DNA of 43,883 bases from a virus. The translations under genes and the position numbers were made by a program. Numbering within the stretch: position 1 is the stretch's first letter; every line of letters starts with the position of its first letter. Where the stretch lies: IMG/VR virus record IMGVR_UViG_3300009076_000012, positions 1-43,883 of that record. One strand, written 5' to 3'. The notes beneath the pieces were generated by a model, which was not told the origin of the DNA, searched no databases, and saw only the letters and a list, made by a program, of their open reading frames with translations. Shown piece after piece: positions 1 through 43,883 of the stretch.

Positions 1-210
1 ATTACTTTTCCCATCGCCCCAATTAATTGTCACGCCATCACCAGAAATAGAAAGCGCTTCGAAATCTGTGATTGCTACATTAACAGTATTGAGAGGATGT
101 ACCCACAGGCCAGTGTCATAATACCGTTTCCATATTAGAGTATCTCCAGAATAAACGAAGTTGGCAGGAGTCGTTCCACCTCCAACGTCAAGTGTTGTTT
201 TTGATATCAT
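1..210 (-). CDS. Partial fibre-cluster protein, N-terminal 70 residues
   Basis: An open frame starts at ATG 210-208 and runs off the left edge without a stop, so only the first 70 residues are visible. They begin MISKTTLDVGGG and end with VTINWGDGKSN; the INWGDG stretch resembles beta-sandwich surface repeats but is too short to assign. The gene follows the 81-aa fibre-related gene by 9 bases on the same strand, which suggests it belongs to the same fibre or baseplate-accessory operon. No clear Shine-Dalgarno sequence precedes the start. Its function is not recognised; a further tail-fibre or adhesin component is an inference from position only. Confidence 0.6.
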   Translation of the reverse strand, partial: MISKTTLDVGGGTTPANFVYSGDTLIWKRYYDTGLWVHPLNTVNVAITDFEALSISGDGVTINWGDGKSN

Positions 211-219
211 AGTACGATA

Positions 220-465
220 CTATGGTGTAACAATATAAAGCGTAAATGGCTCAGGTACAAACGACGGGGCTTCATACTCATTTTGCGCTATCATGACAAT
301 ATGATTTATTGTTTCGCTTGAAACTCTTCCGCTCATTAAGTTACTTGGGGTAATTTTCTTTGTTATATTACTATCGGTATCAACGATCACTAAGAAGTCA
401 TTACCGAGATTCAAACCCGCTGCTGCTAGAGAGTCGAGTTCTGATATTTTTTTATCTACTGCCAT
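220..465 (-). CDS. Small fibre-related protein (81 aa), attachment-module-like
   Basis: This 81-residue protein opens with KISELDSL, followed by a DFLVIVDTDS segment and a KKITPSNLM stretch. The same order of motifs (KISALDE, EFFPIID, YKIKLDSLF) begins the 2022-aa fibre encoded at 15252-21320, so both probably share an N-terminal virion-attachment fold. Its end (YEAPSFVPEPFTLYIVTP) resembles the end of the neighbouring 288-aa protein (ALEAASP, PNTIYYITGA). The protein therefore looks like a fibre attachment head and end cap without a shaft. It lies 25 bases after the 288-aa gene and 9 bases before the partial gene. A structural role is inferred; the exact function is unknown. Confidence 0.65.
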   Translation of the reverse strand: MAVDKKISELDSLAAAGLNLGNDFLVIVDTDSNITKKITPSNLMSGRVSSETINHIVMIAQNEYEAPSFVPEPFTLYIVTP

Positions 466-490
466 AATTTTTTTATATTAATGCGGTTAT

Positions 491-1357
491 CTAAGCTCCA
501 GTAATGTAATATATTGTATTAGGATCTATTTCCGACGGCGACGCCGCTTCAAGAGCATCATACACTGTCTGTGTCAATTGCCGTATAGTATTAATTGGAA
601 CAGCATCATCAGTGTTATTTTGAATTGGTTTACTGGTGCCACTGAAGAAAGTTGCTGTAGAAATTATACCATTAATATTAACATCGAATAGTATTTCGCT
701 TTCATTTCTACGGAAAGCATACATATTTCGCGGCAGTGTATCGGCTTCTTCTTCTCCTGCTAGATTTGCTGCATTTCCGTCAATCAATGGTTCAGCTTGA
801 TTGAATATCGAAATTCCTACATTATTAGATCCGCAACGAATAGTCGAAGATCGAGATTCAACTGTAGACCAATGACCAAATTCTGCAACATCAGCCGGAA
901 CAGTAATGTTTCTTCCAATTGCAATTCCGTTAGCTCCGTTACAAGTATTAAAAGCACCAAACGCGATAGAGTCTGCAGCATTAGCATTATTAGATATACC
1001 AAACAATGCGCTGTTAGATCCTGCAGTTCCTACTGTATTAGATAGTCCAAATGCCAATGAATTAAACGAATCATTTGTATTTAAGTTATCTCTACCAAAG
1101 GTTAGATTCTCACTAGAAATTTGTTGAAGTGCTATAAAATCGAGTCTATTAGTAAGTGTATTAACGTCGGTAAGTAGCGCACTGATCTGCACAGGGAAAT
1201 CAGAAGAGGCTACCTTACGAATTGTATTATCAGCCTTTTTAATATACAAATGACCATCTGAATAGTTAATTGCAATTTCTCCAAATGATAAACTACTTAT
1301 AGATGGAATAGAGCCAACTGCCTCGCTCTTTGTATGAATGATTTTTGAATATGCCAT
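491..1357 (-). CDS. Fibre protein with YadA-head-like beta-roll repeats (288 aa)
   Basis: The N-terminus (residues 20-50) carries SLSFGEIAIN and HLYIKKADNTIRKV, a motif pair common at the virion-attachment end of phage tail fibres. Residues 84-150 contain four tandem units of about 14-16 residues, each starting FG or IG (FGRDN, FGLSN, FGISN, FGAFN, IGRN), like the left-handed beta-roll of YadA/Hia-type trimeric adhesin heads. A short helical segment around residues 55-80 could be a trimeric coiled coil. The end (PNTIYYITGA) is typical of phage fibre subunits. The gene sits just after the Tfa-like chaperone gene (gap 4) with the box GTTAAATA five bases before ATG. A short accessory tail fibre or tip is the likeliest role. 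Confidence 0.7.
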   Translation of the reverse strand: MAYSKIIHTKSEAVGSIPSISSLSFGEIAINYSDGHLYIKKADNTIRKVASSDFPVQISALLTDVNTLTNRLDFIALQQISSENLTFGRDNLNTNDSFNSLAFGLSNTVGTAGSNSALFGISNNANAADSIAFGAFNTCNGANGIAIGRNITVPADVAEFGHWSTVESRSSTIRCGSNNVGISIFNQAEPLIDGNAANLAGEEEADTLPRNMYAFRRNESEILFDVNINGIISTATFFSGTSKPIQNNTDDAVPINTIRQLTQTVYDALEAASPSEIDPNTIYYITGA

Positions 1358-1361
1358 ATCG

Positions 1362-1709
1362 TTATTTAACTAATTTAGCTTGTTTATGTCTTTCTTTTTC
1401 TAAAGTGATGTATTCAGCAACAGTGAGAGTAGTCTCTATTTCAAGCTGAGTTTCTCGGATGTGACGCAATACTTTCCAATCTGTAGATTGTAAGTATTCT
1501 AATGCTTTTTTAGATTTTTTTTCATCTTTAATTAATTTAGCAGGATACTTAACAACCGCTCTTTTATCTGTATCATAATATCCCCTTTCTTCGGAAATAA
1601 TTTTATACTGAGAATTCGTTATCGTTTCAACTATAATAGAGTTAGGAACGTTAGGTTCATAATCAACAATTGATGACACTTGGCTATTTTCTATACAAAC
1701 GTAATACAT
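1362..1709 (-). CDS. Tail-fibre assembly chaperone-like protein (Tfa-like, 115 aa)
   Basis: The C-terminal part, residues 72-110, reads YLQSTDWKVLRHIRETQL, then TLTVAEYITLEKER. This matches the pattern (S/T)DW.V.RH....L....LT..EY..L...R seen in tail-fibre assembly (Tfa/DUF4376-like) chaperones that trimerise or cap fibres. The N-terminus is beta-rich and probably binds the fibre. It lies 11 bases after the 1629-aa fibre gene, the usual place for such a chaperone. A late-promoter-like box GATAAATA lies eight bases before the ATG. The assignment rests on the C-terminal motif and on position. It could alternatively be a small structural decoration protein. Confidence 0.6.
   Translation of the reverse strand: MYYVCIENSQVSSIVDYEPNVPNSIIVETITNSQYKIISEERGYYDTDKRAVVKYPAKLIKDEKKSKKALEYLQSTDWKVLRHIRETQLEIETTLTVAEYITLEKERHKQAKLVK
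1363..1370 (-). promoter_or_regulatory. Weak late promoter-like box before the 288-aa gene
   Basis: The minus strand reads GTTAAATA, then ACGAT, then ATG. The spacing fits the other boxes but the match is weaker. Confidence 0.4.
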
Positions 1710-1717
1710 AATAATGT

Positions 1718-1725
1718 TATTTATC
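1718..1725 (-). promoter_or_regulatory. Late promoter-like box before the Tfa-like gene
   Basis: The minus strand reads GATAAATA, eight bases before ATG; it overlaps the end of the 1629-aa fibre gene. Confidence 0.45.
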
Positions 1726-4700
1726 TATTCCACACTGCTAGCCAATTGGCTGCAGGATGGCTCCTTTGTTCAGTGCCTTGTACGTAAACTCTAACACGAT
1801 CGGTGAGATACTCGTATGTACATCTAAATGAATCATCGGCGTTGACATCACCAGCAAAATTGATGTGATTTACAGAAGGTATAAACGCCTGTAAATCTGA
1901 CATTGTATAGCCGGTTGGAGGATAAACATCAAAGAAATTACTTGCATTATTGAATCTGCCGACGTCGGTCGTATAACCGTAAGTGTAAGTAGCACCCGAT
2001 GTAATAAAATAACCAGTAGGAGCAGCAGTAATTTTATCATCAACATATTTCTTTGTTACAAGCTCGTCGTCATTTGTGCCGTCCTTAGCTAATTTAACTG
2101 CTCCACCTTTGAGTGTCATTACCGTAGTAATAGAAGTACCAACCTTACGATTGAAATCTATATTACCGGCATTCTTCTTAATTCTCCAATTAGATGTGCC
2201 GCTTGTATCTGTAAGAATTACCTCGTCGCCTTTAACTGTTAAATCATTACCAACTTCCAACTCACCTCTAATTTTAGTGCTTCCAGTTTGAGACTTTACT
2301 CTGAAGACCGGATACTTAAAATAGTCATTATAAACGCTTATCGCTTCTTCATCACCATTAGCATCAGTAACATCGATAAGTATACCTCCACCATCATTAC
2401 TGTGTGTAGTTGTAAATTTAGATACGAAGTGTCCGCCGTGAGTTTCACCAGTTCTTATTGCAAATGTCTGATGGCCTGTATGATTTGATCCTGCAGCTAC
2501 AATGTTACTTTCAATTTGATCATCAACGTATTTTTTATTAATAAGATGAGAGTCAGAAGTTCCATTTACTCCAAGACTAATTTTTCGATCTGTTCCAAAT
2601 GTAAGTGCTGTTTTAGTTGTTCCACTAGATTTTTGACGAAGATAAAATACATTGCTAGTTTCTTCTAGGTACCAATGATTATTCTTATCATCTCCAATTG
2701 TAAATTTCCCTCCAGCACCAATATTACCTCCAGCGTAAAAATTACCAGCAGAGTATGTATCACCAGTTTTAGATCTGATATGAAATACCTCCTTATTAAT
2801 AGAAGTATTAGTATTATAGATTGATAATGCATGCTCATCATTATTATTATCCGTAATATCGATGAAGAAGCCACCACCATCTCCAGTATTAGTAGATTCG
2901 AGCTTAGCAACAAAATGTCTGCCGTGTGAATGCTTACCAACGCCTGATGGAATAAAATTACTTGATGGAGTTACAACGCCGTTATATACACCTTCTTCGT
3001 GTGTTATATTTCCAGTTGCTTGCAGAACATTCTCGTTAATAGTGTTTCCTATTTGTCCACTAACTGCAGAATCAACATATGCTTTAGTTACCGCATCAGT
3101 TGCACTTGAAGGCGTATATCCAAGAGTAAGTTTATTCTTGACATATCCATTACCATCACGATTAAAATAGCATTCTAAACTACCTTCTTTACCAACACCA
3201 ATAGATCCACCATCTGAATAGATATCGAATGTAGTTAGTCCTCCGCTCCAGTTCGATGGTTTAGTGTAGCCTTCTTTAGTAATAGTTCCATTAACTTGTA
3301 TATGGCCGTTAACGTCAAGCTTATAACCTGCAGCTGGTGATCCACCGATACCAACTGAACCATCTTTCATTTGTCGAAAACCAGTACCATATATCCAATC
3401 AGTGCCATCTTCGTTGTGACGGGCGATCTCAATATAATCACCGCTGTTTCTAGAACGAGAATTTAACTGCCAAGCGCTGCCACCTATTTCACCTATAATA
3501 AGATCTTCTGCCGCCCATAAAGTTTTATCAGTCTTAATTGCATCAGTGGCTTTTATCCCTCTAGTATTAATCACTCCTCGAGTGTAAATAGATGAATTAC
3601 TAGAAAACGTCATTATCGGTATATCGGTATAAAAACCAGAGTCCCTCTCTCTACGCGATATAATTTCTAATCCGCCGCCGATCATGTTGCGAGCTTTAAT
3701 CATCCAAGCGGATGAAGTATTACGCTCGGCCCGTAAATTAATCGCTGCATCAGTACCAGAGAGAGATACATTACCTTGCTCACGTGTTCTACCGCCAATA
3801 CATAAATCCCAATCTGGATCATGCGCGCGAATACCAACTTTATTAGATGATGTAAGACTAAGAACTTCAGTAGTGCCAGACAGTGGATCATTTTCATGGA
3901 AGAATCTCAATCGCGGAGAATCGGTATTTCCATAGGTATCAACGTGCCAATAATCGGCATTATCAATAGCTCTCTTAAAGGTAATTTGGCCACCCTCAAA
4001 CTCATTGCCTGTTCTATTAAGTGCTAGGTTACTTAAATCGCCAAATTGATCAGCACCTAAAACAGCAGTATCAACGTATGCTTTATTAACTATTGCGTTA
4101 GCATGATCAAGTATTACATTAACTTTACCACCTTTAAGTAGGTCTACAGTAGCATTACGGTAAATTCGTATTGCAGGAGTTCCAGAACCAGCCGTTGATT
4201 GCGGTCCAATCGCTAATTGATCTTGAGTATTTTCTTTCCAAATACCGAACCGTTTAGTTTTTTGATTAGCATCAGAGAAAATAGCTTGAGGATAACGATC
4301 ATTTGCTAAGAACAGTGAATTGGAACCTTTAATATTTCCATTAACATCAAGAGATTGAGTTGGATTAGATATGCCAATACCGAATCGGCCATTCTCATCG
4401 AACCTAGCAGATTCTGATACAGTGTACGTATCATCATTAGTATCATTTGCTCTTAAGAATGCAATTTGTCCAGTGCTGTTAGATCCTTCAATAAACTGAA
4501 GAGCAGAAGATCCTCTAAGATTTGTTCCCTTTTGGTATGATGAATCAGCAACCTCTTGAAATCTACCTTGGAAAAAATACGTTTGGTTAATTTCTGTGCC
4601 GTCAGGCATCCAAATAACTTCAGCAGATCCGATATCCCCTCCAGGGACAGCTGCGATTAGATTCTGTTTAATTGCCTGATATGTGCCATCTACTGGTATA

Positions 4701-6610
4701 GAACCTCCGAAGTTGAATAAATTATTGCTTACATTCCAACCAGTTGAGAATGGTCCAGCAGATGCTCTAATATCAGTCTTATTTGTTTCAAAGACTACCT
4801 TTCCATCAACAATTATTATGTAACATAGACCGTATGGTCCACCAGTATTAATAGCCTCTACACCTATTCGATCGTTACCAGTAACTATAAAGGTGTGCGA
4901 ATTCGGGGTTGTCCAATCTGTACCCTCTCCAATTAAAGCATCGTTGTGATAAAGCTTATATTGATTATCACAAGTGATCCAGACAGTAGCAGTTTTGCCA
5001 ACATTACTTGCTTCACCATCTTCACCTGTAAGGTTTGAAAGACGAAGGTTACCTCCGACCATTGCTGATCCTTGATTTGTTGATAGAAATCCGTATGCCC
5101 GACTAGCTGCACTAAATTGATTAACTTGAATAGCGCCGCGAAATTGTGCAGATACCGTATCGTCTGATGGACCTCTTACACTAAATCTATTACTAGAAGG
5201 AGCGCCGTTCGCTAAAGTAGTAAATCCACCAACTGCCAATTTACTTTTAACATTAACACTATTATTAGAATAAAAATCTAATACAACGCTATCATCGTAT
5301 GTATTTTTAGAAGCATTCCATTTTCGTGATACAACACCCATTGATCCACCATTTGAATCATACGCGTTAATCATCCAGGCGTGGCTAGTGTTCTTTTTAG
5401 GTCTTAATGATATTGCACCGCCATCTGCACTAATTGCTACGTGACCAGCTTCTGTTGACCTATTACCTACGCATAAATCCCAATCTGGAGCACTCTCGCG
5501 AATACCAATTTTTCCAGAGGTGTATAACTTACCATTAACATCTAGAGGCTTAAGAGCAACTATCTTTGATGTAGTTAAGTTAAGAATACCATCTAATGGT
5601 CTACTATTATTTTGAATAGAATTATCACCCAATTCAAATCGCATAAAAGCAGCATTTTCATCAACATCACACCTAATTCTTCCAGATGATCCATCTACCG
5701 TTGCTTTACCATAACTATGATTAAATGCGATATTTGAATTACCATATCCATCATTAAGAGTAAGTGCTACTCCTCCAGTTTTAGAACCGGCTTCGATCCA
5801 ACCAGTAGTTTTTAAGTGTCCAACGACCTCAAGCTTTTCAGAAGGAGCATTTGTACCAATACCAACATTACCATTAGATGTAATACGAACTCTCTCTGCT
5901 GAACTATTGCTACTAGCTTCTCCAGTAAAGAATCTCATCGAGTTACCGATATTGTGATACTGAATTTGACCAGACTTATCACTCTTACTATCACCAAATG
6001 ATATACCTGCATACTTATCATCCTTTGACCGAATAGATACAACACTATTATTAGTAGATGTTTGAATGCTCAGTTGTGTTGTAGGCGATGATGTGCCTAT
6101 ACCAACATTACCAGAGGAGGTGATACGCAGCTTTTCAGTAACAGGCTTCAGATTTACTCCAGTATAAAATACTAAAGATGCGTCTGGCACTCGATCATCT
6201 GTTTTTTCAGTGATAGAAGCAATTCGGGAAGAAAGCCATGAATTTACATCGCCTGTTTCATCAAAGACTCCTTTCTCTGCGCCAGTTGTATCTGGATTAT
6301 AGAAGTCAATCGATGGCCCACTGCCGGAATGTCCAGAACTTGTAAAAGGTACGTTTGAATTTGTAACCTTCAACTCCAACATTGGAGTCACTTCATTCTG
6401 TGTATACTCCTTTGTCCATATTGACTTTTTAACGAATGACTTTACTCCGTTAACTGTTTGATTGCCAGTGAGCAACACAGCAAGATTCGAGAAATTATCG
6501 ATTTCCCTATATATATCGTCAAGGTCAATTTTAACGGAATTCGTCTTTAGACGCCATTCGTTAAATGTATCAGTTTCGTAAACGTCTATAAACTTTAATT
6601 CTCGTGCCAT
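1721..6610 (-). CDS. Large tail fibre protein (1629 aa) with GIGT-P shaft repeats and a CBM-like insert
   Basis: The N-terminus (RELKFIDVYETDTFNEWRLKTN) is a short attachment segment seen on T4-like marine phage fibres. The shaft contains many units of the form RITSSGNVGIGTSSP...L.V.G (also GIGTNAP, GIGISNP, GIGGSPA) and TK(K/A)YVD linkers. Two longer modules are duplicated: one containing PDWDLC(V/I)G, and one containing DGGGxxIDxTDxN. Around residues 535-640 sits a beta-sandwich-like insert (WITCDNQYKLYHND, then VEAINTGGPYGL) that resembles carbohydrate-binding modules. The tip (last ~95 residues) contains YPPTGYTMSDLQAFIPS and ends AANWLAVWNR. No S74 autoprotease motif was seen. The gene starts five bases after AATAAATA and is followed by a Tfa-like gene. 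The role is host receptor binding. Confidence 0.85.
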   Translation of the reverse strand: MARELKFIDVYETDTFNEWRLKTNSVKIDLDDIYREIDNFSNLAVLLTGNQTVNGVKSFVKKSIWTKEYTQNEVTPMLELKVTNSNVPFTSSGHSGSGPSIDFYNPDTTGAEKGVFDETGDVNSWLSSRIASITEKTDDRVPDASLVFYTGVNLKPVTEKLRITSSGNVGIGTSSPTTQLSIQTSTNNSVVSIRSKDDKYAGISFGDSKSDKSGQIQYHNIGNSMRFFTGEASSNSSAERVRITSNGNVGIGTNAPSEKLEVVGHLKTTGWIEAGSKTGGVALTLNDGYGNSNIAFNHSYGKATVDGSSGRIRCDVDENAAFMRFELGDNSIQNNSRPLDGILNLTTSKIVALKPLDVNGKLYTSGKIGIRESAPDWDLCVGNRSTEAGHVAISADGGAISLRPKKNTSHAWMINAYDSNGGSMGVVSRKWNASKNTYDDSVVLDFYSNNSVNVKSKLAVGGFTTLANGAPSSNRFSVRGPSDDTVSAQFRGAIQVNQFSAASRAYGFLSTNQGSAMVGGNLRLSNLTGEDGEASNVGKTATVWITCDNQYKLYHNDALIGEGTDWTTPNSHTFIVTGNDRIGVEAINTGGPYGLCYIIIVDGKVVFETNKTDIRASAGPFSTGWNVSNNLFNFGGSIPVDGTYQAIKQNLIAAVPGGDIGSAEVIWMPDGTEINQTYFFQGRFQEVADSSYQKGTNLRGSSALQFIEGSNSTGQIAFLRANDTNDDTYTVSESARFDENGRFGIGISNPTQSLDVNGNIKGSNSLFLANDRYPQAIFSDANQKTKRFGIWKENTQDQLAIGPQSTAGSGTPAIRIYRNATVDLLKGGKVNVILDHANAIVNKAYVDTAVLGADQFGDLSNLALNRTGNEFEGGQITFKRAIDNADYWHVDTYGNTDSPRLRFFHENDPLSGTTEVLSLTSSNKVGIRAHDPDWDLCIGGRTREQGNVSLSGTDAAINLRAERNTSSAWMIKARNMIGGGLEIISRRERDSGFYTDIPIMTFSSNSSIYTRGVINTRGIKATDAIKTDKTLWAAEDLIIGEIGGSAWQLNSRSRNSGDYIEIARHNEDGTDWIYGTGFRQMKDGSVGIGGSPAAGYKLDVNGHIQVNGTITKEGYTKPSNWSGGLTTFDIYSDGGSIGVGKEGSLECYFNRDGNGYVKNKLTLGYTPSSATDAVTKAYVDSAVSGQIGNTINENVLQATGNITHEEGVYNGVVTPSSNFIPSGVGKHSHGRHFVAKLESTNTGDGGGFFIDITDNNNDEHALSIYNTNTSINKEVFHIRSKTGDTYSAGNFYAGGNIGAGGKFTIGDDKNNHWYLEETSNVFYLRQKSSGTTKTALTFGTDRKISLGVNGTSDSHLINKKYVDDQIESNIVAAGSNHTGHQTFAIRTGETHGGHFVSKFTTTHSNDGGGILIDVTDANGDEEAISVYNDYFKYPVFRVKSQTGSTKIRGELEVGNDLTVKGDEVILTDTSGTSNWRIKKNAGNIDFNRKVGTSITTVMTLKGGAVKLAKDGTNDDELVTKKYVDDKITAAPTGYFITSGATYTYGYTTDVGRFNNASNFFDVYPPTGYTMSDLQAFIPSVNHINFAGDVNADDSFRCTYEYLTDRVRVYVQGTEQRSHPAANWLAVWNR

Positions 6611-6614
6611 AACT

Positions 6615-6821
6615 CTATTTATTCATTTTAACGATGAGTGTTTTAACTAAATCTTTTAACTCTGTTATTTCGTCTTTCAAATTAGCAACCTCTTTTGAGG
6701 CATTGTTGTAGTATTTTTTCCTAATTAATGCAGCGTTATATCCAGCAGAATCATTATTCAATATTGCATTTGTCGATTGATCTCGTTCAAGTGCGGTGTT
6801 CTCTTTTACCTTTAAGCGCAT
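6615..6821 (-). CDS. Small conserved coiled-coil protein (68 aa)
   Basis: The ATG at 6821-6819 is chosen as start: it lies one base after the stop of the upstream DUF4815 gene and gives MRLKVKENTALERDQSTNAILN. A longer version from TTG at 6836 would overlap that gene and add only five residues. The N-terminal half resembles short proteins found next to tail genes in many T4-like phages (K.....L.RD..T.AI.N). The C-terminal half (EVANLKDEITELKDLVKTLIVKMN) is a clear heptad-repeat coiled coil. It lies between two large adhesin genes in the same operon. Function unknown; a small structural or assembly role is inferred. Confidence 0.7.
   Translation of the reverse strand: MRLKVKENTALERDQSTNAILNNDSAGYNAALIRKKYYNNASKEVANLKDEITELKDLVKTLIVKMNK
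6616..6623 (-). promoter_or_regulatory. Late promoter-like box before the 1629-aa fibre
   Basis: The minus strand reads AATAAATA, then GAGTT, then ATG. One base differs from the consensus; spacing five bases. Confidence 0.6.
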
Positions 6822-6822
6822 A

Positions 6823-9800
6823 TTAGATGGTAGCAATTGCTCTAAAGTCCTTTACTGTTGGTACGAGAGCATGATCATTAGAAACTAGCACTATCTTAAC
6901 TTGGAAAGAAGTGAAAAGCGGCAATACTGGAGAATCAGCTGAGAAATCTCTCGTGTACTGTATTTCGCTATAATCATCAAAGTCATCAATAGGTATTGGA
7001 CTAGAAGGAACGAGTCTTTCAAAGGGAAGATCGTCGATATTGTCTTCACTGCGTTTAAATCTGGCATACACTAACACATTAGCACCTTCATAAGGTCTAT
7101 TGATATTAAGATATGAATCAAATCTATCTGAAGGATTGTTAAGAATAACTTCCTTTGTAAAATACACCGCTCTAGTTTCATTTCTATTAGGATATACGTA
7201 ATCCTCAACAACCAATTCGGTATCGTACTTTACTAGAGGTGAAGCATTTAAATCATATTGCATTATGCTGTCAAGTGAAACATTATCAAGAGGAGAACCG
7301 TCAAGTTCTGCACTATCTTCTGCGCCAATAACATTTTTAATAGCAATAAGCGAAATACGATCTAAGTCAACAACTGGTGACACCTTCGAGTTGTCGCTTT
7401 TCATATTAACTCTAATCTTTATGTCAGAGTTGTTTGTAATAGGGGTTGAGCCAGTCGATATATAATGATTCTCGTTTGGAACAATTACTTCATACTCTCC
7501 GCCATCTACTGAAATCTCAAATAGTACGGCAGTTTCAGGATGCTCAATATAATCAGTATTCAATTGAACTTGAGAGAATTCAACAGGACCATCACTTGCT
7601 GGGGATGCATCTTCTTCAGTTTTAGTGTCGCTAATACCAGCAGCGTGCAATACAATCTGCCCCTTTCGATGAATATCAAACTCAGCTCTTCGAACAACCA
7701 TCTTAAAGTCTTTCATTTGGTCAGGTGTCCAAGTAGAAGCATTCTGAGATTTAAACGATACGCCTAAGAATGGATTCTTAGAGATATATTCGCCTGTAGT
7801 AACATCATTTTTACCTACTTCAGATAACCATTGACGATACTGTGATGAATTTGATTCGGTAACAATAGCATATTCAGTGCCGTATTGAAGGTAAATCGGC
7901 GAATCAAACTCGAATGTTGTAGCTGCAGTTGCGTCATTACTTGTTGCAACTTCATCTGGCCTTTTTGATACATCGCTCAATGGAACACGCCTTTGTGTTG
8001 GTACTCCATTCTCAACTTCAACCAAGTACATCTTAATAGGTACACTTTTCTTTGATACGTGGCTAAAATATAGATCAACCGAATGAATAAAAATACCAGT
8101 TGGATTTTCACCGATGATAAACGATTGCGCCAATGGGTCATACCACTGGGTTTTTGTTGTTTTAGATGTCGACTGAAGTCTTGATTGCGAAACGCGTTCT
8201 TCTCGTCTAACTACCGATCGTGTAGTAATAAGTGTTCTTTGTTTCGTTTGAACCTTACCTGTTGCGGTATATACCGCATCTGCACTTGTAGTAGATCCTG
8301 GATCAGTTGCATTTTTACCATCAGATAGAATAACCTTTCTTTCACCTGTTGGAAATTGATACTCTGAATTATTTGGTATAACAAACCAACCGTATACATC
8401 ACCGCGATAGTCGGTAATAACATTTCGTCTCGGAGGTAATTGACTGCTAGACTTATTATGGAAAGTTTGTACTGAAGCATTTTCAGACCATTCTTTATAA
8501 TCACTTGCTACAACACCAGTTGCATATTTTGTGATATCTTTTCCATCAAAGAATACATTAAGCTTTGTATTTGGCTTAAATAGCTTGCCACTAAAGTAGA
8601 CCTTACGAGCTCTAATAAATGGCACAAAGCTCACGTCAATAACACGATCATCCTTCTGTCTAGTGACACTTTTTATTGAAGCTGTTGTTTTAAGTCCATC
8701 ACGAACTTGTTTTGAATTGGTTGTTACAGTAGTAACTTTACGAATCCAACCTCGACCAGGACCAACCCCCCATGGGATTCCGGCACGATTTCTACGTTCC
8801 ACCGATTTGGTAACCACTGGTGTTCCAGTCCAAGTGGTTTGCCAGGAGTTCCACTGAGTACCAATTTGATTGACACGATTCACCTCAGCTTGTAGATCTG
8901 CCAAATTCCCACCAACTTGGTTTACAATATTTGGTGCTCTTCGTGTTTCCATCCATTCATCTGACGAAGGAGAAAGTTTTACTGATCCTAACCATGTAGC
9001 TACATCGTAAGGATTAACACTAACTGATACTGCAGCTTTTTGTTGATCGATCCAAGCTGCACCTTGAGTATATGAAAGAGTGGCTAGACCATCGGTAACA
9101 GTCACGAGATCTATATCTTCGCTATTACCAGTTTGTGTAAATGGAACAGTACGACTTAAGAAATACGGTCTAAGAACTGGATCCGCAGAATCCATTGAAC
9201 AGTTGTAATGAGAATCAGTATGATCTCCTACGGTATGGTTTTGAAAACTGTCAACAATAATTCCATTTTTAAATCTATCGTATGGGTTACCAGCATTAGT
9301 TTCAAAAATTTGTTTACCAGTAGCTTCTCTTTCTAAAAGAGATAGTGTAGTATAATATTCTAGATTATTGACTCGAGAATTTATCGACCCAATATCTCGC
9401 ATTGTAAATCTACGATTATCAACGAATTCGCTTTCAACCATGCTATGGCAGAACGTATAAGCCGGTATAACGAGAGTATAAAGATGCATCGCGGTGGCTG
9501 GAACTTCTGGCTCTTGTGGATTTACTTCTGGAATACCCTCAATAGTTTTAAATTCTCCATCTCTTGTAACTACTAATTTATCAATTCGAGAAAGGTAATA
9601 ATCAACCTGTGAATCAATTGTGCTATTGGGATCTAAGTGTGAACCTGTATCCGTCGTGCCAACTCGGGCTCTAAAATCTAATACATCAGAAAGACGTAAT
9701 TCTTTGTATGTTGGTATTTCGTCGTATTCTATTGGATCGAGTCCTGTATCCGCCGCACCATATGAATCAACTGAGAAGTAATCACCAGGAGTATGATCAA

Positions 9801-12078
9801 AATATGTATATGTTATTTTAAGTCCGCCTGTTCCTGCGGCACCGACTTGTCTGTCTGGACCAACATACTGAACTGAACCTCTCTTATAGCAACCATCTCT
9901 TTGACCATTGTCAAGAACAAATTCTGTTACTGGAATGTCAACCGTACCTTCATCACTTTCGGTGGTGGCTGATGTAATTTCAATGATATCATGCTGTGCT
10001 AGGTTATGGAAAGTACCACTGTCAAGATCAAAATCTGTAGCAAGTAATTCTTCAACTATTCCATTCTCAGTACTACTTTTAACTTTCTTTGTACCTTTAC
10101 TTAAGGTAGTTCTATATGAAGCTATAACATTTATTACGTTTACGCTAGGAGCGCCTGATATTGTAGTAGTAGTATTAAGTGTCGCAATAGTATTATTTGT
10201 TCCGCCAATACTGTAACTAGTTACATCGTGCCTCACACCCGCATTGTCAATTATAATAAATGAATCATTTCCAAGTTCTTCAAATTTACTAGGACTTATT
10301 ACTTGAATCTGGCATTGATTTGCACTAGCTGTTATAGGAGTAAATAACTTTCTTTCAGTAAATTCAATTTCACCAGTTTGGTTCTTAACAGATTTAATAA
10401 AATTAGCTGGAAGCTCATATATTGACTTATTATATTGCGTATCATATAAGGCAGTGTCTGTCACTGCGAATACAAAGTTGTCTTGTTCGATTGTATTTGC
10501 ATCAATCAAAGAAGTAACTCCATCTTCAAACTGTATATCATAAATATACAGTTTAAGCTGAGTACCAGTATACTCTAAAGAACGAAATCTGCATGTAGCC
10601 AGCGTTGCCGCTCCGTCTTTAATTTCAGCCACGTCATTTACATCGAATGAAGGTGCTCCGCCTGAGATAGCATCGTCTGCACCGAGAATATATGATCCAA
10701 GATGAGCGTTACTATAAACTTGTTGAAAACCAGATGTTGTGCGAGCCTTTGGTACTACAACGTCAATTCTTTCAGGTTCCGCGATTCGATAACCGTCAAC
10801 GTATGCAATAGATGGTTCAACGCCAACTACAAATCGTGATTTACCAAATTTAATTCTATCTGCTTCTGATTTTTCAGATAATTGACCAGGTGCTACACCT
10901 GAAATGTCATCAGCTAGAATAGTGATATCACTATCAAGCATTTGTTGAGCGCTATATACACCCCGTCCACACCGTGAATCATCTTCTGATACGTTATAAA
11001 ATCCAGTAATATCGATAACATATGGATCTAATGCATAGTCGCCGCTTTCTTCTTGGGTGCGCTGCGCTAATACGTCAGTAATTCCGCTAAACTCTGGTCT
11101 AGCGACTTGTACTATTGCGCTATCATCAACTTCTAATAGAGATAGAGTATCTCCGATTGATGTGGCATTACTATAAATCTTTGGATGTCCAGCAATAAAG
11201 TCTACGTCTCTATCAGATGTGTCTTTACTAAAAATAACTAATTCTAAATCAATCGTGTATCGATCTGCTCCTGGTGCAGTTTCATTTGGATAGCCTGCAG
11301 CATTATCGAGCAATGAATTATCCACTTGATAGTTAACAATAGATTCATTTACTTTAAAGGCTAATTTAGCATTTAAGAGATAGTCTATTGCTGGTAAACG
11401 AGCAAAGATTGATTGCTCCTCAGCAAAGACAAACTGCCCCTTAATAAAGAATACACCTTGCTCAGACTTTCCGTGAATAGCTTTACCAGTATCTACAACT
11501 GTTCCAAAATCTTGTCCTGCTGCATATTCTGTTTGAAGTTCAGTAGTAATAGTATTAGCTAACTCAACAACCTGTGCAGGACTTGCTAAATGATCAAACT
11601 CTTGTACATTCTCGCCTTCTTCATCTTGTACCGAATTAAGATACTTAATAAAGAATCTATATCGATTTAATTCTGGAAGGGCTTGATAGTGTAATACTTC
11701 TGCATTAATAAAAACTTCAGGGCTTACTGAAGGATCATAATTCAACCGAATTTCATCAACTAAGTTTAGATATGGAACTAAACCAGTTACGAGAGATGGA
11801 TTAATATCCAAATCAACATAGTTTAAATTTCTTTCTAATGTAGCTTCTGTGGCTAATTCTGGAACTGGACCTTCTTTAAATACACCTCGACCTAGTTTGT
11901 CGATTTGATTCTGCAGAATAGACTGCATTTGGTTGAGCTCACGTACTTGTACGCTTACTCCAGGTTTAAAAAGAATTCTAAGAAAATTCTTTTCTTCTGC
12001 AGTCTTATTTTTAAAGTTTATGTCTGGTACGAAGAAATCATCGACATACGGTATATTTTGATAGGTTTTTATAGCCAT
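6823..12078 (-). CDS. DUF4815 baseplate/adhesin structural protein (1751 aa)
   Basis: Residues 10-75 (FFVPDINF, RILFKPGVSVQVRELNQMQS, LQNQI, GRGVFKEG) match the N-terminal signature of the DUF4815 family, found in large virion proteins of cyanophages and other marine T4-like phages. The rest is beta-rich, with aromatic-rich segments around residues 1050-1200 and a typical C-terminal sandwich ending SFQVKIVLVSND and VKDFRAIAT. Its gene overlaps the gp8 stop by one base (TAATG), which ties it to the baseplate wedge. In T4 the region after gp8 holds gp9-gp12; none of these was recognised here, so this protein may serve as the outer wedge or pin component holding fibres. Family assignment is firm; the role is inferred. 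Confidence 0.8.
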   Translation of the reverse strand: MAIKTYQNIPYVDDFFVPDINFKNKTAEEKNFLRILFKPGVSVQVRELNQMQSILQNQIDKLGRGVFKEGPVPELATEATLERNLNYVDLDINPSLVTGLVPYLNLVDEIRLNYDPSVSPEVFINAEVLHYQALPELNRYRFFIKYLNSVQDEEGENVQEFDHLASPAQVVELANTITTELQTEYAAGQDFGTVVDTGKAIHGKSEQGVFFIKGQFVFAEEQSIFARLPAIDYLLNAKLAFKVNESIVNYQVDNSLLDNAAGYPNETAPGADRYTIDLELVIFSKDTSDRDVDFIAGHPKIYSNATSIGDTLSLLEVDDSAIVQVARPEFSGITDVLAQRTQEESGDYALDPYVIDITGFYNVSEDDSRCGRGVYSAQQMLDSDITILADDISGVAPGQLSEKSEADRIKFGKSRFVVGVEPSIAYVDGYRIAEPERIDVVVPKARTTSGFQQVYSNAHLGSYILGADDAISGGAPSFDVNDVAEIKDGAATLATCRFRSLEYTGTQLKLYIYDIQFEDGVTSLIDANTIEQDNFVFAVTDTALYDTQYNKSIYELPANFIKSVKNQTGEIEFTERKLFTPITASANQCQIQVISPSKFEELGNDSFIIIDNAGVRHDVTSYSIGGTNNTIATLNTTTTISGAPSVNVINVIASYRTTLSKGTKKVKSSTENGIVEELLATDFDLDSGTFHNLAQHDIIEITSATTESDEGTVDIPVTEFVLDNGQRDGCYKRGSVQYVGPDRQVGAAGTGGLKITYTYFDHTPGDYFSVDSYGAADTGLDPIEYDEIPTYKELRLSDVLDFRARVGTTDTGSHLDPNSTIDSQVDYYLSRIDKLVVTRDGEFKTIEGIPEVNPQEPEVPATAMHLYTLVIPAYTFCHSMVESEFVDNRRFTMRDIGSINSRVNNLEYYTTLSLLEREATGKQIFETNAGNPYDRFKNGIIVDSFQNHTVGDHTDSHYNCSMDSADPVLRPYFLSRTVPFTQTGNSEDIDLVTVTDGLATLSYTQGAAWIDQQKAAVSVSVNPYDVATWLGSVKLSPSSDEWMETRRAPNIVNQVGGNLADLQAEVNRVNQIGTQWNSWQTTWTGTPVVTKSVERRNRAGIPWGVGPGRGWIRKVTTVTTNSKQVRDGLKTTASIKSVTRQKDDRVIDVSFVPFIRARKVYFSGKLFKPNTKLNVFFDGKDITKYATGVVASDYKEWSENASVQTFHNKSSSQLPPRRNVITDYRGDVYGWFVIPNNSEYQFPTGERKVILSDGKNATDPGSTTSADAVYTATGKVQTKQRTLITTRSVVRREERVSQSRLQSTSKTTKTQWYDPLAQSFIIGENPTGIFIHSVDLYFSHVSKKSVPIKMYLVEVENGVPTQRRVPLSDVSKRPDEVATSNDATAATTFEFDSPIYLQYGTEYAIVTESNSSQYRQWLSEVGKNDVTTGEYISKNPFLGVSFKSQNASTWTPDQMKDFKMVVRRAEFDIHRKGQIVLHAAGISDTKTEEDASPASDGPVEFSQVQLNTDYIEHPETAVLFEISVDGGEYEVIVPNENHYISTGSTPITNNSDIKIRVNMKSDNSKVSPVVDLDRISLIAIKNVIGAEDSAELDGSPLDNVSLDSIMQYDLNASPLVKYDTELVVEDYVYPNRNETRAVYFTKEVILNNPSDRFDSYLNINRPYEGANVLVYARFKRSEDNIDDLPFERLVPSSPIPIDDFDDYSEIQYTRDFSADSPVLPLFTSFQVKIVLVSNDHALVPTVKDFRAIATI

Positions 12079-13634
12079 TAGAATTGGATAACAAGTTTTA
12101 CTTCATCTGTTTGATTATAGTTTCTATTTATAGGCTTTCTATTCTCATAAAAAATAACTTCACCAGTCTCAGGAAGATATTCAGGATCGTTGGCTGAGAG
12201 ACACGTATATGTTTCTTCATCCCAAAATCCTCCTATAGTTGTAATTTTAATCGATCCTTCACCTTCAGGTTCGAATCGTTTAAAGTTAACTAATGGAGAA
12301 CTATTTTGGTGATAGTATAATCTTTCGTTTTGATTATCGGAAATATCTAACCAAGCTCTAGCTCCAGTTCCCTCTTGTTCAATAATAAAATCTCTTCCGA
12401 TATAATCTTTTACAAGAGTTGTAGGTGGCAATTGAATATACTTTAGGGCATCATATGCTTCATCGTGAACATAGAAACCTTCATTTGTATCATCATCGTT
12501 ATCGTTCGATTGATTAATAGCTGGATTTCGTTGTGGGTTTTTAACCAAACTAATTTGGCGAACATCAACAGCATAACCAACAGGAGCTTCTCCATCGACT
12601 TCTCCAATAAAATCAACTGCAATACCAGCGTAATAAGATGGAAGATCATTATCAGGATATCGACCAAGGCCGTCATACGGTAAAACATATGGTACGATTT
12701 CTATCGTTTCGCTTATTACGTTATCAACCTTTACTGATACTGACGCTGATACATAACCCTTTCTCCATGGTATTACACCCTGGGTTTCTATATATGTAAT
12801 TGACTCGATACCATTAGCACCAAAGACTACATCAAAACCGTTCTCAGAATTCATTTCGACGTCTTCAGCATGTTGAAGTTCACCAGTTTGAGTATCGCGG
12901 GTAGTGCCAACTAAGTTAAGTTCCGCAGAGTCCACATTGACTGAATTATCTCCTCCACCATAGTTAATCTTAAATCCGTATACTAAACCTCCAGTGGTAT
13001 TTGCGATCTGAGTAAAATCTTCGTCTGATGGGCTTGGATATGTATAGTTTACGAACTGATCAGTATAAAATTTAGAATCTTCATCTAAAGATGTTACGTA
13101 AGCCCAAAGATAAGCATCAGACAATTTTGCTGGAGTATGATAACTTTCTTGAGATGCTCCTGCTCCTGATGGAATAGCGGTCGTTGATTCTATGATATCA
13201 CCATTAGAATCAATATTGGATAGACACATATAGACACGATCATTAGAAGTAACATAACACGGATAATGTGCTATACCGTCAATTGTTTCATAATCAAAAC
13301 ACCTTGGATCGGTTGGATCATATGTTTTATAAATTCTGTTAAACGCCCAATTGTTTCTAGGAATAACATTAAAAACTTCAGCCGCATCTGTCTTCACTAA
13401 AACCAAAAGGTTTTTCAATACGTCTGTCTTCATGATAGTGGTATCAATCGGCAAAGGAGCAGAGAACTGTCTGCTATATTCTGTTACCTGATTGCCTTCA
13501 GCATCTGCTGTATCAGGCCAACTGTCTGTCTTACCAAGTCCAATAAAGTAGTCATCTACTGTTGATGATTTAATATCATTAGTAAAAATCTTACGAGAGT
13601 TCTTTCGAAATTCTGATGTTATAATTGCTGCCAT
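12078..13634 (-). CDS. 8: Baseplate wedge subunit gp8
   Basis: The N-terminus (IITSEFRKNSRKIF, then YFIGLGKTDSWPD) and the segment NVIPRNNWAFNR correspond to T4 gp8 (VTSKFR, FGRSEPW, AVIPRRDWG). The C-terminus GEVIFYENRKPINRNYNQTDEVKLVIQF-type ending matches the T4 gp8 ending GEMIYMENRPPI...DQTEEINILF almost position by position. At 518 aa it is longer than T4 gp8 (334 aa); the additional length lies in the middle. gp8 joins gp10, gp7 and gp6 in the wedge. A perfect late box TATAAATA lies five bases before the ATG. It is followed with a one-base overlap by the DUF4815 gene. Confidence 0.9.
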   Translation of the reverse strand: MAAIITSEFRKNSRKIFTNDIKSSTVDDYFIGLGKTDSWPDTADAEGNQVTEYSRQFSAPLPIDTTIMKTDVLKNLLVLVKTDAAEVFNVIPRNNWAFNRIYKTYDPTDPRCFDYETIDGIAHYPCYVTSNDRVYMCLSNIDSNGDIIESTTAIPSGAGASQESYHTPAKLSDAYLWAYVTSLDEDSKFYTDQFVNYTYPSPSDEDFTQIANTTGGLVYGFKINYGGGDNSVNVDSAELNLVGTTRDTQTGELQHAEDVEMNSENGFDVVFGANGIESITYIETQGVIPWRKGYVSASVSVKVDNVISETIEIVPYVLPYDGLGRYPDNDLPSYYAGIAVDFIGEVDGEAPVGYAVDVRQISLVKNPQRNPAINQSNDNDDDTNEGFYVHDEAYDALKYIQLPPTTLVKDYIGRDFIIEQEGTGARAWLDISDNQNERLYYHQNSSPLVNFKRFEPEGEGSIKITTIGGFWDEETYTCLSANDPEYLPETGEVIFYENRKPINRNYNQTDEVKLVIQF

Positions 13635-13639
13635 AGTCT

Positions 13640-13647
13640 TATTTATA
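13640..13647 (-). promoter_or_regulatory. T4-type late promoter box before gp8
   Basis: The minus strand reads TATAAATA, then AGACT, then the gp8 ATG. It is a perfect match to the T4 late -10 box, recognised by gp55 with gp33/gp45 in T4. Only five bases separate it from the start codon. Confidence 0.75.
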
Positions 13648-13670
13648 TAAGTTTAAATTGAATAGTATCA

Positions 13671-14177
13671 CTAAACCAGATTAAAATAATCTGGTATCAT
13701 TAGTACCAACCATGTTTGCTTTGAATTGACGGTTTGTATACGATGAACATCTCCGGTATTAAACGCAATTGCTCCATATTGAGGAACTTGAACAATACCG
13801 TCCTTAAATTCAATTGAATTGCCACTTGTTAATGCGATTGAAAAGAACTTTCCAATTGTATTTTCTTTCCAATAATCGATATCGCTCCACTCTAAAAAGT
13901 CACCGCTTTGTAATTGCATAAATGATGAAACAAGAACTTTGTCTTTTAGTCCTATTGTTTCTGCTAAATCTTCAATAGCATTAAATAGCTTATTATTTTT
14001 AGCTACTGCTCGTGAGCTTATAAACTCATAATCAGAAAGAGTTTCTAAGTTATCGTGTATGTGTGATTCGCGTCTATCGATACCTTCGATTCTTTTAAAG
14101 CCTAAACCATTTGCATGACTTAAAATAGTATTAACTTTTGTTTCAATGTTTGTAAATGTATGTTGTTGTCTATTCAT
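13671..14177 (-). CDS. Cupin / double-stranded beta-helix protein (168 aa)
   Basis: The second half shows the rhythm of a double-stranded beta-helix: SSFMQLQSGDFLEWSD (residues 84-99), FFSIALTSGN (111-120), VPQYGAIAFNTGDVHRI (131-147) and WLVLMIPD (156-163). In related Fe(II)/2-oxoglutarate hydroxylases the first strand carries HxD; here the corresponding place holds E97-W-S-D99, while H145 and R146 could supply the distal histidine and an arginine. The metal site is therefore incomplete or altered. It follows the 2OG-Fe(II) oxygenase gene by 4 bases and ends with a hairpin. It may be a partner or degenerate paralogue of the oxygenase. Function not known; the fold call is by eye. Confidence 0.55.
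   Translation of the reverse strand: MNRQQHTFTNIETKVNTILSHANGLGFKRIEGIDRRESHIHDNLETLSDYEFISSRAVAKNNKLFNAIEDLAETIGLKDKVLVSSFMQLQSGDFLEWSDIDYWKENTIGKFFSIALTSGNSIEFKDGIVQVPQYGAIAFNTGDVHRIQTVNSKQTWLVLMIPDYFNLV
13675..13695 (-). terminator. Hairpin at the end of the cupin-like gene
   Basis: A perfect 9-bp inverted repeat (ACCAGATTA / TAATCTGGT) with a three-base loop covers the last codons of the 168-aa gene. On the minus strand it is followed by TTTAG, a poor U-tract. It lies just upstream of the gp8 late promoter, so it could end or attenuate the transcript from the fibre/oxygenase genes before gp8 is started afresh. An RNA-processing or stability hairpin is equally possible. Confidence 0.4.
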
Positions 14178-14181
14178 GATC

Positions 14182-14730
14182 TTAAAATATGATTACTAAA
14201 CTGTATCTTTTAGAAGTAACTGGTGGAACCCAATGAACTGGTTTCATTCCTTCAAAATGATAGCCATATCCCTTTTTATCTTTAAATACTTTAATTTTTT
14301 CTTCTTTCTCTGCTTCGTTGATATTTATATTATTATGATAAACTTCTTTATCTCCAAAAATTAAACAATTATCAGGATCTGTTTGTAATGGAACACAAAT
14401 TGTGTGAAAAGCCATGCTGTTGTCAACATGCGGAGGAATAAATGCTCCTATATCATACTTATTGATTTGCACCTCAACCGGAGCAAATTCCTTAAACATT
14501 AAATCTTTAAAATATTTTTTCCATAGAGGCACTAAACTTTTACGGCTTATCTCAGCCGCGTAATATTTTCCTACGTCACCATCAACTCCGCGATTTACAT
14601 ATTCTTTGCTTCTATCACGAAATATGTTTGGCCTTTTTTCTGAATATTCAACTATTTCATTACATACTTCTTCAGATAAGAAGTTTGGATAAACATGTAA
14701 AAGATCAGAAATTTCATTCAAATGGTTCAT
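14182..14730 (-). CDS. 2-oxoglutarate/Fe(II)-dependent oxygenase (182 aa)
   Basis: The sequence has the complete facial triad of the 2OG-Fe(II) oxygenase family: H101-V-D103 in IPPHVDNS, distal H166 in VHWVPP, and R175 in SKRYSLVIIF, placed to bind 2-oxoglutarate. The length is normal for the small prolyl-hydroxylase-like type. Such genes are frequent in T4-like cyanophages and often lie among structural genes. Here the gene overlaps the upstream 169-aa gene by four bases (ATGA) and is followed after 4 bases by a second beta-helix protein, between a giant fibre and gp8. The substrate is unknown; hydroxylation of a virion or host-surface component is a guess from context. Confidence 0.8.
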   Translation of the reverse strand: MNHLNEISDLLHVYPNFLSEEVCNEIVEYSEKRPNIFRDRSKEYVNRGVDGDVGKYYAAEISRKSLVPLWKKYFKDLMFKEFAPVEVQINKYDIGAFIPPHVDNSMAFHTICVPLQTDPDNCLIFGDKEVYHNNININEAEKEEKIKVFKDKKGYGYHFEGMKPVHWVPPVTSKRYSLVIIF

Positions 14731-15236
14731 ACGATATCCGTTGTTATTTTCTCATATAATCCTCCATCATACAAACGATCGATATCTTCTTGTTCTTGTT
14801 CTTTAGACACGTAATTCCACGAAGTGTCGTTTTGATAAGCCAATTTATATCGTTCATTTATCAATCTGCGATTAGCTATAAAGTTTTTCACTTCATTAAA
14901 CTTATCTATAGCAGCACCTGACATATTTTGTGTTTCAATAATTTGACTCAATACATCAATAATTGCATTTAATTCATGGTGTGTTTGATATACATCTGTA
15001 ATAGATCTTCCGCAAGTCGCGTCTAGATTACTTTCAGTTACTACAGGAATAGAATCACCTTTGGCAATAACTTGTCCATTATCAAGATTTCCTCCATCCC
15101 ATTCGTGGGTAGTATCATCAAATTCTACAGTCTTGGTAGTAAAAAAATTCTTATCAATTTGATCTATTGCATTAAGCGATACTACCGCAAAATACTCTTT
15201 TGAGACTTTATTAAATACTATTACGTGATTATTCAT
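14727..15236 (-). CDS. Unknown structural-cluster protein (169 aa)
   Basis: No family is recognised. The N-terminal part is beta-rich (HVIVFNKVSKEYFAVVSL) with a WDGGNLDNGQVI segment; the middle is helical (HHELNAIIDVLSQIIETQN) and the end is acidic and helical. There is no signal peptide or membrane segment. It lies 15 bases after the 2022-aa fibre gene and overlaps the 2OG oxygenase gene by four bases, so translation of the two is probably coupled. A fibre accessory or assembly protein is a reasonable guess from position, but nothing in the sequence proves it. Confidence 0.6.
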   Translation of the reverse strand: MNNHVIVFNKVSKEYFAVVSLNAIDQIDKNFFTTKTVEFDDTTHEWDGGNLDNGQVIAKGDSIPVVTESNLDATCGRSITDVYQTHHELNAIIDVLSQIIETQNMSGAAIDKFNEVKNFIANRRLINERYKLAYQNDTSWNYVSKEQEQEDIDRLYDGGLYEKITTDIV

Positions 15237-15251
15237 TATTATATATTATTT

Positions 15252-18200
15252 TTAAATTATTCTTCCGGATTTTATTACACTCCAAGTACTAGCACTTAAG
15301 ACGTTATACAGTGTTGTGGCATATTGGAATGCGTACGTCGTACCATTACTCGAATCCTTCGTTCTATATCCCCAAACTACCATTACCTTATCTCCAGCGG
15401 CTAAATTTGGTAATACTGCCTTTGCATAAGTATAAACAGCAGTGTTTGGCGTTACATTACTAGATGAGTTTGTATCAGCGGTTTTGTAATATCCTTGACT
15501 TTTTTGAATAGCATTAACGTGATACAGTTTTCCGGGAGTTATACCAGCTACTTTACTATCAACATATGCGGTGGTAGCTCTACCACCTACTTTAGTATCA
15601 ACGTATTCTTTAGTAACGAGCGATCTTTGATGATCAATGTCTCTATAAGACAAACTTGGTGCGCGAAGTTTACCATTTTTATACATCTGAAACACATTAG
15701 TATATCCAGTAGTACCAAACGAAGTTCCATCATTTGAAGAATCAAACCTTAATGATTCATAATCAAGCGGCATTCTCCAAAAAGAACCTCCACCGGTTTG
15801 ATCAGTTTCTCTAAATGATAGAGGTACAGCAGCAGAGTCGATATGCAATTTACCCTGCTCGGGTAATATAGTATCTCCTCCAATTATTACTCTATTTCCA
15901 CTATGATTAATCGTCATGGTTGGAAGTCTGTCACTATTTTGGAATACTATTTTATCATTTGCATAGACTGTTAGAATGTCTTCAGTTCCGATGCGTTCTG
16001 CATATATTTCTGTCAATGGCGTAATACCTGATACTGGCTCGCCTAATCGCAATTTGCCTTTAACGAATAGGTTTTTACTGGTATCCCAACTTGGTGCACC
16101 TGTAGAAAGTTTATTTGCAGATACACTGCCATTCTTAATAGTTGTATTTACAACAGCATTTGTTGTATTACCTGCGTGCCACAATTTATTCTGTGTTGTT
16201 TGTCCACCAGCGTAAACTTCATCAGTAGTGATAATACCACCATTCGAGACACCCAAATCAACTTCACCTGCAACATTGGTTACTACATTCCATGCATCAA
16301 TCACAAGCCGAAGTCTCATACTTGGATGACTAAAATATTCTACTGGATAAACACGAACCCATCGAGCAGTAACTGGAGAAAATATATTTTGGTATGAAGA
16401 GTCTGTATCGCTATTTCCAGTAAATACTTGACCATTATTAATATAAGTATAAGTTATATTGTCTGTAGAATATGCAACCTTATACTTTGTAACCCATTGT
16501 TCCTGACCATCACCACGTCCTCTAGTTTGTAGACCAGCAAAAAGCTGATTTTGCAATAGATCGAGTTGTACATACTCGTTAGGAAGATTATTCTTGTCAT
16601 CGACTGACCAAGCAGTTGTTGAATAAAATTTAGATTGGTTCAATCCGGAAGCGTAATATCCGCTATAACTTCTTTGAGCTTCATTAGGATCTGGATATGA
16701 ATAACCAATATTTGGGTTTTGACTATCAGGTACCCAATCTCTTAACCTCCATCCACTAGTTTGGAAATTATCACCTAACAGAAATGCTTGAACACTATTG
16801 CTCGAATTCGAAATAAATATCTGAAGTGCAGCTCCATCATATGTTTCACCTTCTTTTATTCGAATATTCTTAAATGGCAGGTTTCGATTATAACTACTAC
16901 TATGTAAAACAGTAATGTTGTTTGAATCATCTCTACCATAACTGTGAGAAGCATAAAAAACAATAGATTGATGACGACTGGATCTTTGATCTTTCAGGCC
17001 AAATCTTGCGACCGCTCTACTTCCAGTATTAACCGCGATAGTGTACCAACCAGGAGTCAAATTAGATTTTAATGCGTTCGGACTTGCAGTATTATTAATG
17101 AATTCTAAAGAATCGATTCCATCGAGTGTGCTAGCATTGGTGAGACTAGCAGTCTTATTATCAACATACTTTTTCGTAGCAGCGTGAGAATCAGCGGTCG
17201 GACTCAGTACTGAAATCTTTGTATTAGGTTTAGCAAAATCACTCGCATGATATCCATCAAGTAGATCTGCATCCAGGCCGGAGGTAGTTCCATCATTACC
17301 AGCATTCCAATATTTATCACCGGAGTTTGTGATAAGATCTCCCCAGATGCGAACTTGTCTACCTTCGTAAGATCCACCTGCAGTAGTTTTTGTACCAACA
17401 ATATTTAGACCACTGGCAAATTTTCCAGCGCTTATAGTACCGTCATTTGCATCAGCCGCATTGCCGTGAATAAACCGAAGGGTCTTTCCTTGTGCAATAG
17501 AGCTGTCTCCAGTAAATGCAGTTCCAGATTTTAGAGCAAAAGAGCTTGCATGGTATCCATCAAGTTTATCAGCATCTAGACCAGAGGTACTTCCATCATT
17601 ACCTTCATGCCATATTTTATGCTCAGTAGATCCGTTATCGAATGTAGCAACCAAGCTATCTTTACTGGGTACACTAAATACAATCTTATCATCTTGCGGT
17701 GCACGAGGATCATTTGTTACACCAATGACAAGATCTGATTGCTCTCCAGTTTGGTCACCGTGAATGCCGTGGGCGCGATATTGAATAAATGCTCCATCGC
17801 CAGAATCTCCAAGTGTACGAACACCATCTGCGCTGGACTCAAAGAATATTCCACTTGCTCCAGCACTATTTCCCTTTAACCATAGATTTGTTGCATCCTT
17901 AGCAAATGCTTGATTGGTATTTTGATAGAACCCATCTGCCACAGGGCTTTTAGAGCCGTTAATCGTAACTCCACTTTCAAATTGAGGATTAGATCTTAAT
18001 ATATAGTTATCATCAGGATATACCTTTGCAATCTCGGCTGTAACATACTCTTTTGTGGTAAGAGATTTTTTATTTGAAGCAATAAGTGATTGCGTCTGAA
18101 GAGGTGCAACAATGTGCCCACCGTTTTTAATATCCAAAGCAAGTACATTATCTGAATAAATTTGAGTATGTGTACTCTTTATGCTTATATGATCGGCTGC

Positions 18201-21200
18201 TGAGGCGTGGTTGCTATCATATAACTCAATAGATGCGGTTCCAACATTTCCACCAAAAAGTCTAAGTGATGTATCATCGTCATTCGCGAAAGGAGCAGTT
18301 GCACTTCTTCCGTATATGTTCCGCGTGTAAAGACCATTGTTTGATCGATCATGCGCAATAAAGATTGATCCAAGTGATCGTAAAGTGCCATTGCTTTGCC
18401 AATCTGGTGCACCTGTTGTAAGATCGTTAACACCAATCTTAGTAGTAAGCTTTCTATATAATGTGTCATGATTATGACCAACAAGAGAAAATGCTGTTGC
18501 TTCTAATCCATCGAGTAGATCAGCATCTAGACCAGAGGTAGTTCCATCATTACCAGCATGCCATATTTTATTTGCCTTATATGACAATTCAGTGTTACTA
18601 ATCTTAAGAAGATCGATTAAAGTGTCATTATATGGCTGATGCGTAAAGATGAAATATTCATTCCTATTATCAGTCGTTTGGAATTCAAGGCGAGAAGTAT
18701 TATCACTGTCACCAGTATTGTAAAACTTGATAGAAGCTCCATCAGTATTTCTATTCCAAACTATACCTTGTTGATCATTACTGAAGTTAACATCGCCTGT
18801 TAGAGCTCCTCCTGAAAGTTTTAAATATCGAGTATCATGATTATGAGCAATGAGAGAAAATTCTGCTGCTTCTTTTCCGTCAAGCAAATCAGCATCTAAA
18901 CCAGAACCTGATCCAACATTATTTGTATGCCATAGCTTGTTCCATTCCCTTTTACCATCGTTGTTAGTAGATCTAAAGTAAACATCTTGCTCATAGAATG
19001 GAGCAGCGAACTGCAAAGAATTGTAGTTGGAGGAATTACTGTGTGTACTTGTAAGTAAGTGATACCATAAACCAGTGCTTTCTGGCCAACCGTTATTCGT
19101 ATCTGCTGCATTTGTTTCATAGAAGCCACTATTCATACGAAGAGTGATATCATTTAAACGAGTTATCTTTGGAAATTTTTCTTTATCAACATAAGATTTG
19201 GTAACCAAGTGATTTGGCGATGTACCTTCGGTATGAAGAGTAACTTTCCTTTGCTTAGAATCAATTGTAAGGGCAATTTGATTATTATCCTGTGATCGAA
19301 ATGTGTGTTTATCTGCATCGTAATAAGCAAATCCAGGGTGGTTAGGATTATCAGAACCGTATAGCTCAATATCAGCACCACTTATATTTTCTTTACCACC
19401 TTGAAGAATTAATCTAGAAGTATTGTTGTTAGTACTAATTACACCGCTATCTGTAATAAATCCGCCGCGCGTATATATGGTACCGCTGTCACCATATATG
19501 CGAGTAAGTAAAAGAGGACCTCCTTGAAAATTGATATTCTGTGTAGCAGGATCAGCTACTCCTAAGTGTAAATGATTACCTTTCTGGACAATCTCATTTG
19601 AATCAATTGCAATTCCGTAATCACTCGCTCCAACTAGAAGTGCTGGATTTGCGAAATTGTTGTAACCAATAGTAGTGGAATCTTTTCCAGTAATATGAAG
19701 AGATGTATCAACTTTAACATTCGAAGATGATACCTGCAATTTTGTACTACCATTTAGGCTAAACTCAGTAGATCCTTTATTATCAATCTGTAAGGCTCCG
19801 TTTAGTCCGCTTTTGCGTAAGATTCTTGCATAACCTACGCTATCTGAAGAAACGTTAGAAGAAATAAGTTTTATTTCAGTAGGATCGGTAGAAGTATTTG
19901 TTCTATCGCCGAGATCCAATTTAGAGCCATTGACATCAAGGTCTTTTATGATTGTAACAGTACCGTCATTAGTCCATTGAGGACCAATGTTTTCAACCTT
20001 AGCACTTGTGATTGAATCATCAAGGATTTCAAAAGTACCAACTGAATTGTCTGACATGTGTCTCAGCTGAATACAATCATCTTGGATTCTTGTGGGATCA
20101 AGAGGTCTTATACGAATATCAGCATAGTCGACATATTCTTTTGTAACAATTGCTCTAGGTCCAGAAGCAAGAATTTGGTCCTGAGTTTGGTCTGGAATTT
20201 TTACTACACCTCTAATTTCTACACCGCCAGTATAATCTTTCGCATAATTAATAGTTAACCTATCTCCGCGATTATGAACAAGTGCTCTACCGTTGTGAAC
20301 ATTTCCTTCAGAACGGCCAGCGCTATATAGATGAAAATCTGTGCCGTATGACCTAATGCGACCTTGAGCAATAACATCTGATCCAACTAATAAATTATTG
20401 GGAACAGATACCGCACTGTCGCTCCATGACGGTCCATATGCAGATAACTTTGATGGATCGATCGCACCAGTTGCAACTTTACTATTAGTAATGGCGCCAT
20501 CTTGAATCTTAACAGTTGAGACTGCTTCAGTAGAAAGCTTAGAATTAACAATAGAAAGATCTCTAACTTTATTAGTCGTAATAGCATTATTAGAAATAAG
20601 ATCTGTACCAACTGCTAATTTTTTAATGCTCAACCTTTGATTTAGGTCAATTTCATTAATAGTAAAATGTGCAATATTTACTTGACCAGTGCCGATCTTA
20701 TCGCTATAATCAATAGTAGCAAACCTATCTTCAATCTTCTTAAACGTATTTAAGTTTGTATTAACGCCGTCTAATAGTGCAGTAAAGTCGGATGCAACCT
20801 CAGAGTTTAATCTGAAGTCCTTTAGTACATGATTGCCCGTAACACGGGACGTTGTACTATCACCAAAATATCCTTTAATTTCTGTATCGTATAGTGCTTC
20901 TCTATGGTCGATATGAGTATCAACTGCTTTTGCTGTAGTAAGCCTATCGTCTACAATATGTGTATCAATTCTATCAGTAGATGTAACATAACCTGCTGGA
21001 TCAATGTGAATGAATTTTACATCATTAGCTAGAATCTTATACTTGTCAATTGTTATAACATCTGTAGTATTATCTTCCTTAGTATATGTTAAAGTAAACT
21101 TTTCATTATCATCTGCGACGGTTTGTCGATCAGGCAAAGCTGCACCAGTAACAACAAGATTTGTTACCTTTTCAAACCCTTGATCACTCGCAAACAGCGA

Positions 21201-21320
21201 ATCAAGTTTTATTTTATACGTGTGATATGCTCCAACAGTGCCATCGATTATTGGGAAAAACTCTTCCCCGTTGATATCAATCTGAAGTCTCTCGTCTAAC
21301 GCTGAAATTTTAGTACTCAT
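15252..21320 (-). CDS. Giant tail fibre protein (2022 aa) with F5/8 type C (discoidin) module
   Basis: The N-terminus (TKISALDE, EEFFPIID, YKIKLDSLF) is an attachment module also seen in the 81-aa protein at 220-465. The shaft has repeated fibre motifs: four GLDADxLDG units followed by (Y/L/K)xA(S/T/A)xF, two HNHDT(R/L)Y units, and several TK(E/S/K)YVD linkers. Residues ~1420-1540 form a beta-rich module (GWYTIAVNTGSRAVARF). Residues ~1550-1677 show the discoidin/F5-8C pattern: YVQLDLLQNQLFAGLQTRGRG, WVTKYKVAYSTD, FTGNSDT, and ITARWVRVYP-like TARWVRVYPVEY. The C-terminus (AGDKVMVVWGYRT) is a separate tip. A perfect late box lies six bases before the ATG. The role is host-glycan or surface recognition. 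Confidence 0.85.
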   Translation of the reverse strand: MSTKISALDERLQIDINGEEFFPIIDGTVGAYHTYKIKLDSLFASDQGFEKVTNLVVTGAALPDRQTVADDNEKFTLTYTKEDNTTDVITIDKYKILANDVKFIHIDPAGYVTSTDRIDTHIVDDRLTTAKAVDTHIDHREALYDTEIKGYFGDSTTSRVTGNHVLKDFRLNSEVASDFTALLDGVNTNLNTFKKIEDRFATIDYSDKIGTGQVNIAHFTINEIDLNQRLSIKKLAVGTDLISNNAITTNKVRDLSIVNSKLSTEAVSTVKIQDGAITNSKVATGAIDPSKLSAYGPSWSDSAVSVPNNLLVGSDVIAQGRIRSYGTDFHLYSAGRSEGNVHNGRALVHNRGDRLTINYAKDYTGGVEIRGVVKIPDQTQDQILASGPRAIVTKEYVDYADIRIRPLDPTRIQDDCIQLRHMSDNSVGTFEILDDSITSAKVENIGPQWTNDGTVTIIKDLDVNGSKLDLGDRTNTSTDPTEIKLISSNVSSDSVGYARILRKSGLNGALQIDNKGSTEFSLNGSTKLQVSSSNVKVDTSLHITGKDSTTIGYNNFANPALLVGASDYGIAIDSNEIVQKGNHLHLGVADPATQNINFQGGPLLLTRIYGDSGTIYTRGGFITDSGVISTNNNTSRLILQGGKENISGADIELYGSDNPNHPGFAYYDADKHTFRSQDNNQIALTIDSKQRKVTLHTEGTSPNHLVTKSYVDKEKFPKITRLNDITLRMNSGFYETNAADTNNGWPESTGLWYHLLTSTHSNSSNYNSLQFAAPFYEQDVYFRSTNNDGKREWNKLWHTNNVGSGSGLDADLLDGKEAAEFSLIAHNHDTRYLKLSGGALTGDVNFSNDQQGIVWNRNTDGASIKFYNTGDSDNTSRLEFQTTDNRNEYFIFTHQPYNDTLIDLLKISNTELSYKANKIWHAGNDGTTSGLDADLLDGLEATAFSLVGHNHDTLYRKLTTKIGVNDLTTGAPDWQSNGTLRSLGSIFIAHDRSNNGLYTRNIYGRSATAPFANDDDTSLRLFGGNVGTASIELYDSNHASAADHISIKSTHTQIYSDNVLALDIKNGGHIVAPLQTQSLIASNKKSLTTKEYVTAEIAKVYPDDNYILRSNPQFESGVTINGSKSPVADGFYQNTNQAFAKDATNLWLKGNSAGASGIFFESSADGVRTLGDSGDGAFIQYRAHGIHGDQTGEQSDLVIGVTNDPRAPQDDKIVFSVPSKDSLVATFDNGSTEHKIWHEGNDGSTSGLDADKLDGYHASSFALKSGTAFTGDSSIAQGKTLRFIHGNAADANDGTISAGKFASGLNIVGTKTTAGGSYEGRQVRIWGDLITNSGDKYWNAGNDGTTSGLDADLLDGYHASDFAKPNTKISVLSPTADSHAATKKYVDNKTASLTNASTLDGIDSLEFINNTASPNALKSNLTPGWYTIAVNTGSRAVARFGLKDQRSSRHQSIVFYASHSYGRDDSNNITVLHSSSYNRNLPFKNIRIKEGETYDGAALQIFISNSSNSVQAFLLGDNFQTSGWRLRDWVPDSQNPNIGYSYPDPNEAQRSYSGYYASGLNQSKFYSTTAWSVDDKNNLPNEYVQLDLLQNQLFAGLQTRGRGDGQEQWVTKYKVAYSTDNITYTYINNGQVFTGNSDTDSSYQNIFSPVTARWVRVYPVEYFSHPSMRLRLVIDAWNVVTNVAGEVDLGVSNGGIITTDEVYAGGQTTQNKLWHAGNTTNAVVNTTIKNGSVSANKLSTGAPSWDTSKNLFVKGKLRLGEPVSGITPLTEIYAERIGTEDILTVYANDKIVFQNSDRLPTMTINHSGNRVIIGGDTILPEQGKLHIDSAAVPLSFRETDQTGGGSFWRMPLDYESLRFDSSNDGTSFGTTGYTNVFQMYKNGKLRAPSLSYRDIDHQRSLVTKEYVDTKVGGRATTAYVDSKVAGITPGKLYHVNAIQKSQGYYKTADTNSSSNVTPNTAVYTYAKAVLPNLAAGDKVMVVWGYRTKDSSNGTTYAFQYATTLYNVLSASTWSVIKSGRII
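17255..18935 (-). repeat. Four dispersed ~65-bp intragenic repeats encoding the LDADLLDG unit
   Basis: Four similar DNA segments near 17255-17325, 17560-17625, 18505-18570 and 18870-18935 encode a W-H/N-xGNDGTTSGLDADLLDG-type unit. The copies share long stretches such as ccatcattacc and agcatctagacca. They lie inside the 2022-aa fibre gene and are substrates for domain shuffling by recombination. Confidence 0.75.
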
Positions 21321-21326
21321 TAATTC

Positions 21327-21334
21327 TATTTATA
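21327..21334 (-). promoter_or_regulatory. T4-type late promoter box before the 2022-aa fibre
   Basis: The minus strand reads TATAAATA, then GAATTA, then ATG. It is a perfect late box six bases before the start codon. Confidence 0.75.
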
Positions 21335-21340
21335 AAGTTT

Positions 21341-24300
21341 TTAGTTGCTAACAGAGACTTCTGCAGATGTTTCGATTATTTTAACTAGTGGTTCTGGACT
21401 ATCATATTGACCCGCGATTGTGTATATTGTTCCAGATACGAATAACTGATCAAGTTCTGGCTTCGATGGATATACGAAGTCTGGTGATGCACTTGTATTT
21501 ATAGCGCCCCTCCATCCAACTAATATGGTATTGCCGCTGTTTTTAGTGCTGACAATTAATCCTTCGATCGTGATACCGCCCCCTAGATCTTGATATACAA
21601 CATTTCCACTAACCAACTGAGGACCAGTGTACGATAAAATATCGATTTGAACTGGAGCAGATATATCAGCATCATCTTCAGGATCATTCCACCAATCGGC
21701 AATATCGTCAATAAGCAATTCTTGATCATAAGGAGAAGAATCAGACTCAAGGAATACTCCATCACCACCTTCAGTTGAAAGTTGATTCCTCTTTTCAATA
21801 ATAGCAGCTACATTCATAAATGTAAATTTATCAGCAATTGCATCAATAATTCGTGTATTGAGATATGAGCTAATATCACCTACATCCTTAAATTTTAGAT
21901 TTTGATGATAGTCTTGTTTAGTAATTACTGCAGCAGGTACTAATGAAGGTATGACATATTTAAATGCTGTTAGTACCGCTCTCATGAACATCTCTGAATT
22001 AACATCGATGCTTGAGCGATCTTGTAATAGATATGCCGCATCTTGCTCCTCATCACCATAAATATTTAGTACTTCTGATTTTAGCTTAACAGGTTTAGCC
22101 TCAATTGTTATCGTATTTGTATAGCTTTGAGTATAAATTTCTCCTGTAACAAACGAACTACCTACTCCTACTAATTTAACTATTCCGGTAAAGTAAAGTC
22201 CATCAGGAGCAATATTTGCTATAATGCCAGTATTCTGACTTGGAGAGTTATTATCATCTTGATAAACTACATCGCCGATACTTAATTCAGGTTCGCCATT
22301 TAAGTTTAATATTCTAATTTCGACATCTTCTGCTGGATTGCCATCTGAGTATTCATATGTATATTTCGCAGCAGCCTCATTACCTGGAACAGACCTTGCT
22401 AACTTAGTCCATAAACCAGCTTCAAATATAAACTCTCGCACTCGAATGTCTCCTTGTAACCAACCAGGTTGGAAAACAGGCATATGATAACCACCAGTAG
22501 CATTTGGAGCTGTAAGCGATTCAAGCCATCTCAAATCCTCTACAGGTTGATTAGTTCTAAACGGCGTAAGAAATCTATCTTCTACTTTAATTACACTTGT
22601 GTTTTGTCTAGTTTCTGGATCAAACAAAACAAACTTTGGTCCAAACCAATGATTATCTCGTATAACAAGAAGAATAACACTCGCAAAGAATCTTAAACCA
22701 GCAGGATGAACTAGATTTACAAACTGTTTTTCCCAATCGCTAACACGTATTCCACTTCGAATGTTATAAGAGAACTGCTGCCAAAATACGCTATCTTGTA
22801 TTCTGTTAACTGAAGAGACTTGACCTTTTCTATCATAGTATTTGCCAAGATAATTTGTAGTAAATTCATGCAGTAAAGCTGCGTTATCTATTATTATGTT
22901 GCTTCTTCCATCTCCCCAATATATGCTTTGAGCTTCATTACTAATTGATTGGTTATAGTCAGCTGTTACTGAAATCTTTGTACGTATTTGCGGTTCATCA
23001 AAAAACCAAAATGAATTAAATACATGGCCAGATAATGTGTTAAAGGCGAATGGATCTTCTGAAAGCGGTTCGGAAGTAAGTCGATTGGCTCCTAGTGTGA
23101 TTCCGTCAAACTCTTCATATACAATTTGATAGAAGTTTTTAACATTATTAATTAAGTATTCTACAATTTCATCCTTTGTAGCATCTGAGACTGCAGATGA
23201 ATAGTACTGAGAATGGCTGATATCGCCATTGAAGTATCCATTAACACTTCTACCAAGTACAAAGTTTGCTTCAGGAGATATCAATAAATGCTTAAGAGTA
23301 TTTCCTTCTAATATTCTTTCGAAATTACTACCACCGACTGATATATCAATGTAGCCGTTATACCTATCAGCTACTCCTCTTATGAGTATTATGTTAAACT
23401 CGTTATATTGAATCTTTTTATTATCCAAATACACTCTATTTGAAGGAATATTTGATATAACAAAATCATCGATGATATCTTTTGATTCCAAATAATAACC
23501 TGGTCTATTAATATTGGTGTTAAAGGTATATGTTACGAGGGGTTTTGTAAATTCAGTTGCATGAATAAGATCACCATCTGCTATTACGGCGTTGTACGAA
23601 GGAGCATTTTTCGAAATTCTTAATATACCACTATTACTCAATTGCGGAGGATATGAAGTTACTAATGGATAACCGTCTATTGGTTCATATAGCGGTAAAG
23701 GACGAATGAAGTTATCTGATAGTTTTTTCCAAATATCATACTTAACATTTGTAATATTTTCACTTGATGCTGGTTCTAAAGAAGCTGGCTCCTTCAATAT
23801 TTTATTAACACTGTCCGGTTCAAGAGAGATAGCGAATGTGTCATTAGCGTTATCAATAGCAATATCTACTCCATAATTTAATCCTACCTTTAATGATTCA
23901 TCGTTCTTCTGCTCAAATTCTACAGAAGCTCTAAACGTTTCGAATAACTTCCAACTAATATATGAGTTTAAATATTGACTTCGGATGTAATACGCTACTG
24001 TTGTTGAGTTATGCTGTTTTCTTTTGTATGAAGAATCTTCTTCATCGTATGCTTCTAAATATTGCTGAGCGTTATTTAACCCGCCATTTACCAATATCAA
24101 ATCATTCCCAGAGAATTTGTATGAATACAATCTTGATCCGCTATGTGTAATATAATTACTACCTCCATCTGTTATAGAACTTATCGGATTATAAAAACTT
24201 ACCCAACCATCTGGAGTTTTTTCCCAAATGTTAATACCATATGCAGCAACCTTTATTATAACGTTACCATTTTCACTTACTTCAAATCTTCCTCCATCAA

Positions 24301-27300
24301 GCAATGAGTTTATTCCTGTAGTAACGTTACTAGTGTATACACTTGATAACGTTGTCTCTATTCTTCCAAACTCGATATGAGAAAGACCTCTATTATAGAA
24401 AGAAATGTGATTAAATGCAATTTTAGTACCGAGAGACATCTGAGAAGCAGCGCTAATTCCGTAAACTGGACTTCTCTGGAAATTATCTTCACCCTCATCG
24501 TCGATTATATTAATCACATCAACAGTCTTTGATCTCTTAAATCCATTAAGCGAATACCTTAAACCTGTAATTACTTCTTCTTCAAACACCGATAGACTTC
24601 CAACCGTAAATTCTACTACTAAGTTATTCCATTCATCGGTTTTTATTTCGTCATTAAAGTATTGATCACTAAATATTTCTCGTGGATTATTGTCGAGAAT
24701 TGCATTGGTGTTTATCTTATCTAAAAATATAGGATAATCAACTTTACCAGCTTCTTTAGAAACAACTTGAAGTGACTTATTTCCAGAAATAGGATTCTTA
24801 CTAATCCGAAGTGTCACATTACCAATTGTTAATATGTCAGTAATACTATCATATATATCTATTGCATTAAACCGAATAGCTAAACTAAACTTAGAATCAA
24901 CATCAAGTCCAATAGGAGTGCTTATAGCTGACGACCCAAGTTTAATTCCGTCATCTAAAGATGTATTGACACTGGTGTTTGTGTTAATGCTGGCTAGCTC
25001 GTTGGTTGACTTCCATCGATTAGTCGTTACTCCGGAATTCATGCTAAATTCTAGATGTGGTCTAACACTTTTTAATGTAGCATGTGGCAAACTGGCAGAG
25101 TTCTCTTCAGACCAGCGACCATCAACTAGATCATAAACGCAAATAACTTGAGAAATGTCTGTATTATTGAGAGTATGTGTTCCAACAATAAGTTGCGACT
25201 TCACCAATTTGATGTGAGTAAAATCAGAAGCTCGGCGTTGATATGCAGGAAGGTCTAAAGATAATGTTTGAAAATGCTCATATGTATTATACTCATTCGC
25301 TTTAAATATAAGCGCTCGAGATGCACCACCAATAGGCTTATCTAAAATAGTAAGATATACATCATCAACTGCATAGTCTAAGATTTCCCATAGTCTTTCT
25401 CCATCATAAACAGTCGTATCAGCAATAGTAATATCTTGCCATGGGATAAAATTGTCATTATGTTTATAATAGATAGACATGTATCCTCTATTATGCAGAG
25501 TAAAGATATGATCAGCGTTTCTCTTGATGCGATCACAGTGTGGGAGAACTGGTAAAGATTCATCTCCTTGTTTGTCTCCGATAATCCACCTTAGTCCAAG
25601 ATCGTATGGATTAACATTTACGAATGCGGAGTTATCTTCCCATTCTGTATAATACATCAACTTACTATTTGACTTAATAGACCATCTACTTTTAGTATCA
25701 GTAGGATGTTTCTCAGCGTGTAAGAACGTAGATATGTTTGCATTAATAGCAAGTTGGTAAACTCTTACTTTACCGCCGCCGCCGAGAGGTGAACCAACTG
25801 CAACTCTCGTACCAGTAGCGTTTAAACTAACTGCTGAGCCGCTATATTCATTAAACGCTTCACCATCAATATCGTTACCAACCTTGCTCCATTTATTTTC
25901 TAGATATTGATATATTCTTGTATGACCTGATTGTGGGAATGTTCCATCATTATAGGAAGCACCAACAGCTATAATATTTCCGGTACTATTGATAGATACC
26001 GCGTTGCCGAAATGATCTCCAGGCCTTTCTCCGAAAAGTGGTTCTCCTAATTGAGACCATAAATTATTACTTCCAAGCCTATAAACTTCTACTGCTCCGT
26101 TTGTAATTTCTGTACCCAATTTACCAGGAATGCCAATTACAAAAGTTTTACCGTTATTACTCAAACTAATTTCTATTTTTTCAACGGGAGAAAGCAATAT
26201 ATCATTAGCGCCGTCATCGAATATTAGTCTTTGGCCACTAGAGAACCAACCAACAGATTCAGCAGTATTAATATATGATTTTGTACATGCTTTTATATCA
26301 GATCCAACATTACAACGAGTTCCAACTAAAAGAGTTCGACCGTTATCGCTTAAACTAACTTGAGTATAACTTTGATTGTCGTTATCTAACTCGGTAATAT
26401 CTGATCCAATTTGAACCCAATCATTTGAAACATCAAATTCAAATACGCGGGCTCTATTTACAACTGAAGCTGAAGTACTATCAAAGTTTTGATTTAATAT
26501 CTTAGCACCATCTTCTTGTAATAAACTTCCTCCTCCGTCATTTCCCTCTTCGAGACCAACTTCAAAACTGTTTTCAGCAATGTAAGGATCATTACCTATT
26601 GCCAACCGAGTACCATCTCCATTTAAACTAACGCTACTACCACTTCTTTCATAGTCAACTGCGCTATATAACGTCGATCCTTTTTGTACCCAAGATTCAT
26701 TAACTAATTCGTATACGTTAACCTTACCAGATAGTGGAGCATTAGCCTGAGCGTTATTCGGAGCACCAATAGCAAGAACTGTTCCGTCTGAGCTTAAACT
26801 AATAGCTGTACCAAAACGCTGATCGATTTGATCACCGTCAATATCAGAACCAATTTGTTCCCATAATTCTGGAGAGCTATTACTATTTAATCTAAATACT
26901 CTAACATGACCGGCGTTTAGGCCTCCACCGTCGTTAAATGGTGCACCGATAGCAAGTATATTGCCATCTTCGCTTATCGCAGTTGACCTCCCGTTATAAT
27001 CCGCAAGAGCTTCGTACGTAATTGTATTTCCAACTTTAATATTATTTGGAGCATCGAATGTTGATCCGCTAAAATCAAAGAAGCGAAGATCATCTTCGGT
27101 TAGAGTCTTTAACACCGGGTCGGTACTATGAATAGAAATCGCTTTTCCATTAAAAGTAACGAGCGTTTCTTGCCACTTACCATTGAATGTTAAACTCATT
27201 GGAGATAAGAACTTGGTCATATGTTCCTTCTTATTTCCGACTAAAGTATTAAGAGCACTCGTTGTTTGATCTATAAAGTTCGTAAATTGAAATGTATCAT

Positions 27301-28306
27301 CTCCGTTAAGAGAAATTCGAGGCTCATTTGTATTAACGAACGATCTACCTATTTTTCCTGTATCTTTATTAAAGAACAACTCATGAGACTGTAACTGAGT
27401 ATAATCTTTTGATAAAGAAAAGAGTGGTTGAATTACAGTATTTTCCTTATTAAATTTTGGACGAAAGCGAATAACAAACGTGTGTTCTTCAGTATCAAGA
27501 GGAACACTATGTTCACCTATATCTCCAAAGTCAACATAAGCGCTTTCTCCATCAAAGTGTACTAACTCTTCATATGAATTAAATGAAGCACCGTTATTAA
27601 AGTAGCCTCTCCAAGTATCTTTTAATACTATTGAGTCCCATGATTCATTAATAGAGTTAAGATTTTTTGCTGAATTAACATCAAATACTAACGAATTAAT
27701 AGCAGGAGGATTATCATAAAGACTAATCGGTGTGACTTTAATAATCTTACCGCTTCCTAATACATCATCATCCTTTTTTAATTGAAACGGCGTATAGTTA
27801 TATTTTATAGCTGTACTACCTTCTATCAACGATGCTACAATAGTACGAGTAAAATCATCATTAGCTGGCTCCCAATCACCAGAAGAAGGACTAAAGAGCT
27901 TCTCTCTTGGATAGGATACTTCAATAATTTCATCGAAGAAGAGGCGGAAAAACGTTGTAATACTTTCTTCAGAACCTTTAAGAGTATAATACTGGACAAT
28001 CTTTTTGTACAGCGATACTCTATCAACCACTACTGAATTAGGAATATTCTTAGCAATTTCTCCTTGAATACCGTCTAAATACTTGATCGAAACTTTATCA
28101 ATATCGTGTTCATCAATGATGCGATTCGTTTCGTATGTTGGAAGACCTTCAGTATTAAGATACTCATAATACTCTTTTATTAAATTTATAAAAGTTTCTG
28201 AACTTTCTCTTAGTTGCGCAGGAATAAGTTCTTCAACTCTAAGCGATTCAGTATTATGCGGTACAGTTCCCTGTGGAGCTGCGGTTGCTATAGAGATATG
28301 AGACAT
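21341..28306 (-). CDS. 7: Baseplate wedge protein gp7 with large adhesin insertions (2321 aa)
   Basis: Residues 1-~200 (LRESSETFINLIKEYYEYLN, YYTLKGSEESITTFFRLFF) and ~1840-2200 (FWQQFSYNIRSGIRVSDWEK, VHPAGLRFFASV) match the conserved ends of T4-like gp7, the central wedge protein contacting gp10, gp8 and gp6. T4 gp7 has 1032 residues. The extra sequence comprises LamG/concanavalin-like modules near 250-425, 1090-1310 and 1560-1720, and seven FG-GAP-like repeats near 430-850 (SxDGxxLAIGAPxxD...GxVxVY, W.Q.GSDIDG). The C-terminus has two SH3-like copies (GDVVYQD near 2009, GNVVYQD near 2235). The gene starts three bases after gp6 ends; no clear late box was seen. Confidence 0.85.
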   Translation of the reverse strand: MSHISIATAAPQGTVPHNTESLRVEELIPAQLRESSETFINLIKEYYEYLNTEGLPTYETNRIIDEHDIDKVSIKYLDGIQGEIAKNIPNSVVVDRVSLYKKIVQYYTLKGSEESITTFFRLFFDEIIEVSYPREKLFSPSSGDWEPANDDFTRTIVASLIEGSTAIKYNYTPFQLKKDDDVLGSGKIIKVTPISLYDNPPAINSLVFDVNSAKNLNSINESWDSIVLKDTWRGYFNNGASFNSYEELVHFDGESAYVDFGDIGEHSVPLDTEEHTFVIRFRPKFNKENTVIQPLFSLSKDYTQLQSHELFFNKDTGKIGRSFVNTNEPRISLNGDDTFQFTNFIDQTTSALNTLVGNKKEHMTKFLSPMSLTFNGKWQETLVTFNGKAISIHSTDPVLKTLTEDDLRFFDFSGSTFDAPNNIKVGNTITYEALADYNGRSTAISEDGNILAIGAPFNDGGGLNAGHVRVFRLNSNSSPELWEQIGSDIDGDQIDQRFGTAISLSSDGTVLAIGAPNNAQANAPLSGKVNVYELVNESWVQKGSTLYSAVDYERSGSSVSLNGDGTRLAIGNDPYIAENSFEVGLEEGNDGGGSLLQEDGAKILNQNFDSTSASVVNRARVFEFDVSNDWVQIGSDITELDNDNQSYTQVSLSDNGRTLLVGTRCNVGSDIKACTKSYINTAESVGWFSSGQRLIFDDGANDILLSPVEKIEISLSNNGKTFVIGIPGKLGTEITNGAVEVYRLGSNNLWSQLGEPLFGERPGDHFGNAVSINSTGNIIAVGASYNDGTFPQSGHTRIYQYLENKWSKVGNDIDGEAFNEYSGSAVSLNATGTRVAVGSPLGGGGKVRVYQLAINANISTFLHAEKHPTDTKSRWSIKSNSKLMYYTEWEDNSAFVNVNPYDLGLRWIIGDKQGDESLPVLPHCDRIKRNADHIFTLHNRGYMSIYYKHNDNFIPWQDITIADTTVYDGERLWEILDYAVDDVYLTILDKPIGGASRALIFKANEYNTYEHFQTLSLDLPAYQRRASDFTHIKLVKSQLIVGTHTLNNTDISQVICVYDLVDGRWSEENSASLPHATLKSVRPHLEFSMNSGVTTNRWKSTNELASINTNTSVNTSLDDGIKLGSSAISTPIGLDVDSKFSLAIRFNAIDIYDSITDILTIGNVTLRISKNPISGNKSLQVVSKEAGKVDYPIFLDKINTNAILDNNPREIFSDQYFNDEIKTDEWNNLVVEFTVGSLSVFEEEVITGLRYSLNGFKRSKTVDVINIIDDEGEDNFQRSPVYGISAASQMSLGTKIAFNHISFYNRGLSHIEFGRIETTLSSVYTSNVTTGINSLLDGGRFEVSENGNVIIKVAAYGINIWEKTPDGWVSFYNPISSITDGGSNYITHSGSRLYSYKFSGNDLILVNGGLNNAQQYLEAYDEEDSSYKRKQHNSTTVAYYIRSQYLNSYISWKLFETFRASVEFEQKNDESLKVGLNYGVDIAIDNANDTFAISLEPDSVNKILKEPASLEPASSENITNVKYDIWKKLSDNFIRPLPLYEPIDGYPLVTSYPPQLSNSGILRISKNAPSYNAVIADGDLIHATEFTKPLVTYTFNTNINRPGYYLESKDIIDDFVISNIPSNRVYLDNKKIQYNEFNIILIRGVADRYNGYIDISVGGSNFERILEGNTLKHLLISPEANFVLGRSVNGYFNGDISHSQYYSSAVSDATKDEIVEYLINNVKNFYQIVYEEFDGITLGANRLTSEPLSEDPFAFNTLSGHVFNSFWFFDEPQIRTKISVTADYNQSISNEAQSIYWGDGRSNIIIDNAALLHEFTTNYLGKYYDRKGQVSSVNRIQDSVFWQQFSYNIRSGIRVSDWEKQFVNLVHPAGLRFFASVILLVIRDNHWFGPKFVLFDPETRQNTSVIKVEDRFLTPFRTNQPVEDLRWLESLTAPNATGGYHMPVFQPGWLQGDIRVREFIFEAGLWTKLARSVPGNEAAAKYTYEYSDGNPAEDVEIRILNLNGEPELSIGDVVYQDDNNSPSQNTGIIANIAPDGLYFTGIVKLVGVGSSFVTGEIYTQSYTNTITIEAKPVKLKSEVLNIYGDEEQDAAYLLQDRSSIDVNSEMFMRAVLTAFKYVIPSLVPAAVITKQDYHQNLKFKDVGDISSYLNTRIIDAIADKFTFMNVAAIIEKRNQLSTEGGDGVFLESDSSPYDQELLIDDIADWWNDPEDDADISAPVQIDILSYTGPQLVSGNVVYQDLGGGITIEGLIVSTKNSGNTILVGWRGAINTSASPDFVYPSKPELDQLFVSGTIYTIAGQYDSPEPLVKIIETSAEVSVSN

Positions 28307-28309
28307 ATT

Positions 28310-30169
28310 TTATATATTTCCATCGGGGCGGTGTCTTAAAAATGGTGCATAGTCATTAACTCCAGAAGAACCAGATACTGCGATTGTATCAACTTCTGGT
28401 TTAATTACTGTTTTACCAATGTCAATTGAAAGAAGTTTATTTCTCTTTGATACTACGTCATTTGATGCTGGTGTAACGTATATATTTATAGTCTCGGTTT
28501 TATTAATAGGAAGAGAATCAATCGAAACTAATCCGCTACTAGTATCAAGGGTGCCAACACTTCTGAATAAAGTTCTCTTGATTCCATCAGCACCGAGAGA
28601 GTATGCGTATATATTTCTTTCAGTTGATGAACCTATAATTGGTTCATCTTCAATACGAAGAACAACTCCGTTATATGTCCAAGAATCTGAACTCAATACT
28701 GATTCTTCTTGATTTTCGTCTGCATATAGTGCCATTTGGAAATCAACTGGTGTTGATACAAGTTTACCATATTCTATTACTGCCCTTTTATACGCGAAGA
28801 CTCTAACGAATGAATTAACAACCGCGATGTCTAACTTATCAATTAGGGAAAGAAGATGCGAATAACGGAAGACTCCGTCAAACCTTTGAAGATTGTTTGT
28901 ATTGAAATCTAAAAGAAGAGACTCTACCTTTGTTGAAAGCTGACCAGCAGACAGCGATGTTCTATTTGAATCGTACTTAAACAATACATCAAAGTATAGA
29001 TATGTGAAATCAGGATCGATAAGAACCGGCTCGATACCAATTACTCTCTTTGCTTCAAGTTCTTTAAGCAAAAAGATTTTATCTGTATTAGTAAGAGCAT
29101 TATCATCGAATGGTTTAACCGATATGTATACTTTACCATATTGTGGTGGAAAATTATCTTCTCCTCCCCAAACAGATACTGTTTCAATATTATTAAGAAT
29201 CTGCATGACAAGAGTCTTATAGTCGCTCGATGTAACAGCTCTGTTCTGTGTTATAAAGGAAAGAGGTGCATTTTGACGAATACTTTCAATGTCTTCCTTT
29301 TCACTACCATTTGTAGCACCAGATAAAGTTGTGATGACTGGTGATACTGATGTTGGACTCGCCCATGTAAAGACATTAGCGCCATTACCTTCTTTACCTT
29401 CAGTACTTAAATATTTAAGTTTAATTATACTGAGAGATGCTGGTTTTTTTCCAAAAATATCATCACCAAACTGAATCTCATAATTTCCATTATAATTCTC
29501 GTTAATAAAGTAGGCAGCAGTTGATGGACCAACACCTGAAAGAGTCGTGAATTCAGTATAAGTTTCAACAGCAGTTGAATAAGCATTATCAAATACATCA
29601 ACGATCAAATGATCTAAATCAATCGATGAATCTTCAATAATAAATTTCTGATCAATGTTTCCAGATTCAACAACGAATGTACTTTCTTTCATTCGTCCTT
29701 GATAGATAACCACATTCTCGAAAACATATTGAGAATTTATTTCATCAAGAGTAGTAGTATAATCATCTACTGTGATGTACGTATAGGTTGTACCATCGAT
29801 CGCGGCTGTAAGAGTTTGTCCTCTATAAAGTGTGTATGTAGAAAGATTACGATTAACAGAAGATGCAAAGGTCAACGAGATCGATGCCATTGGAGCTGTC
29901 TTACTTTTTGGAGTATAACCAAGAAGCTTTGCTCGAGAAACGACATTTGATCTGATTTGCGCTGAATCAATAAAGGATTCATTCATTGCATTATGCGCAA
30001 CAACTGCGTTATAATGCGTGTTATATGCTAAGATGTCTAATAGGTGATTAAGACCTGATCCCTCAAAATCCCAATCGCTGTATTCTCCATTTGGATTATT
30101 TCTAAAATAATCTTTAAGGTTATCTTTGATTGCATCAAAGTCTAATTCTGTAACATTAAGTTGTTTCAT
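28310..30169 (-). CDS. 6: Baseplate wedge subunit gp6
   Basis: The N-terminus (LNVTELDFDAIKDNLKDYF, DWDFEGSGLNHLLDILAYNT, IDSAQIRSNVVSRAKLLGYTP) is the hallmark of T4-like gp6. The central part around residues 285-320 (ESIRQNAPLSFITQNRAVTSSDY) carries the baseplate-J signature shared by contractile tails. Length 619 aa is close to T4 gp6 (660 aa). gp6 forms the ring that joins neighbouring wedges, with gp25 and gp53. Its start overlaps the gp25 stop by one base (TAATG), implying translational coupling, and gp7 follows after three bases. Confidence 0.9.
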   Translation of the reverse strand: MKQLNVTELDFDAIKDNLKDYFRNNPNGEYSDWDFEGSGLNHLLDILAYNTHYNAVVAHNAMNESFIDSAQIRSNVVSRAKLLGYTPKSKTAPMASISLTFASSVNRNLSTYTLYRGQTLTAAIDGTTYTYITVDDYTTTLDEINSQYVFENVVIYQGRMKESTFVVESGNIDQKFIIEDSSIDLDHLIVDVFDNAYSTAVETYTEFTTLSGVGPSTAAYFINENYNGNYEIQFGDDIFGKKPASLSIIKLKYLSTEGKEGNGANVFTWASPTSVSPVITTLSGATNGSEKEDIESIRQNAPLSFITQNRAVTSSDYKTLVMQILNNIETVSVWGGEDNFPPQYGKVYISVKPFDDNALTNTDKIFLLKELEAKRVIGIEPVLIDPDFTYLYFDVLFKYDSNRTSLSAGQLSTKVESLLLDFNTNNLQRFDGVFRYSHLLSLIDKLDIAVVNSFVRVFAYKRAVIEYGKLVSTPVDFQMALYADENQEESVLSSDSWTYNGVVLRIEDEPIIGSSTERNIYAYSLGADGIKRTLFRSVGTLDTSSGLVSIDSLPINKTETINIYVTPASNDVVSKRNKLLSIDIGKTVIKPEVDTIAVSGSSGVNDYAPFLRHRPDGNI

Positions 30170-30603
30170 TATCGTAATCGTTGTAAGTAAAAACTAATTT
30201 CCTCTCTTTTTGGAGAGAATATAACATTGAATCCAATTGTAATTTCATATAAGTTCCTATCAGAATTGTCTGTAACTTCAACTACATGATCATTTGTTCT
30301 TGGTTCGAATTTTTTTAATACAAATAGTATTTCTTCCTTAATTGCCATCGCGGTAAAGTTATCTGCTGGTTCAAATAACATCGCAGCCGCATTGGATCCG
30401 ATTTCAGGATGAAATGGTCTCTCAAAAAAGTTTGTTAGTATTAAATTCTTAACGGCAGACTTAACAGCTTCTAAATCTACAACTGCTGGTATATCCTTTT
30501 TAACTGGGTGCACGTCTTTAAAAAATATAGGGAAATCCTTATACAATTGCTGCATCGCAACCTTATTTGGCGCTGGATTTTTATCTGATAGTTGCCTTGA
30601 CAT
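30169..30603 (-). CDS. 25: Baseplate wedge subunit gp25
   Basis: This 144-residue protein belongs to the GPW/gp25 family: VDLEAVKSAVKNLILTNFFERPFHPEIGS and the conserved F99-E100-P101-R102 motif near KKFEPR are visible. T4 gp25 is 132 aa. In the baseplate it binds gp6 and nucleates sheath polymerisation. A perfect late box lies six bases before the ATG, and the gene is coupled to gp6 by a one-base overlap. Confidence 0.92.
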   Translation of the reverse strand: MSRQLSDKNPAPNKVAMQQLYKDFPIFFKDVHPVKKDIPAVVDLEAVKSAVKNLILTNFFERPFHPEIGSNAAAMLFEPADNFTAMAIKEEILFVLKKFEPRTNDHVVEVTDNSDRNLYEITIGFNVIFSPKREEISFYLQRLR

Positions 30604-30609
30604 ATAACC

Positions 30610-30617
30610 TATTTATA
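30610..30617 (-). promoter_or_regulatory. T4-type late promoter box before gp25
   Basis: The minus strand reads TATAAATA, then GGTTAT, then ATG. Perfect late box; spacing six bases. Confidence 0.75.
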
Positions 30618-31712
30618 TTAATTGAGGAAGATATTAGGCGCAGTAGTCACTTGATTTCCACCATATTTTTCTGTACATGGTCCACCAGTAGTCTGTAACA
30701 GAGATGACCCGATATGTTCTACCTGCTCTAGGCCGACATCGATCTTTCTCCAACCTCCGATACTTTCAGTTACATTACCATTTACACGAATATCCCAGTT
30801 TCCTTTAATAAATGTTGTGCAGTTAGCATCAATTGTTAAATTGCAGTTTCCCTTAATGTTCACGTTATTATCTTTTACAATGACCTGAAAGTTATTACCG
30901 ACAATGACTGAAGTCTTATCACCGACTGGAGTAACTTCTTCATATGTACCAGTTCTGTGGATTGTAGATATTCTTTCTTTGCCTGGAGTTACATCATACT
31001 CAACAATGTGTGCTGCTTCATCAGCATCATTGGCTCGCTCATAGGCAGTAACATGGTTCTGAGGATATGTTGGTTTCATCACATCATCAAGAACAGGGAA
31101 CTTCCAATTATTATTTACACGGCCGAGTGCAGTAGGAACTTTATCATATAACTTTCGTAAAGATTTTTTCTTATCGTAACTAAATCCTTCTTTATATTTT
31201 TCTTCTTTGACTTGTGCAGATCTTGGGGTGTCAGGCATATTAAGATGTAATCCCATATCTTCGCCTTTTTCTTTTTCATTATCTGGGTCTTTTTTGACAA
31301 GTTTTCCAGCAAATTTAGAATTTTTCTTATTACTTGGATATCGTTTAGACGGATCAGAAAAACCTTTACTATAATCAGTTGGACGTGATGTAATAGATGG
31401 GATAGATCCCATAATAACTGGATCCTGAGCATTAATACTATCTCGAAAGAAGCCAATTACCCATGTACCACGTAACAATCCTGTTGCTGACTGACCAACA
31501 CCTGAAATTGAAGCTGATGTAACAGGCAACATTGTCATGGCCCACGGCAAATCTTCTGTTTGAATACCCTTACCTTCAGTTTTGTCTTCGTTATGATATC
31601 CAAAACATCTTACGCGATATCTTCCCATCTCCATAGGATCATCAATGTCTTCAATCACACCTGTGAACCATGCAAATCCACCACCGTTATTAATAAAATT
31701 TTCAGGATTCAT
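30618..31712 (-). CDS. 5: Baseplate hub/spike gp5, lysozyme domain absent
   Basis: Residues ~10-110 form the OB-fold domain of gp5/VgrG-type spikes (FAWFTGVIEDIDDPMEMGRYRVR, LPWAMTMLPVTSAS, GTWVIGFFRD, PVIMGSIP). The C-terminal third (about 240-345) has short beta-helix units such as VIVGNNFQVIVKDNNVNIKG, NCNLTID and NWDIRVNGNV that build the trimeric needle. T4 gp5 is 575 aa and has a lysozyme domain between them; here the linker is only ~130 lysine-rich residues with no lysozyme motif. The same lack is known in cyanophage gp5. Cell-wall digestion must come from another protein. A perfect late box lies four bases before ATG. Confidence 0.88.
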   Translation of the reverse strand: MNPENFINNGGGFAWFTGVIEDIDDPMEMGRYRVRCFGYHNEDKTEGKGIQTEDLPWAMTMLPVTSASISGVGQSATGLLRGTWVIGFFRDSINAQDPVIMGSIPSITSRPTDYSKGFSDPSKRYPSNKKNSKFAGKLVKKDPDNEKEKGEDMGLHLNMPDTPRSAQVKEEKYKEGFSYDKKKSLRKLYDKVPTALGRVNNNWKFPVLDDVMKPTYPQNHVTAYERANDADEAAHIVEYDVTPGKERISTIHRTGTYEEVTPVGDKTSVIVGNNFQVIVKDNNVNIKGNCNLTIDANCTTFIKGNWDIRVNGNVTESIGGWRKIDVGLEQVEHIGSSLLQTTGGPCTEKYGGNQVTTAPNIFLN

Positions 31713-31716
31713 AATT

Positions 31717-31724
31717 TATTTATA
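31717..31724 (-). promoter_or_regulatory. T4-type late promoter box before gp5
   Basis: The minus strand reads TATAAATA, then AATT, then ATG. The box overlaps the stop codon of the gp27-like gene. Spacing four bases. Confidence 0.7.
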
Positions 31725-33081
31725 GTTCAATATTAAAGGAGTCTTTCTTTACCCGCAATTCTGAGAAATATTCACCACCATCAAAGACATGATTTACAGA
31801 AGTAATTAAATGCCTACCAGAGAGGTGTTGGTCAATCAAATCTCTATCTGTTTGTGATTTATTCTTCATGTTCGCGAGGAATTTTTTCATACCAACTGGA
31901 TCAATCGATTTAGGGAATTTTAAATTAATCACTGTACCAGGATTCAATTTAAAATCACCAAAAAGTTTTATATCATGCGATGCAGTTTCAAGAGCTTCTT
32001 CAATTGAACGAGTTTTACCATGCGTATTTTCTTGAAGGGTATTATAATTCATATCCTTTCCATCTTCAGAAAAGGCCAAGTTGTTAACTGATGTGTGCTC
32101 AAGATGCGACTTAGGCATAAGGTTTAATTTCTCTCCATTTACATCAAATGTTGCAGAAAGCGGGATTTTTTTATTTAGAGTAAGATTTTGCTTAAAATCC
32201 CTATCATAGTTATAATCATATTTTGTATATGTCTTCCGCGAATAGTCTAAATAATTGTTTTCTGATGCCCATCCTCCATTGATTCCTTGATAAACCTTTC
32301 CAAATTTAAGATTGGATGTAACACTGAGAATACGCGATACTCTTTGATCATAGTCTTCTTTAGTATAAGGAAGTTGATTAAATTCTCTGTGATCGTGGTA
32401 TGTGTGATATTCTTCAGCAGTTAATAAATTATGGAGCGATGATAAATGGATAGTATTATCGAGAGTATGATAAAAGAAAAATGGAGAATGATTTCCATCG
32501 TATGTCTTTTTTCTTAGCCATTCAATTGCCTCTAGAGGAGTCTGCCAATTAATAATTCCCTTCGCCCGCGAAATAGTTTCTCCATCTACTACAATGCTAC
32601 CAGCAAACTGCAAATCCTCTTTAATGATTCTTTCGATTTCTTTATCTGTGTTATTGGTAAAAGCTCTAGATATCTTCTTCAGTTTCGAATAATATGCATG
32701 CTCTGATACACAATTTATTGTATAGACATTAATATGTTCTTCTTCAGCGCTCGCATATAGAGGATACTCTGTAACAACAAAATCAAGTGAAATCTTTCTT
32801 TCTTTAACATTACCGTTTGTATTCGGATTAGTAGATATTATAATCTGAATCTTTTCTTGACCAATCAACGGAGAACTTTCAAAGAAATTTGCTGAATCCT
32901 TTATACTGATATTAGCAAGAATGTTTGGAGAATAGAGAGATTCTGTAATGTTAAGCTTAACAACAATGTTTTCGATATCATATTTTTTACCGTCATGCGT
33001 AGTTATTTCTACTGTCTCTAAATTATATGCTCCTGGAGATAATGATGAATTTCTCCCAAAATTTGCCCTTTGTGTTCCCAT
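31720..33081 (-). CDS. 27: Baseplate hub protein, gp27-like (453 aa)
   Basis: The N-terminal 100 residues (VEITTHDGKKYDIENIVVKLNITESLYSPNI, ANISIKDSANFFESSPLIGQEKIQI) show the first barrel of tail-hub proteins of the gp27/gpD type. A CVSEHAYYSKLKKISRAF segment and a WLRKKTYDGNHSPFFFY segment follow, both typical of marine T4-like hub proteins. T4 gp27 is 391 aa. gp27 forms the trimeric torus that holds gp5, and here the gp5 gene follows directly (gap 7). The start ATG abuts the gp53 stop codon. The symbol is by position and pattern, since T4 gp27 itself is diverged. Confidence 0.75.
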   Translation of the reverse strand: MGTQRANFGRNSSLSPGAYNLETVEITTHDGKKYDIENIVVKLNITESLYSPNILANISIKDSANFFESSPLIGQEKIQIIISTNPNTNGNVKERKISLDFVVTEYPLYASAEEEHINVYTINCVSEHAYYSKLKKISRAFTNNTDKEIERIIKEDLQFAGSIVVDGETISRAKGIINWQTPLEAIEWLRKKTYDGNHSPFFFYHTLDNTIHLSSLHNLLTAEEYHTYHDHREFNQLPYTKEDYDQRVSRILSVTSNLKFGKVYQGINGGWASENNYLDYSRKTYTKYDYNYDRDFKQNLTLNKKIPLSATFDVNGEKLNLMPKSHLEHTSVNNLAFSEDGKDMNYNTLQENTHGKTRSIEEALETASHDIKLFGDFKLNPGTVINLKFPKSIDPVGMKKFLANMKNKSQTDRDLIDQHLSGRHLITSVNHVFDGGEYFSELRVKKDSFNIEL

Positions 33082-34254
33082 TTATTTTGTTAGTTTCTCT
33101 TGATATGCTGCAACGAAATCATCGATGTGTTCTTCTCTGATTACTCGAATCTTCCGTGCCTCAAAATCTTTTTCTTCAAGATCTTCCTTTATAGATACAA
33201 ATTTAGCTTGTTCAGCATAGTATGATTCAACAAAGCTTGGAATATATCTCCTCTGCCTACTGATCTGGTTATATTCTACCATTTCGCTTTGATCAAATCC
33301 ATCGATTCGAGTTGGTGCCACATTAATATCTATATCACCCCTAAAATATTCCCCCTCAAGCTCAACATCATTAATATTAAATACACGTGAGTACGCATCG
33401 AAAGCAGTTGACTTATCTCCTTCATATTCATTATCAATAAAGTACGCTGGAGCATTATATGAACTCTCAAAGAATCTATGAGAAATGAATTCTATTTTTT
33501 GGAAATATTTTTCTAGGAAATGTTCGTAATATGCAGTACTTCCGATTACTAACCCTTGCTTATTTTCTATATCTCTTAAGAATTCATAATAAGTAGTAGT
33601 TTGATTTAATTGTACCCATTTAAGTGCTTTTTTTGTCCACTCAGTTCTTTCCGCTTCAAATTGTATATGTTTCTGACCGTCTAAATAAGGATTCTTAATA
33701 TACTCTATATGCCATTCTCTGTTATTTGCAAATTTTCCTTTATTAGTAATATCATTTATCCAAAGCTGGAACCGTTGATCATCAAACTTTAATATCTCTG
33801 CTTGTACTTCTTCACCACCATCGCGCGACCGTATTCTAATATTTTCGTTGTCTAAATCCAATCCACCGAAATAATTTGTCATTTCAAAGGAATTTTCGTA
33901 TTTACGAGCAACAGGATATTGCCGAGGAATAAAAACAAGGACAGAATATTTCGAATAGTCTTGCTCTAACATTAAATCAAAAGAGCGAGAAGTATTAGGC
34001 CACGAGTTTAGTCCTTGTTTAAGTGTTTCGTTGACGACAAAGAATGTCCAATAATAATCAGGAGTTTTATATAAACGAGTCGAAACAATATCAGGACGTT
34101 CTCCATTACTGATTTCATAGTATGTATATGTAGAAACATTATCGATAAGCTTATCACGTACATCAACGTGTCTGAACATATCAACTAAATCAGTCTTAAC
34201 GCCATTTGCATTAATATCGTATGCTACCTTAGGGAATTGAGAAAAGAATGACAT
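33082..34254 (-). CDS. 53: Baseplate wedge subunit gp53
   Basis: The N-terminal half (FFSQFPKVAYDINANG, LVDMFRHVDVRDKLIDNV, YTYYEISNGERPDIVS, YYWTFFVVNETLKQGLNSWP) is the conserved gp53 sequence, containing the LysM-like part that wraps around gp6 and gp25. T4 gp53 is 196 aa; the extra ~190 residues here, rich in aromatic and acidic residues, are a common extension in marine T4-like phages. It starts two bases after the gp48 stop and abuts the gp27-like gene. Confidence 0.9.
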   Translation of the reverse strand: MSFFSQFPKVAYDINANGVKTDLVDMFRHVDVRDKLIDNVSTYTYYEISNGERPDIVSTRLYKTPDYYWTFFVVNETLKQGLNSWPNTSRSFDLMLEQDYSKYSVLVFIPRQYPVARKYENSFEMTNYFGGLDLDNENIRIRSRDGGEEVQAEILKFDDQRFQLWINDITNKGKFANNREWHIEYIKNPYLDGQKHIQFEAERTEWTKKALKWVQLNQTTTYYEFLRDIENKQGLVIGSTAYYEHFLEKYFQKIEFISHRFFESSYNAPAYFIDNEYEGDKSTAFDAYSRVFNINDVELEGEYFRGDIDINVAPTRIDGFDQSEMVEYNQISRQRRYIPSFVESYYAEQAKFVSIKEDLEEKDFEARKIRVIREEHIDDFVAAYQEKLTK

Positions 34255-34256
34255 AA

Positions 34257-35225
34257 TTATTTTTCTGTAATTGGTGCTGGTTCTGACCCATGAAAAATTG
34301 GCCTTCCGCCAGCAATTCCTCTCTCATCTCCGAGTTGAGCTTTCTCCATAGTATCTAAATCTTTTCTATTTAAGGCCCGAGTTTCAGTGAACTGTAATTC
34401 AATCTCGCATTCAAGAGGAGCGTTATCTGAAAAATAAATATTACCAGTCGAATTATATGTTGTATTTACAGATGTACAATAGCATGAGTATATTCGTGGG
34501 ATAAACTTATTCTCTTCGCCTCCACCAACATTCATATTCATAAATTTAATTGTCCATACCGGAGGGTACTCAAGAGTAATAGCGCTATTTGGTCCACCTC
34601 GATCAGCATAAGTAAAGTGTCTAAACTTCGATTGAATATCTCTGATTAGCACTGATTCTTTTTCATCTCGTGCAGACATATGAAACTTAAACCCAAATTG
34701 TCTTACTCCGTTTTTATTAAAAGTTGTGTTTGTATTTGGATTAATCACTTGCCCTTGCCCGAGATTAACCGCTGTTTGAAGTCCGTCTGGCACAGCTGAT
34801 GATGCTATCACCGCGGCCTGAATACCCTGTATACTAGAAGCATTCTTAACCTTCTGTGTTACTTTGTCGGTGAAACTTCCATCGCCTGAAAATAAACCTG
34901 CTAACCCCGCGGCTGCCGTACCACCTATACCCAAATCTGTTTGTGCAAAATCTGCGCTATCTCCAAATGCCAAACTGCCTGGTGCAGGAAACCAAATGCG
35001 GTGCTGATTGGTTACGCCAGACAATGTACGTTCATGCGCGCAAAACACTATACATGGCCGGCGATTATCGCCTCTCATATCTGGCGGATAAATAAGAGGG
35101 GCGACGTTTTGGTTCTTCGGTTTAGGATCAGGTTTCTGAGCTTCAGGGATTTTAAACTGCTCATTACGTGCGACATCTCCCGCGCCGCTTAATATTTGAT
35201 TTTGATTATCCAGTGGTATAAACAT
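34257..35225 (-). CDS. 48: Baseplate tail-tube cap gp48
   Basis: The pattern IYPPDMRGDNRRPCIVF near residue 45, a hydrophobic glycine/alanine-rich region (LGIGGTAAAGLAGLF, residues ~98-112) and a tube-like C-terminal half (FGFKFHMSARDEKES, TLEYPPVWTIKFMN, ECEIELQFTETRALNRKDL) fit gp48, which closes the hub and starts tube assembly with gp54. Length 322 aa (T4 364 aa). It is the first gene of the long leftward operon, with a perfect late box nine bases ahead, and faces gp4 across a 25-base divergent region. Confidence 0.8.
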   Translation of the reverse strand: MFIPLDNQNQILSGAGDVARNEQFKIPEAQKPDPKPKNQNVAPLIYPPDMRGDNRRPCIVFCAHERTLSGVTNQHRIWFPAPGSLAFGDSADFAQTDLGIGGTAAAGLAGLFSGDGSFTDKVTQKVKNASSIQGIQAAVIASSAVPDGLQTAVNLGQGQVINPNTNTTFNKNGVRQFGFKFHMSARDEKESVLIRDIQSKFRHFTYADRGGPNSAITLEYPPVWTIKFMNMNVGGGEENKFIPRIYSCYCTSVNTTYNSTGNIYFSDNAPLECEIELQFTETRALNRKDLDTMEKAQLGDERGIAGGRPIFHGSEPAPITEK

Positions 35226-35234
35226 ATGTAATTC

Positions 35235-35242
35235 TATTTATA
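35235..35242 (-). promoter_or_regulatory. T4-type late promoter box for the leftward baseplate operon
   Basis: The minus strand reads TATAAATA, then nine bases, then the gp48 ATG. It lies in the 25-base divergent gap. On the plus strand the same gap holds TATAATAA (35239-35246) before gp4, which could act as a -10 element. Confidence 0.75.
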
Positions 35243-35250
35243 ATAAAAAC

Positions 35251-35691
35251 ATGACATACAAAGGACGATATACTGTAAAAAATCCTAAGAAATACGATGG
35301 TGATCCAACGAAAGTTGTATACAGATCTCTATGGGAGAGGCAGGTGTTTAAGTTTATGGATTCAAATCCAGAGGTAATTAAGTGGCAATCAGAAGAAACT
35401 ATAATACCATACCGGTGTAAGACAGATAATCGTATGCACAGATACTTTATGGACGTTAAAATGGTAACAAAAGATAAGACATATCTTATTGAGATCAAAC
35501 CAAAGAAGCAGACTCAAGCTCCTAAAGAGCCGAAAAGAAAGACTAAACGATATATTACTGAAGTGATGTCATACATAAAAAACACCTCAAAGTGGGAAAC
35601 AGCTGAAGCATACTGCGCTGACAGAGGATGGGAGTTCGTAATATGGACAGAAGATACTCTAAAAAATTTAGGAATTAAAATACTAAAATAA
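35251..35691 (+). CDS. 4: Head completion protein gp4
   Basis: This 146-residue protein is close in length to T4 gp4 (150 aa). It shows a TnsA-like restriction-endonuclease fold: VYRSLWERQVFKFMDSNP with E29, the strand RYFMDVK with D68, and LIEIKP with E81-x-K83, giving an E...D...ExK pattern. gp4 acts on filled heads before tail joining. It is the first gene of the rightward operon and is divergent from gp48, while the gp2-like gene follows after 16 bases. In T4, genes 2, 4, 53 and 5 are also neighbours. Confidence 0.85.
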   Translation: MTYKGRYTVKNPKKYDGDPTKVVYRSLWERQVFKFMDSNPEVIKWQSEETIIPYRCKTDNRMHRYFMDVKMVTKDKTYLIEIKPKKQTQAPKEPKRKTKRYITEVMSYIKNTSKWETAEAYCADRGWEFVIWTEDTLKNLGIKILK

Positions 35692-35694
35692 ATA

Positions 35695-35702
35695 TATAAA
35701 TA
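35695..35702 (+). promoter_or_regulatory. T4-type late promoter box before the gp2-like gene
   Basis: TATAAATA, then GATAT, then ATG. The 16 bases from ATAAATAG to ATGG are identical to those before the 1306-aa gene. Confidence 0.75.
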
Positions 35703-35707
35703 GATAT

Positions 35708-36295
35708 ATGGCAGAATCTCTATTTGATAAGTTTAATAAAGAAGCAACCAGTGCTGGTATTCGGAAGAACACTAAAAGCTCTTTGCGTTGGTTTAGGGAA
35801 AAGGTAACAGCAATTACGCGTGTCAATCGCGCGAGTCTATTAAAAGATAGTAAACTCAAACGAGTGAATACGCCATTGGTTGGTCGGATGTTCATGTATT
35901 TTTATGATCCCAAAACAAAGGATACATTACCACATTACGATAAATTTCCTCTTGTCATTATGGTTGATAAAGCTCCAGGCGGTTTTTATGGTTTAAATTT
36001 ACACTACTTAGAACCACGTCTACGAGCAAAGTTTTTTGATGTACTCTTAGGTTATGCTACCAATACTAAGTATGACGAGACTACTCGACTTAAAATGTCG
36101 TATGATCTACTGAAGGCATCATCAAAGACAAGTGCGTTTAAGCCATGTTATAAGCGATATCTCACAAAAAATATTAAATCACAAATTGCAGAAGTATCGG
36201 CACCAGAATGGGCAATTGCGATATTTTTACCGACTGAACAATTTAAAAAGGGTAATAAAGAATCTGTCTGGAAAAATTCTAAAAGTAAAATCTAA
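35708..36295 (+). CDS. 2: Putative DNA end protector, gp2-like (195 aa)
   Basis: The segments MFMYFYDPKTKDTLPHYDKFPLVIMV, GGFYGLNLHYLEPRLRAKFFD, and FKPCYKRYLTKN followed by EWAIAIFLPTEQF are conserved in T4-like phage proteins annotated as the DNA end protector gp2. It is shorter than T4 gp2 (274 aa). The gene lies between gp4 and a tube-fold baseplate gene; in T4, gene 2 also adjoins gene 4, which supports the call. gp2 binds the ends of packaged DNA and protects them from RecBCD. The basic character (many K and R) fits DNA binding. The symbol is from memory of family motifs and order, so it is moderately certain. Confidence 0.6.
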   Translation: MAESLFDKFNKEATSAGIRKNTKSSLRWFREKVTAITRVNRASLLKDSKLKRVNTPLVGRMFMYFYDPKTKDTLPHYDKFPLVIMVDKAPGGFYGLNLHYLEPRLRAKFFDVLLGYATNTKYDETTRLKMSYDLLKASSKTSAFKPCYKRYLTKNIKSQIAEVSAPEWAIAIFLPTEQFKKGNKESVWKNSKSKI

Positions 36296-36891
36296 TGACT
36301 AACACAATCGATACATTTAAATCAATTATTGGAAAACGTAACGGATTAGCAAGGTCTAATCGATTTAACGTATTCATTAATCCTCCTCAAAGTCTTTATA
36401 GAAAAAACAACCTTGATGAATTACGAGATCTGAACGTTATGTGCGACTCTTGCGGGATGCCTGGTAGACAAATACAGACATTCGATATGAAATATTTTAG
36501 GCAGGATATTAAAACTGCACAGGGGTTTATTAATGAGGATATATCATTTGTATTTAATCTTACGAGTGACTTCTTTATTAAAAGACTCTTTGATGATTGG
36601 ACAAATTTAATTATTGATAGAGAATCATATAAATTAAACTATGGCAGCGTATACAAAAGATCTGTTGAAATTTACCAACTCGATTCCGAAAATCAAATTA
36701 CGTATAAGGTTGAACTAAAAAATGCATTTCCAGTTTCGGTTCAGGCTGTTGAGTTAGGAAATGCTGACGGAGGTGTTCAACAAGTTACAGTTGAATTTAC
36801 ATACGAAGATTTTATTGAGACAGAAATGCGTTCACCATATGAAACGGCTGGCTTGCAGGCGCCGATCAACTTTGGTGCGGCGTTTGGGTAA
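36295..36891 (+). CDS. Tail-tube-fold baseplate protein, gp54/gp19-like (198 aa)
   Basis: The start (FKSIIGKRNGLARSNRFNVFI), the CGMPGRQIQTFDMKYF strand, FFIKRLFDDWTNLI and the C-terminal QQVTVEFTYEDF strand fit the tail-tube fold shared by T4 gp19 and gp54. With gp48, gp26 and a tape-measure-like gene nearby, the tube initiator gp54 is more likely than the main tube subunit gp19, which usually sits beside the sheath gene gp18. It is shorter than T4 gp54 (320 aa). Its ATG overlaps the gp2-like stop by one base (TAATG). Confidence 0.65.
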   Translation: MTNTIDTFKSIIGKRNGLARSNRFNVFINPPQSLYRKNNLDELRDLNVMCDSCGMPGRQIQTFDMKYFRQDIKTAQGFINEDISFVFNLTSDFFIKRLFDDWTNLIIDRESYKLNYGSVYKRSVEIYQLDSENQITYKVELKNAFPVSVQAVELGNADGGVQQVTVEFTYEDFIETEMRSPYETAGLQAPINFGAAFG

Positions 36892-36910
36892 ATCTCTTGG
36901 GAAATAGAGG

Positions 36911-36918
36911 TATAAATA
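36911..36918 (+). promoter_or_regulatory. Late promoter box inside a small palindrome upstream of gp26
   Basis: TATAAATA lies 41 bases before the gp26 start, so this transcript would have a leader, unlike its neighbours. The box is in the centre of a perfect palindrome (36908-36921, AGGTAT-AA-ATACCT) followed by TTTT, which in RNA could form a 5-bp hairpin plus U-tract. Confidence 0.55.
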
Positions 36919-36959
36919 CCTTTTTACACTATAACTGAATGAACAACAACTAAAAAATT

Positions 36960-37661
36960 ATGGCATTACCAAAACTAGAAACACCAACGTACTCGATTGA
37001 AGTACCTTCCCTTAAAAGCGAAATAGAATTTAGACCGTTCCTCGTAAAAGAAGAAAAGATATTAATGATCGCTCAAGAATCTGAAGATGAAAATAAGATT
37101 CTAAAAACTATAAAAGATATCATCTCAGCATGTTCATTTGAAAAATTAGATCCATCAGAATGTACAGCATCAGATATTGAATATCTCTTTATACAGCTTC
37201 GCGCTAAAAGCATTGGAGAAAGTGTTACGATTAAAATTAAATGCTCAGAATGTAATGAATACACAGCTAATAAAATCGACCTTGAGGAGATTAAGCTTAG
37301 CGACGATGAAGAAGTTAATAATACTATTGAAATCACTGATTCAATTGGTATTGTTCTTAAAAAGATATCGATGCTTAACGCAGAGAAAATTAGTAAATCT
37401 GATCCGCTAAAGGCGTTTAATCAGTTGCTTATATATTCTATCGAATCTATCTATGATGCTGATAGCGTATATCCAGCAAGCGAATCAACCGAAAAAGAAC
37501 TAATCGCTTTCATCGATTCATTGTCTCATTCTCATCTTGAGAAGATTCAAGAGTATATTCAAGATGTTAAAAAGCTTCAACACACATGCTCGTTTAAGTG
37601 CAAATCATGCGGCCATGAAAATAAAACAGTATTAGAAGGTATTGAATCTTTTTTCTCATAG
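36960..37661 (+). CDS. 26: Baseplate hub / tail assembly chaperone gp26 (PF12322 type)
   Basis: The N-terminus (LPKLETPTYSIEVPSLKSEIEFRPFLVKEEKILM) and the order of helices are typical of the T4 baseplate gp26 family. Four cysteines form a likely zinc ribbon: C95xxC98 (KCSECN) and C214xxC217 (KCKSCGHEN), with C210 nearby. In contractile phages the gene just before the tape measure usually codes for a chaperone made in a short and a frameshifted long form. Here the end of the gene carries TTTTTTC at 37649-37655, and the -1 frame stays open to 37840. Length 233 aa (T4 gp26 208 aa). Confidence 0.8.
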   Translation: MALPKLETPTYSIEVPSLKSEIEFRPFLVKEEKILMIAQESEDENKILKTIKDIISACSFEKLDPSECTASDIEYLFIQLRAKSIGESVTIKIKCSECNEYTANKIDLEEIKLSDDEEVNNTIEITDSIGIVLKKISMLNAEKISKSDPLKAFNQLLIYSIESIYDADSVYPASESTEKELIAFIDSLSHSHLEKIQEYIQDVKKLQHTCSFKCKSCGHENKTVLEGIESFFS

Positions 37662-37840
37662 GCCTTTCTCATGATTCCCTATTGAATCATTATCAGACAA
37701 ATTTTGCTATGATGCAACACCATAATTATAGCTTAACAGAACTCGATAATATGTTACCTTGGGAAAGGCAGATTTACGTTTCTCTTTTACAAGCGCATAT
37801 AAAAGAAGAAAATGATAGAATTAAGAAACAAAACCAATAA
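36960..37840 (+). CDS. Predicted gp26 -1 frameshift product (293 aa)
   Basis: A -1 shift on T TTT TTC (37649-37655) within codons 231-232 bypasses the gp26 stop at 37659-37661 and adds 61 residues (LIGLSHDSLLNHYQTNFAMM..., ending NDRIKKQNQ) up to TAA at 37838. The added part has the helical MLPWERQIYVSLL motif seen in small proteins placed between the gp26-type and tape-measure genes. A Shine-Dalgarno-like AGAAGGT (37634-37640) lies eight bases before the slip site, as in dnaX-type shifting. An ATG-ATG at 37709 would allow a separate 43-aa protein instead. The frameshift is inferred from sequence. Confidence 0.65.
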
Positions 37841-37843
37841 ATA
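37836..37843 (+). promoter_or_regulatory. Late promoter-like box before the 1306-aa gene
   Basis: AATAAATA, then GATAT, then ATG. The box contains the TAA stop of the frameshift extension (37838-37840). One base differs from the consensus. Confidence 0.65.
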
Positions 37844-37848
37844 GATAT

Positions 37849-40800
37849 ATGGTGCAAAAAGATAAAAGCTTAAACGATTTAACCAAACGACTGAAAGAGT
37901 TCCTAGAAAATCAAATTCAAGAACTTGAGTCGGCAACTACTGACATTGCTAATAACAATGCTGAGTTTGTTGCGGAAATTACCAAGGTACGAGCTAATAT
38001 CATATCAGCAGTAAGTAAAGAAACAGATGGGGGAAAGTTAACAGGACTAAATATCAAAAAAGATATAAGTCTCTCTGACTTTATGGGTGATACAGGTAAC
38101 CTTGAGAATCTAAACTTTGTGTTGGGTTTGAAACACCTTAACATAAAAAAGAATATTCTTAATGCTATTATCAAAGAGACTCAAGCCGGAAAGTTAAGCG
38201 GATTAGATTTAGATAAGACAATATCATTGTCAGATCTTCTTGGTGAATCGCCTAACTTAAATGCTGTGCATGCATTAAGATGGTTAAGAATCAAGAAAAC
38301 AATTCTCAAAAAGGTTGAATCTGCAGTTAAAGATGTAGATGTTAAAATAGATAATGAAGTATCTCTTAATGATATTCTTGGTTCTACACCAGAGCAAGAT
38401 ATATTGACGAAGGCTAGGTTCTTTATGATCCGTCAAGGATTGCTAAAAAGGATTTCGAAAGCAGCTAAAGAGTTTGATCCGCAACAGAGCGTTGACGAGA
38501 TCACAGGAGGGTTTGGATTAACAAGTGTGTTTTCCAATAAACCACGTATTGAAGAGAATAATTTAAATACGATAGGTTCTTCTGATGCGCATTTACTTGA
38601 GCTACAAGGCATCAATAAAAATCTAGCAAAGGTTCACGATCACCTTACTATTAATACTCCAGATGTAGCTGACAATATAGAAGACAAGAAAGAACAGATA
38701 AAGCGTAATGAGAGACGGCATGATGAATTAATAGCTACTCTTGCTAGTGTTGGAGGTGCTCAAAATAAGTTTCTTAGCGGAGGAGGCGAAGGCGGTGAAG
38801 GTGGCGGCCTTGGTTTCATGGATCTGCTAGTGGCTGATGTTGTTGGTGATAAAATTGGTGATAAAATGTCAAAGCGTGGGTTGCTGAAGGGGGCTCGTGG
38901 GATGTTTGCCGGTCTGACGGCTAAGATCGTTGGTTTGACGACTGCAATTGGTGGTTTGGCAATGGGTGTAGCTACATCGCCGTACACGATGATAGCTGCT
39001 ACCGCGGCGGCTTCGTATGCGGGTGGAAGGCTACTTGATAATAAGCTTGGCATTACTGACAAGTTTGCCGAGGCCGTAACAGGTGGCCCAGATAAAACGC
39101 CTAAGTACGAGAAAAACCAAAAACAAGCAATACTAAAGGCAGGTCTAGACGTTAATAAACCAATCCTCAATCCAGTGACTAAAGAAGTTACTGGATTTGA
39201 AGAACTTAACATTACAAAGGGCAAAGAAGGCAAGTATGACTTACTTCCTAGCCACTCGAGGTACGATCCAAAGATACATAAAAAATCGACTTCGGCAGAA
39301 GAAAAATTCATGCCTCCTGCAATTACTGCTGAAAGTCAATTACCTGGTTCGATCGTAAAGTCTGTCGTTGACGATAAAGATCCTAAAAACATAAAGGCAC
39401 AAGAAACGAAGCAGAAACAAGTTGATCTTATTATTGCTAAACGTAAGGCCGAAGATAATTTAAAATCATTTGAAGAAAATGCTGGCTCATTTAAGATGGA
39501 AGTGGTTAAAGGCACTGACAGTTTTGGAAAGCTTGACTCCTTCTACGACACCGAAGTAAAAGTATATGATGATGCAAAAGAACAAATAAAGTTTAAGGAT
39601 CTGCAGACAAAGATGTTGACCGCGAAAAATGAACAACATAGGGCCAAACAGAATATGTTCAAGAGAGCAGGCCGAGGTATAAACAAGGATAAAAAGTTTA
39701 CAAATCTCTCTGAGCAAAGAGATTTCTATGTCGCTAACGGATTAGCTGAAAAGGGAGAAACCCAGTTACCAATTGCTGAGAGTGATTATCGACTTACTAA
39801 ATTGCTTGAAGACGAAGCCACCAAACAAATGGCTGGAGATTCTGTGCCTCAAGATTCACTCGTTAAAGGAGAAGTAACTCCTAAAGATATTAAACCTTCT
39901 TCAGACTCTGTTACGACTGAAACAGTTGTCGGTGATAAAAAAGAAAAGAGCAGCGTTCCACAAGATCTTAAAAAAGCTAAACAGATTAAAGAGCAATTTG
40001 TTAAAGATATGCAAATGAGGCAAACAGCAGAAGATGCATTGACAAAGTTTAAGTCTGACAAATCTAAAGGAGAGTATACATACGCTGAAGATGAATATGG
40101 AAAATATCGTCGAGTATATGCAGATAAGAAGGCACAAACAGAGTATACACAATTAGAGGATGATCGTGAGTTATACGATCCATCAAGTACCGCTGCCGAT
40201 AATCTCGCAGCTGCGCTTGGTCACAACAATCAAGAAATGGCTAAATTCGAATTAATGGCGCTTCTTCCAAAGGGAACTGTTGAACCAAAAGACTTTCAGG
40301 ACAACATACTTGATGATAAAATAAGCGCAGCATATGTTCAAGAAGAATATCAGGCCAAAGTGCTGGAACTGGAAGCGATTGGAGAGTTCGGCCCTTCTAT
40401 AGAAAAGAAAAGGCTTCAAGATACTTATATGAAATACCGCGGTCATTCAACCGATGGAACGGGACGGGGGTCGAGAGTCGAGAAGATTCACAAACTTCAA
40501 TTTTTAACAGAAGAAGGTGAATTTGACGGAAAGGAAACATTTTCAGATGTAGATCCGAAGTTCAGGTCTGTTGACGGTGCTCTTCATGATTATCTAGTAA
40601 ATGAGGACTCAACCCCTAAGAATGGTCAGTATGTTGGCACTCCTGGTACCTTTAAGGGTGATCAAAGATCTCCTGAGAAAATCGCTGAATCAGTTCACAT
40701 TGAAACACAAAAGATGAACGGCCAAATACCAACACCGTACACATCGAATGAAATTAGTGTACCATATAAGGAGCAGGGTGAAAAAGTTATTGTGCCAACA

Positions 40801-41769
40801 GAAAGAATGACTGGAGTTGCTGTTGATCCAGAAGAACGAGCCAAAAAGCTTTTAGCAAAAACAAATGATGAAATAGCTGCATTTGAAAATAGTGATAAAG
40901 GTGAATACACATACGCTGAAAATGAGGTCGGGCAATATCGCCGAAAATATGTTGATAAGAACGTACAAAAATCATACGCAGATTTAATTGATAGACAGTC
41001 TCTTTATGAAACTTTGGAGTATGAAGACCAGCAAAAAGTAAATGCTCGATATATTAAAGAAGACTATCAACGCAGAGCAGTAAGCGGTGAAGAGTATAAT
41101 AGCTTTGATATGAATGACTTAAAGTACCGGTATTTGCGGTCGATGGGTTATGAAGGGTTTGATGAATATGATAACGGCACACTTCAAGATTTAAAGTACC
41201 TTAACGATAAAGGTGTAAATGTGGATGGTAACTTCTCTTCTATGGATCCTGAAATGCAGAGCATTGAAGGTATGATGCATACAGAGTTAATGAAAGGTGC
41301 TGAAGTTCCTAAACCTAAAGTCGTTGCTACTGATACTATGACCGGAAAAAGGGTTACTACGTCACCTAATGGGTTTAAAGTCACTGAAGGTGCTGCTCCA
41401 GATACTATGGAAATGTCAGAATCAGCGATGGCAGATATATCGGCGGAGAAACGGAGGGAATACAACCAAGCGTTTCAGAAAATGAGTAATGATCTATCAG
41501 AAGATGACAAAGTGAAGACAGGGATCGGGAGAATAGCAACTCCGTCTGATATACAGTTTGATGCACCATCTGCTGGAAATCAGATAGCTATGCAACAGAA
41601 AGCGAATCTCGATCTAGCATCTACATCTGCAGGAAACACTACATCGGTTATCGATGCGAGTAATAAAATTAATAACTCTAGTTCTTCATCATCTAACATT
41701 ACAGTTGCTGCTCCACCGCATATTGATAAGACACACGATGCGTTTGGTAAAACCGCACTTAATTGGTAA
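37849..41769 (+). CDS. Putative tape-measure / hub protein (1306 aa)
   Basis: No direct family match is certain. Position supports a tape measure: it follows the chaperone pair. Residues 49-197 hold three ~50-residue repeats (ISLSDFMG, ISLSDLLG, VSLNDILG, each near a xxIKKxIL helix). Residues 310-320 are glycine-rich, and ~345-395 form hydrophobic helices (FAGLTAKIVGLTTAIGGLAMGVA, MIAATAAASYAGG) as in tape measures that cross the host membrane. A ~150-190-residue module is repeated near 715-925 and 985-1160 (KGEYTYAE, YRR.Y.DK). The C-terminus is Ser-rich and ends KTALNW. T4 gp29 is 590 aa. A hub/core structural protein is the alternative. Confidence 0.55.
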   Translation: MVQKDKSLNDLTKRLKEFLENQIQELESATTDIANNNAEFVAEITKVRANIISAVSKETDGGKLTGLNIKKDISLSDFMGDTGNLENLNFVLGLKHLNIKKNILNAIIKETQAGKLSGLDLDKTISLSDLLGESPNLNAVHALRWLRIKKTILKKVESAVKDVDVKIDNEVSLNDILGSTPEQDILTKARFFMIRQGLLKRISKAAKEFDPQQSVDEITGGFGLTSVFSNKPRIEENNLNTIGSSDAHLLELQGINKNLAKVHDHLTINTPDVADNIEDKKEQIKRNERRHDELIATLASVGGAQNKFLSGGGEGGEGGGLGFMDLLVADVVGDKIGDKMSKRGLLKGARGMFAGLTAKIVGLTTAIGGLAMGVATSPYTMIAATAAASYAGGRLLDNKLGITDKFAEAVTGGPDKTPKYEKNQKQAILKAGLDVNKPILNPVTKEVTGFEELNITKGKEGKYDLLPSHSRYDPKIHKKSTSAEEKFMPPAITAESQLPGSIVKSVVDDKDPKNIKAQETKQKQVDLIIAKRKAEDNLKSFEENAGSFKMEVVKGTDSFGKLDSFYDTEVKVYDDAKEQIKFKDLQTKMLTAKNEQHRAKQNMFKRAGRGINKDKKFTNLSEQRDFYVANGLAEKGETQLPIAESDYRLTKLLEDEATKQMAGDSVPQDSLVKGEVTPKDIKPSSDSVTTETVVGDKKEKSSVPQDLKKAKQIKEQFVKDMQMRQTAEDALTKFKSDKSKGEYTYAEDEYGKYRRVYADKKAQTEYTQLEDDRELYDPSSTAADNLAAALGHNNQEMAKFELMALLPKGTVEPKDFQDNILDDKISAAYVQEEYQAKVLELEAIGEFGPSIEKKRLQDTYMKYRGHSTDGTGRGSRVEKIHKLQFLTEEGEFDGKETFSDVDPKFRSVDGALHDYLVNEDSTPKNGQYVGTPGTFKGDQRSPEKIAESVHIETQKMNGQIPTPYTSNEISVPYKEQGEKVIVPTERMTGVAVDPEERAKKLLAKTNDEIAAFENSDKGEYTYAENEVGQYRRKYVDKNVQKSYADLIDRQSLYETLEYEDQQKVNARYIKEDYQRRAVSGEEYNSFDMNDLKYRYLRSMGYEGFDEYDNGTLQDLKYLNDKGVNVDGNFSSMDPEMQSIEGMMHTELMKGAEVPKPKVVATDTMTGKRVTTSPNGFKVTEGAAPDTMEMSESAMADISAEKRREYNQAFQKMSNDLSEDDKVKTGIGRIATPSDIQFDAPSAGNQIAMQQKANLDLASTSAGNTTSVIDASNKINNSSSSSSNITVAAPPHIDKTHDAFGKTALNW
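37993..38439 (+). repeat. Three ~50-residue coding repeats in the 1306-aa protein
   Basis: The three units cover residues 49-101, 102-150 and 151-197. Each has a helix, a (I/V)SL(S/N)D.(M/L)G core, and a second helix. DNA identity between the units is low, so the duplication is old. Confidence 0.7.
39985..41330 (+). repeat. Two-copy ~150-190-residue module in the 1306-aa protein
   Basis: Copy one (about 39985-40620) and copy two (about 40830-41330) share KGEYTYAE(D/N)E.G.YRR.Y.DK, a Y(I/V).(K/E)(D/E)YQ segment, a K.L..L...G..(D/V)(G)..F(S).(V/M)DP and a (V/I)(D/E)G..H..L stretch in the same order. A weaker third copy may precede them near 39415-39840. Confidence 0.65.
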
Positions 41770-41777
41770 ACACAAAA

Positions 41778-41808
41778 AAGGGGAAGCGGCACATTACCAC
41801 TTCCCCTT
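41778..41808. terminator. Bidirectional intrinsic terminator between convergent operons
   Basis: A perfect 9-bp stem AAGGGGAAG / CTTCCCCTT, with two more G-C pairs inside after one mismatch, encloses a 7-base loop (CACATTA). Reading leftward the stem is followed by TTTTTTGTG, a strong U-tract; reading rightward it is followed by TTACTTATT. It lies between the stop codons of the 1306-aa gene and gp32. Confidence 0.9.
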
Positions 41809-41830
41809 ACTTATTCTAGATCAGAGATGC

Positions 41831-42748
41831 TTAGCCTTGTGCGGCTAACTTGGCAAAGTAGTCAAGTGTGTCACCATCATCTTCTGTGTCTAGGCTAACG
41901 TTGGTATCTTCCGTAGGTGCAGCTGCAACCGCTGCAGGCGCATCAACTACTGGTGGAAGTGTCTCGTTAAGCTCGACCTGTGTGTCTGTCGAAAAGGTAT
42001 TAGACAAGTTCTCTTCGCCAAGAACTTCGTACAGCTTCTTCTTTAAGTCAGCATATGACTTATAGTTACCTTCGCTGATAAACTCATTCAATCCATGAAT
42101 AGAATTATATACTGATTCAAGCTTTGCTTCATCACCATCGAATAGTTCGGTAACACCTTCGAATTCAGACTTATCATAATTACGATAGCCTTCGAAGTTG
42201 CGAATCTTCAGTTTGAAGTTTGCTCCACCCCAGAAATCGAATGGATTAACTGGCTTTTCATCTTGGAACTGTGGCTGCATAACATCCATTACCTTATCCA
42301 TGATCTTCTTACCATACTTATAAAGGAATACCTTACCTTCATTTTCGGGATTAGCAGAGTCAGAGACAACAAGGATATTAGAGACATGATGCAGACGACG
42401 CTTACGCATACGTGCAAGCTCCTTATCTTCTTCACGACCAGAGTTCCATAGCTGAGTATTCATCTCACTCACTGGATCATTTTGACCAATAGAGGTGAGA
42501 GAGTTTTCGATATACCAACGACCAGTTGGACCTTTAAATCCATGGTCCCAATATTTGATCCACGGAAGATCTTCACCTTCAGACGCGGGTAAGAAGCGAA
42601 TAACGGCATAACCATTACCTGCTTTGTCTACTGTTGGTGCCCAGAATCGATCATCTCCATAAGACTTCTTCTCTGTATCTTTAGAAGCTGCATTAATGAG
42701 CTTATCAATTGTTGTGGCGCGGTTTTGTTTTAAGTTTGCGAATGACAT
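41831..42748 (-). CDS. 32: Single-stranded DNA-binding protein gp32
   Basis: The ATG at 42748 gives MSFANLKQNRATT and a 305-aa protein, close to T4 gp32 (301 aa); an upstream in-frame ATG at 42808 would overlap gp59. The N-terminal basic segment NRATT stands where T4 has the cooperative LAST motif. The core has AGNGYAVIRFLP, DHGF, GRWYIENS, NILVVSD, PENEGKVFLYKYGKKI, all corresponding to T4. The protein contains no cysteine, so the T4 zinc site (H64, C77, C87, C90) is lost. The C-terminal tail is acidic (DTEDDGDTLDYF) and would bind replication partners. It is last in its operon and ends at the terminator. Confidence 0.93.
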   Translation of the reverse strand: MSFANLKQNRATTIDKLINAASKDTEKKSYGDDRFWAPTVDKAGNGYAVIRFLPASEGEDLPWIKYWDHGFKGPTGRWYIENSLTSIGQNDPVSEMNTQLWNSGREEDKELARMRKRRLHHVSNILVVSDSANPENEGKVFLYKYGKKIMDKVMDVMQPQFQDEKPVNPFDFWGGANFKLKIRNFEGYRNYDKSEFEGVTELFDGDEAKLESVYNSIHGLNEFISEGNYKSYADLKKKLYEVLGEENLSNTFSTDTQVELNETLPPVVDAPAAVAAAPTEDTNVSLDTEDDGDTLDYFAKLAAQG

Positions 42749-42776
42749 ATTATTTTTAGTATTTTGTTTTGTGTTA

Positions 42777-43442
42777 TTAGTATTGCGTTGTATTATTGCT
42801 ACCAACAAACTCTATATTATACTGATTTGGCTCATTTGTAAATAACATAATCAAGTGATCACGGTATTTGTTTTCATCTGAGACAATGAGTGGAATAATG
42901 AACTGTTGGTATTTTCGTAGTGTAAGAAGGGAGGACGCAGTGATACCAAGCGGATCGCGTAGTTCTCTCTTCAGGCTTTTGATAAAATCTACAAAATGAT
43001 CTATAATAGCGAGAGTATCAGGTGATACTTGTTGACTTGTATAGAGATTAAGTAGGAGATTATCTGATTTGCTGGAATTTGGTTTACAGACTCCATCAAA
43101 TGTAAGGTTGTATTTATAAGCTTGTCCTCGTATGAATTTTACCTCATTCTGAAAATTATAGAACAGAGCTTGACGATAGGAATCACGTTTCATATAGATC
43201 TCATGATCCATCTCACCGATCCATTGATTATCAGACATAAAATTGTCAGCGAAGAATAGCTTTAGATCTGAATCCCTTGGATATCGGCGAGCAATCTTTT
43301 CAAAGAAGTATCGGTCCTTCCTTCTCTCAAATGATGCTTGCTTTATATTTGCTCTAAAGTTATATTTAAATGCGTCATACTTTTCTTGAGAGAAGTGCAG
43401 TTTAATAGAACTATAAATGCAATATGCTTGATATCCGTTCAT
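42777..43442 (-). CDS. 59: Replicative helicase loader gp59
   Basis: This 221-residue protein matches T4 gp59 (217 aa): AYCIYSSIKLHFSQEKYDAFKYN, the basic FERRKDRYFFEKIARRY at residues 37-53, and NQWIGEM. gp59 loads the gp41 helicase on gp32-coated forks and recombination intermediates. Its start overlaps the gp33 stop by four bases (ATGA), and gp32 follows after 28 bases. The order gp33-gp59-gp32 is as in T4. Confidence 0.9.
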   Translation of the reverse strand: MNGYQAYCIYSSIKLHFSQEKYDAFKYNFRANIKQASFERRKDRYFFEKIARRYPRDSDLKLFFADNFMSDNQWIGEMDHEIYMKRDSYRQALFYNFQNEVKFIRGQAYKYNLTFDGVCKPNSSKSDNLLLNLYTSQQVSPDTLAIIDHFVDFIKSLKRELRDPLGITASSLLTLRKYQQFIIPLIVSDENKYRDHLIMLFTNEPNQYNIEFVGSNNTTQY

Positions 43443-43684
43443 GTAGTAAAAAGCGAAGCAGTCGTTCTTTTAATAATATTGCGGTTCATAGCTTCTGCTT
43501 CAAGCTTAACCTTCAGAGGACCTTTAACAAGCTTTGCCATATCTACAGGATCGATCTGTCGCTGTTCACACAAGTGGCAGATCGCTTCTGCGTATGACAT
43601 TTTATCCTTATGGACTAGCATCTCTGACTGAAGAGTTAGCTCTTCACGAGTCATTGAGTTTTTGATTGTTATTTTATTTCGCAT
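43439..43684 (-). CDS. 33: Late promoter transcription accessory protein gp33
   Basis: The segment KMSYAEAICHLCEQRQIDP, then MAKLVKGPLKVKLEAEAMNRNIIK, is the conserved core of T4-like gp33, which bridges the sliding clamp and RNA polymerase at late promoters. It has 81 residues against 112 in T4, as usual for marine relatives. AAAGG lies eight bases before the start, one of few Shine-Dalgarno-like sites here. The start overlaps the stop of the upstream gene (TAATG). Its presence fits the TATAAATA boxes across the window. Confidence 0.85.
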   Translation of the reverse strand: MRNKITIKNSMTREELTLQSEMLVHKDKMSYAEAICHLCEQRQIDPVDMAKLVKGPLKVKLEAEAMNRNIIKRTTASLFTT

Positions 43685-43883
43685 TATAGTACCTTTAGGA
43701 TGAGTGTTTGATCGTTGATTCGACCGTTTGCTTCTTTACGTTTTGTTGTGAGAGCATCGATGATCTTATCTCGTTGCTTATCGGTCTTTGTGACGATCGC
43801 GCTAATAACATCAGACGGTTTACGAAGTGACATAGAGTAACTTAGCTTCTCATCGAATCCTTTAATCGAGGTTCCTTTCACAC
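43684..43883 (-). CDS. Partial protein upstream of gp33, 5' end outside the window
   Basis: The frame is open to the right edge; the last ~65 codons are visible. They are basic and helical (TKTDKQRDKIIDALTTKRKEANGRI) and end TLILKVL. A GTG at 43881 could be an internal start, but the gene may begin beyond the window. In T4 the gene here is dsbA (dsDNA-binding); no clear similarity to it was seen. Function unknown. Confidence 0.6.
   Translation of the reverse strand, partial: VKGTSIKGFDEKLSYSMSLRKPSDVISAIVTKTDKQRDKIIDALTTKRKEANGRINDQTLILKVL

Follow-up and report, generated by a model that had tools for sequence, protein, structure and literature searches.

Frameshifting in tail chaperone genes is a textbook case, and Xu, Hendrix and Duda reportedly described it in 2004 for the tail chaperones of phage lambda (G/GT) and of other dsDNA phages. 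A 2016 review calls the tail-chaperone frameshift conserved "except T4" (PMC5009743). According to PMC10885494 and PMC12846349, through which we cite the work, the tail assembly chaperones of T4-like phages were identified by Vladimirov, Gautam and Davidson (2022, Virology 566:9-15), and by the summary in PMC10885494 a short gene and a fused long gene occur together in some T4-like phages. Poly-T slip sites are known for the TAC-N genes of T4-like phages (PMC12846349), and the same paper describes phage Adele (Vandenendeviridae/Andersonviridae), which has an invariant T-rich motif at the TAC-N end, an uninterrupted -1 frame, a downstream ORF mis-annotated as a separate gene, and a tape measure gene next.

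We analysed an IMG/VR virus record of 43883 bases from a marine T4-like virus, the whole of which is referred to here as the window. The locus of interest shares with Adele each of the features just listed, and differs from it in the motif (T TTT TTY rather than GTTTTT) and in the phage families concerned. As in the lambda G/GT type, the short ORF ends in a -1 slippery heptamer, the extension lies in the -1 frame, and the probable tape measure gene is next; unlike in lambda, there is no gpG/gpT sequence homology in profile searches, the N-terminal domain is larger with paired CxxC motifs, and the slip site is T TTT TTY. From the sequence evidence presented below, we consider it very probable that this is a G/GT-type tail assembly chaperone cassette, in which one gene would give both a short and a long chaperone by -1 frameshifting. 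The features, all on the plus strand, are as follows.

36960..37661, +: gp26-like short tail assembly chaperone (TAC-N), 233 aa plus stop (PF12322, phrog_150, profile alignment, AlphaFold2)
37634..37640, +: SD-like AGAAGGT upstream of the slip site (GG at -11/-10 in 104/104, without synonymous constraint)
37649..37655, +: slippery heptamer T TTT TTC, gp26 codons 231-232 (phase; T TTT TTY in 155/155 distinct relatives)
37655..37840, +: -1 frame extension, 61 codons plus stop, predicted C-terminal domain of the long chaperone (TAC-NC) (phrog_634, C-terminal part of phrog_150, hhalign, coding selection)
37662..37668, +: candidate 3' cis element GCCTTTC, consensus GCCTYTC, at +7..+13 after the heptamer (nucleotide-level constraint in the near clade)
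37709..37840, +: 43-aa ORF from an ATG, counterpart of ORFs annotated "gp51 / baseplate hub assembly catalyst", judged not to be an independent gene
37849..41769, +: probable tape measure protein, 1306 aa, no Cys (position, architecture)

The gp26 gene ends in TCT TTT TTC TCA TAG, with TTT and TTC as zero-frame codons 231-232 and the TAG stop at 37659-37661. An in-frame heptamer of the X XXY YYZ form is thus present near the end of the short ORF, where it overlaps the -1 ORF. From 37655 the -1 frame stays open up to the TAA at 37838-37840 and yields 61 residues, which gives a fusion of 232 + 61 = 293 aa with the predicted junction peptide ..ESFFLIGLSHDSLL.. across the slip. The first-pass annotation had proposed the T TTT TTC in the gp26 frame, the open -1 frame to 37840, the 293-aa fusion, and an AGAAGGT eight bases upstream of the heptamer, and all of these coordinates were confirmed. 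As a word, TTTTTTC is not rare in the AT-rich window (16 seen against 19.5 expected), and the case therefore rests on its phase and its conservation.

Relatives were fetched by gp26 alone, the presence of an extension being no condition, and the junction sample comprised 155 distinct junctions falling into 42 clusters at 70% amino acid identity. An in-frame T TTT TT[C/T] inside the gp26/-1 overlap, together with an extension of at least 40 codons open in the -1 frame, was found in 155/155 of them, so that the heptamer, whose conservation among relatives had been named as a check, was kept without exception. The chance expectation of an in-frame T TTT TTN is 0.013 per 15 terminal codons, and in the bodies of the same gp26 genes such sites occur at 8.5e-4 per codon, or about once per 1200 codons. 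Site and -1 extension are found in KVP40, Cr30, phiM19, RHph_Y68 (where the heptamer reads TTTTTTG), AdhaM_G2, Melnitz-3, P-SSM2, Mosig and SRB7757. Across the 155 junctions the base before TTT TTY is always T, in the codons AGT, TCT, AAT, GAT, GCT, ACT and CAT, while the residue before Phe-Phe varies among Ser, Asn, Asp, Ala, Thr and His. The first Phe codon is TTT in all relatives, as opposed to 70% TTT elsewhere, and a codon-identity test over the last 14 gp26 codons showed a clear excess limited to the two columns NNT TTT (2.3x and 1.75x; ranks 2 and 6 of 230).

These codon data bear on the idea that the T run is kept only for a conserved Phe-Phe peptide at the gp26 C-terminus, without any recoding. 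Such an explanation would fit the G-L-x-x-F-F protein motif, which is conserved even in T4-type gp26. However, T4-type gp26 retains the peptide as GLKEFF and codes it GAR TTC TTT (GAG TTC TTT in T4), which is not slippery, whereas the frameshift lineages have NNT TTT TTY without exception. In addition, the third base of the codon ahead of the Phe pair is under constraint although the encoded residue varies, and the protein sequence of the -1 frame is conserved; we put the chance of this explanation close to nil. Alternatively, RNA polymerase could slip on the T run and join the frames in the transcript, with no ribosomal frameshifting, and a homopolymer of 6-8 Ts does sit exactly at the junction. 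Six Ts, though, is short for polymerase slippage. The run has only six Ts in 55/104 junctions, which makes transcriptional slippage less likely than tandem slippage of two tRNA-Phe; runs of the same length also occur elsewhere in these ORFs, and the codon-phased NNT TTT TTY is what tandem -1 tRNA slippage requires. We regard transcriptional slippage as very unlikely.

Under the favoured reading of ribosomal -1 frameshifting, most ribosomes would terminate at the TAG (37659-37661) and release the short gp26-like chaperone, and a fraction would slip back by one base on T TTT TTC through tandem re-pairing of two tRNA-Phe (TTT TTC to TTT TTT) and continue in the -1 frame, giving the 293-aa long chaperone with its gp51-type C-terminal domain. 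On the model of lambda G/GT, both forms would coat the tape measure protein (the 1306-aa product), the extra domain would recruit tail tube or baseplate parts, and both chaperones would then leave. We infer that the shift takes place, how efficient it might be, what the products would bind, and that they would be absent from the virion.

The canonical heptamer is not universal across the wider family. In Ackermannviridae and in Cygsa01 a degenerate form takes its place (R ATT TTC or A CTT TTY), and the extension is still in the -1 frame. The corresponding loci in our set, L189-L206, L175 (Ackermannviridae), L172, L174 and L166, read R ATT TTC ATT TAA or A CTT TTY and keep a gp51-like extension in -1, which is unannotated in some of the records. 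These loci may use another slip mechanism involving a single tRNA-Phe (TTC to TTT).

The gp26 product matches PF12322 (E=5.2e-54, 183.7 bits, with a cut-off of 24.5) and phrog_150 (E=4.8e-59), and by hhalign the window-type gp26 aligns to the T4-type gp26 profile (E=1.6e-21) and to T4-type gp51 (E=2.6e-11). Its AlphaFold2 model has a pLDDT of 90 and, in a fold search of a viral library, matches gp26-type proteins of many phages. The same search against solved structures gave no significant match (the HK97 tail assembly chaperone gp13, 2OB9, came at ranks 13 and 16 with E about 2 and a target TM-score of 0.35, which is not significant); relatives of solved structure were also sought by sequence, with none convincing, and an NCBIfam search returned nothing meaningful. 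Two CxxC motifs are conserved in gp26, KCSEC near residues 95-98 and FKCKSCGH near 214-217, and they have counterparts in T4 gp26 and gp51; the pair is possibly a split zinc site in the chaperone.

The 61-residue extension retrieved phrog_634 ("baseplate hub assembly catalyst", T4 gp51) at E=1e-27, and it also matches the C-terminal part of the phrog_150 profile (E=3.6e-7) and aligns to residues 206-245 of T4-type gp51 (E=1.2e-5, hhalign). On these profile matches the extension is a homologue of the T4 gp51 C-terminal domain, an identity that can be added to the 61-codon reading frame whose existence had been noted from the window. A tblastn search with the extension found 687 phage records, and among the matches listed most are labelled gp51-type and abut or overlap the end of gp26. 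The earlier assignment of gp26 as the short chaperone and of the 293-aa product as the long one is supported by conservation, by coding selection, and by this homology to T4 gp51.

The public records that annotate a "baseplate hub assembly catalyst" ORF here, sometimes from an ATG inside the -1 frame, raise the question of whether gp51 is instead a separate small gene that starts at the ATG at 37709 and depends on coupling to gp26 for its translation, in which case the T run would be incidental. Almost every relative does have an ATG as codon 18 or 19 of the extension. This Met pair is conserved, and its distance from the slip site is constant despite the varying position of the gp26 stop, which in relatives comes directly after Phe-Phe or one codon further. 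Between the gp26 stop and the Met, differences at codon positions 1, 2 and 3 are 0.19, 0.10 and 0.53, and pN/pS is 0.164 before the ATG against 0.14 after it, ratios which are rough because synonymous sites are near saturation; about 17 codons ahead of the 43-aa ORF's ATG are accordingly selected as coding sequence just like those that follow it. A ribosome site was sought at the extension ATGs of the relatives and none was found: the two ATGs show SD-like matches of at least four bases in 17% and 0% of cases, below the 21% of background positions, as compared with 32% of gp26 starts and 41% of the next gene's starts. The -1 extension is, by these sequence comparisons, conserved as protein without a start signal of its own. 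T4 gp51 and its relatives, furthermore, are fused proteins that include the gp26 domain. Because the heptamer is invariant, the codons before the ATG are coding, and the ATG lacks a ribosome site, the gp51 of this locus is most probably no separate gene but the end of the long chaperone, made by frameshifting. We consider an independent gp51 gene exceedingly unlikely, and the 43-aa protein made alone, which would have spoken against the frameshift as first annotated, found no support.

We then considered what might stimulate the shift. The AGAAGGT had been put forward together with the slip site, and its presence stands; its role as a selected stimulator probably does not. The invariant GG is that of a conserved Gly codon, a codon-identity test along gp26 showed no synonymous constraint at this codon or the one before it, and the motif is probably a by-product of the Gly codon. 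Two structural candidates were also rejected. For a downstream stem-loop, the window fold has z = -1.9 and the mean over 26 relatives is -0.5, with no consensus RNA structure downstream of the slip site in 12 sequences, and a helix of the upstream purines with the downstream CCTYTC pairs no better than with shuffled partners. A better stimulator candidate than AGAAGGT is GCCTYTC at +7..+13. In the near clade, extension codon 2 ends in C in 95/104 junctions, across Gly, Ser, Ala and Cys, and codon 3 is CTT or CTC in 99/104, while TTA/TTG make up 41% of Leu codons elsewhere. The constraint spans extension codons 2-4 and goes beyond protein coding, in the near clade only and with counts uncorrected for relatedness. 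The element is absent in 55/55 P-SSM2-type junctions, and it is therefore a clade-specific candidate; no base-pairing partner for it was found.

T4 offers the closest comparison for the architecture of the locus. In T4, as in the window, the short form is a PF12322 domain and the long form is a PF12322 domain plus the gp51-type C-terminal domain, but there each form has its own gene, gp26 (208 aa) on one strand and gp51 (249 aa) on the other, without a slip site, whereas the window has one gene with a -1 site. In T4 gp51 the PF12322 domain (residues 1-201, E=3.9e-52) precedes the phrog_634 region, and T4-type gp26 and gp51 align to each other at E=1.6e-18 (hhalign). Separate short and long genes without the slippery site are found in T4, IME13, JSE, avDM2 and loci L179-L188; no heptamer was detected in the short genes of the two-gene lineages checked, and the site is absent in these lineages wherever the long form has its own gene. 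Vibrio phage Va1 has tandem short and long gp26-type genes (L169:1311-2653), and Campylobacter phage F379 has a full-length long-type gene (L170:1856-2596). By their sequences, both are further cases of a long chaperone with its own gene and no frameshift. A search with the Va1 long chaperone retrieved no viral contig relatives. A possible joint reading, which we hold tentatively and somewhat short of probable, is that the frameshifted gene is ancestral in T4-like phages and those related to them (Kyanoviridae, KVP40, rhizobial, Caulobacter, sulfate-reducer and marine types), that gene pairs took its place on two or more occasions (divergent in T4 and its relatives, tandem in Vibrio phage Va1), and that GCCTYTC stimulates the shift without a stem-loop or an upstream SD.

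The 1306-aa ORF at 37849 lies directly downstream of the chaperone gene, as do its counterparts in relatives, and the Cr30 counterpart is annotated as a tail tape measure protein. Where complete, the next large ORF of the relatives has 412-932 aa (the fetched flanks limit the longest complete ORF that is visible), with 0 or 1 Cys (none in almost every case) and usually one strong hydrophobic segment; its ends are conserved around a middle of variable length, and the C-terminus is H-I-D-[KR]-T in the near clade. The window protein is longer than all of the complete relatives seen, contains no Cys, and has a hydrophobic peak of 1.5 near residue 356, weaker than in most relatives. It also holds internal segments that are related to one another (KGEYTYAE... 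units). Family models (PF and phrog profiles, NCBIfam) gave no match to the 1306-aa protein. Its earlier identification as the tape measure is nevertheless supported by where the gene lies, by the lack of Cys, by conserved ends combined with a variable length, and by the hydrophobic segment that most relatives have, and we regard the product as a probable tape measure protein by position and architecture.

The general picture is, as far as it is represented in the later papers, largely published already, with the main identification dating from 2022. Placing the gp26 family in the general chaperone scheme, as the first-pass annotation did, holds good; its novelty does not, the placement being attributed in those papers to Vladimirov et al. 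2022. What we add is a conservation test that is both large and strict, a T4 control at codon level, the case against a free gp51, and the downstream element. The two-gene T4-type phages, which lack the slippery codons and keep the peptide, amount to a natural experiment and make the function of the site directly testable. Our results also explain why many genomes of cyanophages and pelagiphages show a tiny orphan ORF labelled "gp51, baseplate hub assembly catalyst": it most probably encodes the end of the long chaperone, reached by frameshifting; in T4 the same gp51-type end belongs to a full-length gp26-like protein.
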